From an uncultured Prevotellaceae bacterium (GTDB lineage Bacteria; Bacteroidota; Bacteroidia; Bacteroidales; Muribaculaceae), in contig ONKF01000010.1 of assembly GCA_900318335.1 (NCBI GenBank), forward strand, positions 1 through 64,000: a stretch of 64,000 nucleotides of DNA. Reading direction: 5' to 3'. The notes under the pieces were generated by a model, which made no database searches, was not told where the DNA came from, and was given only the letters and a program-made list of their open reading frames with translations. The translations under genes were made by a program, and so were the position numbers. Shown piece after piece: positions 1 through 64,000 of the stretch (positions are counted from its first letter, which is position 1; the number at the start of each line of letters is the position of its first letter).

Positions 1-2745
1 TGCAACGACTACTATACCGCAGTTCCCGCCATCGTCGAGGACTACATGAACAAGATCAGCGAGATCACTGGCCGCAAGTATGGTCTGTTTGACTACTACG
101 GCGCCAAGGATGCCGACCGCGTGATCATTGCCATGGGCAGTGTTACCGAGGCCATCCGCGAGACCATCGACTATCTGACCGAGAAGGGTGAGAAGGTCGG
201 CCTCGTTGCCGTTCACTTGTACCGCCCCTTCAGCGCCAAGCACTTCCTCGCAGCCGTTCCCAGCACTGCCAAGCGCATTGCCGTGCTCGACCGCACCAAG
301 GAGCCCGGCGCTAACGGCGAGCCCCTGTATCTCGACGTGAAGGATTGCTTCTATGGCACCGAGAATGCCCCCGTTATCGTGGGTGGCCGCTACGGCCTCG
401 GTTCCAAGGACACCACTCCTGCCCAGATTCTCGCCGTCTATGAGAACCTGGCCCTGCCGATGCCCAAGAACCAGTTCACCATCGGTATCGAGGACGACGT
501 GACCTTTGCTTCACTTCCCATGAAGGAAGAGGTTGCCATGGGTGGCGCCGGCATGTTCCAGGCCAAGTTCTACGGTCTGGGTGCTGACGGTACCGTGGGT
601 GCCAACAAGAACAGTGTCAAGATCATCGGTGACAACACCGACAAGCACTGCCAAGCTTACTTCTCCTATGACAGCAAGAAGTCGGGTGGTTTCACCTGCT
701 CACACCTGCGCTTCGGCGACGAGCCCATCCGCTCGACCTATCTGGTGACCACGCCCAACTTCGTGGCTTGCCACGTTCAGGCCTATCTGCACATGTATGA
801 CGTGACCCGCGGTCTGCAGAAGGGTGGTACCTTCCTGCTGAACACCGTTTGGGACGGCGACAAGCTGGTCGAGAACCTGCCCAACAACGTGAAGAAATAC
901 TTCGCCGACAACAACATCAAGGTTTACTACATCAACGCCACCAAGATCGCTCAGGAAATCGGTCTGGGCAACCGCACCAACACCATCCTGCAGAGCGCCT
1001 TCTTCCGCATCACCGAGGTTATCCCCGTTGACCTGGCCATCGAGCAGATGAAGAAGTTCATCGTGAAGTCCTATGGCCGCAAGGGTGAGGACGTGGTGAA
1101 CAAGAACTACCAGGCCGTTGACCGTGGTAACGAGTACACCGAGCTGGCCGTGGATCCCGCTTGGAGCAACCTGACCGTCGAAGGCCCCGCCGCCGACAAT
1201 GCTCCCGCATTTGTCCACAACGTGGTACGCCCCATCAACGCCCAGAATGGTGACCTGCTGCCCGTGAGCGCGTTCAAGGGTCGTGAGGATGGTACTTGGG
1301 ATGCCGGTACCGCTGCCTATGAGAAGCGCGGTGTTGGCGCCTTTGTTCCCGTCTGGAAGGCCGAGAACTGTATCCAGTGTAACAAGTGTGCTCTTGTCTG
1401 CCCGCACGCTGCCATCCGTCCCTTCGTTATGGACGAGGCCGAGGCTGCCGCTTCACCCTTCAAGGAGAGCGACAAGCTCAAAGCCATCGGCAAGGGCTTT
1501 GAGGGCATGACCTTCGTACAGGTTGTTGACGTGATGGACTGCTTGGCTTGCGGCAACTGCGCCGACGTTTGTCCGGGCAAGAAGGGCGAGAAGGCTCTCG
1601 TGATGGTTCCCATGGAGGGCCACGAGGAAGACCAGAAGCTCTGGGACTATGCCATCAACAATGTCAAGAGCAAACAGCACCTGGTCGACACCAAGGCTAC
1701 CGTCAAGAATTCTCAGTTCGCTCAGCCTCTGTTTGAGTTCTCGGGCGCTTGCTCGGGTTGCGGTGAGACCCCCTATGTGAAGCTGATCAGCCAGTTGTTC
1801 GGTGACCGCCAGATTGTTGCCAACGCTACCGGTTGCTCCTCGATTTACAGTGCTTCGGTTCCCTCGACTCCTTACACCGTTAACGCTAAGGGTCACGGTC
1901 CCGCTTGGGCTAACTCACTGTTTGAGGACTTCTGCGAGTTCGGTCTGGGTATGACCATCGCCGACGAGAAGATGCGCACCCGCGTTCTGGGCTTCGTCAA
2001 GGAGGCTATCGAGGACGCTACCGTTGCTGCCGACGTGAAGGCCCTCTACAAGGAATGGGTTGAGAACTTCAACGACGGTGACAAGACCCGCGAGTTGAGC
2101 GACAAGATTCTCGAGGCCATCGAGCACAGCGACAATCCCGCCGACATCAAGGTTCGCGAGCTGGGTCAGTACCTGGTTAAGCGTTCGCAATGGATCATCG
2201 GTGGTGACGGCGCCAGCTACGATATCGGCTTCGGCGGTCTGGACCACGTGATTGCCAGCGGCAAGAACGTCAACATCCTCGTGCTCGACACCGAGGTTTA
2301 CTCCAACACCGGTGGTCAGGCCCAGATCGCTATGGGCGCTAACGACGCTCAGTGCCTGAAGGCTATCCGCGAGGCCGAGGCCTATGACGGTCCCTCGATC
2401 ATCATCGCCTACGCTCCCTGTATCAACCACGGTATCAAGGCCGGTATGGGTAAGGCTCAGGCTGAGGAGAAGGCAGCCGTTGCTTGCGGTTACTGGCACC
2501 TGTGGCGCTACAACCCGCAGCTTGAGGCCGAGGGCAAGAATCCCTTCACCCTCGACAGCCCCGAGCCCAACTGGGACGAGTTTGAGAACTTCCTGAAGGG
2601 CGAGGTTCGCTATGCATCGGTACTCAAGCAGTATCCTGATGAGGCAGCCGAGCTGTTCAACGCCGCAAAGGAGAACGCCCAGTGGCGTTACAACAACTAC
2701 CGCCGTCTGGCCCGCCAGCAGTGGGGTGTTGACCCTGAGGCATGA
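1..2745 (+). CDS. nifJ: Pyruvate:ferredoxin (flavodoxin) oxidoreductase, 5'-truncated by window edge
   Basis: This enzyme oxidatively decarboxylates pyruvate to acetyl-CoA in the cytoplasm and reduces ferredoxin. The reading frame is open from base 1 (CNDYYTAVPAI...), so the start lies outside the window; about 914 residues are visible of the usual ~1,180. In order one sees the end of the pyrimidine-binding/CoA region, the gamma-domain, a ferredoxin-like domain with two 4Fe-4S motifs (CIQCNKCALVCPH near nt 1369 and CLACGNCADVCPG near nt 1540), the CSGCGETPY motif near nt 1750, and the C-terminal thiamine diphosphate domain (GDGASYDIGFGG near nt 2205, NTGGQ near nt 2310). Codon use is strongly biased towards C-ending codons, as expected for a highly expressed gene. 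It appears monocistronic, with a hairpin terminator about 100 bp downstream. Confidence 0.97.
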   Translation, partial: CNDYYTAVPAIVEDYMNKISEITGRKYGLFDYYGAKDADRVIIAMGSVTEAIRETIDYLTEKGEKVGLVAVHLYRPFSAKHFLAAVPSTAKRIAVLDRTKEPGANGEPLYLDVKDCFYGTENAPVIVGGRYGLGSKDTTPAQILAVYENLALPMPKNQFTIGIEDDVTFASLPMKEEVAMGGAGMFQAKFYGLGADGTVGANKNSVKIIGDNTDKHCQAYFSYDSKKSGGFTCSHLRFGDEPIRSTYLVTTPNFVACHVQAYLHMYDVTRGLQKGGTFLLNTVWDGDKLVENLPNNVKKYFADNNIKVYYINATKIAQEIGLGNRTNTILQSAFFRITEVIPVDLAIEQMKKFIVKSYGRKGEDVVNKNYQAVDRGNEYTELAVDPAWSNLTVEGPAADNAPAFVHNVVRPINAQNGDLLPVSAFKGREDGTWDAGTAAYEKRGVGAFVPVWKAENCIQCNKCALVCPHAAIRPFVMDEAEAAASPFKESDKLKAIGKGFEGMTFVQVVDVMDCLACGNCADVCPGKKGEKALVMVPMEGHEEDQKLWDYAINNVKSKQHLVDTKATVKNSQFAQPLFEFSGACSGCGETPYVKLISQLFGDRQIVANATGCSSIYSASVPSTPYTVNAKGHGPAWANSLFEDFCEFGLGMTIADEKMRTRVLGFVKEAIEDATVAADVKALYKEWVENFNDGDKTRELSDKILEAIEHSDNPADIKVRELGQYLVKRSQWIIGGDGASYDIGFGGLDHVIASGKNVNILVLDTEVYSNTGGQAQIAMGANDAQCLKAIREAEAYDGPSIIIAYAPCINHGIKAGMGKAQAEEKAAVACGYWHLWRYNPQLEAEGKNPFTLDSPEPNWDEFENFLKGEVRYASVLKQYPDEAAELFNAAKENAQWRYNNYRRLARQQWGVDPEA

Positions 2746-2751
2746 TCCTTT

Positions 2752-2840
2752 ACAGGAGTTAGAAGTTAGAAGTTAGGAGTTAGGAGTTAGGAGTTAGAAA
2801 TGACAACTAAGGACTAAGGACTAAAAACTAAAAACTAACG
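2752..2840. repeat. Intergenic 7-bp tandem repeats (GTTAGRA then ACTAARR)
   Basis: The first half is a run of heptamers of the type AGTTAGA/AGTTAGG; the second half is a run of the type ACTAAGG/ACTAAAA. The two halves are loosely complementary, so the block could fold on itself. It lies between the nifJ stop codon and its terminator. Other intergenic 7-bp arrays in this window (25673, 59589, 6142, 7047, 9975, 11388) have related AACT/CTAA content. Confidence 0.75.
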
Positions 2841-2879
2841 CAGGACTGGAACTCGATTCCGGTCCTGTGTTTTTCTTTT
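2841..2879 (+). terminator. Rho-independent terminator after nifJ
   Basis: Arms CAGGACTGGAA and TTCCGGTCCTG pair over 11 positions (one G-T) around a 5-nt loop, followed by a T-rich tract. Confidence 0.85.
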
Positions 2880-2952
2880 GGTCGGCAGATTGTTGTATAT
2901 TTGCAGTGATTTACCGTCGGCAACGATGGTCCAACCAATTAATGACCTGAAA

Positions 2953-3594
2953 ATGAAGCATACCACTACCCTATCCCTGCTGGCTCTGCTCGCCCTGACC
3001 ACGCTCTCGTGCGGCGGCAACAAGGGCACGCAGTCACCACAACCCGCCGACACGGCCGCCGTCCAGGACACTGCCATGCGGCAAGTCATCACCCACCCCG
3101 ACACGGCCTTCAATCGGGACTCGGCATTTATTGTCGTGTCCAAGCAGGACTTGACGCTCACCGTCTATGCTCCCGTCGGGGGCGACACCCTGGCCATCGA
3201 GGCCTTCCCCGTGTGCATGGGCAAGAACAAGGGCAACAAGGAGAAAAGCGGTGACATGCGCACGCCCGAGTCCCCTGCCGGGCAACCGTTCACCATCACC
3301 ATGATCCAGGACGCCTCGGGCTGGGAGCACGACTTCGGCGACGGTCGCGGCAGCATCCTGTCCTACGGCCACTGGTTCCTGCGCCTGAAGACGCCCCACA
3401 ACGGCATCGGCATCCACGGCAGCACCAACAACGAGAACACCGTGCCCGGGCGCGCCAGCGAGGGTTGCATACGCCTGCTCGACAAGGACATCATCACGCT
3501 CAAGGAGCGCTATGCCCGCGTCGGGATGCCCGTCATCGTCAAGGGCGAGGAGCAGGGGCTGTTGCCATTTGAGGAAAAATGCCTCATCCGTTGA
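2953..3594 (+). CDS. L,D-transpeptidase (YkuD family) lipoprotein
   Basis: A likely periplasmic, lipid-anchored L,D-transpeptidase that would cross-link or modify peptidoglycan. The start at 2953 is chosen because it gives a lipoprotein signal (MKHTTTLSLLALLAL...LSCGG, Cys as lipidation site); the longer frame from 2878 would begin upstream of the TATATTTG -7 element at 2896-2903. The catalytic YkuD signature is intact: HGIGIHGS with His near residue 155 and SEGCIR with Cys near residue 172. Length (213 aa) fits a single catalytic domain after a short linker rich in Thr, Pro and Ala. It is preceded by the nifJ terminator and stands alone. Confidence 0.9.
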   Translation: MKHTTTLSLLALLALTTLSCGGNKGTQSPQPADTAAVQDTAMRQVITHPDTAFNRDSAFIVVSKQDLTLTVYAPVGGDTLAIEAFPVCMGKNKGNKEKSGDMRTPESPAGQPFTITMIQDASGWEHDFGDGRGSILSYGHWFLRLKTPHNGIGIHGSTNNENTVPGRASEGCIRLLDKDIITLKERYARVGMPVIVKGEEQGLLPFEEKCLIR

Positions 3595-3659
3595 GCCAGG
3601 TTTTCATGATGCAACAACCGCTGACGAGAACACAAAAAATATTAAACTTTCACACAGAT

Positions 3660-3691
3660 ATTGCCGTAATCAAATTTATTGTTTATATTTG
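3660..3691 (+). promoter_or_regulatory. Bacteroidetes-type promoter for the Gln-rich protein gene
   Basis: TTG (3661-3663), 20 bp spacer, TATATTTG (3684-3691): full match to the -33/-7 pattern of the Bacteroidetes primary sigma factor. Confidence 0.75.
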
Positions 3692-3761
3692 TGGCAACCA
3701 AAAACGTATAATCGAAACATTTCTACACAAGAATCATTTATTAACGCTTAATTATTAGATT

Positions 3762-4109
3762 ATGGGATTACTTGATGAACTTCAGAGAAAACTGGAAGAG
3801 GCCGCACGTCAGGCCCAACAGGGTGGTGGCGGTCAATCAACAGGCGGTAGCGAAATACCTAACCCCTGGGACCAGGCCCCACAGCAGCCGCAACAACAAG
3901 CGCCTAACTATCCTCCCGGCTACCAGCAGCCGCAGCCGCAGCAGCAACAGCCGATGCCCAACCAGCAGCAGTATCAGCAGCAGTACCAGATGATCATGCA
4001 GCAGATGCAGCAGCTCGTGCAGCAGGCCTACCAACTGGGTTACCAGTATGGCGTACAGGTTGCTCAAGCAGGTGGCTACCGTGCCGGCCTGATGGACGAG
4101 GAGAAATAG
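3762..4109 (+). CDS. Glutamine-rich small protein of unknown function
   Basis: A 115-residue protein I do not recognise. It starts with an amphipathic helix (MGLLDELQRKLEEAARQ), passes through a Gly/Ser stretch and a long low-complexity region of Gln, Pro, Tyr and Asn (residues ~37-85), and ends in a stretch that could be a second amphipathic helix (MQQLVQQAYQLGYQYGVQVAQAG). No signal peptide or membrane segment is evident, so a cytoplasmic location is likely. It has its own strong promoter and a long 3' region with an inverted repeat. The composition resembles prion-like or condensate-forming low-complexity proteins, but that is only a resemblance. Confidence 0.75.
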   Translation: MGLLDELQRKLEEAARQAQQGGGGQSTGGSEIPNPWDQAPQQPQQQAPNYPPGYQQPQPQQQQPMPNQQQYQQQYQMIMQQMQQLVQQAYQLGYQYGVQVAQAGGYRAGLMDEEK

Positions 4110-4199
4110 ACGGTCGCTTCTTTTCATATCAGCACACCAGACTCCGCCCTGACAAGAGGTGGCAGTGTGGTGTGTTTGTTTTGTCCACGAGTCCACGTT

Positions 4200-4330
4200 T
4201 TTTCAAACAACTATAACAACGAATCTTACAACAAGAACAACATTTATTATTTAATCGTGGGCGGATGCCAATAAAATAAAGTTGTTCTTGTTGTCTTATA
4301 CATGTTGTCCATGTTGTTTGAGGTACGCGA
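4200..4330. repeat. Imperfect inverted repeat of ACAAC/GTTGT units with GCGGATGCC in the loop
   Basis: The left arm (about 4202-4241) and right arm (about 4281-4322) are complementary over most of 40 bp, with a perfect 14-bp inner match (ACAACAAGAACAAC / GTTGTTCTTGTTGT). The loop carries GGGCGGATGCC (4258-4269), the same core seen in the other intergenic repeats. The right edge (4312-4340) recurs inverted at 6942-6970. Confidence 0.75.
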
Positions 4331-4334
4331 GCAT

Positions 4335-4383
4335 AAAAAAAAGGGGCAACGCTTTTTTTCAGCGTTGTCCCCCCTTTTTTTTG
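4335..4383. terminator. Bidirectional terminator between converging genes
   Basis: A-tract, arms GGGGCAACGCT and AGCGTTGTCCCCC, then a T-tract. Both strands end in T runs, so it can serve the Gln-rich protein gene (+) and the glutamine synthetase gene (-). Confidence 0.85.
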
Positions 4384-4398
4384 TGTTGTCTTGAAGGT

Positions 4399-5790
4399 TT
4401 AACCGCACTGGAAGTACTCGTTGACGAGCTGGGCGGTGCGCTTGGGATCGTGCTCGATGTCGTGGCGCAGGGTGCGGTCGTTGAACGAGCGCAGCTCGGC
4501 GATGATGCCATCGATCATGTGGGCACTGAAGACGCCATGCTCCTCAAATGCGGCACGCAGTTTCTCCAGGCAATCGGCACTGGCGACACAGCTGTCGGGC
4601 AGACAATCGAGCTCGTTGAGGCGGTCGGCGTTGGCGGCGTCATGGATGTTAACGTCAACATAGGTCTTCTTGGCCAGCTCCAGGGCATTCTCCATCTCGA
4701 AGCCGTGACGGCAGGCTACGCACAGGCCAGCCAGCAGCTGGTAGATGTCGGCCGAGCCGTCCGGAGAGCGCATCTCGACGGTCTGCTTCTGGGTCGTGTC
4801 AAAGTCCATAGCGGGCTCCAGCGGGTTGGCAACGCGGCACATGTCGGCACCGGCAGTCCAGCCCAGAGGCACGCGCACGAGCACCGAGCGGTTGCGGTCG
4901 CCCCAGCACACGTTGGTGGGAGCCTCCTGATGGGGAACCAGGCGGAAGTAGGACATCGGGTTCTTGTTGCCGAATGCGGTGATTGCGGGAGCCAGGTCCA
5001 TCATGCCGGCGATAGCCTTGCGGGCCTCGTCGCTGAGCACGCCCTTATCGTTGATCATCATGTTGCGGCCATCCTTCATCATGCGCATGTGGATGTGCAG
5101 ACCCGAACCGGCCTTGCCCGTGGTGATCTTGGGGGCGAAGGTCACATTCAGGTTCTCGCGGAACGCCAGGTTGCGGATCACCCACTTGGCAACCATCAGC
5201 TGGTCGGCGGCATCCAGCACGGGCACGGGCAGGAACTCAATCTCGTTCTGCTCATACACCACACCGTCCTGCTCAAAGTTGCCCACCTCGCTGTGACCGT
5301 ACTTGATCTGGCCACCAGCCTTGGCGATATAGTCCATGCAGCGCTGACGGAAACCGTTGGTCTTGGCATAGGGCATCGACTCGTGGTAACCGTGCTGGTC
5401 ACGGGCGGGATAGTAGTCCACCGAGGGGCGGATGACATAATACTCCAGCTCACCCATGGCGTGGTACTCCATGCCAGTGGTCTCGCGGAAGGCCTTGGCA
5501 GCCTTGCGCAGCGTCTGCTCGGGAGAACTCTCCAGCGGGTTGCCGTCCTTGTCAAAGAACGAGCACAGCAGGCACAGGGTGGGAATCTCGGCAAACGGGT
5601 CAAGGAAGGCGGTGCTGAACCTGGGCAGCACATACAGGTCGCTCGAGCTGGCCTGGATAAAGCTGAACAGGCTGGAACCGTCCACGCGCTCACCACACGA
5701 GAGGATCGTGCGCAGGTAATCCTTGCTGCTGATGACAAAGTTCAGGGTTTTCAACTTGCCGTCACCGCCGGGGTACATGAAGTTGACCAT
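4399..5790 (-). CDS. glnA: Glutamine synthetase (GS-I-like), apparently short at the N-terminus
   Basis: Makes glutamine from glutamate, ammonia and ATP in the cytoplasm. Active-site motifs are present: KAGSGLHIH (226-234), NPMSYFRLVP (277-286), RNRSV (299-303) and SPDGSAD near residue 340. The protein is 463 aa. The only usable ATG (5790) places Met at the first strand of the beta-grasp domain (MVNFMYPGGDGKLKTLNF); an in-frame TAA lies six codons upstream, so the N-terminal helix that normally precedes this strand is missing. Just upstream, another frame reads ELENEILALNANP, resembling a lost N-terminus. Either the protein tolerates a short start, or there is a small deletion or frameshift. 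The promoter is a full match at 5930-5961. Confidence 0.9.
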   Translation of the reverse strand: MVNFMYPGGDGKLKTLNFVISSKDYLRTILSCGERVDGSSLFSFIQASSSDLYVLPRFSTAFLDPFAEIPTLCLLCSFFDKDGNPLESSPEQTLRKAAKAFRETTGMEYHAMGELEYYVIRPSVDYYPARDQHGYHESMPYAKTNGFRQRCMDYIAKAGGQIKYGHSEVGNFEQDGVVYEQNEIEFLPVPVLDAADQLMVAKWVIRNLAFRENLNVTFAPKITTGKAGSGLHIHMRMMKDGRNMMINDKGVLSDEARKAIAGMMDLAPAITAFGNKNPMSYFRLVPHQEAPTNVCWGDRNRSVLVRVPLGWTAGADMCRVANPLEPAMDFDTTQKQTVEMRSPDGSADIYQLLAGLCVACRHGFEMENALELAKKTYVDVNIHDAANADRLNELDCLPDSCVASADCLEKLRAAFEEHGVFSAHMIDGIIAELRSFNDRTLRHDIEHDPKRTAQLVNEYFQCG

Positions 5791-5845
5791 GCGGATGTTG
5801 GGTTGGCGTTAAGTGCCAGAATTTCGTTTTCCAATTCTTTAAGAT

Positions 5846-5890
5846 GTTAGGCTTTCAGCTATAGGCTAGTAGCTGACGGCTATTAGCAAT
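5846..5890. repeat. TAGGCT/TAGCTG-type short repeats in the glutamine synthetase leader
   Basis: Repeats of the words TTAGGCT, CTATAGGCTA, GTAGCTGA and GCTATTAG lie in the ~130-nt leader between promoter and start codon. They resemble the 25673-25760 block. Confidence 0.45.
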
Positions 5891-5929
5891 GGCAGGAAAG
5901 CAGGTTAATTAATGGTTTTTAGTTTGTTG

Positions 5930-5961
5930 CAAAGGTAGTGCAAGTCGAGCACAATGCCAAA
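5930..5961 (-). promoter_or_regulatory. Promoter of glutamine synthetase
   Basis: On the minus strand TTTG (5961-5958), 20 bp, TACCTTTG (5937-5930): full consensus. Confidence 0.8.
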
Positions 5962-6005
5962 CAAAAAGACATTTTTTTGCCACCCAGTTTTTTCAGACAA
6001 ATAAT

Positions 6006-6055
6006 GCTCGCTTTGCTCGCAGTTTAAAGTTTAAAGAGGGGCATCGGCGCACGTT
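6006..6055 (-). repeat. GCGAGC-type intergenic repeat, inverted copy
   Basis: Read on the minus strand: a GATGCCCC core, CTTTAAACTTTAAACT heptamers, then GCGAGC-AAA-GCGAGC. It is the only copy in this orientation and is not next to a stop codon. Confidence 0.75.
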
Positions 6056-6086
6056 CTTTACTGTCGGCGGATTTAGCGGATTAAAA

Positions 6087-6191
6087 AGATTGGCATCCGC
6101 ATGGTTTTTGCAAGCCCCCTGCGAGCAAAATCATGCGGATGGCCTTCTTTAAACTTTAAACACTAAACTCTAAACTGCGAGCGCAGCGAGC
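6087..6191 (+). repeat. GCGAGC-type intergenic repeat with inverted GGCATCCGCATG core
   Basis: GGCATCCGCATG (from ~6090) and CATGCGGATGGCC (6132-6144) form an inverted pair around a GCGAGC-containing loop; then TAAACTT/TAAACTC heptamers (6147-6176) and GCGAGC-GCA-GCGAGC (6177-6191). The minus-strand gene that ends at 6170 reads into this repeat and takes its last codons and stop from it. Confidence 0.8.
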
Positions 6192-6868
6192 TTGGATAAG
6201 AGTTTATCGATTAGGGCAGTGACGTCGCTGATGGTGGCGCTGCCGTCCATATCCACATCGGCTGCTGCCGTGTTGATGTCCTGGCTGTTTGAGAGCAGGG
6301 CGTCGATGAGGACTGTCACATCGGCGACATCGGCTTTGCCGTTGCCGTCCACGTCACCCGTGATGACCGGGTGCGGGTCTTCGGGCTGTGTCCCGCTGAT
6401 GGCGCTGAGCCTCGCCTCCTTGATGGTGCCGCAGTTGTTGACACTGGCGTCCCACGAGACAAAGCGCAGGCGTGCGGTCGTCAGCCCTGCGGGAACCGCT
6501 ATGGTACCCACCAACGTCTGCATCGAGGTCACCGGCTGGGGCATGCAATGGATGGAATCGCAGGGGGAACCCATATCATCATCGATGGCGATGGTCAAGC
6601 CAATCCCGCTGTCGGTGGAGAGCCATTTAACGGTCACCGCGATACTGTCCAGTTCCTGACAAGGGAAGCAGGGCGAAACGAGCTCCACGGCGTTCCCCTG
6701 GCTATTGACATACAGGGCGGCGCCGCGTGAAAACATGGCGGGCGTGATGTCGTTTCCGGCATATTGCCAACCTTGATACTCGTTGTAAACATATTGTGGC
6801 AATTCCTGGGCGATGATTGTCAGCGTAAAAGTGATGACAAGGAAAAGGGCAGAGGTCAGTCGTTTCAT
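6170..6868 (-). CDS. Secreted protein with C-terminal dockerin-like repeats
   Basis: A 232-residue exported protein (signal peptide MKRLTSALFLVITFTLT...AQ) with a beta-rich middle of unknown function and a C-terminal pair of dockerin-type calcium-binding segments: GDVDGNGKADVADVTVLID and ADVDMDGSATISDVTALID, each an Asp/Asn-rich EF-hand-like loop plus helix. Its last residues (KLAALAV-stop) are encoded by the intergenic repeat at 6177-6191, so the C-terminus is repeat-derived. Start 6868 is preferred over 6874 because it gives a basic residue directly before the hydrophobic core; both are possible. The function of the N-terminal region is not recognised. The promoter at 6899-6930 is a full match. 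Confidence 0.8.
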   Translation of the reverse strand: MKRLTSALFLVITFTLTIIAQELPQYVYNEYQGWQYAGNDITPAMFSRGAALYVNSQGNAVELVSPCFPCQELDSIAVTVKWLSTDSGIGLTIAIDDDMGSPCDSIHCMPQPVTSMQTLVGTIAVPAGLTTARLRFVSWDASVNNCGTIKEARLSAISGTQPEDPHPVITGDVDGNGKADVADVTVLIDALLSNSQDINTAAADVDMDGSATISDVTALIDKLLSKLAALAV

Positions 6869-6898
6869 AATCATGCAGGTATTCAGTCAATTTGTCCA

Positions 6899-6930
6899 CA
6901 AAAATAGAATATTCACCCAAAAACGCCAAA
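6899..6930 (-). promoter_or_regulatory. Promoter of the dockerin-like protein gene
   Basis: Minus strand TTTG (6930-6927), 20 bp, TATTTTTG (6906-6899). Confidence 0.65.
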
Positions 6931-6941
6931 TATAATGCCCG

Positions 6942-7147
6942 TTTTTTATGCTCGCGTACTTCAAACAACAGGGACGACCTTCATTCAGTTGTCCCTGTTG
7001 TATTAATGGTTGTTATTGTTGTCTGAAAGCAACCGACGCGGATGCCCCCTTTAAACTCTAAACTCTAAACTGCGAGCGCAGCGAGCATAAAGCGGATGCC
7101 CCTTTAAACTTTAAACTCTAAACTCTAAACTGCGAGCGCAGCGAGCA
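6942..7147 (+). repeat. Composite intergenic repeat block: ACAAC dyad plus two GCGAGC-type units
   Basis: 6942-6970 is an inverted copy of 4312-4340 (28 of 29 bases). ACAACAGGGAC (about 6963) pairs with GTCCCTGTTGT (about 6990). Two GCGGATGCCCC-TAAACTN-GCGAGC-GCA-GCGAGC units follow (about 7036-7087 and 7094-7147). The second abuts the stop codon of the leucine-rich repeat protein gene at 7148. Confidence 0.8.
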
Positions 7148-9778
7148 TTACCTGCGGGGTTTCTTGAAGACGGTTTCCTCGACGGGGAGCAAGGGCTCCG
7201 GTGACGAGTCGGGGCGCTCGAACTGTGCATTCCTGATCTTGCCTGCCGGGCCGCTGAGCAGCATGTCGATGAGTTCGGTGACGTCGACGATGTTGACCTG
7301 GCCGTTACCGTCCACGTCGGCGTTGGCGACATTGATGGCACCCAGGTTACTGTTGAGCAGGGCATCGATGAGGGCGGTGACATCGACGATGTTGACCTGA
7401 CCGTTATCGTCGACGTCTCCGGTGAGGACGCCAATTCCGGCATAGGGTTCCCAGTTATTGATGTCCCAATTCCAATGGTAGACATCCCAATTCTTGGCTG
7501 CGGCCTGGTTGACCTGGCTGGTGGTGATGACATTGCCATCGGCAGAACCATCTGAGGGGTCGACATCGACGTAGGCATAAATAATTCCCTTATCAGTGGC
7601 GTCGCGTGCGGGCAGGGCGTTGACAAGCTGTCCCATCTGGCCCGCTTGGATGTTGTTATAAAAGATAGGTAAGAGGTCCAGTTCACGGCAATTGTCCACT
7701 TTCACGCTGGTGAGCAGATTGGATTGGGCATACAATGTCTGTAGGGCGCTGTGGCCGCTGACGTCGAGGCTGGTCAAGAGGTTACCACTACAACGTAAAT
7801 CCTCGAGGGCACTGCAGCCGCTGACGTCGAGGTCCGTCAGCTCATTACCGTTGCATTCCAGGTAGGTGAGCTGGAGGTGCTGACCCAAGGTGAGTTGGGA
7901 AATCTCATTACCACTGCATGCAAGTTCACGCAACCGGCCCTGCATGGAGACATCGAGGGTGCCCGAAATCCAGTTGTAGCGGCAGTCAAGAGAATAGAGC
8001 CCCTCGGTGCAGCCGCTGACGTCGAGGCTGGTCAACCGGTTGCTGTTGCACCACAGGTAGTAGAGCTTATGGTTGTGGCTGACGTCAAGTTCGGACAGCG
8101 GGTTCCCGTTACAGAGGAGGTACCGGAGATTCTCGCACGTAGTGATGTCTAATTCGGTCAATGGGTTATACTCGCATTCGAGGTATTCGAGGTTGGTGCA
8201 ACCATAAACGGCCAATTGGGTCAGGGCGCAATTAGAGCAAGTGATTTCATTAAGATCTGGATTGTCCGAGGCTATCAGCGTCGTCAACTCGGGATGCTCC
8301 GAAACATTAATCTGGGTGAGCAGATTGTCATGGCACCACAGTTCCTTCAGACCGGACATTTCACCCAGATTCAAGCTGGAAATGGAACAATTGGAGCACT
8401 CGAGGTAGTCTATCTTAGTACAGTCCAACAAGCCGGTAATTTCCTCAAGGTCATAGTTCAGCATACAGTTCAGCAACCTCAACTTGGTCAAGCCCGTCAC
8501 GTTGAGCGAGGTCAAGTTGTTGCGATAGCAATACAGTTGCTCCAGACCGGGGCAGAAGGTAGCGTCAAGCGAGGGCAACGCACAACACTCGACCGAGAGA
8601 TAGGTCAGCGCTGTACAGGTCGAGAGACCCGTAATCGAGGTGAGAGAGTAATTGCTGTTACAATCCAATTCGGTCATTGAGGTACAGTTCGTCACATCCA
8701 GGCTGGTCAAGTTGCAATAGCGGCAGTGGAGCATCTCCAGGTCTGTGTTGCCCGACACCCTGAGATACCGCAACTGGCTCTTGTTATAGACGGCGAGGCT
8801 CGTCAACCGGTTGTTGCGGGCCCACAGCGTCTGCAGGTTGGTCATGTCGTCCACACCGGGCAGGCTGGTGATGGCGCAGTCCTCGCAGTCGAGGTAGGTC
8901 AAGGCGGTGCAGTCGGCCAGGCCCACAATGGCATCAAGGGAATAATTGTAGTAGCACTTCAGGGTTTTCAATGCCGTGCAGCCCGACACGTCAAGCGAGT
9001 TCAAGTCGCAGTTGTTGCACAGGAGGTCGGTCAACAGCGTATTGCCCGAGACACGCAACCTTGCCAAGTTACTCTTGTACGTCACGTCCAGTGTGGTCAG
9101 TTTGTTGTTACGCGCCAGCAGGGTCTGCAGGTTGTCCATGTCGCTGAGGCCGCTCAGGCTGGTGATGGCGCAATCCTCGCAATCCAGATAGGTGAGTGCC
9201 GTGCAGGTCTCTAAACCCTGGATGCTCGACAAGCCGGGATTCTCGTAGCAACGTAGGGCCTGCAACGCGGTACAATTTCGCACATCAAAATTGGTAATAG
9301 CATTACGCATGCAGTTAAGTGTCGTCAAGTTCGGGTTATTATTCACCCAGAACGTCCTCAGGGCGCTGTGGTCCATTACCGAGAAGTAGGTCAGCTGGTT
9401 GTTTTGGAGATACAATTGCTCCAGAGCCGTGTTAGTGTTCACACTGATTGACGTCAACTTGTTGTATCCCACATTGAGGTAAGTCAACTTGGTGTTAGAG
9501 CTCACATCAATTGTGGACAGATTGTTATTAAACACATCCAGTCTTGTCAATTGGGTGAAATACTGGACACCGGTCATGTCAGAGATGCCCTTGTATGACA
9601 GGTCCAGCGTGGTGCGGGCATTGAGCTGGGCAGTGGTGATGACGCCGCTGGGATACTCACTCATCAGGTAGGAGCGGAAGACGGCATCAGGGAAGTTGGT
9701 GGCATTGATGGTCACGTCGGCACGGGCGGCCAGCGCTGCCATCAGCACAATCGAAAGGAAGAGTAGCGCTTTTTTCAT
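7148..9778 (-). CDS. Secreted leucine-rich repeat protein with C-terminal dockerin-like repeats
   Basis: An 876-residue exported protein. After a signal peptide (MKKALLFLSIVLMAALAARA) comes a short cap (DVTINATNFPDAVFRSYL) and about 650 residues of leucine-rich repeats of the pattern L..LDVSGCTAL..L.C..N (residues ~50-700). These form a curved solenoid typically used for binding proteins or glycans. The C-terminal part has two dockerin-type segments (GDVDDNGQVNIVDVTALID and ADVDGNGQVNIVDVTELID) and ends in a basic tail (FKKPRR). No catalytic domain is visible, so an adhesion or surface-binding role is inferred. The stop codon is followed directly by a GCGAGC-type repeat. Start 9784 is an alternative. 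Confidence 0.9.
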   Translation of the reverse strand: MKKALLFLSIVLMAALAARADVTINATNFPDAVFRSYLMSEYPSGVITTAQLNARTTLDLSYKGISDMTGVQYFTQLTRLDVFNNNLSTIDVSSNTKLTYLNVGYNKLTSISVNTNTALEQLYLQNNQLTYFSVMDHSALRTFWVNNNPNLTTLNCMRNAITNFDVRNCTALQALRCYENPGLSSIQGLETCTALTYLDCEDCAITSLSGLSDMDNLQTLLARNNKLTTLDVTYKSNLARLRVSGNTLLTDLLCNNCDLNSLDVSGCTALKTLKCYYNYSLDAIVGLADCTALTYLDCEDCAITSLPGVDDMTNLQTLWARNNRLTSLAVYNKSQLRYLRVSGNTDLEMLHCRYCNLTSLDVTNCTSMTELDCNSNYSLTSITGLSTCTALTYLSVECCALPSLDATFCPGLEQLYCYRNNLTSLNVTGLTKLRLLNCMLNYDLEEITGLLDCTKIDYLECSNCSISSLNLGEMSGLKELWCHDNLLTQINVSEHPELTTLIASDNPDLNEITCSNCALTQLAVYGCTNLEYLECEYNPLTELDITTCENLRYLLCNGNPLSELDVSHNHKLYYLWCNSNRLTSLDVSGCTEGLYSLDCRYNWISGTLDVSMQGRLRELACSGNEISQLTLGQHLQLTYLECNGNELTDLDVSGCSALEDLRCSGNLLTSLDVSGHSALQTLYAQSNLLTSVKVDNCRELDLLPIFYNNIQAGQMGQLVNALPARDATDKGIIYAYVDVDPSDGSADGNVITTSQVNQAAAKNWDVYHWNWDINNWEPYAGIGVLTGDVDDNGQVNIVDVTALIDALLNSNLGAINVANADVDGNGQVNIVDVTELIDMLLSGPAGKIRNAQFERPDSSPEPLLPVEETVFKKPRR

Positions 9779-9821
9779 AATCATATGGGTTTAATGGTTA
9801 ATACTGTCATCATATCACCCA

Positions 9822-9853
9822 CAAAGGTAACAATACTCAGTCAAATTTCCAAA
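9822..9853 (-). promoter_or_regulatory. Promoter of the leucine-rich repeat protein gene
   Basis: Minus strand TTTG (9853-9850), 20 bp, TACCTTTG (9829-9822). Confidence 0.75.
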
Positions 9854-9929
9854 AAAAATGATAAATTGTTATGCGAGTTTTGCTCGCACGCGTGCACATG
9901 GACAAAATGGACTAAACAAACTACTTCTC

Positions 9930-10050
9930 TAAACTCTCAACTGCGAGCATAGCGAGCATCAACGCGGATGCCCCCCTTTAAACTTTAAACATTAAACATT
10001 AAACTGCGAGCGCAGCGAGCATTAACTACAAACTGCGAGCAGCGCGAGCA
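9930..10050 (+). repeat. Three GCGAGC-type intergenic repeat units at the 3' end of fucP
   Basis: Units end in GCGAGC-ATA-GCGAGC (about 9944-9958), GCGAGC-GCA-GCGAGC (about 10007-10021) and GCGAGC-AGC-GCGAGC (about 10035-10049). The middle one carries GCGGATGCCCC and TAAACTT/TAAACAT heptamers. The fucP frame runs into the last unit. Confidence 0.8.
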
Positions 10051-11336
10051 TATAGCAGCACGACTACGAAGCAGATCGCGGGCACCACAAATGACAGGTT
10101 GACGGCTGGCATAAAGGTCACATCGCTGTCGATGATCATCGCCTGAAAGGCGGGCAACAGGCTGCCGCCCAGGATGGCCATAATCAGCCCTGCTGAACCC
10201 ACCTCGGTGTCCTCGCGCACGTCGCCCAAGGCGATACCATAGATCGTGGGAAACATCAGGCTCATGCAGGCCGACACGCCCACCAGACAGCACATGCCCA
10301 CTCGGCCGCCAACAAAGATGACACCACACAGCAGCAGCAAAGCCAACGCGGCAAAGAACGCCATCAACCGGTCCGGCTTGACATATTTCATCAGGTAGAT
10401 GTTCACAAAGCGCATCAGGCAGAACAGCACCATCGCCACAATGTTGTAACGCTGGGAGAGGACCTCGGCTGCCTGCTCACCCATCCCCTCGGCCATGAAC
10501 ACACGCGTGCCATACTGGATGATAAACGTCCAGCAGGTGATCTGGGCGCCCACATAGAAGAACTGGGCCACGACACCGTTGCGATAGGACTTATTGCCCC
10601 ACAACCGCTTCACGGCGGGCCACAAGGGCGCACGCCGCTCGCGGGCAGCCTGCCTCACAGCAGGAATCTTGACCACCAGCATGACCACCAGCAACAGGAT
10701 GATAACCACACTCAGCAACGCATAGGGCTGCACGAGCACGCCCAGGTCGCTCTGCTTCAACGCCTCAAACCGGGCATCGTCGAGCAACGCACGCTGGGAC
10801 GTGTCGAGCGGGGAGAGCCGCGCCTGGATGAAATTCATCGCCACAAACATGCCCGCCAGCGACCCGATGGGGTTGAACGACTGGGCGAGGTTGAGACGGC
10901 GTGTGGCGGTTTCGCGGTCACCCATGAGCAGGATATAGGGGTTGGCAGTCGTTTCCAGGAACGACAAGCCGCACGTGAGGATAAAATAGGCCAGCAGGAA
11001 CGGGGCGAAACTGCCTATTGCCCGCGCGGGAATAAACAGCAGCACACCCAGGGCATACAGCGCCAGCCCCGTCACGATGCCGCTCTTGAACGAATGGCGG
11101 CGAATAAACATCGCAGCCGGCAACGCCATGCAGAAGTAACCGCCATAGAAGGCGACCTGGACCAGCGCGCCCTCGGTCACACTCATGCGGAATATCTTGG
11201 AAAACGCCTTCACCATCGGGTTGGTGATATCGTTGGCAAAGCCCCACAGGGCAAAGCAGCACGTCACAATGACGAAGGGCAGCACATAGCTCACCCCCTC
11301 ACGGGTCACAAGCAATCGGGATTTCTTCATTTCCAT
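10026..11336 (-). CDS. fucP: L-fucose:H+ symporter-like MFS permease
   Basis: An inner-membrane transporter of the major facilitator superfamily with about 12 hydrophobic segments over 436 aa. It matches the FucP subgroup: an N-terminal FALWGFANDITNPMVKAF segment, the LETTANPYILLMG segment and the RRLNLAQSFNPIGSLAG segment near residue 150. FucP imports L-fucose with a proton; related members accept other sugars, so substrate is inferred from family and neighbours. The gene is third in a minus-strand cluster after a kinase/nucleotidyltransferase fusion and a mutarotase, separated from the latter by a 90-bp repeat. Its final residues (YARAARSL) come from a GCGAGC-type repeat unit, so the C-terminus may differ from relatives. 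Confidence 0.9.
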   Translation of the reverse strand: MEMKKSRLLVTREGVSYVLPFVIVTCCFALWGFANDITNPMVKAFSKIFRMSVTEGALVQVAFYGGYFCMALPAAMFIRRHSFKSGIVTGLALYALGVLLFIPARAIGSFAPFLLAYFILTCGLSFLETTANPYILLMGDRETATRRLNLAQSFNPIGSLAGMFVAMNFIQARLSPLDTSQRALLDDARFEALKQSDLGVLVQPYALLSVVIILLLVVMLVVKIPAVRQAARERRAPLWPAVKRLWGNKSYRNGVVAQFFYVGAQITCWTFIIQYGTRVFMAEGMGEQAAEVLSQRYNIVAMVLFCLMRFVNIYLMKYVKPDRLMAFFAALALLLLCGVIFVGGRVGMCCLVGVSACMSLMFPTIYGIALGDVREDTEVGSAGLIMAILGGSLLPAFQAMIIDSDVTFMPAVNLSFVVPAICFVVVLLYARAARSL

Positions 11337-11340
11337 TGTC

Positions 11341-11432
11341 CTCTAAAACATTAAATGCGAGCAACGCGAGCATCAATGCGGATGCCCCTTTAAACTCTAA
11401 ACTCTAAACTCTAAACTGCGAGCAACGCGAGC
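11341..11432 (+). repeat. Two GCGAGC-type intergenic repeat units between mutarotase and fucP genes
   Basis: A short unit ending in GCGAGC-AAC-GCGAGC (11357-11371) and a full unit GCGGATGCCCC + four TAAACTN heptamers + GCGAGC-AAC-GCGAGC (11382-11432). The full unit touches the TAA stop of the mutarotase gene. The block sits inside what looks like one transcription unit. Confidence 0.85.
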
Positions 11433-11768
11433 TTAAGCTTTAAGCTTGAATATCCTCTCCATGAGCTGCCACTTGGCGGTCGATGGGGCATCGGGGTCAC
11501 AGCCCTGGAACTGCGCCACATAGGCTTCCCACTCGGCCTGACGAGGCAGGGTCGCCAGGCGGGCGTTGTCCTTCTCCCAGTCAAAGTCGTCAACCGTGTC
11601 ACAGATCATGAACAAGCGGTTGCCCAGGATGTAGATCTGCATATCCAGGATTCCCACACTGCGGATTCCCTCCTGTATCTCGGGCCACACGTGGGCATGG
11701 GCCTCCACATATTTCTCAATCATCTCGCGGTCATCCCGCAATTCAAGCGTCTGGCAATAACGTTTCAT
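11433..11768 (-). CDS. L-rhamnose/L-fucose mutarotase (RhaM, DUF718 family)
   Basis: A 111-residue cytoplasmic sugar mutarotase that interconverts alpha and beta anomers of a deoxyhexose. The sequence shows the RhaM-type ferredoxin-like fold markers: YVEAHAHVWPEI (conserved His near 24-26), MQIYILGNRLFMICD and the C-terminal WQLMERIF. Relatives sit in both rhamnose and fucose gene sets; beside fucP here, L-fucose is the more likely substrate (inference). It follows the kinase fusion gene by 5 bp, so the two are almost certainly cotranscribed. The reading frame ends immediately before a GCGAGC-type repeat. Confidence 0.87.
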   Translation of the reverse strand: MKRYCQTLELRDDREMIEKYVEAHAHVWPEIQEGIRSVGILDMQIYILGNRLFMICDTVDDFDWEKDNARLATLPRQAEWEAYVAQFQGCDPDAPSTAKWQLMERIFKLKA

Positions 11769-11773
11769 CTGTA

Positions 11774-12934
11774 TTATTTTCTGATTGTCAATGAGATGGC
11801 ACCCTCGGGGAAACTGTCGCGGTCACGGCACACCAGCGCCAGGTAGCCTCCACCACCCGCACCGGGCATCTTCCATGCCAGCACCCCGTCCATGGCACCG
11901 TAGCGGTCGATGTAATCCTGCACGCCGGGTTGAATCATGGCAGGGAACATCGCCACCTGGGCATCAAACGAAGCCTTGTAGGCCGACGCAAAGGCGGCCA
12001 GGTCCATACGCTGGATGGCATCCCAGCAACGGTCGGCAGCAGCAGCCAGGGCGCGCACCTTGACGGGCGTGATATCCTTGCCCTCGACCACGCTGCAGCC
12101 AGGCCGGCGCGGGAACATGGCAATCATGCACAGGTGGTCCTCGAGCCAGCCCAGCAGGGCCGCATCACTGGTATATTCTATCTTCTCGGGCCAGTAGCTG
12201 CCGTTGTAGTAGTGGCGGGCAAGACCAGGCACACAGATGCCGATGGCGTCCTGAGCCCCGCTGACAATGCCGTCGCTGCGCTCGGGGTCGTTCTCGAGGC
12301 AGAAGACCAGCCGTGCCAGCATCTCGGGGTCCATGTCGGGCAACCGGTAGGGCCACACCCGCTTGATCGTGTTGCGGGTGCTGGTCGACAAGCCGCAACG
12401 CTCGCGTATCTCAAACGTGGGCTCCAGCGAGATGGTCAACGCCCAGCCGGGGGCATGGCACGAGACATAGGGCTGGTCAATCCACGTCCCCGCCAAGTCC
12501 AGGCGGGTGGGCAGCTGGCTCACAGCCTGCTTCAGGTCGGTGCTGCTGCGGGCAGTCAAGCCCTCTCGGGGTTCACGCTTGAGCACGATGTACTCCATGC
12601 CCCGCTTGCGGCACAGCTCACGCTTGTCCTCACGGTCGCCGTCCTCGTTCACCACCAGGCAGTCGGGCCGGACAATGTCCAGGGTGGGCAGGAAGTCCAG
12701 ATAGCCCTCACCCTGGTTGATGTAAGCCTCCTTGACATAACGGATGGCCCTCACCATGAACAGGCGCTCCTGCTCACTGTACATGGTCTTGTGCCCCTTC
12801 AGGCGCTCGATTGTGCTGTCGCTGCCGATGCCCACATACAGGTCGCCATACTGGGACGCCTGCCTGAAGAATTCCACATGACCCGAGTGCAGCAGATCAT
12901 AACAGCCCGATACAAAAACCTTCTTCTCGCTCAC
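11774..12934 (-). CDS. Fusion of HIGH-type nucleotidyltransferase and GHMP sugar kinase
   Basis: A 386-residue cytoplasmic protein with two catalytic modules. Residues 1-135: a cytidylyltransferase-like fold with GCYDLLHSGH (10-19, the HxGH motif) and ARSSTDLK (128-135, the ISSTxxR-type motif). Residues ~140-386: a GHMP kinase with RLDLAGTWID (144-153), GLSTSTRNTI (181-190) and KMPGAGGGGY (355-364), closest in style to fucokinase or heptose-7-phosphate kinase. Such a protein could phosphorylate a sugar at C1 and transfer a nucleotide to it. This differs from Fkp, the known Bacteroides fucokinase/GDP-fucose pyrophosphorylase, which is much longer and has a different nucleotidyltransferase. The neighbouring mutarotase and FucP suggest L-fucose as substrate; the nucleotide is unknown. 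It is the first gene of the cluster. Confidence 0.85.
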   Translation of the reverse strand: MSEKKVFVSGCYDLLHSGHVEFFRQASQYGDLYVGIGSDSTIERLKGHKTMYSEQERLFMVRAIRYVKEAYINQGEGYLDFLPTLDIVRPDCLVVNEDGDREDKRELCRKRGMEYIVLKREPREGLTARSSTDLKQAVSQLPTRLDLAGTWIDQPYVSCHAPGWALTISLEPTFEIRERCGLSTSTRNTIKRVWPYRLPDMDPEMLARLVFCLENDPERSDGIVSGAQDAIGICVPGLARHYYNGSYWPEKIEYTSDAALLGWLEDHLCMIAMFPRRPGCSVVEGKDITPVKVRALAAAADRCWDAIQRMDLAAFASAYKASFDAQVAMFPAMIQPGVQDYIDRYGAMDGVLAWKMPGAGGGGYLALVCRDRDSFPEGAISLTIRK

Positions 12935-12960
12935 TTCATTTCATTTTTTCGTTCCAGTGG

Positions 12961-12968
12961 CAAAGGTA
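12961..12968 (-). promoter_or_regulatory. -7 element upstream of the fucose-related cluster
   Basis: Minus strand TACCTTTG 27 bp before the start codon. No TTTG at the expected distance, so a single-element match only. Confidence 0.5.
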
Positions 12969-13058
12969 CAACTTCCCGTTCATAGGGCCATTATCAAAAC
13001 CTGAAAAATATTCACCCTCCATGCCACAGGTGAAGCGTCGATAAGTGCAGCCGCGCCA

Positions 13059-14414
13059 TTATTGGGGAATGTTTTGGAGGTTCTTCTCGATATCGGCATC
13101 AGTGACCCTGTAATTCACCAAGTCGCCGTTAAGGTACTGGTCATAGGCACTCATGTCGATAAGGCCGTGGCCCGAGAGGTTGAACAGGATCACTTTCTCC
13201 TCGCCCGTCTGCTTGCATTTATTGGCCTCACGGATGGCCGCAGCGATGGCATGGCTCGACTCGGGGGCAGGGATGATGCCCTCGGTGCGGGCAAACAGCA
13301 TTCCCGCATCAAAGGACTCGAGCTGAGGAATATCAACGCCATGCATCAGCCCATCCTTGATCAACTGGGAAATAATGACGCCGGCCCCATGATAGCGCAG
13401 GCCACCGGCATGGATGTTGGCGGGCTTGAACGAGTGGCCCAGCGTGAACATGGGCAGCAGGGGAGTGTAGCCGGCCTCGTCGCCGAAGTCGTAGCGGAAC
13501 TCGCCACGCGTGAGCTTCGGGCAACTCTCGGGCTCGGCGGCAATGAACTCAGTCTGCTTGCCATCCTTAAGATTGTGGCGCATAAACGGGAAAGCGATGC
13601 CACCAAAGTTGGACCCGCCACCGAAGCAGGCAATCACCACGTCGGGGTATTCGCCCGCCATTTCCATCTGCTTCTCGGCCTCGAGACCTATAATCGTCTG
13701 ATGCAGTCCCACATGATTGAGAACCGAACCCAGGGTGTACTTGCAATTGGGCGTCGTCGTGGCCAGCTCCACCGCCTCCGAGATTGCCGTTCCCAGCGAG
13801 CCGGGGTGATGGGGATCACGCGTGATAATGTCCTTGCCCGCACGGGTCGACATCGACGGTGAACCCGTGACAGCGGCGCCAAAGGTACGCATGATTGACG
13901 AGCGGTAGGGTTTCTGCTGCATGGATATCTTCACCTGATAGACCGCTGCCTCAAGGCCAAACACCGAGGCAGCATAGGCCAACGCCGCACCCCATTGCCC
14001 GGCACCGGTCTCGGTGGTCACGTTGGTGGTGCCTTCCTGCTTGGCATAGTAGCACTGGGCCAATGCCGAATTGATTTTGTGGGATCCCAACGGGTTGACC
14101 GACTCGTTCTTGAAATAAATGTGAGCGGGTGTCTGCAACGCTTCCTCCAAGCCATAGGCCCGAACCAGGGGCGTGGAACGGTAGAATCGGTATTTCTCAA
14201 TGACTTCGTCGGGGATTGGGATAAAACGGTGTTCGGTATCAAGTTCCTGGACACAACACTCGCGCGGGAATATATGGGCCAGGTCGTCCACTCCCAGCGG
14301 CTGCTTGGTAGCAGGGTGGATGGGAGGCATGGGCTTGATGGGCATGTCGGCCTGGATGTTATACCATGATGTAGGTAACTCACTCTCTTGCAAAATAAAT
14401 CTCTTCTGTTTCAT
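13059..14414 (-). CDS. trpB: Tryptophan synthase beta chain, long TrpB2 type
   Basis: A pyridoxal-phosphate enzyme that condenses indole with serine to give tryptophan. Lys113 in SHKIN is the cofactor-binding lysine and GGGSN (265-269) holds the phosphate. The 451-aa length and the N-terminal extension (FILQESELPTSWYNIQADMP) mark it as the TrpB2 group, which is often encoded away from trpA, as here. Expression appears to be set by transcription attenuation: a leader peptide with three Trp codons, a terminator hairpin and an alternative hairpin lie between promoter and start codon. That link to tryptophan supply supports a true role in tryptophan synthesis or indole salvage. Confidence 0.95.
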   Translation of the reverse strand: MKQKRFILQESELPTSWYNIQADMPIKPMPPIHPATKQPLGVDDLAHIFPRECCVQELDTEHRFIPIPDEVIEKYRFYRSTPLVRAYGLEEALQTPAHIYFKNESVNPLGSHKINSALAQCYYAKQEGTTNVTTETGAGQWGAALAYAASVFGLEAAVYQVKISMQQKPYRSSIMRTFGAAVTGSPSMSTRAGKDIITRDPHHPGSLGTAISEAVELATTTPNCKYTLGSVLNHVGLHQTIIGLEAEKQMEMAGEYPDVVIACFGGGSNFGGIAFPFMRHNLKDGKQTEFIAAEPESCPKLTRGEFRYDFGDEAGYTPLLPMFTLGHSFKPANIHAGGLRYHGAGVIISQLIKDGLMHGVDIPQLESFDAGMLFARTEGIIPAPESSHAIAAAIREANKCKQTGEEKVILFNLSGHGLIDMSAYDQYLNGDLVNYRVTDADIEKNLQNIPQ

Positions 14415-14435
14415 TTTAGGTATATTGATAATGAT

Positions 14436-14475
14436 TAAAAATTTAAAGGGCCTGTCGCAAGTACGACAGACCCTT
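14436..14475 (-). terminator. Attenuator terminator hairpin in the trpB leader
   Basis: On the minus strand AAGGGTCTGTCG (14475-14464) pairs over 12 positions with CGACAGGCCCTT (14457-14446) around a 6-nt loop, followed by AAATTTTT. It ends ~20 nt before the trpB start codon, as expected of an attenuator. Confidence 0.85.
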
Positions 14476-14502
14476 CATTGATATATTCTTATGATTCTAT
14501 AC

Positions 14503-14549
14503 GGTCAGGCGACTCACGACTTTTTCAATCTTGAGCTACGCCACCACCA
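14503..14549 (-). promoter_or_regulatory. Alternative hairpin segments of the trp attenuator
   Basis: Segment 1 (GGCG and CTCA after the Trp codons) can pair with segment 2 (TGAG and CGCC, about 14517-14507). Segment 2 (AGTCGCCTGACC, 14514-14503) can instead pair with GGTCTGTCGTACT of the terminator's 5' arm, with two mismatches and one bulge, which would block the terminator. A ribosome stalled on Trp codons frees segment 2; one reaching the stop codon covers it. Confidence 0.7.
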
Positions 14550-14570
14550 AAAAAACGAATTAATTTTCAT
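14514..14570 (-). CDS. trp leader peptide with three consecutive Trp codons
   Basis: A short frame of 18 codons plus stop, MKINSFFWWWRSSRLKKS, encoded upstream of trpB. The TGG-TGG-TGG run (14549-14541) is the hallmark of a trp leader peptide; its translation senses charged tRNA-Trp. The TGA stop (14516-14514) overlaps the segment that would form the antiterminator. The start codon lies ~28 nt downstream of the -7 element, so the peptide is the first translated frame on the transcript. It was too short to stand out by length; the call rests on Trp codons, position and hairpins together. Confidence 0.85.
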   Translation of the reverse strand: MKINSFFWWWRSSRLKKS

Positions 14571-14597
14571 AATTACATCATATTTATGTCAACGCCG

Positions 14598-14629
14598 CAA
14601 AATTATATCCAATATTTTTCACCTGCAAG
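14598..14629 (-). promoter_or_regulatory. Promoter of the trp leader-trpB unit
   Basis: Minus strand CTTG (14629-14626), 20 bp, TAATTTTG (14605-14598). Confidence 0.7.
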
Positions 14630-14740
14630 AATAATTCAAAAAAAATGCTCCTCTACCCGCAGAACTATAAAAATCGGTGAAGGCCGAGCCTCGACCACTC
14701 GAGCGAAAGTTCATGAAATGAAATGTAATTGCAGATTTGA

Positions 14741-14772
14741 TTTGGATTTATGCAGGAAATGGCTTAACTTTG
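14741..14772 (+). promoter_or_regulatory. Promoter of the DUF853 ATPase gene
   Basis: TTTG (14741-14744), 20 bp, TAACTTTG (14765-14772). The ~80-nt leader carries ACAAACTGG repeats. Confidence 0.8.
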
Positions 14773-14856
14773 TGACCAGCAAACGACACAAACAAACTGG
14801 ACAAACTGGACAAAACAAACATAATAAACAAAGTATAAAAAATAAACGACAAGACT

Positions 14857-16440
14857 ATGTACACTCAAGAGAACGGATTCTACATCGCCCACGGGCCCAA
14901 CGGACCTATCAGCATCCTGGGCAACATGGCCAACCGCCACGGCCTGATTGCCGGCGCCACGGGTACAGGTAAGACGGTGACCCTGCAAGTCATTGCCGAG
15001 AGTTTCTGCAAGGCAGGAGTGCCCTGCTTCATGGCTGACATGAAGGGCGACCTCTCGGGCGTGAGCCAACCAGGCAAACTGTCCGGCTTTATCGAGAAGA
15101 GGCTGCCCGAGTTCGGCATCGAGCAGGAGAGCCTCACCTTTGAGGGCTGCCCCGTCAGGTTCTATGACGTCTATGGCGAGCAGGGCATCCAGATGCGCTC
15201 CACCATCGGCGAGATGGGACCGGACCTGATGGCTCGCATCATGGGCCTGAACGAGACCCAAACGGGCGTGCTCAACATCCTGTACCGTATCCTCGACGAC
15301 AAGGGCATCATGCTCGACGACCTCAAGGACATGCGCTTAGCCCTCGACTGGCTTTCCAAGCACGCCAAGGAGTACACCACCCAATATGGCAACGTGTCAC
15401 CAGCGAGCATCGGCGCCATCCAGCGGTCATTGCTGCAGCTCGAGAACCAGGGCGCGGACAAATTCTTTGGCATCCCGTCATTTGACATCATGGACCTGCT
15501 GGCAACACGCGACGGCAAGGGCATCCTGAGCGTCCTCGCTGCCGACAAGCTGATGCTGCAGCCCAAACTCTATTCCACCTTCCTGCTGTGGCTGCTCAGT
15601 GAGCTCTACAGCACACTTCCCGAGGTGGGTGACCTGGAGAAGCCTAAACTGGTATTCTTCTTTGACGAGGCCCACATGCTGTTTGAGGACACGAGCAAAG
15701 CGCTCACCGACAAGATTGAGCAAGTCATCCGCCTCATCCGCAGTAAGGGCGTGGGCATCTTCTTCATTTCACAGCTGCCCACCGACATTCCCGACGTGAT
15801 TCTGGGCCAGTTGGGCAATAGGGTACAGCATGCCCTGCGTGCCTACACGCCACGCGACCAGAAGGCCGTCAAAGTGGCTGCCGAGACCTTCCGCGCCAAC
15901 CCCGAATTCAAGACCGAGGACGCCATCCTGGAACTGGAAACAGGCGAGGCCCTGGTGTCCTTCCTTGACGAGAAAGGCGCACCGAGCGTGGTCGAACGGG
16001 CCAAGGTCCTGTTCCCCCTGAGCCAGATCGGCGCCATCACCGAGGGGCAACGCCTCGACATCATGAACGCCAACAGCGACGTCAACTCCAAGTACAAGGA
16101 GGTGAAGAACAGGGAAAGCGCATTTGAGGTCTTTACCCGCGAAGCCGAGGCCGAAGCCAAGGCCGCCGAAGAGGCCGCTGCCGCCAAGGAGGCCGAGAAA
16201 GAGGAGAAATCCAAGAAAAAGGAGAAGACCATCTGGGATAAAGTCTGGAAGGCTGTCGTCACGGCCGTGACAGGCACCATCGCCACCATCCTGGGCAAGA
16301 CGGTATCTGACGCCATCACCGGCAAGAAGAGCAAGAACAGCAGCGTCAAGGATGCTGCAGGACGTGCTGTTAAAAACGCCACCAGTGCTGCCGGACGCCA
16401 GATCCTGCGCGATGTATTGGGCAACGTCATCAAGAAGTAA
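14857..16440 (+). CDS. DUF853 (YjgR-like) HerA/FtsK-type P-loop ATPase
   Basis: A 527-residue cytoplasmic ATPase of the HerA-like family with Walker A GATGTGKT (33-40) and Walker B LVFFFDEAH (about 265-273). The segments GLIAGATGTGKTVTLQ, FMADMKGDLSG and SQLPTDIPDVILGQLGNRVQHALR are typical of the DUF853/YjgR group, whose cellular role is not established. After residue ~430 comes an Ala/Glu/Lys-rich helix (coiled coil or linker) and a hydrophobic/basic C-terminal region (KAVVTAVTGTIATILGKTVSDAITG). The start is the first ATG after the promoter. It stands alone and ends at a hairpin terminator. Confidence 0.9.
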   Translation: MYTQENGFYIAHGPNGPISILGNMANRHGLIAGATGTGKTVTLQVIAESFCKAGVPCFMADMKGDLSGVSQPGKLSGFIEKRLPEFGIEQESLTFEGCPVRFYDVYGEQGIQMRSTIGEMGPDLMARIMGLNETQTGVLNILYRILDDKGIMLDDLKDMRLALDWLSKHAKEYTTQYGNVSPASIGAIQRSLLQLENQGADKFFGIPSFDIMDLLATRDGKGILSVLAADKLMLQPKLYSTFLLWLLSELYSTLPEVGDLEKPKLVFFFDEAHMLFEDTSKALTDKIEQVIRLIRSKGVGIFFISQLPTDIPDVILGQLGNRVQHALRAYTPRDQKAVKVAAETFRANPEFKTEDAILELETGEALVSFLDEKGAPSVVERAKVLFPLSQIGAITEGQRLDIMNANSDVNSKYKEVKNRESAFEVFTREAEAEAKAAEEAAAAKEAEKEEKSKKKEKTIWDKVWKAVVTAVTGTIATILGKTVSDAITGKKSKNSSVKDAAGRAVKNATSAAGRQILRDVLGNVIKK

Positions 16441-16473
16441 GAACCCGTTCACATTTTCCTATACACACCAAGC

Positions 16474-16508
16474 AACAGCCCCGGGGCCATCCCCAGGGCT
16501 GTTCTCAT
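16474..16508 (+). terminator. Terminator after the DUF853 gene
   Basis: AACAGCCCCGGGG and CCCCAGGGCTGTT form a GC-rich stem with a 4-nt loop, followed by CTCATT. Confidence 0.7.
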
Positions 16509-16604
16509 TGCGTTCTGTCGCAGGTTTAATGTCAACAATGAGTTAATGGTCGTTTTATTATGCTTAGTATCAAAAAGGTTGTTTTATATATCTTCTTGTT
16601 CTCT

Positions 16605-16736
16605 CACTGGCTTGCTGGCCGCCTATCGATAGCAATGGTTCATTTTTTTATTCTGGTATTGGTTTGTTCTACTATTAATGTGCGGCAAAAGTCGTTATTA
16701 AATAATTAAGTGTGTGACGGCCAGCCAAGCCTGGTG
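16605..16736. repeat. 132-bp inverted-repeat segment
   Basis: CACTGGCTTGCTGGCCG (16605-16621) is nearly complementary to CGGCCAGCCAAGCCTGGTG (16718-16736). The ~96-bp AT-rich centre has no gene. No flanking direct duplication is seen, so a miniature transposable element is not established. The rest of the 334-bp gap holds only the terminator. Confidence 0.5.
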
Positions 16737-16774
16737 AGTTAACATTATTACATTCAATTATCTTTATTCAGTTG

Positions 16775-17308
16775 TTATTGTTGCGGGACAAATTGCTCAA
16801 AACGGCCATCACTGTAGAATACCATGATGTTCAATACACGGCGGGCATCGGGCGAGGCGGCACCCCTGGGCATCCTGCCCGCAGTGCTGCTGCGCATCAT
16901 GATGCTCTGGATGGCCTCGTTGACCGAGGTGGGGGTTGCCATGCGTTGAGAAGGACGGCTCACAGGACGGTACCCGCTGGGGTCATCTTCATCAAACGAA
17001 ATCGCACGTTGACCCATCTCATCAACATGGCTCTCGGAGGGCTTACTCGTGGCTGACAAATTGTCAGTCGCCTGATCAGCATCATCACCTCCCATGATCA
17101 TCTCGCCATCGCCAAAGAGGAGCCACATGATATTGAGCGTAGGATATGCACGATGTATCTTAGCGATGACCTCGTCACTCACTTTCTTGTTGCGTCCGTT
17201 CAGCAGCTGGGAAAGTGTAGGTCGAGGTATCACACAAGTATCCGCAAACTGGGAATTGGAAATCCCGGCATGCTCAAGGAACTTTTTTAATCTCGATACA
17301 ATATCCAT
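16775..17308 (-). CDS. XRE-family helix-turn-helix regulator
   Basis: A 177-residue DNA-binding protein. Residues ~6-60 form an XRE/Cro-type domain (FLEHAGISNSQFADTCVIPR with recognition helix near PTLSQLLNG), followed by a flexible acidic and Ser/Thr-rich linker and a short C-terminal segment (RRVLNIMVFYSDGRFEQFVPQQ). No effector domain is recognised. It faces a long AT-rich gene-free region and has a full-match promoter with a ~145-nt leader that contains short dyads, which could be its own binding sites (inference). Similar lone XRE proteins are common in Bacteroidales chromosomes and in mobile elements; nothing else here indicates a phage. Confidence 0.85.
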   Translation of the reverse strand: MDIVSRLKKFLEHAGISNSQFADTCVIPRPTLSQLLNGRNKKVSDEVIAKIHRAYPTLNIMWLLFGDGEMIMGGDDADQATDNLSATSKPSESHVDEMGQRAISFDEDDPSGYRPVSRPSQRMATPTSVNEAIQSIMMRSSTAGRMPRGAASPDARRVLNIMVFYSDGRFEQFVPQQ

Positions 17309-17460
17309 TTAAGAACAATTTTATGATCGCGCTCAAGTGCACGAGAATCTCATTTTGGAGGCCAAAAAATTTTCTGACCCGTAACTACGGTTTAGCAAAC
17401 CTCGCTAAATCGTCCCAAAACCGAAAAAACGCCTGTTTGGTTTCTTTAATTTTGGGATTG

Positions 17461-17492
17461 CAAATTTAAAACGAATAATTGAATTGACCAAA
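17461..17492 (-). promoter_or_regulatory. Promoter of the XRE regulator gene
   Basis: Minus strand TTTG (17492-17489), 20 bp, TAAATTTG (17468-17461). Downstream, GGTTTAGC and GCTAAATC (about 17390-17412) form a short dyad. Confidence 0.75.
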
Positions 17493-17619
17493 TTTAAAAA
17501 CGAAAATTTTAAAATTTACAATTACTTTTTCCAAAAAACGACAATTTTCGCCAGATTTCAAAAGTAAACAAAATTACTTAAAGTAAATATGTAGTTATTA
17601 TCGCATAATATACTATTTA

Positions 17620-17679
17620 TTAGGTATTTACGTAGTTACAATTATGCCAATTATAGACCACATGAGGCGTAATACCTAA
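17620..17679. repeat. Dyad TTAGGTATTTACG / CGTAATACCTAA
   Basis: Arms at 17620-17632 and 17668-17679, complementary except for one extra base, 35 bp apart. No T-tract; could be a protein site or a structured RNA. Confidence 0.5.
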
Positions 17680-18189
17680 TTTATATAGCAATACTCGAGG
17701 TTTTGCGCTTAATTTGTTGGTTTTCAGTATATTGTAGCATAGTTTAAGAAATGTTAATCCGATTTTTGCGTGGTTTTGTAAACTTTACGGGTGCAAATTC
17801 GTGATTTTTAAGCCCAAGTCCCATTTGCAAACTGCCGATCAGGGTCAAAAACCAGGGATTTTCACCCCCACCCCGCCGTTTGGAATCGCAAACGAAAAGG
17901 CGTTTTCAAACCAAAATAAAGGGTTGGCAAAATACCAATTTTGGTTTTCTGAGTGCTCAACTCGATTTCCTTGCGATTTTTTCCAGCGCCATCGAAGATT
18001 AATCGAAATACCCCATTTTGAACGATTCTAACAAAGTTACCTGTTTTCCACTATTTGACAATAACCTTGTATTAATAGGCATTCTGTCACAAAAATTCAT
18101 CCCGAATTCGGCTATTTTTACAGGGGTCTAAAAAGTGGAAAATCGGGCATTTTCGGTGATTTTTCTCATTTTTCACTATTTCAAGCAAA

Positions 18190-18220
18190 AATTGGCCAAA
18201 ATGCGACATTTTGACCAATT
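18190..18220. repeat. 14-bp-arm hairpin in the AT-rich region
   Basis: AATTGGCCAAAATG and CATTTTGACCAATT with a 3-base loop, 13 of 14 positions paired. Not followed by T runs on either strand. Confidence 0.6.
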
Positions 18221-18552
18221 CTATAACATCCTATAAATGACGTAAAAGTCCTATTCTCTCCCACCCGTCAAGCAGTTATGGCATGAAAACCCGATTGGAC
18301 GATGGGCAATTTTTTATGATTTTCTAAGCAGAAATGGCATGAAGATAATGCTGTTTTTGGGAGGCTGAAACGGAATTTTCTGACCCAAAATCTGTGCAGT
18401 TTTCTAAAAAAACTCGTTTTGCCCCACTCCACGGTCCAGAAAAATCGAAAAAAAACCTGACACGTGATGGCCAGGTAAGGACGAAAAATCGCTCCAGAAA
18501 AGTGCCACAAAAACATGACACGCGGGCAATTTTTTTATGGACAAAATGGAAT

Positions 18553-21381
18553 TTATAGCTCTTGCTTGAGGAAGCGAGCGGTGATCGAAGTGGTGGATTG
18601 GGCAAGCTGCTCGGGGGTGCCAGTGGCGACCACTTGACCTCCACCCCGGCCACCCTCGGGCCCCATGTCGATGATGTAGTCGGCACTCTTGATGACGTCC
18701 ATATTGTGCTCGATGACTATCACGGTGTTGCCCTTATCAACAAGACGGTTGAGCACACCGAGGAGCACCTTCACGTCCTCGAAGTGTAAACCCGTCGTCG
18801 GCTCGTCAAGAATATAAACGGTCTTGCCGGTATCCTTCTTGGCCAGTTCACATGCGAGCTTCACACGCTGGCACTCGCCACCCGACAGGGTGCTGGAAGG
18901 CTGGCCCAACTTGATATATCCCAGTCCCACATCCTGGAGGACTTTGATCTTGCGCAATATCGACGGCACGGCATCAAAGAACTCGACAGCCTGGTTGATG
19001 GTCATGTCCAAAACGTCGGCAATCGATTTGCCCTTGAACTTCACCTCGAGGGTCTCGCGGTTGTAACGCTTGCCGCCACACTCCTGGCAGGGAACGAGCA
19101 CATCAGGCAGGAAATTCATCTCGACAGCCTTATAGCCGTTACCGCCACAAGCCTCACACCGCCCTCCGCCAGTATTGAACGAGAAGCGGCCAGGCTTATA
19201 GGCGCGTATCTTGGACTCGGGCAGGTTGACAAACAGGTTGCGGATGTCGGTGAAAACACCGGTATAGGTTGCGGCATTGGAACGAGGGGTGCGACCAAGC
19301 GGTGCCTGATCGACCGTGACCACCTTGTCCACACTATCCAAGCCCGTAATCGAGTCATAGGGCATGGGAGCAGTGTGGGAGCGGTAGAAGCGTTGGCTCA
19401 GGATTGGCTGCAGCGTGGCGTTGACCAGGGTGGACTTGCCGCTGCCGCTCACTCCAGTGACACAGATAAACGTGCCCAAGGGGAACGAGACGTCAACGTT
19501 CTTGAGGTTATTGCCACGGCATCCCGTCAAGCTCAGGCGCTTGCCATTGCCCTCGCGGCGCCGCGACGGAACCTCGATGGCGAGAGTGCCATTCAGATAG
19601 TCGGCGGTGAGGGTGTGCTGTTTCAACAATTCAGCTGGCGTGCCGGCAAAAACGACGTTGCCACCCTTGCGACCCGCTAACGGGCCAATATCGATGATAT
19701 AATCGGCCTGCAGCATCATCTCCTTGTCATGCTCGACCACAAGGATGGTGTTGCCGTCATCGCGCAATGTCTTCAACGAGTCGATAAGCCGCTGGTTATC
19801 CCGCTGATGCAGACCGATGGACGGTTCATCAAGGATATACAGCACATTGACCAGGCGCGACCCGATCTGCGTGGCCAACCTAATGCGCTGACTCTCACCG
19901 CCCGACAGGGACGCCGAGTTGCGGTTCAGCGACATGTAATCCAGCCCCACCTCAAGCAGGAAGTTGAGTCTTGAGCCGATTTCCTTGACGATTTCACGCG
20001 CGATTTCCCACTGGACGGGCGTTACGTGATTGTGGAGGTCTTCAATCCAGTCGCGCAGCTCACTGATATCCATAGCCGCCAGTTCGGCAATGCTCTTGCC
20101 GTTCAGCCTGAAGTGCAACGCCTCGCGGTTCAAGCGGGCTCCACCGCAATCGGGACAAGCCGTGCGCGAGAAAAATTGGCCGGCCCACTTCTGGGCGGCA
20201 CTGGTGGCGGTATCATCCTGCTGCATCTCGATATACTTAACCAGACCGTCAAAGGTCAGAAAGTAGTTGCTTGTCGAGAGTGTCTCGGTGCGCAGGCTTA
20301 ACCGTTCGTTGGTACCATTCAGGATGTCGTTTAACGCCTCCTCGGGTAACTCGTTCAATGGGGTGTCGAGCGTGCAGCCATATTTCTCACATATTGCGGA
20401 TATCTGCCAGAAAATCTGCACATTCTTGTATTTGCCCAGCGGCAGGATGCCACCATTGCGGATGCTCAAGGTCATGTCGGGCATGATCTTGTCACGGTCG
20501 ATGATGTTGACATAGCCCAGTCCCTTGCAACGCGGACAGGCGCCCAGGGGGGAATTGAACGAGAAATTGTGGGGTGCCGGTTCCATATAGGACAGCCCCG
20601 TGGCGGGGTCCATGAGCGAGCGGCTATAGTAGCCCACCTCGTCGGTCTCGGCGTCGAGTATCATCAGTTGCCCGTTGCCCTGCTTGAAAGCAAGGTCAAC
20701 GGTATCGGCCAGGCGCTTACTGTCCTTCTCGGCAACCTTCAAGCGGTCCACGACAAGTTCCACGCTGTGGTTCACATAGCGGTCAAGCTTCATGCCGAAT
20801 GTGATTTCCCTCAACACGCCGTCAACACGCACGTTGATATACCCCTTCTTGCGCAGGTTCTCAAACAGGTCCTTATAATGGCCCTTGCGGTTCTTGACCA
20901 GCGGCGCAAGGATGTAGATGCGATGTCCCTGGTAACGCTCCATGATCAGGGCCAATATCTTGTCGATGGTGTATTTCACCATCTTCTCTCCAGACAGGTA
21001 AGAATAGGCATCGGCGGCACGGGCATAGAGCAACCTCAAGTAGTCATACACCTCGGTCGTCGTGCCCACGGTGCTGCGCGGGTTGCGGTTCACGGTCTTC
21101 TGCCCTATCGAGATGACTGGGCACAGACCGGATATCTTATCGACATTGGGACGCTCAAGCATTCCCATCATGTTACGGGCATAGGATGAGAAGGTTTCCA
21201 AATAACGGCGCTGCCCCTCGGCAAACACCGTGTCAAACGCCAACGACGACTTGCCGCTGCCGCTCAATCCGGTCACAACAGTGAGTTTGTCGTGAGGAAT
21301 GTCAACGTCAATATTCTTCAGGTTATGGACCCTTGCGCCCAGAACCTCCACACAGTCTATTTCCTGCCCGTTCAATTTCAT
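18553..21381 (-). CDS. uvrA: Excinuclease ABC subunit A
   Basis: Damage-recognition ATPase of nucleotide excision repair, acting with UvrB. At 942 aa it has the full UvrA layout: Walker A GLSGSGKSS (38-46), first zinc module (CPRCKGLGY, CPDCGGARLN), ABC signature LSGGESQRIRLATQIGS, second Walker A GVSGSGKSTL, second zinc module (CEACGGNGY ... CQECGGKRYN), and second signature LSGGECQRVKLACELAK. All key residues are present. It lies 12 bp downstream of the lytic transglycosylase gene on the same strand, so the two are probably cotranscribed, although they are functionally unrelated. Confidence 0.98.
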   Translation of the reverse strand: MKLNGQEIDCVEVLGARVHNLKNIDVDIPHDKLTVVTGLSGSGKSSLAFDTVFAEGQRRYLETFSSYARNMMGMLERPNVDKISGLCPVISIGQKTVNRNPRSTVGTTTEVYDYLRLLYARAADAYSYLSGEKMVKYTIDKILALIMERYQGHRIYILAPLVKNRKGHYKDLFENLRKKGYINVRVDGVLREITFGMKLDRYVNHSVELVVDRLKVAEKDSKRLADTVDLAFKQGNGQLMILDAETDEVGYYSRSLMDPATGLSYMEPAPHNFSFNSPLGACPRCKGLGYVNIIDRDKIMPDMTLSIRNGGILPLGKYKNVQIFWQISAICEKYGCTLDTPLNELPEEALNDILNGTNERLSLRTETLSTSNYFLTFDGLVKYIEMQQDDTATSAAQKWAGQFFSRTACPDCGGARLNREALHFRLNGKSIAELAAMDISELRDWIEDLHNHVTPVQWEIAREIVKEIGSRLNFLLEVGLDYMSLNRNSASLSGGESQRIRLATQIGSRLVNVLYILDEPSIGLHQRDNQRLIDSLKTLRDDGNTILVVEHDKEMMLQADYIIDIGPLAGRKGGNVVFAGTPAELLKQHTLTADYLNGTLAIEVPSRRREGNGKRLSLTGCRGNNLKNVDVSFPLGTFICVTGVSGSGKSTLVNATLQPILSQRFYRSHTAPMPYDSITGLDSVDKVVTVDQAPLGRTPRSNAATYTGVFTDIRNLFVNLPESKIRAYKPGRFSFNTGGGRCEACGGNGYKAVEMNFLPDVLVPCQECGGKRYNRETLEVKFKGKSIADVLDMTINQAVEFFDAVPSILRKIKVLQDVGLGYIKLGQPSSTLSGGECQRVKLACELAKKDTGKTVYILDEPTTGLHFEDVKVLLGVLNRLVDKGNTVIVIEHNMDVIKSADYIIDMGPEGGRGGGQVVATGTPEQLAQSTTSITARFLKQEL

Positions 21382-21393
21382 ATCATGATAAGT

Positions 21394-22353
21394 CTAATCA
21401 ACGACCCACTCCTTATTATACACGGTGAAGGTGCGCTTGCTGCGGTACAGCTCGCTCTGTTTGGGCACCCTTACCTTATAGGTCTTGCCACTGGCGTTGG
21501 TCAGCTTGGAGGAACGAATCCATGGATTGGCCTCACGCAGCTGGGCATAGGTTATGCCCTTACCCTTGGCCCAATCGATCCAACTGGCAACCGGCCCAGT
21601 GACATCCACAGTGATATATGCTACAGGCTGGTACAGGTTTTTGCGCGAGAAGCGGTAACCATAGCGCTTGGGTGACTCCATTACCAACTTGTAGGCGATG
21701 ATGCGGAACACATAACGTGATGTTTCCTGTACCAGATACAAGTCGAAGGAGTTGTCCACCTTCTGCCTCGTCAACTCTGTAGTAAGTTTTTGCATTCCAG
21801 CATTATAGCTCGCAGCAACGGTTGGCCAGTGGCCATATTTCTTGTAAGCTGCCTTGAGGTACTTGCAGGCAGCGACAGTAGCCTTCTCGGGGTCATAGCG
21901 CTCGTCCACCTCATCGCCCACTTCCAGGCCGAAGTCACGTGCTGTCCCGGCGAGCAGCTGCCACATGCCAGCCGCCTTGGCGCTGGAGTAAGCGTTGTAG
22001 TCCATCGAACTCTCGGTGACCGCCAGATAGAGGAAATCGAGGGGTACTCCCTGCTCCTTCAGTATCTTGGACAATGCGGGGAAATAGCGGTTAGCGCGCT
22101 TGAAGCACAATTCAGTAGTCGTCTGGCCATATATGATACCAGTCAATTCACGGTCCAGCCGCTCGGCCATATCCAGGCGGTCAAAGTTGACCTTCTCGCC
22201 TGCAAAAGTCACACTCGTGGGTATATCAGGGCTCGCTGTCGTGCTGAACACGGGCGATGCCGTGCTCGGCTTACTGTACTCGCGCTTGAGCTGGCCTTGC
22301 ATGGTTGCCGATGACATCAGCAGCAATGCGGCCATCACTAATATCTTTTTCAT
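21394..22353 (-). CDS. MltD-like membrane-associated lytic transglycosylase
   Basis: A 319-residue exported protein (signal peptide MKKILVMAALLLMSSATMQG) that cleaves peptidoglycan glycan strands. The SLT catalytic domain (about residues 85-210) shows the general-acid Glu114 in AVTESSMDYNAYS and the downstream AAGMWQLLAGTARDFGL and ASYNAGMQKL motifs. The C-terminal region (VDVTGPVASWIDWAKGKGIT ... NPWIRSSKL ... YKVRVPKQS) reads like a degenerate LysM-type binding domain. No lipobox Cys is evident, so it may be soluble in the periplasm. It directly precedes uvrA. Confidence 0.88.
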   Translation of the reverse strand: MKKILVMAALLLMSSATMQGQLKREYSKPSTASPVFSTTASPDIPTSVTFAGEKVNFDRLDMAERLDRELTGIIYGQTTTELCFKRANRYFPALSKILKEQGVPLDFLYLAVTESSMDYNAYSSAKAAGMWQLLAGTARDFGLEVGDEVDERYDPEKATVAACKYLKAAYKKYGHWPTVAASYNAGMQKLTTELTRQKVDNSFDLYLVQETSRYVFRIIAYKLVMESPKRYGYRFSRKNLYQPVAYITVDVTGPVASWIDWAKGKGITYAQLREANPWIRSSKLTNASGKTYKVRVPKQSELYRSKRTFTVYNKEWVVD

Positions 22354-22578
22354 GTTATTCTCTCTGTCTCGCTAATCTTAACCACTAATCTCTAAAGGAG
22401 GCTGTGCCTTAATTGGCTTCATCGGGCTAAAGGGTTTAGCCTGTAATATATCCGTGCTGGGCACGTAGAAATGAAGGAATAATCTGTATAAAACTAATCT
22501 GGATTTTATTCCTAATTATGTTTAATTTCCCGGCTGCAGGGCCGATTAAAAACCCAGAAGCCTATGACGGCACACACT
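22354..22578. other. Short intergenic region upstream of the transglycosylase gene
   Basis: Holds a small hairpin GGCTAAA-GGG-TTTAGCC (about 22427-22443) and no recognised promoter or gene. Confidence 0.4.
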
Positions 22579-23952
22579 TTAGTAGACACCACCTGAGTCA
22601 ATGCCACCACCACCTTCGGTGCCCGAGCCACGTTTCTTGTAACGCAGGATGGAGATGTCGCCACGTTTCTTGTACTTCACGCCATCGCTGCCCTCGGCCG
22701 TGATAACATAATAGTACACACCCGTATCAACGAGCTTTCCACGATAGGTGCCGTCCCAGCCACCATCAGGGTCGGTGTACTCATACACCAGAGTGCCCCA
22801 ACGGTTGAAAATCCAGCAATGGAATTCCACCAGCGACTTATAGGTGACTTTCCACACGTCATTGACACCCTCGGTCGAACCTGGCGAGAAGGCGTTGGGG
22901 AGATCACCCCTCGGTCCTGACCCCAGGGAACTCTCACTCACGTTAATCGTGTAGGTGTTACCATAGGCCTCGCAGGTGCCATCGCTATTGGCTACCATGT
23001 AACGCACATAGTAGTTGCCGGCATCAATGAAGGTATAATCAAACTCGTCCTGATTATATTGCAGGATGACATTTTCGAAGTCGGGATCCGTTGCCACCTC
23101 CCATTCGCGGAAGACTACCCCGTCGGTGGGGTAACCAGTGAATACAATGTAAACAGGAGCCGAACCGTTCGTCAACTCGCCATCCAGCTTCGTCTCGGTG
23201 TCATCGTCGTCACGAATAATGGCTGTAGAACCGCAGCCCACGGCTTTGGTGTAATAGTACTCGCCCTCGATGCCATCACCGATGCCCCATTCCTCCAGGA
23301 AACGATCACCTGTGAGCAGGAACTCGGTGTTGCACAGGGGCGGCAGAATCTCGACGCCCTGATCCAGCGCAGCAAAACTCTCGACAACCGCTTTTTCCTG
23401 CCAGTGGGTGCTGTCATCCCACTCCAATGTATTGTACTCCAACTTGATCATGCGATCCAGCACCTGGCGTGAGCCGTTAACCGTGTAGTAAGGAATGGCG
23501 TCTCCATGACCATCGATGTTAAATGTGAGCAGGCTACACGGCGCCTCGTTATTGATGGACATGTCATTCAGCTCCAGAAAGTAGTCGGCATAGTTCACGA
23601 CCCAGCAATAAAAGGGTTTGGTTCCATCAACGATTTTATAGCCCGTGTTGGGAATCACCTGTGTCAATGTGGTTGAATAACCGTTCCATTGAACACCGGG
23701 AATTGTGTCGATATGTAAAGTCCCGCCCTGCCAGTCATAAGTCTGCCAGATGGGCCGCTCACCAGTTGACGAGGGTAAAGTCATCCCCACGCCCTCAGTA
23801 TCATAGACTACATATATTTTGTCCAAGCCTGTTGAAATATCGGGCGTTACCTCGATGACCGGATATTTTCCCACATTAGTAAACGACACCTGGCCGCTCG
23901 CCGACAACAAAGCCAGCGCGGCTGCCATGAGCGAAATCAATTTCTTGTTCAT
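22579..23952 (-). CDS. Secreted protein with gliding-motility-associated (T9SS type B) C-terminal domain
   Basis: A 457-residue exported protein (signal peptide MNKKLISLMAAALALLSASG). The N-terminal and middle parts (including an Ig-like/PKD-like segment around VYIVFTGYPTDGVVFREWEVATDPDF) are not assigned to an enzyme. The last ~110 residues match the CHU_C domain: PNAFSPGSTEGVNDVW, FNRWGTLVYEYTDPDGGWDG and DTGVYYYVITAEGSDG. This domain directs proteins through the type IX secretion system in Bacteroidetes. Unusually, the domain is followed by a basic KKR segment and a Gly/Ser-rich tail rather than ending at the chain terminus. Start 23961 is an alternative. Confidence 0.85.
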   Translation of the reverse strand: MNKKLISLMAAALALLSASGQVSFTNVGKYPVIEVTPDISTGLDKIYVVYDTEGVGMTLPSSTGERPIWQTYDWQGGTLHIDTIPGVQWNGYSTTLTQVIPNTGYKIVDGTKPFYCWVVNYADYFLELNDMSINNEAPCSLLTFNIDGHGDAIPYYTVNGSRQVLDRMIKLEYNTLEWDDSTHWQEKAVVESFAALDQGVEILPPLCNTEFLLTGDRFLEEWGIGDGIEGEYYYTKAVGCGSTAIIRDDDDTETKLDGELTNGSAPVYIVFTGYPTDGVVFREWEVATDPDFENVILQYNQDEFDYTFIDAGNYYVRYMVANSDGTCEAYGNTYTINVSESSLGSGPRGDLPNAFSPGSTEGVNDVWKVTYKSLVEFHCWIFNRWGTLVYEYTDPDGGWDGTYRGKLVDTGVYYYVITAEGSDGVKYKKRGDISILRYKKRGSGTEGGGGIDSGGVY

Positions 23953-24065
23953 AGTGCGCACTTCAAATCGTTATTTTCACATTATATATAACGTGAATCA
24001 ATCCCTGATTATTGTGATTCCAGCAAAAAGGGGAAAAGGAAGATGGCTATGTCGGTGGAAAGAGT

Positions 24066-24073
24066 TACCTTTG
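24066..24073 (+). promoter_or_regulatory. -7 element of the C_GCAxxG_C_C gene
   Basis: TACCTTTG; no -33 match. It lies downstream of an ATG at 24043, which therefore cannot be the start. Confidence 0.55.
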
Positions 24074-24105
24074 CGCAAATATTACACCTTATTAATAATA
24101 GCAAG

Positions 24106-24507
24106 ATGGAACAGAATGATATGATGGCAAGGATGCCAAAACGTGAACGTGCCGTGATGTACAAGCGCAACTACAACTGCTGCCAGGCGGTGTTGCTGGC
24201 CTTTGCTCCAGAGCTGGATATGCCCGAGGAGAAACTGCTGGCGATGGGAGCCTGTTTTGGTAGCGGAATGGGCTGCATGGAGGAGACCTGTGGTGCCCTG
24301 TGCGGCGCCCAAATAGCGCAGGGGTTGCTAAAATATGACAACTGCCGCATGAACCCTCAGGCCAGCCAACTGAGAGCAGAATTTGAACAACGCTGCGGCG
24401 CCACCCGTTGCAAGGAACTCAAGGGCGTGGGCACCGACCACGGCATGCTATGCTCCTGTGAGGACTGCGTGAGACACGCTGTCGATGCTCTGGAAGAAAC
24501 ATTATAA
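24106..24507 (+). CDS. C_GCAxxG_C_C family cysteine-rich protein
   Basis: A 133-residue protein with the spaced cysteine pattern of the C_GCAxxG_C_C family: NYNCCQAVLLAF, MGACFGSGMGCMEETCGALCGA, CGATRCKEL and CSCEDCVRHAV. The family is thought to bind metal or a redox cofactor, but its function is not established; members are often near redox genes. The start at 24106 is set by the -7 element; an in-frame ATG at 24043 would precede the promoter. No signal peptide. It lies between a divergent surface protein gene and mreB, with no clear link to either. Confidence 0.85.
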   Translation: MEQNDMMARMPKRERAVMYKRNYNCCQAVLLAFAPELDMPEEKLLAMGACFGSGMGCMEETCGALCGAQIAQGLLKYDNCRMNPQASQLRAEFEQRCGATRCKELKGVGTDHGMLCSCEDCVRHAVDALEETL

Positions 24508-24576
24508 TGTTTCTCTTGTTTCAAAAAACTTCAAAAAACTACACGAAAACATAGCGGTGGATTGGCGATAATTCAC

Positions 24577-24584
24577 TAATTTTG
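24577..24584 (+). promoter_or_regulatory. -7 element of the mreB operon
   Basis: TAATTTTG, 64 bp before mreB; no matching -33 element. Confidence 0.5.
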
Positions 24585-24648
24585 CAGTCCAATTTGAGAG
24601 AGATATTTTTACAGAATTCATAACTAACAATCATACAGACATTTTATC

Positions 24649-25671
24649 ATGGGATGGTTTTCATTCACTCAAGAAATCGCTGTCGATTTAGGAACAGCCA
24701 ACACCATTATCATCCATAATGACCGTATCGTCATCGACGAGCCGTCGGTAGTCGCCCTCGACTCCAAGACCAACAAGCCCATCGCCGTCGGCGAGCGCGC
24801 CCGCGAGATGCACGGCAAGGTGCATGAGGGCATCCGCACCGTGAGGCCCTTGAGCGACGGTGTAATCGCCGACTTCAACGCCGCCGAACACATGATCCGC
24901 GGCATGATCAAGAAGGTGAGCGCCAAGAACCACTGGTTCTCGCCCTCGCTGCGCATGGTTGTCTGCGTCCCCTCAGGTTCTACCGAGGTGGAGATCCGCG
25001 CCGTCCGTGACTCGAGTGAGCACGCTGGTGGCCGTGACGTTTACATGATCTACGAGCCCATGGCTGCAGCCCTGGGTATCGGCCTTGACGTGTTAGCCCC
25101 CGAGGGCAACATGATCGTTGACATCGGTGGTGGTACGACCGAAATCGCTGTGATTTCGCTGGGCGGTATCGTGAGCAACAAGAGCATCCGCACCGCTGGT
25201 GACGAACTCACCGAGGACATCCAGGAGCACATGCGCCGCGCCCACAACGTCCGCGTGGGTGAGCGCACCGCCGAGGCCATCAAGATCAACGTCGGCTCGG
25301 CACTGACCGACCTGGGCGCTGAAGCACCCGAGGACTTCATCATCCATGGCCCCAACCAGGTCAACTCGTTGCCCCTCGAGGTGCCCGTGACCTATCAGGA
25401 GGTGTGCCACTGCATCGAGAAATCCATCTCCAAGATTGAGGCTGCCGTGCTGAGCGCTCTGGAGCAGACTCCTCCCGAGTTGTATCAGGATATCGTCCAC
25501 AACGGTATCTTCCTGACCGGTGGTGGCGCCCTGCTGCGTGGCTTGGACAAGCGCTTGACCGACAAGATCGGTATCGAGTTCCACGTTGCCGAGGATCCCT
25601 TGCACGCTGTGGCCAAGGGTACCGGCATCGCCTTGAAGAACATCAAGCACTTCAAGTTCCTCATGCGTTGA
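24649..25671 (+). CDS. mreB: Rod shape-determining protein MreB
   Basis: Bacterial actin that forms membrane-associated filaments guiding side-wall synthesis. The 340-aa sequence has the actin-fold phosphate loops DLGTANTII (near residue 11) and DIGGGTTEIAV (near 158), EPMAAALGIGL and the C-terminal LTGGGALLRGLDKRL. The N-terminus MGWFSFTQE is amphipathic and could bind the membrane. It heads the mreB-mreC-mreD-mrdA-rodA operon, separated from mreC by a 92-bp gap filled with a repeat. Confidence 0.98.
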   Translation: MGWFSFTQEIAVDLGTANTIIIHNDRIVIDEPSVVALDSKTNKPIAVGERAREMHGKVHEGIRTVRPLSDGVIADFNAAEHMIRGMIKKVSAKNHWFSPSLRMVVCVPSGSTEVEIRAVRDSSEHAGGRDVYMIYEPMAAALGIGLDVLAPEGNMIVDIGGGTTEIAVISLGGIVSNKSIRTAGDELTEDIQEHMRRAHNVRVGERTAEAIKINVGSALTDLGAEAPEDFIIHGPNQVNSLPLEVPVTYQEVCHCIEKSISKIEAAVLSALEQTPPELYQDIVHNGIFLTGGGALLRGLDKRLTDKIGIEFHVAEDPLHAVAKGTGIALKNIKHFKFLMR

Positions 25672-25672
25672 T

Positions 25673-25760
25673 ACTAAGGCATTAGGCTATAGGTATTAGG
25701 CATTTAGGTGCATCCGCAACCCTAACACCTGATACCTGAAGCCTAAAACCTAATAAAGGC
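25673..25760. repeat. Inverted 7-bp-type repeat block between mreB and mreC
   Basis: Left half is built of ATTAGGC/TATAGG/TTTAGGT units, right half of CCTAACA/CCTGATA/CCTAAAA units; the halves are broadly complementary and enclose GCATCCGC (25710-25717), the reverse complement of the GCGGATGC core of the other intergenic repeats. It could fold in the operon mRNA. Confidence 0.7.
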
Positions 25761-25763
25761 ACG

Positions 25764-26792
25764 ATGAATAATCTGCTCAACTTTTTCGTCAAACACAGTG
25801 CGTGGTTCATTTTCGCAATCTATGTGATATTGAGCCTCGTGCTGCTGTTTAAGGATAACCCTTACCAGCAGAGCGTCTATCTGACGTCGGCCAACTCGGT
25901 GAGTGCCGCGGTCTATAAGGCGTTCAACGGCATCACGTCCTACTTCCACCTGCGGGACATCAACGAGAGCCTGCAGGAACGTAATGCCGCACTGGAGATG
26001 GAACTGATTGAGCTTCGTAACCAGATGGCCGACTTGGCGTTGCAGTCGCCCGACTCGTTGCGGCAACCAGCTCTGAGCCAGTACTCATTTGTCATGGCCC
26101 AGGTCATCAGCAACAGCATCGCCCAGCCCAACAACTACATCACCATCAACCGCGGTTACATTGATGGCATCGAGCCCGAGATGGGCGTCATCGACCAGAA
26201 CGGCGTAGTGGGTATCGTCAATGTCGTCGGTCCTCATGCGGCACGCGTTATCTCACTGCTGAACCCTCACATGAGGCTCTCGTGCAAGCTCAAGAACAAC
26301 AACTTCTACGGCAGCCTGGTGTGGGACGGCAAGAGCCCACAACTTGCCGTGCTCGAGGAGCTGCCCAAGCACGTCCAGTACCACAAGGGTGACACCATCG
26401 TCACCAGTGGTTACTCGGCTGTCTTCCCCGAGGGTATCATCGTGGGTACAGTTGAGGGTCTGGCCCGCGGCATGAGCGACAGTTTCCTGTCGCTGCGCAT
26501 CAGATTGACGACCAACTTCAGCCAGCTGAGCAGCGTGCGCGTCATCACCAACTCGATGAAGGAACAGATCGATGCCCTGCGCCGCGCCGAGTTAGGCATA
26601 GACACGGCCGCCAATATCGAGACGCGCCCCGAAATCAAACCCGAAATCGTTGACGTGGTCCCCACCGACGAGCCTAAGGGCAAGAAGTCCACCAAGGAGC
26701 CTGCCAAGGAACCTGTCCAGCCGACCCAGCCAGCAGCCGTACAGCCCACCGAACCCGTTGAACCCGATAACACAGGAGGAGAGCAGCCATGA
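25764..26792 (+). CDS. mreC: Rod shape-determining protein MreC
   Basis: Periplasmic scaffold anchored by one N-terminal membrane segment (WFIFAIYVILSLVLLF, residues ~13-28), followed by a coiled coil (LQERNAALEMELIELRNQMADL) and the MreC beta domain (VISNSIAQPNNYITINRG, VGIVNVVGPHAARVISLL). The 342-aa chain ends in a Pro/Thr/Lys-rich tail (from ~residue 295) with no predicted fold. Its last bases overlap the mreD start (ATGA). Works with MreB, MreD, PBP2 and RodA in the elongasome. Confidence 0.95.
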   Translation: MNNLLNFFVKHSAWFIFAIYVILSLVLLFKDNPYQQSVYLTSANSVSAAVYKAFNGITSYFHLRDINESLQERNAALEMELIELRNQMADLALQSPDSLRQPALSQYSFVMAQVISNSIAQPNNYITINRGYIDGIEPEMGVIDQNGVVGIVNVVGPHAARVISLLNPHMRLSCKLKNNNFYGSLVWDGKSPQLAVLEELPKHVQYHKGDTIVTSGYSAVFPEGIIVGTVEGLARGMSDSFLSLRIRLTTNFSQLSSVRVITNSMKEQIDALRRAELGIDTAANIETRPEIKPEIVDVVPTDEPKGKKSTKEPAKEPVQPTQPAAVQPTEPVEPDNTGGEQP

Positions 26793-27307
26793 CCAAGACC
26801 GTAATACAATTCATCGTCCTGTTCCTCGTGCTTGTGGTGCTCCAACTGGTGTGCAACAAGATTGTGCTGTTCAACGTCGCCATGCCTGTGGTGTTTATTT
26901 ACCTCATCCTCAGGCTCCCCGTCAATCTGCATGGCGGCTGGGTGCTGACGGTCGCCTTCTTCAGCGGTCTCATTATCGACATCTTCAACAACACGCCGGG
27001 CATGAATGCGCTGGCTTGCACGATCATGGCAGCCGTGAGGAGGCCCGTGTTCAACATCTTTGTGTCACGCGAGAACGACATGAACATCCCCATCCCGTCG
27101 GTAGACTCGATGGGCGTGGGCGACTACTTCAAGTACATGGCCACGCTGGTGACCATCTATTGCACGCTCATCTTCCTGATCCAGGCCTTCACGCTGCACA
27201 ACATTGTGCTCACCCTGGCACGCATCGCCGCCAGCAGCGCGTTGTCGATTGTCATCATCTTTGGGTTGGACTCCTTAGTCAGCACGAGCCGTGAGAAAAG
27301 ATTATAA
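26789..27307 (+). CDS. mreD: Rod shape-determining protein MreD
   Basis: A 172-residue integral membrane protein of the elongasome with about five hydrophobic segments (VIQFIVLFLVLVVLQLVC, VAMPVVFIYLILRLPVNL, WVLTVAFFSGLIIDIF, and others) and the conserved GLIIDIFNNTPGMNALA segment. It overlaps mreC by 4 bp and the next gene by 17 bp, showing tight translational coupling. Confidence 0.93.
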   Translation: MTKTVIQFIVLFLVLVVLQLVCNKIVLFNVAMPVVFIYLILRLPVNLHGGWVLTVAFFSGLIIDIFNNTPGMNALACTIMAAVRRPVFNIFVSRENDMNIPIPSVDSMGVGDYFKYMATLVTIYCTLIFLIQAFTLHNIVLTLARIAASSALSIVIIFGLDSLVSTSREKRL

Positions 27308-29222
27308 TCTCGAGAAACGCAAGTTTGTCATCGGCGGCTTCATCATGGCGATTGTCATCATTTACATCATTCGCCTGGTGCAGTTGCAGGTGTTGGACAA
27401 CTCCTACAAGGCCAACGCCGACAGTAATGCCTTCATGGAGAAGGTGATTTACCCGTCGCGCGGCCTCATCTATGACCGTAACGGCAACTTGGTGGTCTAT
27501 AACACACCCGAATATGACCTGGTGATGATCCCCAAGGATGTGACCCCATTTGACACCATCGACTTCTGCAACACGTTGCAGATCAGCCGCACGGAGTTTG
27601 ATCATCGCTGGCAGGAGATGAAAAAGAGCCGCAACTACTCGGCCTTCACCCAGCAGGTGTTCATGAACCACCTCACTCCCGAGGACTACGGCCGGCTGCA
27701 GGAAAAATTGTACCGTTTCCCGGGTTTCTATGTCGTGCAGCGCATCCTGCGCCAGTATAACTACCCCAATGCGGCCAACGTTCTGGGCGACATCCGCGAG
27801 GTCAATGCCCGCGACATCGAGAACGACGACTATTACCGTCCAGGGGACTATACCGGCGACTTGGGTATCGAGAAGAGCTACGAGAGCTGGTTGCGCGGCA
27901 TCAAGGGCAAGGAAATCCTGATCCGCGACGCGACAGGCAAGATCAAGGGACGCTACAATGACGGTAACGACGACGTGTCGCCAGTCGCAGGCAATAACCT
28001 GAAGCTGAGCATCGACATTGAACTGCAGGCCTATGGCGAAATGCTCATGCAGGGCAAGGTGGGCGCCATCGTGTGCATCGAACCCAAGACGGGCGAAATC
28101 CTCGCCCTGGTTTCCAGCCCTACCTATGACCCCTCACTGCTCATGGGCAAGGAGCGCGGCAAGAATTACCGCGACCTGGTCAACAACAGGCTGAAACCGC
28201 TATATGACCGTTCCATCATGGCGGCCTATCCGCCCGGCTCAACCTTCAAGCCCACCCAGGGACTCATCTTCCTGCAGGAGGGCATCATCACCACGAGTAC
28301 TGTGTTCCCGTGCCATCGCGGCTATGTCAACGCAGGACTGCGTGTGGGCTGTCATGGCCATGGCTCCCCCATCCCACTCAAGCCCGCCCTGCAGACCTCG
28401 TGCAACGCCTACTTCTGCTGGGGATTCAAGTACATGATGGACAAGCGCAGCAAGTATGGCTCAACGGGCAAGGCATTTGAGGTGTGGAAGAACCACATGG
28501 TGTCGATGGGCTATGGCTACAAGTTGGGCATTGACATGCCGGGCGAGAGCCGTGGCTTCATCCCCAACACGGCCTTCTATGACAAGATTTACGGTCAGGG
28601 CCAATGGGTGGGCCAAACGATCATCAGCGACGCCATTGGCCAGGGCGAAATCCTTGCCACTCCACTTCAGATTGCCAACCTGAGTGCCACCATCGCCAAC
28701 CGCGGCTATTACATCACGCCCCACGTGGTCAAGAACATCGAGGGTGTGGGAGTGCTCAAAAAGAGCCTGGAACGGCACGACACCGATATCGACAAGAACT
28801 ACTATAATGCCATCGTCGAGGGCATGCGCATGGCGGTGCTGGGCGGCACCTGCACCCGTGCCAATATCCCTGGACTCGACGTGTGCGGCAAGACGGGTAC
28901 GGCCCAGAACCCGCACGGACGTGACCACTCGATTTTCATGGGTTTCGCTCCCATGAACGATCCCAAAATCGCTGTCTGCGTTTATGTCGAGAACGCAGGC
29001 TTCGGTGCGGCCTTCGGTGTGCCCATCGGCGCACTGATGATTCAGCGCTACCTGCGCGGCAACTCTCCGGGCATTCAGGCCCAGGGCCGCGCTATGGCCA
29101 GCCGCCACACTATCGCCTATCCCAAGGCAAAGAAAACATCCGCCACCGGCAATCAGGCCGACAATCATAAGAAATCAAACGTTAAACCAGTGACTGACAG
29201 CAATGAGGGAAATAAGGAATGA
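27291..29222 (+). CDS. mrdA: Penicillin-binding protein 2, elongation-specific transpeptidase
   Basis: Class B penicillin-binding protein that cross-links peptidoglycan during rod growth, partnered with RodA. It has one N-terminal membrane anchor (FVIGGFIMAIVIIYIIRLV), a PBP dimerisation domain, and a transpeptidase domain with intact active-site motifs: STFK (Ser317, Lys320), SCN (Ser370) and KTG (Lys534). Length 643 aa is normal. The start overlaps the end of mreD and the end overlaps the start of rodA. The C-terminal ~40 residues are Lys/Asn-rich and probably flexible. Confidence 0.96.
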   Translation: MRKDYNLEKRKFVIGGFIMAIVIIYIIRLVQLQVLDNSYKANADSNAFMEKVIYPSRGLIYDRNGNLVVYNTPEYDLVMIPKDVTPFDTIDFCNTLQISRTEFDHRWQEMKKSRNYSAFTQQVFMNHLTPEDYGRLQEKLYRFPGFYVVQRILRQYNYPNAANVLGDIREVNARDIENDDYYRPGDYTGDLGIEKSYESWLRGIKGKEILIRDATGKIKGRYNDGNDDVSPVAGNNLKLSIDIELQAYGEMLMQGKVGAIVCIEPKTGEILALVSSPTYDPSLLMGKERGKNYRDLVNNRLKPLYDRSIMAAYPPGSTFKPTQGLIFLQEGIITTSTVFPCHRGYVNAGLRVGCHGHGSPIPLKPALQTSCNAYFCWGFKYMMDKRSKYGSTGKAFEVWKNHMVSMGYGYKLGIDMPGESRGFIPNTAFYDKIYGQGQWVGQTIISDAIGQGEILATPLQIANLSATIANRGYYITPHVVKNIEGVGVLKKSLERHDTDIDKNYYNAIVEGMRMAVLGGTCTRANIPGLDVCGKTGTAQNPHGRDHSIFMGFAPMNDPKIAVCVYVENAGFGAAFGVPIGALMIQRYLRGNSPGIQAQGRAMASRHTIAYPKAKKTSATGNQADNHKKSNVKPVTDSNEGNKE

Positions 29223-30675
29223 AGATGAGAATACCAACCTGTTGAGGTCGGTGGACTGGTTCACGATTGTCCTCTACCTCATTATGGTCGTCGCTGGAGC
29301 GGTGAGCATCTATGCCGCCACCTATGACTACGACAAGGCGAGCATGTTTGACCTGAGCGAGTTCTCGGGCAAGCAGTTCCTGTGGGCCGGCCTTTCGTTC
29401 CTCATCGGTTTCTCACTGCTGCTGATTGACAGGCGCATCTATGAGGCCTATGCCTACCCGCTGTACGGCTTCATGATACTGCTGCTGATAGTCACCATCT
29501 TTGTCGCGCCCGATATCAAGGGCTCGCGGTCATGGCTGGTATTCGGTCCCGTGAGCCTGCAGCCTGCCGAGTTTGCCAAGACGGCAACGGCACTCGCCCT
29601 TGCCAAACTGTTCAGTACCTATGGCTTCCAGCTCAACGGTTGGCGCAACTATGCCATCGCCATTGGCATCATCCTGCTGCCCATCCTGTGCATCATCATG
29701 GAAAAGGAGACTGGCTCAGCCCTGGTTTACACGTCACTCATCTTTGTCCTCTACCGTGAGGGCATGTCAGGTTTCGTGCTGTTTGCGGCATTGATGGCAG
29801 TGGTCTATTTTGTTGTGGTACTGAAGTTTGCCGCCATCACGTTTATGGGTATCCCGTTGGGCATGGTCATCGCCTTCATCCTGGTGATGGGACTCATCGT
29901 GGGTATGTTGCTGGTGTATTGCCGCTCGTGGATCCTGGGCCGCAACGTGCTGTTGGGCTATCTTGCTGCTGGCGCTATTGCAGGCGGACTGACTCTGGCT
30001 GGCGTGCATGTCAACGGCTACGCCTTCTTCCTGCCGGTCATCATCCTGTCTCTCATCTACCTGTTATGGGGAATGCTGCACGATGACCTGAAGAAGGTGT
30101 TAATCACCATCTGTTTTGCCGCCGCGTCACTTGTGTTCATGTTCACCGTCAGCTTTGCGTTCGACAAGGTGCTTGAGCCCCATCAGCAGACGCGCATCAA
30201 GGTTACTCTGGGTATCGAGGAGGACCTGCGCGGCGCGGGTTATAACGTCAACCAGAGCAAAATCGCCATTGGTAGCGGTGGCATAACGGGCAAGGGCTTC
30301 CTGCAGGGCACTCAGACCAAGCTCAAGTATGTCCCCGAGCAGCACACCGACTTCATCTTCTGCACCATCGGCGAGGAGCAAGGCTTCATCGGCAGCGTGG
30401 CTGTTCTGGTGCTGTTCCTGGCATTGATACTGCGCATCATCACCATTGCCGAGCGCAACCATTCGACCTTTGCGCGGGTTTATGCCTATTGTGTCGCGTC
30501 AATACTGATATTCCACCTTGCCATTAATATCGGCATGGTCATCGGGCTCTGCCCTGTCATCGGCATCCCGTTACCGTTCTTCAGCTACGGCGGCTCCTCG
30601 CTATGGGGATTCACTTTCCTGCTGTTCATCCTGCTGCGCATCGACGCTGACCGCCAGGCCTATGGCTCCTGGTAG
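29203..30675 (+). CDS. rodA: RodA, SEDS peptidoglycan glycosyltransferase
   Basis: Polytopic inner-membrane protein of the SEDS family that polymerises glycan strands with PBP2. Family signatures are visible: KGSRSWLVFGPVSLQPAEFAK, the EQHTDFIFCTIGEEQGF segment and the C-terminal IGMVIGLCPVIGIPLPFFSYGGSS. At 490 aa it is longer than many RodA proteins (about 370-420), due to extra hydrophobic segments in the middle (about residues 185-310), a feature I believe is common in Bacteroidales. It is the last gene of the rod-shape operon. Confidence 0.95.
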   Translation: MREIRNEDENTNLLRSVDWFTIVLYLIMVVAGAVSIYAATYDYDKASMFDLSEFSGKQFLWAGLSFLIGFSLLLIDRRIYEAYAYPLYGFMILLLIVTIFVAPDIKGSRSWLVFGPVSLQPAEFAKTATALALAKLFSTYGFQLNGWRNYAIAIGIILLPILCIIMEKETGSALVYTSLIFVLYREGMSGFVLFAALMAVVYFVVVLKFAAITFMGIPLGMVIAFILVMGLIVGMLLVYCRSWILGRNVLLGYLAAGAIAGGLTLAGVHVNGYAFFLPVIILSLIYLLWGMLHDDLKKVLITICFAAASLVFMFTVSFAFDKVLEPHQQTRIKVTLGIEEDLRGAGYNVNQSKIAIGSGGITGKGFLQGTQTKLKYVPEQHTDFIFCTIGEEQGFIGSVAVLVLFLALILRIITIAERNHSTFARVYAYCVASILIFHLAINIGMVIGLCPVIGIPLPFFSYGGSSLWGFTFLLFILLRIDADRQAYGSW

Positions 30676-30689
30676 CTATGACAAAATTA

Positions 30690-32012
30690 TCATAACATTC
30701 CAGTGCAGTAAACAGGGATGCAATCAGTCTCTCCATCGCGGTAGAAGTCCTTGGTATAGATAAGGAAACGAGTTCCCACACGAGACGAAAATTTCTTGCA
30801 AAACTCGTCCAGGGACTTATGTGTCAGATATCCCGACGATTTAACCTCTATTGGGACAATCTTATTTCCTTTAGACAACAAGAAATCAATTTCGTAATTA
30901 TGATTATTTCCATCGGGGAATGTATAATAATATAATGAATGCCCAGCAGCCCTTAACATCTGAGCCACAAGATTCTCATACACATAACCTAAGTTAGCGG
31001 CCAATTTGTCTGATAGCAATTTATCATAGATGACATTCTCGGTGTATTTCTTGTCCCAAAACGCCAAAGTGATAAACAATCCGGTATCTCCAAGAAATAA
31101 CTTATAGTAGTCCATATTTCGACTCAGACCAAAGCCCACATTAGGATCATCGGCATGATATGCAATCGAGATGACCATACTGTCTTCCATATCAGCTATA
31201 ATGGAATTCACGTCACTATTCTTCCTTTCAATAGCTGTTGAAATCTTATACCTTGACGCGTTCTTTGCCAACTGCCCAGGAATATTGAAAAACAGCCTTG
31301 ATGCCCTACCCGATGCGTCGATTTTCCTGAAATCGTCGTCGTAGAGTTGAATAATTTCGCGCTTCACTGCATCCACTTGCTGCATGTTATTGCTCTTGAG
31401 ATAAGCATTAACCGCTTGTGGCATTCCTCCTACAAGCATATATAGTCTCATGTCGCGCATCTGCTGGCGATGCGCTTGTCCCAATGGTATCTTTTTATCC
31501 CAAAACTGCTTCAAGATGGAAAGTCCGACGTCTTTTCCAGTTGCCCACATGAACTCCTCATAATCCAGTGGATAAAGTGTCAATCGGGTTTCTTCACTTG
31601 GTATCAGAATATTCTGTACATTTTTCTTCAGTGTCAACAAGGATCCTGTCTCGATATAATCGTACCTTCCATCCTTCACAAGATGTTTTATCGCCTGGCG
31701 CGCCAATGGTTGCAGTTGAACCTCATCAAAGATAATGACACTATTACGATTATACAGAGTTGTGTGTGTCTCCTGCTGCAACCTAAGGAAAAAGAAATCT
31801 AAATCGTTTATGTCCTCAAACAAGGAGTTAAGCTGCTTGCTCACATGTGAGAAATCTATCAGCACATAGGACTTGTACTCACGTTTGGCAAAATCCTCAA
31901 CCAGCGTTGATTTTCCTACTCGACGAGCCCCTTTAATCAATAATGCAGTACTGCCTTGGCGCTCCTGTTTCCAACGGAGCATTTCATCATATAATTTACG
32001 CTTAAAAATCAT
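30690..32012 (-). CDS. AAA_14/DUF4143 ATPase
   Basis: A 440-residue cytoplasmic protein with an N-terminal AAA_14 P-loop domain (Walker A GARRVGKST at 28-36; Walker B VIIFDEVQ near 93-100), a middle winged-helix-like region, and a C-terminal DUF4143 domain with a PD-(D/E)XK-like core (YEIDFLLS ... IVPIEVKSS). The family is abundant in Bacteroidales and archaea; its biological role is not established. The gene lies alone, converging on the rod-shape operon, and is markedly lower in GC and different in codon use from that operon, consistent with recent transfer. Its promoter is overlapped by three 33-bp repeats. Confidence 0.9.
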   Translation of the reverse strand: MIFKRKLYDEMLRWKQERQGSTALLIKGARRVGKSTLVEDFAKREYKSYVLIDFSHVSKQLNSLFEDINDLDFFFLRLQQETHTTLYNRNSVIIFDEVQLQPLARQAIKHLVKDGRYDYIETGSLLTLKKNVQNILIPSEETRLTLYPLDYEEFMWATGKDVGLSILKQFWDKKIPLGQAHRQQMRDMRLYMLVGGMPQAVNAYLKSNNMQQVDAVKREIIQLYDDDFRKIDASGRASRLFFNIPGQLAKNASRYKISTAIERKNSDVNSIIADMEDSMVISIAYHADDPNVGFGLSRNMDYYKLFLGDTGLFITLAFWDKKYTENVIYDKLLSDKLAANLGYVYENLVAQMLRAAGHSLYYYTFPDGNNHNYEIDFLLSKGNKIVPIEVKSSGYLTHKSLDEFCKKFSSRVGTRFLIYTKDFYRDGETDCIPVYCTGML

Positions 32013-32042
32013 GATTCATTATTCCTTACTGTAAATCAGGTG

Positions 32043-32072
32043 CAAATATACATATAATATCGTTTCCGCAAA
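32043..32072 (-). promoter_or_regulatory. Promoter of the AAA_14/DUF4143 gene, overlapped by repeats
   Basis: Minus strand TTTG (32072-32069), 18 bp, TATATTTG (32050-32043). The -33 element lies inside the first copy of the 33-bp repeat. Confidence 0.65.
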
Positions 32073-32161
32073 ATATTTTTAGCCAAATCATGTCATTTCC
32101 GCAAAATGTTTTTGAACATATTATGTCTTTTCCGCAAAATGTTTAGAGCGGTAACACATGA
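32063..32161. repeat. Three tandem 33-bp repeats upstream of the DUF4143 gene
   Basis: TTTCCGCAAAAT starts at 32063, 32096 and 32129, exactly 33 bp apart. The following ~21 bp are partly conserved (T-rich, then ATGTC) in the first two copies and diverge in the third. Spacing is about three helical turns, as for cooperative protein-binding sites. Too few copies, and no cas genes, for a CRISPR array. Confidence 0.85.
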
Positions 32162-32591
32162 GATTTACCTAGTAGTGTACTGAATTCGTCAAGAGGACAT
32201 CCAATTGTACAACAGCAATTCCTCAAACACACAAAGAAAAAGTGAAATGGACCATTCATGCAAAATTGTGGAATGGCTAAAAATTAAAAAGTCCGGCTCT
32301 CACGAGTGGGACTTTAAATTTTATGAATAGAATCTGTATAGAAAAGTGCAATATCTCCTTAATGCGACTGCAAAGAACGGAATTTTTATTGAACCGCCAA
32401 AATTTTTAACGGAGAATTTGAGAGCCACACTGTAAAAAAATGCATAATTTACCATTTTAGGGTAGGGGCATCCTCCATCTCACACTACAAATAGGCGTCA
32501 TTTAGACACATTATATACTATAAGCCATGGGGAATACGTTAATCATAGAAGAGTGATTGGCATCATTCTTGCTTAATATAAAAATGTATAG
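32162..32591. other. Gene-free AT-rich gap with one hairpin
   Basis: About 430 bp, lower in GC than the flanking core genes. It contains a stem AAAAAGTCC / GGACTTTAAATTTT (32281-32323), with A/T runs on both sides that would allow termination on either strand. No gene or promoter is recognised. Confidence 0.5.
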
Positions 32592-33836
32592 ATGCAACGA
32601 CTGCTGAAGAAATATTGCTTGACGACAGTGTTGTGTGCCCTGTGTGCAACGGGTACACTTCAAGCTGCGCCCGTTATTCCCCTTCCAAGACCTGCCCAGG
32701 AGCAGGAAGAAGACTCGGTAAAGGTGAGTCTCGTTACCTTCTATCCTGGCAGTGAACCGCATAACATCTGGGGACACAGCGAGATACGCGTCCAGCAAGG
32801 TCCTATTGACCTGTATTTCAATTATGGCGTGTATGAATTCCAGGCACCGGCATTCCTGTGGCGTTTTGTACTTGGTGAGACCGATTACCTGTGCATGCCT
32901 GTCCCCCGGTTTTACGCCACCATCGGCATGGAGGAGCGGCGCATGGTCGAGCAGGAGCTTAACCTGCCTCAGGACAGAGCTATCGCCGTGAGGGACTTCC
33001 TGTGGAATAACGCCCAGCCCGAGAATCGCGTCTATCGCTATAAATTCCTGAGTGACAACTGCTCTACCCGCCCCCGCGACATTATCGAGATGGCTGCGGG
33101 CGAGGGTCTGCAATATCCAGCGATGGGCGACACAACTGTCACCTATCGTGACATTTTGGCACACTACTGCCGCAACTACTCCTGGGAACGTTTTGGCATC
33201 GACCTGGTATTAGGCTGGGACGTGGATACAGTGATTGATCAGCGTGCCACCATGTTTATCCCCATGCTGCTCATGGACGCTGTGGCTGGAGCCACCATCA
33301 CGACCGACAGCACGACCCTGCCGCTGGTCAAGGCCACCACTGTCCCCATCGACAAGAGCACCGAGGGCAATGTGAGACCACCCACCCCGTGGTACCTCTC
33401 CCCCATGGCTGCAGCTCTTCTCGTGCTCGCCCTCACGCTACTCGTGACAGGACGCGACTGGAAACGCCATGAGGTTTCCCACCTGTTTGACACCCTGTTA
33501 TTCACAACTGGAGGTCTGGCAGGCTGCATCCTGTTTTTCCTTATTTTCTTCTCCACCCACGAGGCCACTTCTCCCAACATCAATATACTGTGGCTCAATC
33601 CGCTGTTGCTGCTGCTTGCCGTGCTGCCCTGGTTCAGGAAGGCACGCCCCGTCAGCCGCTGGCTTCACGCCCTCAACGCACTGGTCGTGATGCTGCTCAT
33701 GCTGGCATGGCCCTGGCAGCCTCAGGTGGGTAACTTCGCATTCTTCCCGCTGATGGCAGCGCTTGTCATGCGCTCGGCCACCAACGTATGGCTCGGCAGC
33801 CAGACTACCCGCGGACCGACTTCATCAAAGGGCTGA
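32592..33836 (+). CDS. DUF4105 / Lnb-like membrane protein
   Basis: A 414-residue envelope protein with a signal peptide (LTTVLCALCATGTLQA), a periplasmic DUF4105 domain (residues ~45-215) and four to five C-terminal membrane segments. The periplasmic domain has the family's papain-like landmarks: NIWGHSEIRV and SDNCSTRPRDII, with the Cys of the latter as the likely catalytic residue. Related Bacteroides proteins (Lnb) N-acylate outer-membrane lipoproteins; the same activity is inferred here. It stands alone between the repeat region and secA. Confidence 0.82.
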   Translation: MQRLLKKYCLTTVLCALCATGTLQAAPVIPLPRPAQEQEEDSVKVSLVTFYPGSEPHNIWGHSEIRVQQGPIDLYFNYGVYEFQAPAFLWRFVLGETDYLCMPVPRFYATIGMEERRMVEQELNLPQDRAIAVRDFLWNNAQPENRVYRYKFLSDNCSTRPRDIIEMAAGEGLQYPAMGDTTVTYRDILAHYCRNYSWERFGIDLVLGWDVDTVIDQRATMFIPMLLMDAVAGATITTDSTTLPLVKATTVPIDKSTEGNVRPPTPWYLSPMAAALLVLALTLLVTGRDWKRHEVSHLFDTLLFTTGGLAGCILFFLIFFSTHEATSPNINILWLNPLLLLLAVLPWFRKARPVSRWLHALNALVVMLLMLAWPWQPQVGNFAFFPLMAALVMRSATNVWLGSQTTRGPTSSKG

Positions 33837-33924
33837 CCACCACATTCGGTCAAAATAAGCCGCCATTTTTGCCTAAAGTGGCGATTTATACCTATATTAT
33901 AGCCTCTGGTCGGCTAAAAAAGTG

Positions 33925-33932
33925 TATCTTTG
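33925..33932 (+). promoter_or_regulatory. -7 element of secA
   Basis: TATCTTTG; sets the secA start at 33978 rather than at the upstream in-frame ATG at 33930. Confidence 0.6.
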
Positions 33933-33977
33933 CAATTTGGACAAAAAACAATACATAACATACAACAACCTATAAAA

Positions 33978-37313
<3,336 letters not shown>

Positions 37314-37332
37314 AGGTTCCCTAAAACACATC

Positions 37333-37381
37333 AACGACAGGCGTTTCAATCGAGTCTGATTGTCACGCCTGTCGTTTTTTT
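37333..37381 (+). terminator. Terminator after secA
   Basis: AACGACAGGCGT pairs with ACGCCTGTCGTT, followed by a T run. Confidence 0.9.
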
Positions 37382-37478
37382 CAACTATTTCCAAAATTTT
37401 TCGGGTATTTCCTGTTTAAAAAAGGGGATGTCGCGTGTTATCATAGTGTAACAGCAATAAAAACGACAAGAATCATCG

Positions 37479-37982
37479 ATGACAATAGACGCATTTAACC
37501 AGCAAGCGCCACGGCTCAGACAACTGGCGCTGAAGGCAGCCACCACGGCGGGTGCCGACAGCGACACAGCCGAGGACGTCGCCCAAGAGACGATGCTGCG
37601 CTTGTGGCAGATGCGTGACGATCCCCGCCTCTACAATCCCGAGGGCTATGCCTCGACGATTGCACGCCATCTGGCGCTGAATCAACAACGTCGCCGGTCC
37701 GCACTCCCGCTCGACGAGCGCCAAGCCGCCACACAGTCGGTTCCTTCTCCACTTGACCTGATGCTGCGACGAGAAGATGAGCAATGGCTACGAGAGCGCA
37801 TCCGCAACCTGCCATTCACCCAACATGCCGTGCTAAGGCTGCGGCAAGTCGAGCACCGCTCCAACAGTGAGATTGCTGCCATCCTGGGCATCAAGGAAGC
37901 GAGCGTAAGCACTCTACTGGCCAGAGCACGACGGCAGTTACTCACTGAAATCCAACAACAACGAAACAATCACAGACAATGA
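37479..37982 (+). CDS. ECF-type RNA polymerase sigma factor
   Basis: A 167-residue alternative sigma factor. Region 2 (about residues 12-75: DTAEDVAQETMLRLWQ, PEGYASTIARHLALNQQRRR) and region 4 (about 105-155: LPFTQHAVLRLRQVEHRSNSEIAAILGIKEASVSTLLARARRQL) are clear; region 3 is absent, as in ECF factors. It overlaps the next gene by 4 bp (ATGA), a probable anti-sigma factor, which indicates a sigma/anti-sigma pair. The regulon is unknown; the following two genes in the cluster are the natural first candidates. Confidence 0.92.
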   Translation: MTIDAFNQQAPRLRQLALKAATTAGADSDTAEDVAQETMLRLWQMRDDPRLYNPEGYASTIARHLALNQQRRRSALPLDERQAATQSVPSPLDLMLRREDEQWLRERIRNLPFTQHAVLRLRQVEHRSNSEIAAILGIKEASVSTLLARARRQLLTEIQQQRNNHRQ

Positions 37983-38698
37983 AACGGTATTCACATCAAC
38001 AAATAGAGGCACTGCTCGACAAATTCATGGACGGGCAGACCACCGTGGAGGAAGAGGCCCAGCTGGCCGACTACTTCCGCAGCGCCGACGTGCCCACCGA
38101 GTGGGAGGATTACCGCGTCATGTTTGACTACTTCGACAGCGGAATGGGGGACGGCCTGGTGCCCGTGGAGCGACCCCGCCCGACGTTGACTCGGCTCATG
38201 GGCCGCCGCTGGTGGGGCATCGCCGCTGCAGCCTGCATCACCGCCGCCATCGTGGCAACTGCCATGCTGCACCACCCGACAACGACTACCCAGCCCGAAA
38301 TAGCTGAAGTCGTTACAGCGGGGAAACAAAAGCCTGCCACGCCCATCGTGGAGACACAGGATGATGCGCCTATACTGGCTCCAGCCACAATATCAGTAGA
38401 GACACCTCGTCTTGCGTCAGGGACCACATCGGTAAAAGCTGCCAGCAAACGTTCCCGCTCCACCCGCAATCTGCAAGCCGAGAACAAACGACTTGCCGAG
38501 GAGAACGCACGCCTGCAACGCGAGCTGGCCGACCTCAAGCGCCGCGCCTTCATCATCGACCTGGAAGCAATGGGCTACAAAGCCGTGCAGGACGAGGACG
38601 GCAGCATCGTGCTCATCGACCTCGAGCAAGAGTTAGAGAACGAATTGAACAATCATCTGAATAACCAAACCACAACCAATAATATTCCAGCATTATGA
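37979..38698 (+). CDS. Probable membrane anti-sigma factor with leucine zipper
   Basis: A 239-residue single-pass protein: cytoplasmic N-terminus with an anti-sigma-like segment (IEALLDKFMDGQTTVEEEAQLADYF), a membrane helix (WWGIAAAACITAAIVATAML, about 79-98), a Pro/Thr-rich periplasmic linker and a long coiled coil (LQAENKRLAEENARLQRELADLKRR, about 162-186) followed by an acidic helix. Its assignment rests on coupling to the sigma gene and topology; the sensor part resembles no domain I know. It overlaps both neighbours by 4 bp. Confidence 0.75.
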   Translation: MKRYSHQQIEALLDKFMDGQTTVEEEAQLADYFRSADVPTEWEDYRVMFDYFDSGMGDGLVPVERPRPTLTRLMGRRWWGIAAAACITAAIVATAMLHHPTTTTQPEIAEVVTAGKQKPATPIVETQDDAPILAPATISVETPRLASGTTSVKAASKRSRSTRNLQAENKRLAEENARLQRELADLKRRAFIIDLEAMGYKAVQDEDGSIVLIDLEQELENELNNHLNNQTTTNNIPAL

Positions 38699-39792
38699 AA
38701 ACAACCAGCCATATCACTATCATCGCGGCGCTCATCGCCCTGCTCGTGCCAGCAACGGCCAGCGCCAACGTCTATGAGGAGCGCCTGAAGGAGGCATTCG
38801 ACAACATCATCAGCGCCGTGCCGCTTGAGGACCTCAGCCAGATGCACACCACCTATACCGACCCCGAGACCGGAGTCAAGGAAGGCCAACTCGACGTGAT
38901 CAAGTTCACCATCGGCAACGAGAGCATGAACCTGATCAACGACGCCAAACGGGTCTATGAGCAAATCAATGGCAACAGTTCGGCAGATATCTACGTCCTG
39001 TGGTGGAATGATAACGATGATGGTACCTTCCAGGGCTACAGGCTCTATTACAGCCCCGAGAATGCAATCACTGTTGGCCTGGACTGTGACCACTGCTACA
39101 CCGTAGGCTTTATCGCCCCCAATGACAAGGAACACCGCACGACCTATACCATCGAGTGGGACGACAATGTTGACGAGAGCATCGATGGTCGAATCATCAC
39201 CACCTATGCCCCTACCAAGCCCAAAACGACTGATGGCATGAGAATCAGTTCGGTGGTCATGAGTCCTGACGATTACGACAAGTATATGGAGCAATTCCAG
39301 GCTGGTATGGAGAAATACCAAGAGGGCATGGAGAAATACAATCCAATGGACGTTGAGGCTTATCAAAAAGGTTTGGAGGCCTATCAGAAAGGATTGGAAA
39401 AATATCAGGCTTCAATAGAAAAAGCTCAGGAAAAGCTGGAAAAGGCCCGGGGTGCGCTTTCTGGTTTATCAGACGGCAATGGCCATACATACTCTTTCTC
39501 ATCTTCCAGTTCTTCCTCCTCCAGTCATGGCAATAGCAAGAGTTGGATGCAGAAACTGCTTTTCTACGTTGAGAAACTGCAAGACAATGGCAGCGCACAC
39601 TACATTTATCTGTCCAAACTTTACGAATTGTGCAAGGACACCGAAAGCCTCGACCAAATGGACCTAAAGATTGCCTCACAGCAACTCAAATCGGTCTATA
39701 ACCAGTTCAAGGAAAAGAAAAAACTCATGGAAAGCGAACTCCTCTTCCTCGAGAGTATGGTCGAGCTCCTCGAGAACAAAATCCAGAAATAA
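38695..39792 (+). CDS. Secreted coiled-coil protein with YQKGLEK repeats and Ser tract
   Basis: A 365-residue exported protein (signal peptide MKTTSHITIIAALIALLVPATASA) of unknown function. Residues ~25-180 are a mixed domain (LKEAFDNIISAVPLEDLSQMH ... DIYVLWWNDNDDGTFQGYRLYYS) resembling DUF4252-like small envelope proteins only loosely. Residues ~195-255 are 7-residue repeats of the form Y-Q-x-G-M/L-E-K, a helical segment; then comes a run of about ten Ser residues (SFSSSSSSSSSHG) and a C-terminal helical domain (QKLLFYVEKLQD ... LLENKIQK). It is translationally coupled to the anti-sigma gene, suggesting the sigma factor governs an envelope function. Confidence 0.8.
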   Translation: MKTTSHITIIAALIALLVPATASANVYEERLKEAFDNIISAVPLEDLSQMHTTYTDPETGVKEGQLDVIKFTIGNESMNLINDAKRVYEQINGNSSADIYVLWWNDNDDGTFQGYRLYYSPENAITVGLDCDHCYTVGFIAPNDKEHRTTYTIEWDDNVDESIDGRIITTYAPTKPKTTDGMRISSVVMSPDDYDKYMEQFQAGMEKYQEGMEKYNPMDVEAYQKGLEAYQKGLEKYQASIEKAQEKLEKARGALSGLSDGNGHTYSFSSSSSSSSSHGNSKSWMQKLLFYVEKLQDNGSAHYIYLSKLYELCKDTESLDQMDLKIASQQLKSVYNQFKEKKKLMESELLFLESMVELLENKIQK

Positions 39793-39870
39793 TCACCATT
39801 AATCATATTAACATCTAACCCCCTGTTTCATGTGGAAAGTCACATGGAACGGCCATCACTACGCCTTGTC

Positions 39871-42555
39871 ATGAAACACTTTATAATAACTACTTTGCTG
39901 ATATTCAGTACATTGAACATTAACGCCGATATCATCAGCGGTCGTATCATCGACACCGACACCAGGGAGACCCTGCCCGGGGCAACGGTTCAGTACATGA
40001 AGCAAATCAGTGAAACCAGTTATTCGGGTAACACCGTAATCACCGACTCGCTTGGCCGATTCTCGTTCTTTACCGACGGACGCGTAGAGTTGACGGTGTC
40101 CATGTTAGGCTATTACCAGAAAAAGAAAAACGTCATGGCGCTGACTGACAGCCGCAAGGACACACTCGACATCGGTGCCATCGAGCTGAAGATGTCCTCA
40201 CAGATGTTGCAAATGGTCGAGGTCACGGGGCACGCCCGACGGTTCACGATGCATGGTGACACCATCGTGTTCAATCCGTCGGCCTTCAGGCTGCAAGAAG
40301 GCGCCCGCCTTGACGAACTCATCAAGCAACTGCCTGGCGTTGAGACGGATGCTAATGGCAAATTGTGGTGGAACGGCAAGCCCATCCGCCTGACGATGGA
40401 CGGCGAAAGCCTATTTGGCGGCAATGATCTGGTAAGCCAACTGCCTGCCGAGGCTGTGCAGAACATCAAGGCCTACAACAAGGCGTCGGAACTCAAGGAG
40501 CACACCGGCAAGGACGATGGCAGCGAGGATATGGTGCTGGACTTGACCATCAAGCCAGGCTTCCTCGACCGCTGGTATGGCGATGCCACCGCAGGCTACA
40601 GAACCCGCGACCACTATGAGGCCGAGGTGCAGATGAACCGCCTCTCCAAGAACGACCCGGTCATGGTATTCGGTGACGCTAATAATGTCGCCAAACGACA
40701 TAGACGCTACCAAAACCAATCTATATTAAGTTCGGGTTACGGTCTTGGCCAGGAGCAAGGCATCTCGGGCGGATACCAGCACAACTGGAGCCGCGAGCAG
40801 GGTAATAAGACGCTGAAAAGTTACTACAGCATCAGTGGCGGACTGGCACATGACGACCGATGGAAAAATTCGGGCATCGAGACCAAGAACTACTTCCCTG
40901 GTGAGGCTCAGAGTTATAACAAGACAACGGGCTTTGACCGCAGCCATGAGTTGATGCCGACCATCCTGGGCATGATGAGATGGAGACCAGACACGACCAA
41001 CAATATCTTCCTGTGGGCTCAAATTGAATACAAAAACGACCGTTCCACCAGCAGTCGGGAAACCGAGCAGTCGGTCGATTCAGGCCACGGCTACGTTCCC
41101 AGCACCAATCAACAGGTGAATTCACTGAGCCGTGGACACGAGGCCCAGTTCGAGACTACTGGTAATTGGACACACCTTTTCAAGGACGGCTCCCTCAAAA
41201 TTGCCGGAGGACTGAACTATACCGACAGCAAGAGCAAGCAATGGTTTGATCGCACTATTACCGACTATTCGAGCAACAATTCATCGGCGCTCCTCCAATA
41301 TGCCATCGAGCCATCATCCAAGTTCAGATTGAACGGCAGCATGACCTATCAGCACTGGCTGACCAAACAATGGATGCTCACTATAGACTATCGACTGGAC
41401 TATAGCAACAATCGAATTGATAGGGAATTCACCACCGACGGCATGGCCGATGCCGCGAACTCGTTCAACAGCCGCTACCACAGTACTGATCACTCCGTCA
41501 CAGCCGGCTCGACTTTCAATATCGGCCAAGTGCAACTGGTTCCCCGTGCGGCCTTGAATTGGAACCGCGAGCATCAGGACTACAGGCGTGCGCTGCTTGA
41601 CACGACAGCCGTCAGGAACCGTTTCAAGGTTGAGCCCTCGTTCAAGGTCTCATGGAAAGTAAACAGCGGGATGAACATTGAGTTGAATTACAGTTACAAG
41701 ACCGCGCGTCCCGAACTGCTCCAGACCATCGGCTATCGTGACTTGAGCGACCCCTTGTTCATTATCGAAGGTAATCCTGGTCTGAAGGACAGCCACGCCA
41801 ACGAATTCCAGATGAGTTATAAGGCCGTGTTGCCCAGCCGCCAACTGTCCATCGGCTTCAATGCCAAGTACAGCACGACTGACCACAGCAACATCACAGC
41901 ACTCAGCTATGACCCGGTGGCCAATGTCTATACGAGCCGTCCTGAGACGGTACCCGGCAGCCGCACTTGGGAAGTGAATCTCAACTATGACCACGGCTTG
42001 GGCAACTACTTCCGCCTGCAGAACAATCTCAAGGTCATGGGAGGACGTTATTACGGTTTCCTGACCATGCTGCCCTCTCACGAGGAGCGCATTCTTAATC
42101 GCCAGACAAGCGTTCACCCTAAAGACAAACTGACCGTATCGTTTGACCACAACTGGATCAAGGCCTCGGTCTTTGCCGAACTCAATGCCGACCAGTTGCG
42201 GTTCTCGCAGTCGCCCATCCAGAACACCACCTTGTGGAACAACAACTATGGCATGGAGTTTGAGGCCAACTACCGCAACTTTGTGTTTGAGACATCCCTC
42301 ACCGAGGCCATGCGGCGCGGCTATGCCTCCAACGGCATGAACCGTAACCGCTTGCTCTGGGACGCCTCAATTACTTGGAAAATCCTGAAGAACAAAGGTA
42401 GAGTCAGGCTCTTTGCCGATGACATCCTTAATCAGGATGACTGGCGATGGAGCAACCAGACGGCTTATCAACAGACCAACGAGTGGCAGGACACCCTGCA
42501 CCACTACATCGGCATCTCGTTCACTTACCACCTCGATGCCAAGAAGAAAGATTGA
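39871..42555 (+). CDS. Outer-membrane beta-barrel protein with carboxypeptidase-regulatory-like domain
   Basis: An 894-residue outer-membrane protein. A signal peptide (MKHFIITTLLIFSTLNINA) precedes a carboxypeptidase-regulatory-like beta-sandwich (IISGRIIDTDTRETLPGATVQY, residues ~21-105), a plug-like region (QLPGVETDANGKLWWNGKPI) and a long barrel (OMP_b-brl_3 type) ending in an aromatic strand (GISFTYHLDAKKKD). It resembles TonB-dependent receptors but I see no TonB box and no SusD-like partner. The start 39871 gives a proper signal peptide; 39832 would add a non-cleavable stretch. As last gene after the ECF/anti-sigma pair, it may be the system's target or its sensor (inference). Confidence 0.85.
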   Translation: MKHFIITTLLIFSTLNINADIISGRIIDTDTRETLPGATVQYMKQISETSYSGNTVITDSLGRFSFFTDGRVELTVSMLGYYQKKKNVMALTDSRKDTLDIGAIELKMSSQMLQMVEVTGHARRFTMHGDTIVFNPSAFRLQEGARLDELIKQLPGVETDANGKLWWNGKPIRLTMDGESLFGGNDLVSQLPAEAVQNIKAYNKASELKEHTGKDDGSEDMVLDLTIKPGFLDRWYGDATAGYRTRDHYEAEVQMNRLSKNDPVMVFGDANNVAKRHRRYQNQSILSSGYGLGQEQGISGGYQHNWSREQGNKTLKSYYSISGGLAHDDRWKNSGIETKNYFPGEAQSYNKTTGFDRSHELMPTILGMMRWRPDTTNNIFLWAQIEYKNDRSTSSRETEQSVDSGHGYVPSTNQQVNSLSRGHEAQFETTGNWTHLFKDGSLKIAGGLNYTDSKSKQWFDRTITDYSSNNSSALLQYAIEPSSKFRLNGSMTYQHWLTKQWMLTIDYRLDYSNNRIDREFTTDGMADAANSFNSRYHSTDHSVTAGSTFNIGQVQLVPRAALNWNREHQDYRRALLDTTAVRNRFKVEPSFKVSWKVNSGMNIELNYSYKTARPELLQTIGYRDLSDPLFIIEGNPGLKDSHANEFQMSYKAVLPSRQLSIGFNAKYSTTDHSNITALSYDPVANVYTSRPETVPGSRTWEVNLNYDHGLGNYFRLQNNLKVMGGRYYGFLTMLPSHEERILNRQTSVHPKDKLTVSFDHNWIKASVFAELNADQLRFSQSPIQNTTLWNNNYGMEFEANYRNFVFETSLTEAMRRGYASNGMNRNRLLWDASITWKILKNKGRVRLFADDILNQDDWRWSNQTAYQQTNEWQDTLHHYIGISFTYHLDAKKKD

Positions 42556-42601
42556 CAAACAGAACAGCCATACTCTCTTCACTACAGTAAACAATTATTT
42601 T

Positions 42602-42642
42602 GCGGTTATAGTCGCAGTTTGATTGCGATTATAACCGCTTTT
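42602..42642. terminator. Bidirectional terminator
   Basis: GCGGTTATAGTCGCA and TGCGATTATAACCGC form a long stem flanked by TTTT on the plus strand and AAAT on the other side; serves the barrel gene and the converging 42663-43409 gene. Confidence 0.85.
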
Positions 42643-42662
42643 CTGTCCTGTGGCCATTGAGG

Positions 42663-43409
42663 TTACGGGAGTTGGTCGTCGATGATGAGGCGGAGCCATT
42701 GGGCGGTGGTCAGTGGGATGGGGCCTGCAGGCTCGTTGAACATCAGGCGCTCGTTGAGTTCCTGCAGCATGGGGCGGGCGTCGCTCTCCCCTGCACTGGC
42801 TATGATGGCATGGGCCTCGGGCATGGCACGCTGCATCACGGCAAGTGACGAGGGACGCAGCAGGAAACTGCGCCAATAGAGCCAATAGGCGTAATCATAG
42901 ACACGCTGGGCGTCCTGAGGGTCATCCAGATCCACCTCGCTGGCGATGCATAATTGGCGTGGAACAGGTGCCTCCTCATATTCATTGTCGAGCAGCATGT
43001 GGAATGCCATAGCCAGGGCTTCCAGCTGCTGGTCATGCGGATCCAGGACCTCACTGCCGACCTCACCAACGATAGTCCACCAGATCACATAGCGCACATC
43101 CTCGACATTCAACTCATAGTCGATATACTGCTCGCTGCGGCCATAGTGTGGCACCGGATGACCGTTCAACTTGTTGTGCAGTCTCGTGAATGACCGCCAC
43201 AAGCCAGCGTCGGCGACAACATCCTGATAATAGCCCGTCACAGCAAGCACAACGTCACGGCGCACCGTGTCGTCCAGCCCACGCAGCCATGGAGACTCGT
43301 CCCACAACTTAGCCAATCTGAGGGCTATCCACAGGTAAAACTGATCGGTCTCTGCCACCTTGGGGTTTCCCAACTGGCGCTCCATATAGTCTTTAACATG
43401 TATCTCCAT
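42663..43409 (-). CDS. Helical protein of unknown function (possibly DUF3843-related)
   Basis: A 248-residue soluble, mainly helical acidic protein with no signal peptide. The N-terminus MEIHVKDYMERQLGNPKVAETDQFYLWIA recalls DUF3843 proteins of Bacteroidales (an opening V-K-D motif followed by D-x-Y/F-Y-L), but those are longer and I could not confirm it. Trp and Asp/Glu are frequent; no catalytic motif is evident. It lies directly downstream of the tRNA-Thr gene on the same strand, after that gene's terminator. Confidence 0.7.
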   Translation of the reverse strand: MEIHVKDYMERQLGNPKVAETDQFYLWIALRLAKLWDESPWLRGLDDTVRRDVVLAVTGYYQDVVADAGLWRSFTRLHNKLNGHPVPHYGRSEQYIDYELNVEDVRYVIWWTIVGEVGSEVLDPHDQQLEALAMAFHMLLDNEYEEAPVPRQLCIASEVDLDDPQDAQRVYDYAYWLYWRSFLLRPSSLAVMQRAMPEAHAIIASAGESDARPMLQELNERLMFNEPAGPIPLTTAQWLRLIIDDQLP

Positions 43410-43425
43410 CTTGCCTATTCAAATT

Positions 43426-43457
43426 AGAAAAGCGGGAAAACGTGACCGTTTCCCCGC
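43426..43457 (-). terminator. Terminator of the tRNA-Thr gene
   Basis: Minus strand GCGGGGAAACG and CGTTTTCCCGC pair around a 4-nt loop, then TTTTC. Confidence 0.8.
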
Positions 43458-43462
43458 CTTGC

Positions 43463-43538
43463 TGGAGCCGCGAGCGGGACTCGAACCCGCGACCTTTTCG
43501 TTACGAATGAAATGCTCTACCGACTGAGCTATTGCGGC
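43463..43538 (-). tRNA. tRNA-Thr (anticodon CGT)
   Basis: A 76-nt cloverleaf with encoded CCA. Acceptor GCCGCAA/TCGCGGC, D-arm GCTC...GAGC, anticodon loop TTCGTAA giving anticodon CGT (reads ACG), T-arm GCGGG-TTCGAGT-CCCGC. One acceptor and one anticodon-stem position are mismatched (A-C). A full promoter lies 33 bp upstream. Confidence 0.95.
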
Positions 43539-43570
43539 TTGGTGCACTGCGATATTTTGCAATGCGGGTG

Positions 43571-43602
43571 CAAAGGTAACACAAATTTTCTAATCCAGCA
43601 AG
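43571..43602 (-). promoter_or_regulatory. Promoter of tRNA-Thr
   Basis: Minus strand CTTG (43602-43599), 20 bp, TACCTTTG (43578-43571), beginning 3 bp after the stop codon of the upstream DUF4270 gene. Confidence 0.8.
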
Positions 43603-43604
43603 AA

Positions 43605-45026
43605 TTAGTCGACAATTTGTGAACTGTAGGTTATCCTGATTTTGGCCTTATCCAACAACAACTCAACGATTGCTGGTCGCGACACCATGGGCGAAATCTT
43701 GGTTACAATCGACGATGCCGTGGAGCTGTAATAGTAATAGGAGTAGTTTGTCGGATAGGTGTAGTTTGTCACGTCAACCGGAGTGATCGTGAAGTTGATG
43801 TCATCTTCGGTGGCAATTCCGCCCTTGTTATTAATAATGTCAATGATATAGTTGCGCAGGCCCGTGAAATAGTATGCCTTGCTGGCCTCACTATAGATGG
43901 CATAGAATGAGTCCTTGTTGTTGGCAAGGCTGTCGCCATTGATGAACTGGTCCTTCTTGGAGGTCTTGACCATGAGCAGATAGGTGGGCGGCTGGATATT
44001 GTACTCAGTCACGGGGATGGACACCGGCAACTCCAGTGACAGCGAGTTGATAATCGCCTGACTGCCATTGATGGTAGCCTTATAAGCGTCGATGATGTCC
44101 TGAATGGGGAAACGCACCTGGACCTCATATCCGGCAGGAGCGACAATCATCGAGCGTCCATCATTCACCATCGCGGTCACCTCGTCGTCAATGTCAAAAT
44201 TGATGATATTGTTAGAGATAATCTCGGGGGTCGAAGCCAGATAGGACTGGCAACGCGTCGAGTCCACCTCGGTAGAATCATTTACCTGCACATGCTTGTG
44301 ATAATACACGTCGAACTGGGTCGCCTTGATATTGATCACGTGGCCACTGCCATAGGTGTTGGTGATATAGATGCCAGGGAACAAGTCTGCAAACGTGCGG
44401 GGATTGGAAAAAGTTTCCGGGTCGTCCACATAGGCATTGAACAACATCTTACCCAACTCGATGGGCATTGGGACTGAAACCACACGCACGGTATCCACCT
44501 CGCGGGTACCCGACACATAGGAATCGGCCACCTCAATCCAGCCCGACATCGGGGAATAGGACTCCGAGGCCAGCAGGTCTTCCTCGTCATAATAGTCAGT
44601 GGGGTCAAAATCGCTGTAAATGGGTGTGGGCAGGCTCTTATTGAGACCATACACTTTCAAGCGCATCGGAGCCAACGAGTCACCCGTGAAGCCATCGCGG
44701 TAAGGTATGCGCAGCTTCAAGCGGCATGAGTCGATCGATGCGGCGGTCAAGCCAGCCGTGTCGATGTTCATCGCAGGCATCCACATGGTCACAGCCGACG
44801 CCGTGAGCGAGCCATAGCCGTCGGAGTTGAGAGAACCCAGCATCTTGGTGCTCGTGCGCATCTGCACACGGTCGTTGCGTACCGAGTGGCCAGTGATCAC
44901 AAACGAAGAGTCCTCGAAAATCGACGACACGCTATCGGTGATAGAGACACCTATCGTCTCGTCGGTGCATGCGTACAGGCTAAGCAGCGCAGCCACTGCC
45001 AGTACCACATTGAAGAATTTTTTCAT
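43605..45026 (-). CDS. DUF4270 family lipoprotein
   Basis: A 473-residue exported lipoprotein (MKKFFNVVLAVAALLSLYAC, Cys20 as lipid site; TDETIG follows). The sequence shows the DUF4270 landmarks: SSFVITGHSVRNDRVQ, LGSLNSDGYGSLTASAVTMWM and a beta-rich body with IDSCRLKLRIPY. The family is found across Bacteroidetes, usually beside a glycogen/starch synthase-like gene as here, but its function is unknown. An outer-membrane, possibly surface-exposed location is likely from the lipobox. It is 69 bp downstream of the synthase-like gene on the same strand. Confidence 0.88.
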   Translation of the reverse strand: MKKFFNVVLAVAALLSLYACTDETIGVSITDSVSSIFEDSSFVITGHSVRNDRVQMRTSTKMLGSLNSDGYGSLTASAVTMWMPAMNIDTAGLTAASIDSCRLKLRIPYRDGFTGDSLAPMRLKVYGLNKSLPTPIYSDFDPTDYYDEEDLLASESYSPMSGWIEVADSYVSGTREVDTVRVVSVPMPIELGKMLFNAYVDDPETFSNPRTFADLFPGIYITNTYGSGHVINIKATQFDVYYHKHVQVNDSTEVDSTRCQSYLASTPEIISNNIINFDIDDEVTAMVNDGRSMIVAPAGYEVQVRFPIQDIIDAYKATINGSQAIINSLSLELPVSIPVTEYNIQPPTYLLMVKTSKKDQFINGDSLANNKDSFYAIYSEASKAYYFTGLRNYIIDIINNKGGIATEDDINFTITPVDVTNYTYPTNYSYYYYSSTASSIVTKISPMVSRPAIVELLLDKAKIRITYSSQIVD

Positions 45027-45095
45027 ATTCCCGAAATGATAAATCCGTTATATTTAAGAATATAGAAAAGTCGGCAAGATGTCACTCAACACGCT

Positions 45096-45893
45096 TTAGA
45101 GCGATGAGTAGAATTCCTTGATCTTCATGACATCATCATCGTCGATGAAGTCCAGCTTGGGCAATGAGCCCGCAGCCTCGAGAATGCTGTCGCTCACTCC
45201 AGCTTCACACTGGATCACAGCATCACTGTACTTGAGCGAGAGAGCCATCAGTTCATCAAAGGTCAACTCCTTGCCGGCAATGGGCTTGAGGGCATTCTTG
45301 GGGATGCCGTCCATGTGCATTTTCTCGCTGAGGCGGGAATCCAGCGGAGCCGGCAGTTGCTCGTTGAACAGGGCGGTCACAATCTTAGCGTCACGGAACG
45401 ACGGATCGTCACCATAGAGTGTGCGGATGTAAACAGGAGCCAAAGCCGAAATCCAACCGGTGCACTGGATGATGTCGGGCACCCAACGCATCTTGCGAAT
45501 CGACTCGATAACGGCACGCACAAAGAACATGCTGCGCTCATCATTGTCCTGAGTCGAGCAGTTCATTTCCAGTTCATCGATGCGGCTGCTTGCAAAGTAG
45601 TCCTCATTATAAATGAAATAGACCTGGAAATGGGCTTGCTGCAGGGTTGCCACCTTGATAATCAACGGGTGGTCGGTATCATCGATAATCACATTCATGC
45701 CCGACAACCTGATCATCTCATGAAGCTGGTTGCTGCGCTCGGCAATCATGCCATACTTGGGCATGAAAGTGCGCTCCTCGATTCCTTGTTCCTTGATACC
45801 TTGAGGCAGAATCCTGCCAATCTGGGACAGACGTCGCTCGGGCACGTAGGGAGCAATCTCCTGTGATATAAATAAGACTTTCTTTACATCCAT
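45096..45893 (-). CDS. Glycogen/starch synthase N-terminal-domain protein (GT5-like), no C-terminal domain
   Basis: A 265-residue protein equal to only the N-terminal Rossmann half of GT5 glycogen synthases (VLFISQEIAPYV ... IIQCTGWISALAPVYIRTLY ... KIVTALFNEQL). The nucleotide-sugar-binding K-x-G-G motif that follows in active enzymes is replaced by PERRLSQIGRIL, and the C-terminal GT1-like half is missing. It is therefore unlikely to make glycogen. Proteins of this short form occur in many Bacteroidales next to DUF4270 genes, so it is probably a conserved family and not a fresh pseudogene. The promoter-like element TAACTTTG lies at 45920-45927. Confidence 0.85.
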   Translation of the reverse strand: MDVKKVLFISQEIAPYVPERRLSQIGRILPQGIKEQGIEERTFMPKYGMIAERSNQLHEMIRLSGMNVIIDDTDHPLIIKVATLQQAHFQVYFIYNEDYFASSRIDELEMNCSTQDNDERSMFFVRAVIESIRKMRWVPDIIQCTGWISALAPVYIRTLYGDDPSFRDAKIVTALFNEQLPAPLDSRLSEKMHMDGIPKNALKPIAGKELTFDELMALSLKYSDAVIQCEAGVSDSILEAAGSLPKLDFIDDDDVMKIKEFYSSL

Positions 45894-45919
45894 GTTCTTT
45901 ATCTATATGTTTTATAATG

Positions 45920-45949
45920 CAAAGTTAGCAATTTTTTTTCATTTTCAAG
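45920..45949 (-). promoter_or_regulatory. Promoter of the GT5-like gene
   Basis: Minus strand CTTG (45949-45946), 18 bp, TAACTTTG (45927-45920). Confidence 0.55.
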
Positions 45950-46137
45950 ACATTTTTGTCACCGCTGTAGGTCATTTTTAAGTAAAAACACCCCCTTTTT
46001 AACATCTTCTAATCATTTTCGGCTGACCTAAAGGCCATGACATAAGGCCACAAAAACAGGAGGCACTTCCTTCAAACAGGAAATACCCCCCTCTTTCAAA
46101 ACACACACACGATTAATTCTTTATCTTCTACTTCTGG

Positions 46138-46605
46138 TCATTTGTCTTTGCAACAGTCGCCAGTTGCCTTGGCTCCACGCTTGTGGCATTGCTTGCCCTC
46201 GGGACGTCCGTCATTCCGCTTGCCATGTCCACGCTTGCCCCGTTGCTCCTTGATCTGGGCAAATTTCTTTGCCTGCTCGGGTGTCAGCAACGATTCAATC
46301 TTAGCGTCGGTGGCCTCGTGTTGAGCTTTCATCTTCTCACGATTGGCCTGCATGACTGCCTCATCGGGCTTATCTCCCTTCTCCTTACGTGCTGCCCTGT
46401 CTTTACTCATAGCCTCCATCTCCAAGGTGTACAGCTTTGTGATCTCGGCCTTCTGCTCGGCAGTCAGCCCCAAAGCCTTATCCAGGTGTTCAACACGTTT
46501 TTCTACCATGCGCTGCGGGTCCATGTTGTGACGGCGCGGCGACTGTGCGTTTGTCATCATTGTGCCCATCAGGGCCACAATCAGCATTAAAACAATCTTT
46601 TTCAT
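46138..46605 (-). CDS. Spy/CpxP-like periplasmic LTXXQ protein
   Basis: A 155-residue exported protein (signal peptide MKKIVLMLIVALMGTMMTNA) rich in helix-forming charged residues, with two LTxxQ motifs (LTAEQKAEI and LTPEQAKKF) as in Spy/CpxP chaperones. It ends in a basic, His/Lys/Arg-rich tail with four Cys/His residues (KQCHKRG...GDCCKDK) that could bind metal. The start 46605 is chosen for the signal peptide; 46653 would add a poor leader. A periplasmic stress or metal-responsive role is inferred from the family. Confidence 0.82.
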   Translation of the reverse strand: MKKIVLMLIVALMGTMMTNAQSPRRHNMDPQRMVEKRVEHLDKALGLTAEQKAEITKLYTLEMEAMSKDRAARKEKGDKPDEAVMQANREKMKAQHEATDAKIESLLTPEQAKKFAQIKEQRGKRGHGKRNDGRPEGKQCHKRGAKATGDCCKDK

Positions 46606-46895
46606 TTTTAAGTGGTGTTTTTGAAAATTAATAATAGTAACCCCAAGTGCCATAGCAACACTTGATTACGCTACAAAGAAAAAGATAAAAATCCAATAAA
46701 AAAAATACCTTTTTGCCACTTCGTGACCAATCGACCAATCTCGTTGACAAACACACCAAAAATCAAGACAAACCAACACACATCTCCAGGGACTATAAAC
46801 CCCCTCAATCAGCCCTGGACAGGCAACTATCCAAAATTTTCGTCAAGAAATCAAAAAAAATGTAATCGCAATATACAACCTATTAAAAAACAATG
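46606..46895. other. Gene-free gap between divergent genes
   Basis: About 290 bp of AT-rich sequence between the LTXXQ gene and the nagA promoter. I see no gene, repeat or hairpin in it. Confidence 0.5.
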
Positions 46896-46903
46896 TATAT
46901 TTG
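46896..46903 (+). promoter_or_regulatory. -7 element of nagA
   Basis: TATATTTG, 38 bp before the start codon; no -33 match. Confidence 0.5.
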
Positions 46904-46941
46904 CAAGTCAAGTGGGAAACAAGGTTTAAAAAAGATTGCGA

Positions 46942-48132
46942 ATGTTGACTCAGATTTACAACGGCCATATACTCACACCCGAGGGTTGGATCAATAGCGG
47001 CTCAATCGTTATTGAGGATAACCGCATCAAGGAGGTGAGCAAGAGCAGCCGCATGCTTGACGGCATGGACAAGGCCATCGACGCCCGTGGCATGCACGTG
47101 GTGCCTGGTGGCATTGACCTGCATTGTCACGGCGGCGGCGGATGCGACTTCCAGGAGTGCACCCGCGAGGCCTTTGAGACCGTTGCCCGAACCCATCTGC
47201 GCCACGGCACGACCGCCATCTATGCCACCCTGTCGTCATCACCCCTGGACATGATGGAAAGGGCCTGCCAGACCTGTGACGAACTCATGGCTGAGCCTAA
47301 TAGCACCATCATGGGCATGCACATGGAAGGCCCCTATTTCAACCCCAGCAAGGCAGGCGCCCAAATGCCCGAGGTCATTCGCATCCCCGATCCTCAAGAG
47401 TATATACACATTGTCGAGGACTTTGACTGCATGCGCCGCTGGGACACCGCTCCCGAGCTGCCCGGGGCTGTCGAGATGGGCAAGTACATCACCAGCAAGG
47501 GCATCGTCGCAGCCATCGGCCACACGGGAGCCGAGTACTCCCATGTCAAGGCTGCCTGGGATGCTGGCTACACACTGGCGACCCACTTCTATAATGGCAT
47601 GCCCGGGTTCCACAACGTGCGCGAATTCAAGCATGCTGGCACAGTCGAGAGCGTTTATCTGCTCAAGGACATGGCCGTCGAGGTCATTGCCGACGGCATC
47701 CACGTGCCATCTACCCTGCTTAACCTGGTTTACCACATCAAGGGAGTTGAACGCACCGCACTGTGTACCGATGCACTTGCCGTGACCGACAGCGACAGTG
47801 AGCACGCATTTGACCCGCGCGTCATCATCGAGGATGGCGTGTGCAAGCTCTCGGACCGCAGTGCGCTGGCTGGCAGCATCGCGACGATGGACCGCCTGAT
47901 CAAGACCATGGTGCGTGTGGTTGACGTGCCGCTGCAGGATGCCGTGAGAATGGCCAGCGAGACCCCGGCCAGAATCATGGGAATCTATGACCGCAAGGGA
48001 TCGCTACAGCGCGGCAAGGATGCCGATATCCTGCTGCTCGACAGCGACATCAACCTGCGCGGTGTGTATTCGATGGGCGAGTTTGTCAAGGATAGCGACC
48101 GCAACGCTCCCGCCGAGATAGTCGTGCATTGA
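46942..48132 (+). CDS. nagA: N-acetylglucosamine-6-phosphate deacetylase
   Basis: Removes acetate from GlcNAc-6-phosphate in amino-sugar recycling or breakdown. The 396-aa amidohydrolase has the metal-binding GGIDLHCHGGGGCDF near residue 55, the catalytic HMEGPYFNPSKAGAQ, IGHTGAEYS, HFYNGMPGFHN and the late CTDALAVTDS segment. ATG at 46942 is preferred; a TTG two codons earlier (46936) is possible. No nagB or nagE is adjacent; tRNA-His follows. Confidence 0.95.
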   Translation: MLTQIYNGHILTPEGWINSGSIVIEDNRIKEVSKSSRMLDGMDKAIDARGMHVVPGGIDLHCHGGGGCDFQECTREAFETVARTHLRHGTTAIYATLSSSPLDMMERACQTCDELMAEPNSTIMGMHMEGPYFNPSKAGAQMPEVIRIPDPQEYIHIVEDFDCMRRWDTAPELPGAVEMGKYITSKGIVAAIGHTGAEYSHVKAAWDAGYTLATHFYNGMPGFHNVREFKHAGTVESVYLLKDMAVEVIADGIHVPSTLLNLVYHIKGVERTALCTDALAVTDSDSEHAFDPRVIIEDGVCKLSDRSALAGSIATMDRLIKTMVRVVDVPLQDAVRMASETPARIMGIYDRKGSLQRGKDADILLLDSDINLRGVYSMGEFVKDSDRNAPAEIVVH

Positions 48133-48175
48133 ACCGTTGCGTAACAAAAAAATCAGTGAAATTTTTGATTGAATA

Positions 48176-48207
48176 CTTGCACAGTAACAAAATTGGCATT
48201 ATCTTTG
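48176..48207 (+). promoter_or_regulatory. Promoter of tRNA-His
   Basis: CTTG (48176-48179), 20 bp, TATCTTTG (48200-48207). Confidence 0.8.
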
Positions 48208-48237
48208 CACCCGCATTTGAGAGAAAATGCTTTATAT

Positions 48238-48315
<78 letters not shown>

Positions 48316-48324
48316 TTAACAGGA

Positions 48325-48357
48325 AAAGCCCGCATCACTTGATGCAGGCTTTCTTGT
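48325..48357 (+). terminator. Terminator after tRNA-His
   Basis: AAAGCCCGCATCA and TGATGCAGGCTTT form a stem followed by CTTGTTTT. Confidence 0.85.
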
Positions 48358-48377
48358 TTTATACCCCGTTATGGAAA

Positions 48378-48884
48378 TCAGTCGAGACCGAGCAGGCTCT
48401 TAACCATCGGAGTGATGTCGATGGTGGCGGGACCCGTGTAGGCCACGGGAGTGACAGCGGTGTCCAGCACCAGGTCAAACGAGCCCTGCTGGCCAGCCGT
48501 GCGTATCGCGGCCTGGAGCTTATCGGTGATGGGACGTGTCAAGGCTGCGCGGCGGGCAGCGATGTCATCGGCGGCCTTGCGCTCAAAATCGCGCATCTTC
48601 TTGTCGCTCTCCTGAAGTTCCTGCACACGGCGCTCCTTGATGGTCTCGGGCATCGAGGCATCGGCAGCCACCGTCTGGTAGTCGGCATATTTCTTGTCAA
48701 ACTCGCCCTTCAACAACTCGTACTCGGCATGATACCGGTCACTCAGGGCCTTGAGCTGGGCCTCGGCGGCAACCTTCTCGGGCATGAGGTCAAAGATCTG
48801 CTGCGAGTTCACAATACCTATTTTGGCTTGCGCCATGAGCATGAGTGGCATCATCGCCACTGCAATCATGAGAAATCTTTTCAT
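48378..48884 (-). CDS. OmpH/Skp-like periplasmic chaperone, copy 1
   Basis: A 168-residue exported protein (MKRFLMIAVAMMPLMLMAQA signal) of the OmpH/Skp family, which holds unfolded outer-membrane proteins on the way to BamA. It has the family opening KIGIVNSQQIFDLMPE, a long charged helical hairpin (residues ~35-120) and the closing GSFDLVLDTAV beta segment. Start 48884 is preferred over 48905 for the signal peptide. It is third downstream of bamA on the same strand, but has its own -7 element (TACCTTTG at 48926-48933). Confidence 0.88.
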   Translation of the reverse strand: MKRFLMIAVAMMPLMLMAQAKIGIVNSQQIFDLMPEKVAAEAQLKALSDRYHAEYELLKGEFDKKYADYQTVAADASMPETIKERRVQELQESDKKMRDFERKAADDIAARRAALTRPITDKLQAAIRTAGQQGSFDLVLDTAVTPVAYTGPATIDITPMVKSLLGLD

Positions 48885-48925
48885 CGTTATGTCTTGTTTA
48901 GTCACATTATATTATATTGTAGTGA

Positions 48926-48933
48926 CAAAGGTA
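48926..48933 (-). promoter_or_regulatory. -7 element of Skp-like copy 1
   Basis: Minus strand TACCTTTG; no clear -33 match. Confidence 0.5.
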
Positions 48934-49056
48934 ATCACTTTTTCTCAATACAGCGTAACCTTGAAGGCAGAAAAAACTTGAAGTCCCACGGCGGCAAGCA
49001 TGCCGGCATGGGACTTCGCATCTTAGCATTATCGTGTTGTGTGTTTATGAGCAAAT

Positions 49057-49569
49057 TTACTTGATGCCCAACTTAGCTTTCACCTTGGCACTCACGTCCT
49101 CGGCATTGGTACCGGTGTAGATGATCGAGCCGGCAGCCTGGTCAAAGATGAAGGTGTAACCGCCCTCGGCGCCAACGGCCTGAATGGCATTCTGGAGCTT
49201 CTGGGTGATGGGGGCGAGCAGAGTCTCCTGCTGACGCTGAAGGTCCTGAGAAGCGGTCTGCTGGAAGTTCTGAATCTTCATGTACTCGTCCTGCAGTTCC
49301 TGCTGATGACGGTCCTTGATAGCTTGGGGCGTGCTGGCATCCTTGTCGGCAGCCTCATAGTCGGCCATCTTCTTCTGGAATGCATCCTGCAAGTTCTTGA
49401 ATTCGGTCTCATACTTGTCACTCACCTGCTTGAGGGTGTTCTCGGCAGTGGCCTTCTCGGGCATCACGTTGAAAATCTCGCTGGTGTTGACGTAACCGAA
49501 TTTCTGAGCTTGTGCGGCAAAGCACATCATAGTAGCCGTAACGGCTAAGAGCATAAATCTTTTAAACAT
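49057..49569 (-). CDS. OmpH/Skp-like periplasmic chaperone, copy 2
   Basis: A 170-residue exported protein (MFKRFMLLAVTATMMCFAAQA signal) with the Skp pattern: KFGYVNTSEIFNVMPE, a helical charged body and the closing GGYTFIFDQAAGSIIYTG. Close in layout to copy 1 (both share an I/V-N-x-x-x-I-F-x-x-M-P-E opening), indicating local duplication. It lies 69 bp after copy 3. Confidence 0.9.
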   Translation of the reverse strand: MFKRFMLLAVTATMMCFAAQAQKFGYVNTSEIFNVMPEKATAENTLKQVSDKYETEFKNLQDAFQKKMADYEAADKDASTPQAIKDRHQQELQDEYMKIQNFQQTASQDLQRQQETLLAPITQKLQNAIQAVGAEGGYTFIFDQAAGSIIYTGTNAEDVSAKVKAKLGIK

Positions 49570-49638
49570 GTCTAAAAAAATAATTATGTATTGTTAGTAT
49601 ACTAAATTGTTTTCTCTCTTTATAGCGGGATGGGCGGT

Positions 49639-50151
49639 TTACTTGTAACCCATCTTCTCGAGCACCTCGTTGCTCACGTCGATGCGCGGTGAGGCAAAAA
49701 TGATGCTCTGGCTGCTGGCGCGGTCAAAGATAACCTGGAATCCACGCTCCTCACACACCTTCTTGCAGGCGTTGTACACATCGTCCTGGATGGGCTTGAT
49801 GAGCGACTGGCGCTTCTTGAACAACTCACCCTGGGGACCAAAGTACTTGTATTGCAGCTGCTGAGCCTCTTTCTCCTTCTCGGTGATCTCGGTCTCTTTC
49901 TTCTTCTTCTGGTCGTCGGTCAGGAAGACCATATCAGCCTGATAGTTCTTGTACATGGTGTCGGCTTCCTTCTTGAGCTCGTCCACCTCGCGCTGCCAGC
50001 GCTGCGATACCTGGTTCAACTGCTCATTGGCCATCTCATAGGCAGGGATGTTCTTGAGCACATACTCCATATCCACAAGGGCAAACTTCTGCGCGTTGGC
50101 GGCCATGAAACCGGCAACAAGCGCCACTGCGATTAAAACTATTCTTTTCAT
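49639..50151 (-). CDS. OmpH/Skp-like periplasmic chaperone, copy 3
   Basis: A 170-residue exported protein (MKRIVLIAVALVAGFMAANA signal) with the Skp pattern: KFALVDMEYVLKNIPAYEMANEQL, a long charged helix and the closing GFQVIFDRASSQSIIFA. It is the most divergent of the three and the nearest to bamA (103 bp downstream), a common arrangement for skp. Start 50160 is an alternative three codons upstream. Confidence 0.9.
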   Translation of the reverse strand: MKRIVLIAVALVAGFMAANAQKFALVDMEYVLKNIPAYEMANEQLNQVSQRWQREVDELKKEADTMYKNYQADMVFLTDDQKKKKETEITEKEKEAQQLQYKYFGPQGELFKKRQSLIKPIQDDVYNACKKVCEERGFQVIFDRASSQSIIFASPRIDVSNEVLEKMGYK

Positions 50152-50254
50152 ATCTTTCATTTATTATGTTTAAATTTCGACTTTTAGACTACCGATTGTT
50201 GAAATCGTTTATTAGTAGCGTTAAAAAATTAACTTAACAGTGTTAACCTCCTCA

Positions 50255-52921
50255 TTAGAACTCCTGTCCGAGCACGAAGTGGAAGTTGCTGCCGCCCTTC
50301 TCGCCGAATACCTTGTCGAAGCCGTAGCCCCAGTCGATACCCATCATACCGATCATGGGCAGGAAGATGCGGGCACCCACACCAGCTGAACGCTTGACGT
50401 TGAACGGGTTGAAGTCCCTCACGTGGGTCCAAGCGTTACCAGCCTCGACAAACACGAGCGGGTAGATGGTCGCGCTCTGGGACAGCATCAACGGGAAGTG
50501 CAGCTCCATCACATAGCGGTTGTAGGCATAACCCTCGCTACCATAGGGGGTAAACGCACCGTTCTCATAACCACGCAGGGCAATAGTCTCGGTAGCATAG
50601 GTATAAGATCCCGACATACCGTCACCACCCACATAGAAGGTCTCGAACGGCGACTTGAGCCACTTGTTCCAGCTACCCAGCAGACCGATGTCGGCACGGG
50701 TCATCAGCACGAGGGTCCAGCGGCCATCGGGGTCGGTGAGCGGCGTATAGGTACGGGCCGAGAATTTGAGTTTCCAATACTCGATCCAGCGGTAGAGTTC
50801 CTTCTTGGAAGCCTCGGTAGTGCTCTGGCTCAACGCCTTCCAGTTTTTCTTGCCGAACAGGCTTGCGGGCGGCGTGGCGTTAAACGACAGAGTGAACGAG
50901 CTACCACGGCGTGTGTAGAGCGGGTTGTCGATACTGTTGCGCGACAGCGTCAAGCCGAGCACAATCGAGTTGGAGACACCGTTCTTCATATAATAAAGGT
51001 ATTCCCAGTTCTTAAGGCTGTACCACTGGTAACTCAAGCTGGCCATGAAGGTGAAGTAGTCGTCGGGCCACTTCAGTCGCTTACCGAAGCCCAGAGTCAC
51101 ACCAGCCATCTGCAGGTACTTGTTGGGGTCATAAGCGTTCTCGTAGTAATTATAGCCATTGTAGCCGCCATAACCGTAGCCGCCATAGCCATAACCATAA
51201 CCATACATCGAATTGGTGTAGTTGTACATCGCGTTCTGGTACAACTGGCTATAATAAGACTGGTTGATACCCGTCTGACGGCTATAGAAAGCCGATACCG
51301 ACAACGAGTTGGGGCGCTTACCGCCAAACCACGGGTCAAGGAACGAGATGCTATAAGCCTGGTAGTACTTGGCATTGGTCTGGGCACTGATGGTAAAGGT
51401 CTGGCCATCGCCCTGGGGAATCAGGCCCTTATAGGACGAGGGATGGAGCAAGTTCTGAATCGAGAAGTTGGTGAACTTGAGCGATGCCTTGATGATGACA
51501 CCCGTCTGGCCCCAACCGGCGCTCAGCTCGACCTGGTCGTTGGCCTTGCTCTCAAGGTTGAGGATGATATCCACGGTTCCATTATCAGGATTAGGCTCGG
51601 GGCGGATGTCCATCTTCTCGGGGTCGAAGTGACCGGTCTGGGCAATCTCGCGGGCAGAGCGCATGAGGTCCTCCTTGGAGAACAGGTCGCCAGGACGCAC
51701 ACGCAACTCACGGCGCACCACCTTCTCATACAAGCGGTCGTTACCGTTGATAACCACCTTGTTAATACGGGCCTGCTTGCCCTCAAACATGCGCATCTCC
51801 AGATTGATGCTGTCGCCCTCGATCTTGCTCTCGATGGGGATGAGCTGATAGAACAGGTAACCGTTGTTGAGGTAGAGGTTGGCCACGGCGTCATCATCCT
51901 CCTGGGTGCGCTTGTTAAGCAGCTTCTGGTTATAGACGTCACCCTTCTTGATGCCGAGCACATCGTTCAGGATCACCGAGGGATACACGGTGTTACCCAC
52001 CCAGGTGATGTCCGAGATGTAATACTTCTTGCCCTCATCGATCTTGAGATAAACGTCAACCGACTTCTCGTCATAGGGGACAACGCTGTCGCTCAAGATG
52101 ACGGCGTCACGATAACCTTTCTCGTTGTACTTGTCGATAATGAGTTGCTTGTCGGCCTCATAATCGCTCTGGACAAACTTCTTCTGAGAGAAAATCTTCC
52201 ACAGGTTCGTCTTCTCGTTGGTCTTCTTCATCGTGCGCTTGATCTTACTGTCACTCAGCACCTGGTTGCCGTCGATATAGATCTTGTGAACCTTGATTTT
52301 CTCATGCTTGTCAACATTGATGTTGACGATCACCTCGTTCTGCTTACTCAGGTCGGGCACTTGCACAACCTCGCAAGTGGCCTGGCCGAAGCCCTTGTTG
52401 GCATAGTATTTCTCGACAATGACCTTGATGCGGTCGGCGATATTGGGGGTCATCTGGCTACCCGGCTGGAAGCTCAGGCGCTCGACGATGTCCTTCTTCT
52501 CGCCACCCTTCATGCCGTTGTAGTTCACCTGTGACACACGGGGTTGCTGGCGCAGGTTAAACACCAGCCAGGCTTGATCATGGTAGGTTTTCTCGACAAG
52601 GATCTGCACCTTGGAGAACAGGCCTTGACGCCAGAACCGCTTTGCGGCTGCCTTGATGTCTTCGCCAGGAATATCGATGCGTTGACCGATAGCCAAGCCC
52701 GAATAACCGATGATGATACTCTCATCATAGTTATCGACACCCTCGACACGGATACCGGCAATCTCATACTGGGTGGGTGTGCCCGTGAACACAATCTTGG
52801 GATTATAAATAGTATCATTGACAGTGCGGGTCTCCTGGGCATTGACTGCCACGGGTGTGAACATGGCAAGGCACAAGAGAGCCAGCAACAAGTGCTTCAT
52901 ATTCATTGATTTACTCTTCAT
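50255..52921 (-). CDS. bamA: Outer-membrane protein assembly factor BamA
   Basis: Inserts beta-barrel proteins into the outer membrane. The 888-residue protein has a signal peptide, about five POTRA domains (residues ~40-440) and a C-terminal 16-stranded barrel ending [20 protein letters not shown] ... [10 protein letters not shown], with Phe as last residue. A surface-loop region near nt 51110-51240 is extremely Gly/Tyr-rich ([20 protein letters not shown]), unusual for BamA. The start lies at 52921, overlapping the end of uppS by 11 bp; 52900 would also give a signal peptide. uppS is upstream and three skp-like genes are downstream. Confidence 0.95.
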
Positions 52922-53678
52922 TATCATGATTAACCTGTTCGCTCGTTTTACCATAACGGCGCTCACGCGCCTGATAGTCGGCTACCGCGTCGACAAAGTC
53001 CTCCTTGGTAAAATCGGGCCAATATTTTGAAGTGAAGTAGAGTTCGCTGTAAGCTATCTGCCACAAGAGATAGTTGCTAACGCGCAGGTCACCGCCCGTG
53101 CGGATGAGCAGGTCGGGATCAGGCATGTCGCGTGTGGCCAAGTGAGCCGACATCACCGTGTCGTCGATGTCATCGACACTCAACTGGCCGGCAGCCACCT
53201 CGCGAGCCATCTGTCGGCAAGCCTCCACGATTTCCCAACGCGAGGAGTAACTCAGCGCCAAGCACAGCACCAGGCCGGTGCAGTGGGAAGTGTCCTGCAT
53301 GCACTTGCGCAGGCGGTCGGCGGCAAACTGGGGCATGCGACCCATATCACCGATGGTGGTCAGGCGCACGTTATTCTTAATCAGGTCGGGCGTCTGATGC
53401 TCGATGCTCACCACAATGAGATTCATGAGGGCATCCACCTCGTCCTGGGGTCGGTTCCAGTTCTCGGTCGAGAAGGTGTAGAGTGTCAGGTATTGCACTC
53501 CCACCTCGCTCGCGATCTCGGTCACCTGACGTACAGTGGACACTCCATTCTCGTGGCCGAAACTGCGCTCCTGGCCATGCTGCTTGGCCCAGCGTCCGTT
53601 ACCGTCCATGATAATCGCCACATGGCGCGGGATACGGGCCTGGTCGAGTTGTTGTATTTTGTCACTAAGTGATGCCAT
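52911..53678 (-). CDS. uppS: Isoprenyl transferase (undecaprenyl diphosphate synthase)
   Basis: Makes undecaprenyl diphosphate, the lipid carrier for cell-wall and surface glycans. The 255-aa cis-prenyltransferase has [15 protein letters not shown] with the catalytic Asp near residue 24, the GHENG segment, and the C-terminal [24 protein letters not shown]. Sits between a DUF6089-like gene (5 bp upstream) and bamA (overlap), a standard Bacteroidetes arrangement. Confidence 0.97.
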
Positions 53679-53683
53679 ACTTC

Positions 53684-54355
53684 TTATTCTATATAGTTAC
53701 ACTTGATACAGCGCTTGCCGAACTCATAGGTTACCGAGAACATCGCAAACGAGTACCAATCGGTGTTCTTTGCAAATGAGTGCTTGATGCCATTCAAGTC
53801 GCTCAACCCGTCGATGCGGTCGCTGAACTCCTTGCGCATAGTGAATTCAAAGTTCAGATTGAGCCTGTCCTTGAACTTGTATTTCACACCTATGCCGATG
53901 GGTATGGTGAACGAGGCCTGGTTGCTACCATCACAGATGGCGAACACAAAGCCCACACCAGCCACCATATAGGGGGAAATCGGTTTGTACTTCTTGTAGG
54001 CGGGACCACGGCCAAAGTTCAGGAAATTGAACTCTGCCGTCAGACCCAGGTCAATGAGGGAAGACGAGAACGTGTAGTTGGCACCATCGGGATACCAGGT
54101 CTCATCCTTCTCGCTATCGCCGCGGATGTTGGCATAATTCAAGTTAGCCTTGAATGCCCAACGGCTGTTGTGGTTATAGCGGAACATACCACCCACCGTG
54201 AAGCTCGGATGCTTGAACAAACTGCCGTTGTTGGCCTCGCCCAAGTAGCCTGTCATTCCCAACAGGGGTCCACCCTCATACTTGTACTGCTGGGCTGCCA
54301 TGGGCAACGCAGTCACCAGGGTGAGCAACAACACTATGAACAGGGATTTCTTCAT
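53684..54355 (-). CDS. DUF6089-like outer-membrane beta-barrel protein
   Basis: A 223-residue exported protein (signal [21 protein letters not shown]) of small-barrel type, with alternating hydrophobic strands ([59 protein letters not shown]). The order of glycine-rich strands matches the DUF6089 group often found just before uppS-bamA in Bacteroidales. Function unknown. It ends [10 protein letters not shown] with a Cys pair. Confidence 0.82.
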
Positions 54356-54382
54356 CTTCTCGTCAATCGGTCGCGATGATGA

Positions 54383-55879
54383 TTAATAAATGGGGGTATT
54401 GGTCAAGCGATTGTAAACTCCACGCCACACGTAAGGTAACACGGCTCCGTCGGCAGAATAACCGCCGAACAAGTAGATAAAGGGGCACTGCCATGTAATG
54501 ATCGGGGATGACACGCGGCTGGGCATACGGCTGGGGGCAGACAAGGTCTCCTCGCTAACAAATGCCTGGGCTCCGAAGAACTTGGGCATATAGCTGGGCA
54601 TCGTCATTGTGGAGTCGGCTTCATTCCAATTAATACCCTGAGTGTTGGACAGATAAATGTCGCCATTAAGAGAGCCGTCAGCATTGCGGCCACCCATCAG
54701 ATACCATGTTGACTGCAGACCGTAGTGGCGGACACCAGACAAGGTCTTGTAGGTATAATAAGAGAAGAGGGAGGCGTCGGCAAGAGCGGGCAACTGAAAG
54801 CCATGGATGTTGTTGATCTTGCCCCAAGTGCTGCCGTCAAAGCCCCACGTGTCTGAGGACATGTTACCCTTGCGGTCTATTCCACCCACAATCATAGCCT
54901 GGGGAGAGACTGACCACGTGTTATCAACCACAAGCAGGTTGGACGAGTTGGTTATCGGGAAATCATCGGGAAGTTCCTCACTGACGAATCCTTCCTTGCG
55001 AGGAAATTCGTCACTGAAGAAATGATCATCGCCATTGTCGATAATACCCAGCACGCAGTCCTCATAGGCACCAATCAACGTGCGCCACTGCACACCACAG
55101 GGAATCCATTCCTTGCCATCGGTCGAGCCGTAAAGCACACCGTCATTGCCCAGCATATAGAGAACTTCTTCGGTTGCGGCAAGGGTTTCCACCATGGGAG
55201 TAAAGGGCAGATCCACTACCTGCTCATCCCAATTGACCTGGTCCAGAGCTGAAGCCGTCAACAGTTTGCACTGGCTGCCATTATAGGTCATGATGCGGTA
55301 AAGTTCGCCCTGCTGGACAGCCTTATAGCCCTGCAGGTCTGAGGCATAACCCGGAAGGTCGCGACGCCATGACTGGTTCCAGATGAGCGAGTCGGGGTTG
55401 ACCCGATGGACCAGCACCTTAATCTCATAGTCCTTGACCTGGGTCTCGTCGGCCGAGGTGACCTTCAGCATCGTCTTACCGGTGAAGTCGATTGCCTGGG
55501 TCATCGAGGTGGTGTAATTGATGGTCGTGTCGGGCTGGTCCGTGGCATCAGTGATACTGAACACAGCCGATTTGACGGTATTCAGGAATTCCACAACAAC
55601 TTTGAGTTCGCTGACGTCGGTACCCACTGGCAATGAGTCGGCATTATAAATCAAACCCTTGTCATAATCGATGGTGAAGTGCACAGAGTCGAGGCTGGCC
55701 AGCACGCTGGCATCGGCCTGCAGGCCAAAGCCAGTGACCAGAGTCGTCTGCCTGCTGGTGCTGAAAGTGTACGTGTCATCGTCATCATCTTTGTCCTTGT
55801 TACAAGACACAAGCATGGGAAGCGATGAGAGCGTCATCAGCATCGCCAACACAAGATATAAAGGTGTTTTATTGGTCAT
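54383..55879 (-). CDS. Exported lipoprotein with DUF6242-like architecture
   Basis: A 498-residue lipoprotein (MTNKTPLYLVLAMLMTLSSLPMLVSC, Cys as lipid site, followed by an acidic NKDKDDDDD spacer). The body starts with a beta domain (TLVTGFGLQADASVLASLDSVHFTIDYDKGLIYNADSLPVG) and continues with a kelch/propeller-like region (YLMGGRNADGSLNGDIYLSN, YLFGGYSADGAVLPYVWRG). I recall this layout as DUF6242 but could not confirm it. Start 55879 follows the -7 element at 55910-55917; 55912 would begin inside it. The gene precedes the uppS cluster, 27 bp upstream of the DUF6089-like gene. Confidence 0.8.
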   Translation of the reverse strand: MTNKTPLYLVLAMLMTLSSLPMLVSCNKDKDDDDDTYTFSTSRQTTLVTGFGLQADASVLASLDSVHFTIDYDKGLIYNADSLPVGTDVSELKVVVEFLNTVKSAVFSITDATDQPDTTINYTTSMTQAIDFTGKTMLKVTSADETQVKDYEIKVLVHRVNPDSLIWNQSWRRDLPGYASDLQGYKAVQQGELYRIMTYNGSQCKLLTASALDQVNWDEQVVDLPFTPMVETLAATEEVLYMLGNDGVLYGSTDGKEWIPCGVQWRTLIGAYEDCVLGIIDNGDDHFFSDEFPRKEGFVSEELPDDFPITNSSNLLVVDNTWSVSPQAMIVGGIDRKGNMSSDTWGFDGSTWGKINNIHGFQLPALADASLFSYYTYKTLSGVRHYGLQSTWYLMGGRNADGSLNGDIYLSNTQGINWNEADSTMTMPSYMPKFFGAQAFVSEETLSAPSRMPSRVSSPIITWQCPFIYLFGGYSADGAVLPYVWRGVYNRLTNTPIY

Positions 55880-55909
55880 TATTGTCTTACTGTTCTTTTT
55901 TACAAACGG

Positions 55910-55917
55910 CAAAATTA
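55910..55917 (-). promoter_or_regulatory. -7 element of the 54383-55879 gene
   Basis: Minus strand TAATTTTG, 31 bp before the chosen start. Confidence 0.5.
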
Positions 55918-56094
55918 CAAAAAAATTCGGTCACACATTGGTTTTTTCTTATTAATAATGTCTGCGACCGCTATTTTCGGGGGGTAAAGATACTATTTCA
56001 TGGGCACACGACGTGCGCCCGTTAAAGATAATAAACGGTAATGTGAGGTATTTTACACCTTTTTAACGTGTAGAGGCTGGTTTGAACCACTAAA

Positions 56095-57129
56095 TCACTG
56101 TGGAGACTTCAACAGAATGACGTTGCCATCGATGTTGTGGCGCGCAGTGACAGTGCCGCCTATCGCGGGAGCTGCGACACCCTGCCCCACCCGGCGGGGA
56201 CTGACCTCGATGCGCGCCTCATCCCATGCGCCGGCATCAATCAGGCCTTGCAGCACACGGGTGCCTCCTTCGACCATGACACTGGTCACCCCGCGAGCAT
56301 ATAAATCCTCGAGCCAGGCCTGAGGATTGGCCGTTTCCGTCTTGACATATTCAACGGCGCCCACACGCTCGTTTTTGATACCGTTATAGACGACTGTTGG
56401 CAGGCCATTATGGAGTAGCGCGGAGTTGTCTGGAATCGACAAATTGCGAGATAGAACAACCCTTAGCGGAGACCGGCCAGGCCACTGGCGAGTGGTCAGT
56501 GCCGGATTATCGATGCGCACCGTGGCGGCTCCCACTACAATGGCATCACACAGTGACCGCTGGCGGTGCATCAAGCGCATGGTAACGGGGGTGGACATGT
56601 GCAGCGGATTCTCGCCCGCCTCGGGCGGCAAAGCGATAAACCCGTCGGCGGTCTGGGCCCATTTGAGCTGCACCCAAGGCCGTCCTGTGGTATGGGCTGT
56701 CATGAAACGGCGGTTCAACTCGCGACATTCCTGCTCGAGCACACCCACAACGACCTCGATGCCTGCGTCACGCAGCATCTGCACCCCGCGGCCCGCCACC
56801 TTGACAAAGGGGTCTAACGTACCCACAACCACCCGTGGGATGCATCGCTCGATGAGCAAACTGGCACATGGGGGCGTCTTGCCGTAATGGGAACAAGGCT
56901 CAAGAGTCACATATATGGTACTGTTTTTCAATAGGTTGACATCTTCGACAGCAGCCACGGCATTGACCTCGGCATGGGCTTGACCACACTTGCGGTGCCA
57001 TCCCTCACCGATGATGGTTCCGTCGGGACCGACTATCACGGCACCCACCATGGGGTTGGGCGACGTGTGGCCTGCCCCTTGCTGGGCTAACTGCAAGGCA
57101 CGACGCATGTATTTCTCGTCAACCTGCAT
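56095..57129 (-). CDS. ribD: Bifunctional riboflavin deaminase/reductase
   Basis: Second and third steps of riboflavin synthesis: deamination of diaminohydroxyphosphoribosylaminopyrimidine and reduction of the sugar. The 344-aa protein has the N-terminal zinc deaminase (GQAHAEVNAV near residue 50, PCSHYGKTPPC near 76-86) and a C-terminal reductase (ATVRIDNPALTTRQW, VMVEGGTRVLQGLIDAGAWDEARI). It follows prmC by 3 bp on the same strand; no FMN riboswitch is seen. Confidence 0.96.
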   Translation of the reverse strand: MQVDEKYMRRALQLAQQGAGHTSPNPMVGAVIVGPDGTIIGEGWHRKCGQAHAEVNAVAAVEDVNLLKNSTIYVTLEPCSHYGKTPPCASLLIERCIPRVVVGTLDPFVKVAGRGVQMLRDAGIEVVVGVLEQECRELNRRFMTAHTTGRPWVQLKWAQTADGFIALPPEAGENPLHMSTPVTMRLMHRQRSLCDAIVVGAATVRIDNPALTTRQWPGRSPLRVVLSRNLSIPDNSALLHNGLPTVVYNGIKNERVGAVEYVKTETANPQAWLEDLYARGVTSVMVEGGTRVLQGLIDAGAWDEARIEVSPRRVGQGVAAPAIGGTVTARHNIDGNVILLKSPQ

Positions 57130-57132
57130 GGA

Positions 57133-57975
57133 TCATTTCATAATGGCGGCGGCAAAACGCACCTTACCGAAACTGTCCTCGATGATGCGCACCTCGTCAA
57201 ATCCGTTGTCCTCAAGCAAACGCTTGACCTCGTTGCCAAAACGTTGATTGATTTCAAGATACAAGCGGCCGCCACGTTCCAGCGACTGTGCGGCATAGGG
57301 GGCTATCGCCTTGTAGAAAAGCAACGGGTCGTTGTCGGGGACAAACAGGGCCTGTCCTGGCTCATAATCCTTGACGTTGCGATCCATTGCCTCGCGCTCG
57401 CTCCAGCAGATGTAGGGCGGATTGCTCACGATGATGTCATAGCGGGCAGGAGGCTGTGGCGACAACATATCGCTCTCGAAGAAACGCACCTTGGCCTTCA
57501 AGGTTGCGGCATTCTCCCTGGCAACGGCGAGGGCGTCATGCGAGACGTCAAGCGCCTCGACCTGGGCAAACTTCAACGCCCTGGCCAGCGAGATGGCAAT
57601 GCAGCCGCTGCCGGTGCCCATGTCGAGTACCCGCAGGTCGCTTGCCGTATTCTCGTCTACAATAATGTCAACGAGCTGCTCGGTCTCGGGTCGGGGTATC
57701 AGCACGGCCGGGGTCACCTTGAACTTGTGGCCATGGAAACGCGCGCTACCCACAATGTACTGCAACGGTTCATGGCGACGCAGCCGCGCGATGATGTCGG
57801 CAACTTTATCTTGGGCAAACTCAGGCAGTTCGCTCTCTTGCCTGAGGGCGACATCCACTGGGTCATAATTGAACACATCCTCACAGATGACGCGTATCAT
57901 CGCCTGCGCCTCGTGCGGCTCGACCACGCCGGCAAGGCCGTTCTTTAATTGTTCTATAGCTTCCTTGAGTTTCAT
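57133..57975 (-). CDS. prmC: Release-factor glutamine methyltransferase
   Basis: Methylates the Gln of the GGQ motif in release factors RF1 and RF2. The 280-aa protein has the SAM-binding VLDMGTGSGCIAISLA and the family's NPPY motif (IVSNPPYICWSE). Start 57975 is preferred over 57984 because the -7 element TACCTTTG (57982-57989) lies immediately upstream, implying a very short or absent 5' leader. Cotranscribed with ribD. Confidence 0.95.
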   Translation of the reverse strand: MKLKEAIEQLKNGLAGVVEPHEAQAMIRVICEDVFNYDPVDVALRQESELPEFAQDKVADIIARLRRHEPLQYIVGSARFHGHKFKVTPAVLIPRPETEQLVDIIVDENTASDLRVLDMGTGSGCIAISLARALKFAQVEALDVSHDALAVARENAATLKAKVRFFESDMLSPQPPARYDIIVSNPPYICWSEREAMDRNVKDYEPGQALFVPDNDPLLFYKAIAPYAAQSLERGGRLYLEINQRFGNEVKRLLEDNGFDEVRIIEDSFGKVRFAAAIMK

Positions 57976-57981
57976 AATATG

Positions 57982-57989
57982 CAAAGGTA
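57982..57989 (-). promoter_or_regulatory. -7 element directly upstream of prmC
   Basis: Minus strand TACCTTTG, ending 6 bp before the start codon. No -33 match; transcript would be nearly leaderless. Confidence 0.55.
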
Positions 57990-58103
57990 CATTTATTTTT
58001 TCAGATTGTGCTTTTTTTGATAAAATAATGTTGAAAACTTGCGATATAAAAAGATTTTTACGAAATTTTATTATAATTTATCACTATTTTTAGAAAATTG
58101 TTG

Positions 58104-58111
58104 TATCTTTG
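58104..58111 (+). promoter_or_regulatory. -7 element of the Lrp/AsnC gene
   Basis: TATCTTTG, with a ~105-nt leader to the start codon. Confidence 0.55.
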
Positions 58112-58223
58112 TAGCGTCATAAGCATGACCATTACAGCTCAACCATTGCTTGACCTTTGTAAATGAACGTGTTGTGACGCATAATTATTATTTGCAATAT
58201 TCACTAATAATAACAATAAACTT

Positions 58224-58706
58224 ATGGCAACTAAACTTGATTCTCTTGATTACAAGATTCTGAAAATGCTGTCTCTTAATGCCCGCAAGCCCTACTTGGA
58301 AATCGCGAGAGCTTGCAACGTGTCAGGTGCCGCTATCCATCAGCGCATCCAGAAACTATATAACATGGGTGTCATCAAGGGCTCAATATCCTTGATTAAC
58401 CCAGGTTCGGTTGGCTATGAGACATGTGCCTACATCGGCTTCTTCCTGAACGATCCCTCCAAGTTTGACGAGGTGGTGGCAAGACTCAAAACCGTTCCCG
58501 AGGTGGTTGAATGCTACTTTACCACTGGTAAATATGACATGTTTGTCAAACTTTACGCCAAGAACAACGACCATCTCTTGCAGGTCATCCATGACCGCTT
58601 CTTGAAGATGGGCCTGGGACGCAGCGAGACGCTTATCACCTTCAAGGAAGTGTTTAAACGCCAGATTCCCATCGAGCCCGATGGCGGCGAAGAGGCCAAC
58701 GGCTAA
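58224..58706 (+). CDS. Lrp/AsnC family transcriptional regulator
   Basis: A 160-residue regulator with an N-terminal HTH (LDYKILKMLSLNARKPYLEIARACNVSGAAIHQRIQKL, residues ~7-45) and a C-terminal RAM ligand-binding domain (TCAYIGFFLNDPSKFDEVVARL, VECYFTTGKYDMFVKLYAKNNDHL). Such proteins usually sense amino acids. A long AT-rich leader precedes it, and a terminator follows. It is not linked to an obvious target operon. Confidence 0.92.
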   Translation: MATKLDSLDYKILKMLSLNARKPYLEIARACNVSGAAIHQRIQKLYNMGVIKGSISLINPGSVGYETCAYIGFFLNDPSKFDEVVARLKTVPEVVECYFTTGKYDMFVKLYAKNNDHLLQVIHDRFLKMGLGRSETLITFKEVFKRQIPIEPDGGEEANG

Positions 58707-58716
58707 AAGACAAGAC

Positions 58717-58746
58717 AAGGGAGCACACCAGTGACTCCCTTTTTTA
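58717..58746 (+). terminator. Terminator after the Lrp/AsnC gene
   Basis: AAGGGAG and CTCCCTT with internal CAC/GTG pairing, followed by TTTTT. An in-frame ATG at 58731 for the next gene lies inside it and is therefore unlikely to be the start. Confidence 0.8.
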
Positions 58747-58778
58747 TAATAGGTTTCAAAATCAACAAGGTAAAAAAG

Positions 58779-59576
58779 ATGAAAAACATGGAAATCGACA
58801 ATTTCACCCCACAAGAACAACAATGGCTCCAGAGCGCCTGCCTCATGGGTCGCGAGGCAGGCGAGGCGTTGAAGCACTACTTTCGCCGCCGCGACCTCAA
58901 CATCGAGGATAAAGGGAGCGCCTATGACATTGTTACCGAGGCCGATAAGGCCAGCGAACGCATCATTATCGACCACTTGCACAGCCAGTACCCCGACCAC
59001 GCTATCTTGAGCGAGGAGAGTGGCGACGACCATCGCCACGCCCGGTGCCAGTGGGTCATCGACCCGCTTGACGGCACAGTGAATTACAGCGCAGGGCTTG
59101 CTACCTACTGCATCTCCATCGGCCTCAAAGTGGACGGTGAGACCCGAATGGGTTACGTCTACGCCCCGACGCTCGACGAGGAATTCTATGCCATCAGGGG
59201 CAAGGGGTCATACGGGCCCTATGGGAGATTGAGGGCCAAAGACACGACCGAACTGCAACGCGCTGTGGTTTCCACGGGATTCCCCTATGACAAAGCGACC
59301 AATCCCGATAACAACCTGGACCGCTTTGCCCAGGTCATGCCGCGTGTGAGGGGAATCAGACGGTTGGGGTCGGCAGCGATGGACCTGTGCTACGTTGCCG
59401 CCGGATGGCTCGATGCCTACTGGGAACTGAACCTCAAGGAATGGGATGCCTGTGCCGGTGAACTCATCGCCCTGGAGGCTGGCGCCACCGTCAAGCGCTA
59501 CCGCAACGACCATGGAATCTGCATCTTTGCCGCCTGTCCCGGCATCGCCACAACCCTGCTGGAGATGGTAGAGTAA
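58779..59576 (+). CDS. Inositol monophosphatase family protein
   Basis: A 265-residue Mg-dependent phosphatase of the IMPase/SuhB/CysQ superfamily. Metal-binding motifs are present: ILSEESGDD (residues ~68-76), WVIDPLDGTVNYSAG (~88-102) and the C-terminal WDACAGELIALEAGA (~222-236). Family members act on inositol phosphates, 3'-phosphoadenosine or sugar phosphates; the substrate here is not evident. Start 58779 is preceded by AAGGTAAAAAAG; the longer frame from 58731 overlaps a terminator. Confidence 0.92.
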   Translation: MKNMEIDNFTPQEQQWLQSACLMGREAGEALKHYFRRRDLNIEDKGSAYDIVTEADKASERIIIDHLHSQYPDHAILSEESGDDHRHARCQWVIDPLDGTVNYSAGLATYCISIGLKVDGETRMGYVYAPTLDEEFYAIRGKGSYGPYGRLRAKDTTELQRAVVSTGFPYDKATNPDNNLDRFAQVMPRVRGIRRLGSAAMDLCYVAAGWLDAYWELNLKEWDACAGELIALEAGATVKRYRNDHGICIFAACPGIATTLLEMVE

Positions 59577-59588
59577 GCCACCGTGGGC

Positions 59589-59625
59589 AAAAAACTGATA
59601 ACTAAAAACTGATAACTAAAAACTT
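59589..59625. repeat. Tandem AACTGAT/AACTAAA heptamers upstream of trpS
   Basis: AACTGAT-AACTAAA repeated twice, then AACTTAT, in register at 7 bp. The block covers the position where the -33 element of the trpS promoter should lie. Confidence 0.75.
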
Positions 59626-59630
59626 ATTAT

Positions 59631-59638
59631 TACCTTTG
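59631..59638 (+). promoter_or_regulatory. -7 element of trpS
   Basis: TACCTTTG; its expected -33 position falls in the heptamer repeat. Confidence 0.6.
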
Positions 59639-59673
59639 CAGCTATTGAAATTGAAAATACAGCAATATTGAAT

Positions 59674-60750
59674 ATGGATAACAAGAAGATTGTTTTAAGC
59701 GGAATCCGCCCCACGGGGCAGCTACACCTGGGTAACTACCTGGGTGCCTTGAGTAACTTTGTGAAGATGCAGAACGAGGGCAAGTATGACAGCTATTACT
59801 TTATCGCCGACCTGCACGCGCTCACGACCAACCCCGACCCCAAGGAGTTGCACACCAACGTGCGCCACATTCTGGCCGAATACCTCGCCGCTGGTCTTGA
59901 CCCCGAGAAATCGACCATCTTTGTCCAGAGCGATGTGCCCGAGGTGAGCGAGATGTACCTGTTGCTCAATATGCACGTGGGCATCGGTGAGCTGATGCGT
60001 ACCGCCGCCTTCAAGGACAAGGCCCGCAAGGCGCTGGGCATCACTGCACCCACTCAGGGCGATGATGACGAGGACGTGGCCAAGGAGATTATCGGTGCCA
60101 GCACCAACAAGCGTGTGAACGCCGGCCTGCTCACCTACCCCACCCTCATGGCTGTGGACATCCTTATCCAGCGTGCCGACTTCGTGCCCGTAGGCAAGGA
60201 CCAGGAGCAGCATCTGGAGCTGACCCGCAGGTTTGCCCGCCGCTTCAATTCATTCTACAAGACCGAATACTTCAATGAGCCTCAGAACTTCAACTTCGGC
60301 AGCGCGCCCGTCAAGGTGCCTGGTCTGGACGGCAGTGGAAAGATGGGCAAGAGCGAGGGCAACTGCATCTATCTGGTGGATGACGAGAAGACCATCCGCA
60401 AGAAGGTGATGCGAGCCGTGACCGACGGAGGCCCCACCGAGCCCAACCAACCCATGGCAGAGCCGGTGCAGAACCTGTTCACTATCCTCAAGCTCGTCGG
60501 TACCCCCGACAAGGTGGAGTTCTTTACCGAAGCCTATAACAACTGCTCCATCCGCTACGGTGATCTGAAGAAGGAGATTGCCGAGGATATCGTGGCCATG
60601 ACCTCGCCCATCCGCGAGCGCATCCTGGACATCGAGAACGATAGCGCTTACTTGCACCGCGTCCTCGAGATGGGTGCCGAGCGTGCACGTGCACGTGCCA
60701 GCAAGACTCTGGCCGATGTGCGTGAGATCATGGGTATCACCAAGTTCTAA
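59674..60750 (+). CDS. trpS: Tryptophanyl-tRNA synthetase
   Basis: Charges tRNA-Trp. The 358-aa class I synthetase has the HIGH-like GQLHLGNYLGAL (residues ~11-22) and the KMSKS-like KMGKSEGN (~221-228). The start at 59674 (ATG) is preferred to a TTG two codons upstream. It is linked to trpB only through physiology: the charged tRNA it makes is the signal read by the trp leader peptide at 14514-14570. Confidence 0.97.
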   Translation: MDNKKIVLSGIRPTGQLHLGNYLGALSNFVKMQNEGKYDSYYFIADLHALTTNPDPKELHTNVRHILAEYLAAGLDPEKSTIFVQSDVPEVSEMYLLLNMHVGIGELMRTAAFKDKARKALGITAPTQGDDDEDVAKEIIGASTNKRVNAGLLTYPTLMAVDILIQRADFVPVGKDQEQHLELTRRFARRFNSFYKTEYFNEPQNFNFGSAPVKVPGLDGSGKMGKSEGNCIYLVDDEKTIRKKVMRAVTDGGPTEPNQPMAEPVQNLFTILKLVGTPDKVEFFTEAYNNCSIRYGDLKKEIAEDIVAMTSPIRERILDIENDSAYLHRVLEMGAERARARASKTLADVREIMGITKF

Positions 60751-60761
60751 AACTACTATCA

Positions 60762-60858
60762 ATCAAGCAACTTGAACAACAAAAAACAACATTAACAACT
60801 AAATAATTTTAATAATTGTTGTTTGTTTGTTGTTCATTGTTGTTATGGCTGTTTGATT
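60762..60858. repeat. ACAAC/GTTGT-type inverted repeat downstream of trpS
   Basis: Left side TTGAACAACAAAAAACAACATT and right side AATTGTTGTTTGTTTGTTGTTCA are largely complementary, with outer ATCAA/TTGAT words. Same style as 4200-4330 but without the GCGGATGCC core. Confidence 0.65.
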
Positions 60859-60874
60859 AATCTGGAAGCCATCG

Positions 60875-61585
60875 ATGAAAGGTCACATCGAGGACAAAGA
60901 ATTTGGGAAGATTTACGTTGAACTGCGCCGGGGCATGACCTCGGTGCGGTTCACTTATCATACCGATGGCAGTCTGCTCATGCGGGCCCCGTTCGGCGTG
61001 TCTGTAGCCGACCTGAAACGCATGGTGGATATGAACCGCGAGCAGTTGCGACGGCTGCCGCGTCCCGAGGGCGTATCGTTCCACCTGGGCCAAGTCATAG
61101 AGTGCTACAAGTGTCGCGTCATCATCGAGTCCCAAAACAGAATGCCCGGATATATCCTCAACCACTGGGATGAAGACACCCTGCACTTGCAGGTCCACGA
61201 GAGCGCCGACCTGAATGACGAGGGCGTCAAGCGAACGATTTCGACCGTCATTGGCCGGGCGATGGACGTCCAGGCCCATGCTGCCCTGTTGCCATTTGCC
61301 CACAAGGTCGCTGATGAACTTGGACTACGGCCTGCCGGATTTGAAGTGGGCCGCGGCATGAGGAAATTGGGCCACTGCACTTCCAAACGCATCATCCAAC
61401 TTTCCCGCAACCTCATGTTTCTGCCCCAGGAACTCATCCGATACATCATCTGCCATGAGCTGGCCCACCTGACACACATGAACCACTCCCCCGAGTTCCA
61501 CGCCCTGGTCAACCAGTACACCGACGGCCACGAGCGCGACCTGGAACAACAACTCCGCCACTTCCATTTCCCCATCCTCAAATAA
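60875..61585 (+). CDS. YgjP-like (DUF45) metallopeptidase
   Basis: A 236-residue cytoplasmic zinc metalloprotease of the YgjP/SprT-like type. HELAH (194-198) supplies two ligands and His204 in HMNHSPEFH the third. The segment LGLRPAGFEVGRGMRKLGHCTSKRIIQLSRNLMFLP matches the family (R-R-M-x-x-x-W-G-x-C in most members; here RGMRKLGHC). Physiological substrates are unknown. It follows a repeat and ends before a possible terminator. Confidence 0.9.
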   Translation: MKGHIEDKEFGKIYVELRRGMTSVRFTYHTDGSLLMRAPFGVSVADLKRMVDMNREQLRRLPRPEGVSFHLGQVIECYKCRVIIESQNRMPGYILNHWDEDTLHLQVHESADLNDEGVKRTISTVIGRAMDVQAHAALLPFAHKVADELGLRPAGFEVGRGMRKLGHCTSKRIIQLSRNLMFLPQELIRYIICHELAHLTHMNHSPEFHALVNQYTDGHERDLEQQLRHFHFPILK

Positions 61586-61649
61586 TTTCAAATTGACTAT
61601 AAATCTGTAAAGTATTTTTACAAATTCATAATACTTTTTGCCACGTTTT

Positions 61650-61681
61650 CTTGTTTTTTGTAGATTGTTGAACTACTTTTG
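61650..61681 (+). promoter_or_regulatory. Promoter of the third dockerin-like protein gene
   Basis: CTTG (61650-61653), 20 bp, TACTTTTG (61674-61681). Confidence 0.7.
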
Positions 61682-61744
61682 TAGATGGTTGGGGGACACA
61701 TCATTCTGCAAACATTCACTTCTATTAATTAAACATAAACAACG

Positions 61745-62638
61745 ATGAAAAGAGTCATTTTTTTATTATTGCTGCTTATTTCATTCAAAATGGTCTGGGC
61801 GCTCGAAACCACGCCCACTCCTGTGATTTACTATGAAATGACAGATGACGCATGCATTATCTGGGCAGAAGGCGATGGTGAAATACGCCTCTATGTTGAA
61901 GGCGTGCCGGTTGAGAATCCTTTCTCATTGGCATTTGGTGAGGAAGAAATTGTCATCATCGTTACAGCAACGGCCCAACAGGATGGTATGGAAATCAGTG
62001 ATGTGGCAGTTGTTGAGATTACTATTCCAGCCGCCGACCCTAATTATGATCCTCATGAGGTTGGATACTGGGCTGTCTTAAAAGACCGATATGGACATGA
62101 TTTGTGGTATAAACTCGATGGAACAAATGACGAGGAAGGTTATCACACAGCATTATATCTTGTCTATTCCACGTTCGGAGGCTATAATCCTGAAACCACC
62201 ACCGAAATACTTAAAATTCCTCTTTATATTGTTAAAGACGGCCTGAGATTTGGTCCTCCATCCGCCAATCAAAGTGTTTATTTAGGAAATGCTATTAACA
62301 ATCCCCTTGTAGAGGGCGACTATTGCTACACTATTGAAGTTGGACATGCATACACAATTGGTATTGCTAAGCATCCTGAAACCGAGGATTTGTACTTATA
62401 TGCAGCACAAACATGGATTCCAGATTTTTCTGAGGATCCTAAAGACTATATCACTGGCGATGTAGATGCCGATGCCAAGGTTACTGTTGATGACATGACC
62501 ACACTGATTGATTACCTATTGAGCGGAGATACAGCATCCTTCAACAAGGATAATGCAGATGTGGACGGCAGTGGCATAATTAGCATCGATGACGTGACCA
62601 TGCTCATCGACTACTTGCTGACAGGTACCTGGAGATAA
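61745..62638 (+). CDS. Secreted protein with C-terminal dockerin-like repeats, copy 3
   Basis: A 297-residue exported protein (signal MKRVIFLLLLLISFKMVWA). An Ig-like N-terminal domain (YYEMTDDACIIWAEGDGEIR) and a middle beta region (GYWAVLKDRYGHDLWYKLDG) of unknown function precede two dockerin-type segments (GDVDADAKVTVDDMTTLID and ADVDGSGIISIDDVTMLID). Compared with its neighbours it is lower in GC and has weaker codon bias. It ends shortly before a near-perfect terminator. Confidence 0.85.
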   Translation: MKRVIFLLLLLISFKMVWALETTPTPVIYYEMTDDACIIWAEGDGEIRLYVEGVPVENPFSLAFGEEEIVIIVTATAQQDGMEISDVAVVEITIPAADPNYDPHEVGYWAVLKDRYGHDLWYKLDGTNDEEGYHTALYLVYSTFGGYNPETTTEILKIPLYIVKDGLRFGPPSANQSVYLGNAINNPLVEGDYCYTIEVGHAYTIGIAKHPETEDLYLYAAQTWIPDFSEDPKDYITGDVDADAKVTVDDMTTLIDYLLSGDTASFNKDNADVDGSGIISIDDVTMLIDYLLTGTWR

Positions 62639-62642
62639 AGCC

Positions 62643-62700
62643 ATCAGGGTGTATCATCACTGTGTTTGCGTAATGATACACCCTGATTCATATTATTTTA
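62643..62700 (+). terminator. Terminator after the third dockerin-like protein gene
   Basis: ATCAGGGTGTATCAT pairs perfectly over 15 bp with ATGATACACCCTGAT, followed by T-rich sequence. Confidence 0.88.
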
Positions 62701-62768
62701 GAAACCCGAAAAGCAAGAGGGTAATAACATTTGCCGATGGCATTCCCCATCCTCAAGTAGCCAACCGA

Positions 62769-62848
62769 CTTTAAATTTGCAGGATTTTTTTGTAAATTTA
62801 AAATCCAACTTTAAATTTGTGAGATTTTTCTTGTAAATTTAAAGTGGA
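62769..62848. repeat. Two tandem 40-bp dyads upstream of the second DUF4143 gene
   Basis: Each copy contains TTTAAATTT and AAATTTAAA half-sites ~15 bp apart (62770-62778/62794-62802 and 62810-62818/62835-62843), separated by a G/A-T-rich GATTTTT segment. The second copy overlaps the promoter spacer. Confidence 0.85.
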
Positions 62849-62861
62849 TTAAGTAACTTTG
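62830..62861 (+). promoter_or_regulatory. Promoter of the second DUF4143 gene
   Basis: CTTG (62830-62833), 20 bp, TAACTTTG (62854-62861); the start codon follows 20 bp later. Confidence 0.75.
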
Positions 62862-62880
62862 CGCTCAAAACATCACGAAT

Positions 62881-64000
62881 ATGATACACCGCACCCTTCA
62901 ATCATCACTTGAGCGACTTGCCACCAAGTATCCTGTCATCACCTTGACTGGACCACGACAGTCAGGGAAATCAACTTTGTTGAAACACGCCTTTCCTGAT
63001 TACAAGTATATTTCCCTTGAAGACCTTGATATGAGGGAATTTGCCACCACTGATCCCCGTGGTTTTCTCAACACCTTCTCAAGCCATGTGATTCTTGATG
63101 AGGCACAACGCGTTTCATCGTTGTTTTCATACATTCAAACTCATGTGGATAACACAGATGAATCTGGCATGTTCATCTTGGCTGGTTCTCACAATTTCCT
63201 GCTCATGGAGAGCGTCAACCAGTCCCTGGCGGGTCGCACTGCTATCCTCAAATTGTTACCCTTTTCCCGCAATGAAATGAAAGATGGTGCAGTGCTACCA
63301 GCCAGCATTAATGAGCAGATTTATTATGGGGCCTATCCGCGACTGTATGACAAGGGTTTAGCTCCAAATGAGTTTTATCCTTATTATGTTCAGACCTATG
63401 TTGAACGGGACGTTAGACAACTGAAAAACATAGGAGATTTAAGTAGATTCACTCGATTCATCAAGTTGTGCGCCGGACGCATCGGGCAGTTACTTAACCT
63501 TTCATCGTTGGCAGTGGAATGCGGTGTATCTGTGCCAACTATCACATCGTGGCTATCGGTGCTTGAAGCCAGCTATATCTGCTACTTGTTGCGACCCGAT
63601 TGGAATAACTTCGCCAAACGCCTCGTCAAAAATCCAAAACTCTATTTCTATGATACAGGACTTGCTTGTTCCTTGCTGGATATCAAGTCACCAGAGCAGC
63701 TTGACCTTCATTTCTCGCGAGGTGCCCTATTTGAAAACATGGTAATTAACGAGTTCATCAAGAAAGCTTGGAACCAAGGGCAAGAAACCGACCTGCGCTT
63801 CTGGCGCGACAGCCAAGGCAACGAGGTGGACCTTCTCGTCTATGACGCAGGTCAGCCATCAGCCTATGAAATCAAATCGGGAGAAACTTTTCACCCTGAT
63901 TTTTTCAAGGGATTAACCAAATGGGGCACTATCTCAGGTACTGATGCGAGCCATCTCAATGTCATCTATGGTGGACAACAGCCCATAGCTACTGCCAATG
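62881..64000 (+). CDS. AAA_14/DUF4143 ATPase, cut by window end
   Basis: The frame is open from 62881 to the window end (373 residues). Walker A GPRQSGKST (24-32), Walker B HVILDEAQ (about 69-76), an arginine-containing sensor-like AGSHNFLLM segment, a winged-helix-like region (LLNLSSLAVECGVSVPTITSWL) and the DUF4143 nuclease-like core (NEVDLLV ... AYEIKSG). It belongs to a different subgroup from the 30690-32012 gene (shorter linker, QSGKS instead of RVGKS). Lower GC than the neighbours. Tandem dyads lie across its promoter. Confidence 0.9.
   Translation, partial: MIHRTLQSSLERLATKYPVITLTGPRQSGKSTLLKHAFPDYKYISLEDLDMREFATTDPRGFLNTFSSHVILDEAQRVSSLFSYIQTHVDNTDESGMFILAGSHNFLLMESVNQSLAGRTAILKLLPFSRNEMKDGAVLPASINEQIYYGAYPRLYDKGLAPNEFYPYYVQTYVERDVRQLKNIGDLSRFTRFIKLCAGRIGQLLNLSSLAVECGVSVPTITSWLSVLEASYICYLLRPDWNNFAKRLVKNPKLYFYDTGLACSLLDIKSPEQLDLHFSRGALFENMVINEFIKKAWNQGQETDLRFWRDSQGNEVDLLVYDAGQPSAYEIKSGETFHPDFFKGLTKWGTISGTDASHLNVIYGGQQPIATAN

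Follow-up and report, generated by a model that had tools for sequence, protein, structure and literature searches.

A gene for the type 2 tryptophan synthase beta chain (trpB2) that stands alone behind what looks like the leader of a trp operon raises the question of whether it is switched by tryptophan, and what such a switch would serve. The gene lies in a 64,000-nucleotide stretch of an uncultured Prevotellaceae bacterium (contig ONKF01000010.1, positions 1 to 64,000; hereafter 'the window'), a probable gut bacterium. Genes of the largest trpB2 group are reported to lie apart from operons, mostly in species with an additional trpB1 inside an operon (Merkl 2007, PMC1854888, in the text available). 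A preliminary description of the window noted that TrpB2 genes are usually regarded as orphans outside trp regulation and read the sequence upstream of this one as a complete attenuator.

Anatomy of the trpB2 locus

The minus strand holds, in 5' to 3' order, a Bacteroidetes-like promoter, a leader gene, a hairpin, a linker, a terminator and trpB2, with the following features:

14598..14628, minus strand: predicted promoter of the Bacteroidetes type, with TTG at 14628-14626, 20 nt and TAATTTTG at 14605-14598 (sequence and TTGC conservation)
14514..14570, minus strand: leader peptide gene encoding MKINSFFWWWRSSRLKKS, including the stop UGA at 14516-14514 (sequence and 31-leader alignment)
14541..14549, minus strand: three adjacent Trp codons, the predicted stall site (sequence and 31-leader alignment)
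14508..14542, minus strand: protector (1:2) hairpin, GGCG..CUCA with UGAG..CGCC (pairing kept in 31 leaders)
14454..14520, minus strand: antiterminator, GUCGUGAG at 14520-14513 with CUUGCGAC at 14461-14454, and GACC at 14506-14503 with GGUC at 14472-14469 (pairing and order-wide co-variation)
14444..14477, minus strand: intrinsic terminator stem-loop, followed by the tail AATTTTTAAT (terminator scan and pairing in 31 leaders)
13059..14414, minus strand: trpB2, stand-alone tryptophan synthase beta chain type 2, 451 aa (curated profile models)

The product is assigned to TrpB2 by TIGR01415 (593.6 bits, cut-off 518.85) and NF009057 (689.1 bits, cut-off 366), and scores 148.8 bits against the TrpB1 model TIGR00263, under its cut-off of 392.45. 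The whole leader folds at -52.3 kcal/mol, compared to -29.2 +/- 3.3 in shuffles (z -7.0; 0 of 200 as low).

The preliminary description had placed a consensus promoter here, of which the TTG..TAATTTTG pair holds up as Bacteroidetes-like; a sigma-70 promoter is rejected, as a scan gives 3 sites compared to 2.1 in shuffles, which is chance level. The arrangement resembles the -33/-7 promoter type of Bacteroidetes, and the TTGC end of TAATTTTG is conserved in at least 90% of the rows of the 31-leader alignment introduced below. Its terminator is also present, with a stem at 14477-14444 of 15 pairs (7 of them G-C), and the accompanying U-tract turns out to be weak, with five T after AA. This is the single terminator-like site in 12850-14900, where shuffles of the region average 2.3; as one site is not above chance, the weight of the terminator comes from conservation, with 98.0% of cells paired across the 31 leaders and double changes at 3 pairs.

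The divergent neighbour of trpB2 is a gene for a HerA-like helicase (14857-16440; PF05872, 652.5 bits). Beside genes for an MFS transporter and a rhamnose mutarotase, 11774-12934 encodes a protein of 386 aa whose N-terminal domain is cytidylyltransferase-like and whose long C-terminal region has no Pfam match. A leucine-rich-repeat protein of 878 aa, encoded at 7148-9784, carries a dockerin type I domain close to its end.

Leader peptide and protector hairpin in relatives

The near relatives of the window's trpB2 come mostly from rumen Prevotellaceae MAGs. Our alignment (A1) comprises 31 leaders of the window's type taken from TrpB2 relatives, the window included, one further leader (L168) being omitted though it matches the leader pattern. 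All 31 have an ATG frame that runs through at least two Trp codons, in the patterns WWW (26), WCW (4) and YWW (1), so that the comparison originally proposed, of Trp codons and frame among related TrpB2 leaders, comes out in favour of an attenuator. These open frames predict the translated leader peptide that a ribosome-mediated trp attenuator requires. In the window, the 18-residue peptide first described is indeed encoded at 14570-14517, with its Trp codons at 14549-14541, and its UGA lies inside GUCGUGAG, on the antiterminator as had been stated. Over the 31 leaders, the stop codon falls between 4 nt before and 13 nt after the start of GUCGUGAG, and within it in 24.

The leader hairpin is likewise as it had been drawn: GGCG 14542-14539 and CUCA 14535-14532 pair with UGAG 14516-14513 and CGCC 14511-14508. 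Its pairing is kept in 96.0% of cells across the 31 leaders and its pairs are mostly invariant; because these pairs and those of the Prevotellaceae antiterminator hardly vary, both rest on conservation.

Short leader genes are described as an abundant feature upstream of bacterial genes (PMC4833913, in the text available), and a leader peptide could raise translation of the following gene by re-initiation (Korolev 2016) rather than attenuate its transcription. This is scarcely credible for trpB2, as the peak distance given for Bacteroidetes is 11-14 bp (PMC4833913, same text), whereas here 99 nt, containing the terminator, separate the stop codon from the gene.

Antiterminator and predicted switching

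The antiterminator of the preliminary description exists in the alignment and was incomplete. Its pairing AGTCG:CGTACT is rejected as the entire antiterminator, with 85.7% of cells paired and a middle pair that fails in 19 of 31 leaders, and is retained as an inner part; the main arm, GUCGURAG in its general form and GUCGUGAG in the window, pairs with the terminator loop CUUGCGAC. This main helix is paired in 98.8% of cells across the 31 leaders and the second helix, GACC:GGUC, in 92.7%. Over 81 leaders from the whole order (below), just 174 of 312 cells of GACC:GGUC pair, and we therefore reject it as an order-wide feature and regard it as local to Prevotellaceae.

For switch folding, transcripts were cut at the end of CUUGCGAC, the ribosome was represented by a 30-nt footprint, and an antiterminator was called when at least 5 of the 8 main pairs formed. 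Under these settings, the antiterminator forms with the ribosome on the first, second or third Trp codon in 26, 28 and 29 of the 31 leaders, respectively, compared to 5 without a ribosome and none with the ribosome on the stop codon, the latter partly by construction as the footprint masks the arm; in two leaders (L016 and L157) it is absent in every folded state. For the window, stalls on all three Trp codons yield the antiterminator when the 5' end is set at 14592, and with the longer 5' end of A1 those on codons 2 and 3 do and that on codon 1 does not. In the complete window transcript, the terminator is the minimum-energy fold in all states, so the switch must be kinetic, decided by the order of synthesis. 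As computed, protector, antiterminator and terminator exclude one another.

From the anatomy, the conservation and the gene content, all read directly from sequence, we infer stalling, termination and induction as follows. When Trp is scarce, a ribosome would stall at the Trp codons and cover the 5' arm of the protector hairpin; the freed segment from GUCGUGAG to GACC would then pair with the 5' arm and loop of the terminator (GGUC..CUUGCGAC), the terminator would not form and trpB2 would be transcribed. When Trp is plentiful, a ribosome reaching the stop codon within GUCGUGAG would mask the arm and let the terminator form, and with no translation the protector hairpin would sequester GUCGUGAG, again with the terminator as the outcome. 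The attenuator reading of the preliminary description is supported, and we consider it very probable that the leader acts as a ribosome-mediated transcription attenuator of the Bacteroid-trp kind on a lone TrpB2 gene, on when charged tRNA-Trp is short.

The enterobacterial trp leader (RF00513, E. coli trpL) has a peptide with adjacent Trp codons, a protector, an antiterminator and a terminator. The window's leader would work by the same set of elements, and differs in having its stop codon within the antiterminator arm and one gene outside an operon as its target; RF00513 had no match in our Rfam searches. Two further systems can be compared through the text available on them. In Corynebacterium diphtheriae, candidate attenuators precede two trpB loci of one genome (PMC1262725), and at trpB2A the trpB2 gene is followed by trpA, whereas the TrpB2-family gene of the window stands alone. 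In Chlamydia trachomatis, Trp-regulated Trp salvage by tryptophan synthase is described for trpRBA (PMC7755916, PMC6504234), with the repressors TrpR and YtgR and a TrpBA pair where the window has a leader peptide and TrpB2. In the open-licence literature, as far as its accessible text goes, we found no description of a TrpB2 attenuator in Bacteroidetes.

An order-wide element related to Bacteroid-trp

We turned the 31 A1 leaders into a covariance model (R1) and ran it on 393 Bacteroidales genomes, of which 167 have a match at E <=0.01; in the window genome it finds no site besides the trpB2 leader and its mirror match. We examined the best 90 hits, with the window included and opposite-strand matches to the same terminator omitted. 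A first gene was found for 87 of them (3 are without a first ORF) and is a trp gene in 82, as named by the best match to references and NCBIfam: TrpB1 in 50, TrpE in 24 (best matches, of which the two tested score 425.9 and 414.1, below the trpE cut-off of 517.7), TrpB2 in 5 (window included), TrpD in 2, TrpC in 1 (259.8, just below its cut-off of 260) and other in 5. An ATG-started Trp-rich peptide is present in 84 of the best 90 hits, one of them (L291) seemingly spurious, and missing in 6.

At L206 and L227, it is trpD (anthranilate phosphoribosyltransferase) that the leader precedes as the first gene. A single contig of another genome (G398) carries three separate Trp leaders (L214, L233 and L243), before trpC, trpE and trpB1, as if the pieces of a split trp operon each had their own leader.

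The order alignment contains 81 of the 90 loci, after dropping the near copies L220 and L235 and those with no clear leader (L275, L280, L283, L286, L287, L288 and L291). For any given pair of the main helix, 54-62 of the 81 rows have letters on both sides, the others being gapped, and 407 of the 460 two-sided cells of GUCGURAG:CUYRCGAC pair. Shuffled alignments give 85.7 +/- 0.6%, with none of 500 reaching the observed value, and slid versions of the helix 15-55%. One pair of this helix co-varies over the order (G-C 33, G-U 6, A-U 12 and A-C 1, with 4 other mismatches and 25 gapped rows; Fisher p 1e-6, uncorrected for kinship), the lone A-C cell belonging to L214, which has no UCGURAG core. 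Among leaders with the core motif, the loop position facing a UCGUGAG arm is C in 23 leaders, U in 6 and gapped in 5, and that facing a UCGUAAG arm is U in 13 and never C. For stop codons that fall within the motif, the position facing UGA is C in 14 leaders, U in 3 and gapped in 4, and that facing UAA is U in 9. Both G-C and A-U occur within families f20 and f78, as well as f28 if an unaligned row is read by eye, and both G-U and A-U within f5, f59 and f92. Compensatory changes, which had been suggested as a check, are found in the double changes of the terminator and in the co-variation of the main antiterminator helix across the order.

The core UCGURAG is located near the stop codon in 49 of the 84 peptides, the other 35 having no core within 60 nt. 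Of the 49 core leaders, 32 have their stop codon within the motif and 17 outside it, and together with the 24 of 31 TrpB2 leaders above this rejects a stop codon always within the antiterminator arm. These order-wide counts indicate that the pairing arm is general and that a stop within it is common, not universal.

Bacteroid-trp (RF01692) is described as a candidate cis-regulatory RNA (Weinberg 2010, PMC2864571, in the text available). It shares with the window's leader the phylum, a Trp-rich leader peptide, the core AAAGUCGURAG and an end-to-end alignment (14593-14465, model 1-131 of 131); unlike a member of the family, the window scores 30.0 bits, under the gathering score of 49, and none of the 19 distinct TrpB2 leaders scanned against Rfam passes that cut-off. 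RF01692 does pass at 7 loci in a set of 20, all 7 before TrpB1, and at L180 and L187, and R1 matches the same places. We conclude that the TrpB2 leader and Bacteroid-trp share descent as one and the same element, of which the window holds a divergent copy. The RF01692 model stops within the 5' arm of the terminator and so lacks the loop antiterminator; this helix is a detail added to Bacteroid-trp, and pairing from arm to terminator loop offers a concrete mechanism for this RNA. At L180, a DUF805b RNA motif (709-747; 38 bits, cut-off 35.6) lies some 660 bases upstream of the trp leader.

TrpB2 leaders across Bacteroidales

TrpB2 is present in 142 of the 393 Bacteroidales genomes, and 300 nt upstream of it were read in 106 of these, window included. 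A Trp-rich peptide precedes 43 of the 106 genes, followed by a terminator in 41, one of which (G294, at -265) looks spurious; G438 and G103 have the peptide and no terminator by the rule used. As controls, leader plus terminator arise in 2 of 2120 shuffled upstreams, on 1 of 106 reverse strands and before none of 555 other genes; this last set began as 558 ORFs, of which 3 were positive, all of them TrpB2 genes, and were taken out. Attenuation of TrpB2 is not unique to the window, and the view of TrpB2 as an orphan outside trp regulation fails for Bacteroidales. A leader before every TrpB2 is also rejected, as 65 of the 106 genes are without leader plus terminator, including TrpB2 genes of about 70% identity within the window's genus.

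The preliminary description had named homologous leaders with the terminator and without the Trp peptide as evidence against itself. Three loci (L074, L099 and L109) are of this kind, with a terminator directly after the promoter in the last 250 nt upstream of TrpB2 and no Trp peptide; what is missing there is the whole leader, and they sit on mostly leader-less branches of the tree, for which reasons we read them as decayed copies. Either decay or some other control would account for them. They would also fit a plain terminator or insulator whose Trp codons arose by chance, as would the number of terminator-like sites in the region, no higher than in shuffles. Given that the Trp frame is kept in 31 of 31 aligned leaders, that shuffled upstreams so rarely yield leader and terminator and that the leader model matches trp genes order-wide, we regard a plain terminator as very improbable and retain the attenuator. 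The leader-less TrpB2 genes and the terminator-only relatives indicate that the leader is dispensable. In a TrpB2 tree of 170 rows (FastTree only, with long branches), it is scattered, with 14 yes/no changes, and an old leader lost many times is the likely history.

A probable role in indole salvage

The window genome, a draft that is 92.9% complete, has no match over cut-off to trpA, trpC (IGPS), trpD or trpB1, with trpE, trpF and trpG outside the search. Over 120 genomes, including the window's, matches over cut-off number 21 for trpA, 20 for IGPS (trpC), 22 for trpD and 26 for trpB1. Within the window's genus, all four genes occur just in G004 and G060, and trpB1 alone in G043; none of the 22 genomes of this genus with an observed leader (window included) has any of the four over cut-off, and in G020 a contig end is too near trpB2 to judge the leader. 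The window's TrpB2 is the sole Trp-synthetic enzyme among those searched, and no extra beside a trp operon.

A Trp pathway that is present and was missed, on absent contigs or through non-homologous enzymes, would leave TrpB2 as one enzyme among several. Rumen bacteria, for example, make Trp from indole-3-acetate by reductive carboxylation. The draft state of the genome and the three genes outside the search leave room for this, whereas the joint lack of over-cut-off matches in 22 of 22 leader-bearing genomes, in a genus where G004 and G060 do have all four genes, makes it rather unlikely.

Indole salvage presupposes a genome that makes no indole from IGP, and this is what the window's draft, without trpA and trpC over cut-off, presents. 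The same genome encodes a tryptophanase (NF053783, 921 bits, cut-off 750), and TIGR02617 has matches, below cut-off, in 20 of the 22 leader-bearing genomes of the genus, the protein being named for the window genome only. TrpB2 enzymes are described as binding free indole tightly and using O-phosphoserine (PMC11917138, citing Hettwer and Sterner 2002 and Busch 2014), and one TrpB2 as taking part in indole salvage (Hiyama 2014, cited in PMC11085991), in the text available of each source. TrpB2 would thus join indole and (phospho)serine into Trp, with indole coming from the cell's own tryptophanase and from neighbours, and the switch would hold TrpB2 off during Trp degradation.

The NCBIfam label of the family stops at 'TrpB-like pyridoxal phosphate-dependent enzyme' and the TrpB2 activity is predicted, which would also suit a real attenuator on an enzyme of another beta-replacement or salvage reaction (for example, with another indole-like substrate), with Trp merely as the signal. 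We think this unlikely, as trp operons are controlled by the same kind of element and the closest solved structures are tryptophan synthase beta chains: 6hul, 4qys and 6hte, of which two carry the deposited name tryptophan synthase beta chain 2. A role of TrpB2 in indole salvage, induced by Trp starvation and opposed by tryptophanase, is probable, the enzyme reaction being predicted from sequence, and the whole explanation, attenuator plus indole salvage, seems to us highly likely.

More tentatively, the two enzymes might form a two-way store, in which tryptophanase converts spare Trp to community-shared indole and the attenuated TrpB2 reclaims indole when Trp is gone; if so, one leader RNA would set the direction and prevent a futile cycle in cells unable to make Trp. 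Leader control of the trp-operon type, in a genome in which searches for trpA, trpC, trpD and trpB1 came up empty, links TrpB2 to the supply of Trp and opens indole salvage by gut and rumen Bacteroidales to direct testing. The table in PMC9026213, in the text available, places indole users that have TrpA and TrpB in a class of their own and has no class for TrpB2 alone, and our results suggest that counting TrpAB alone would miss indole users of the TrpB2-only kind.
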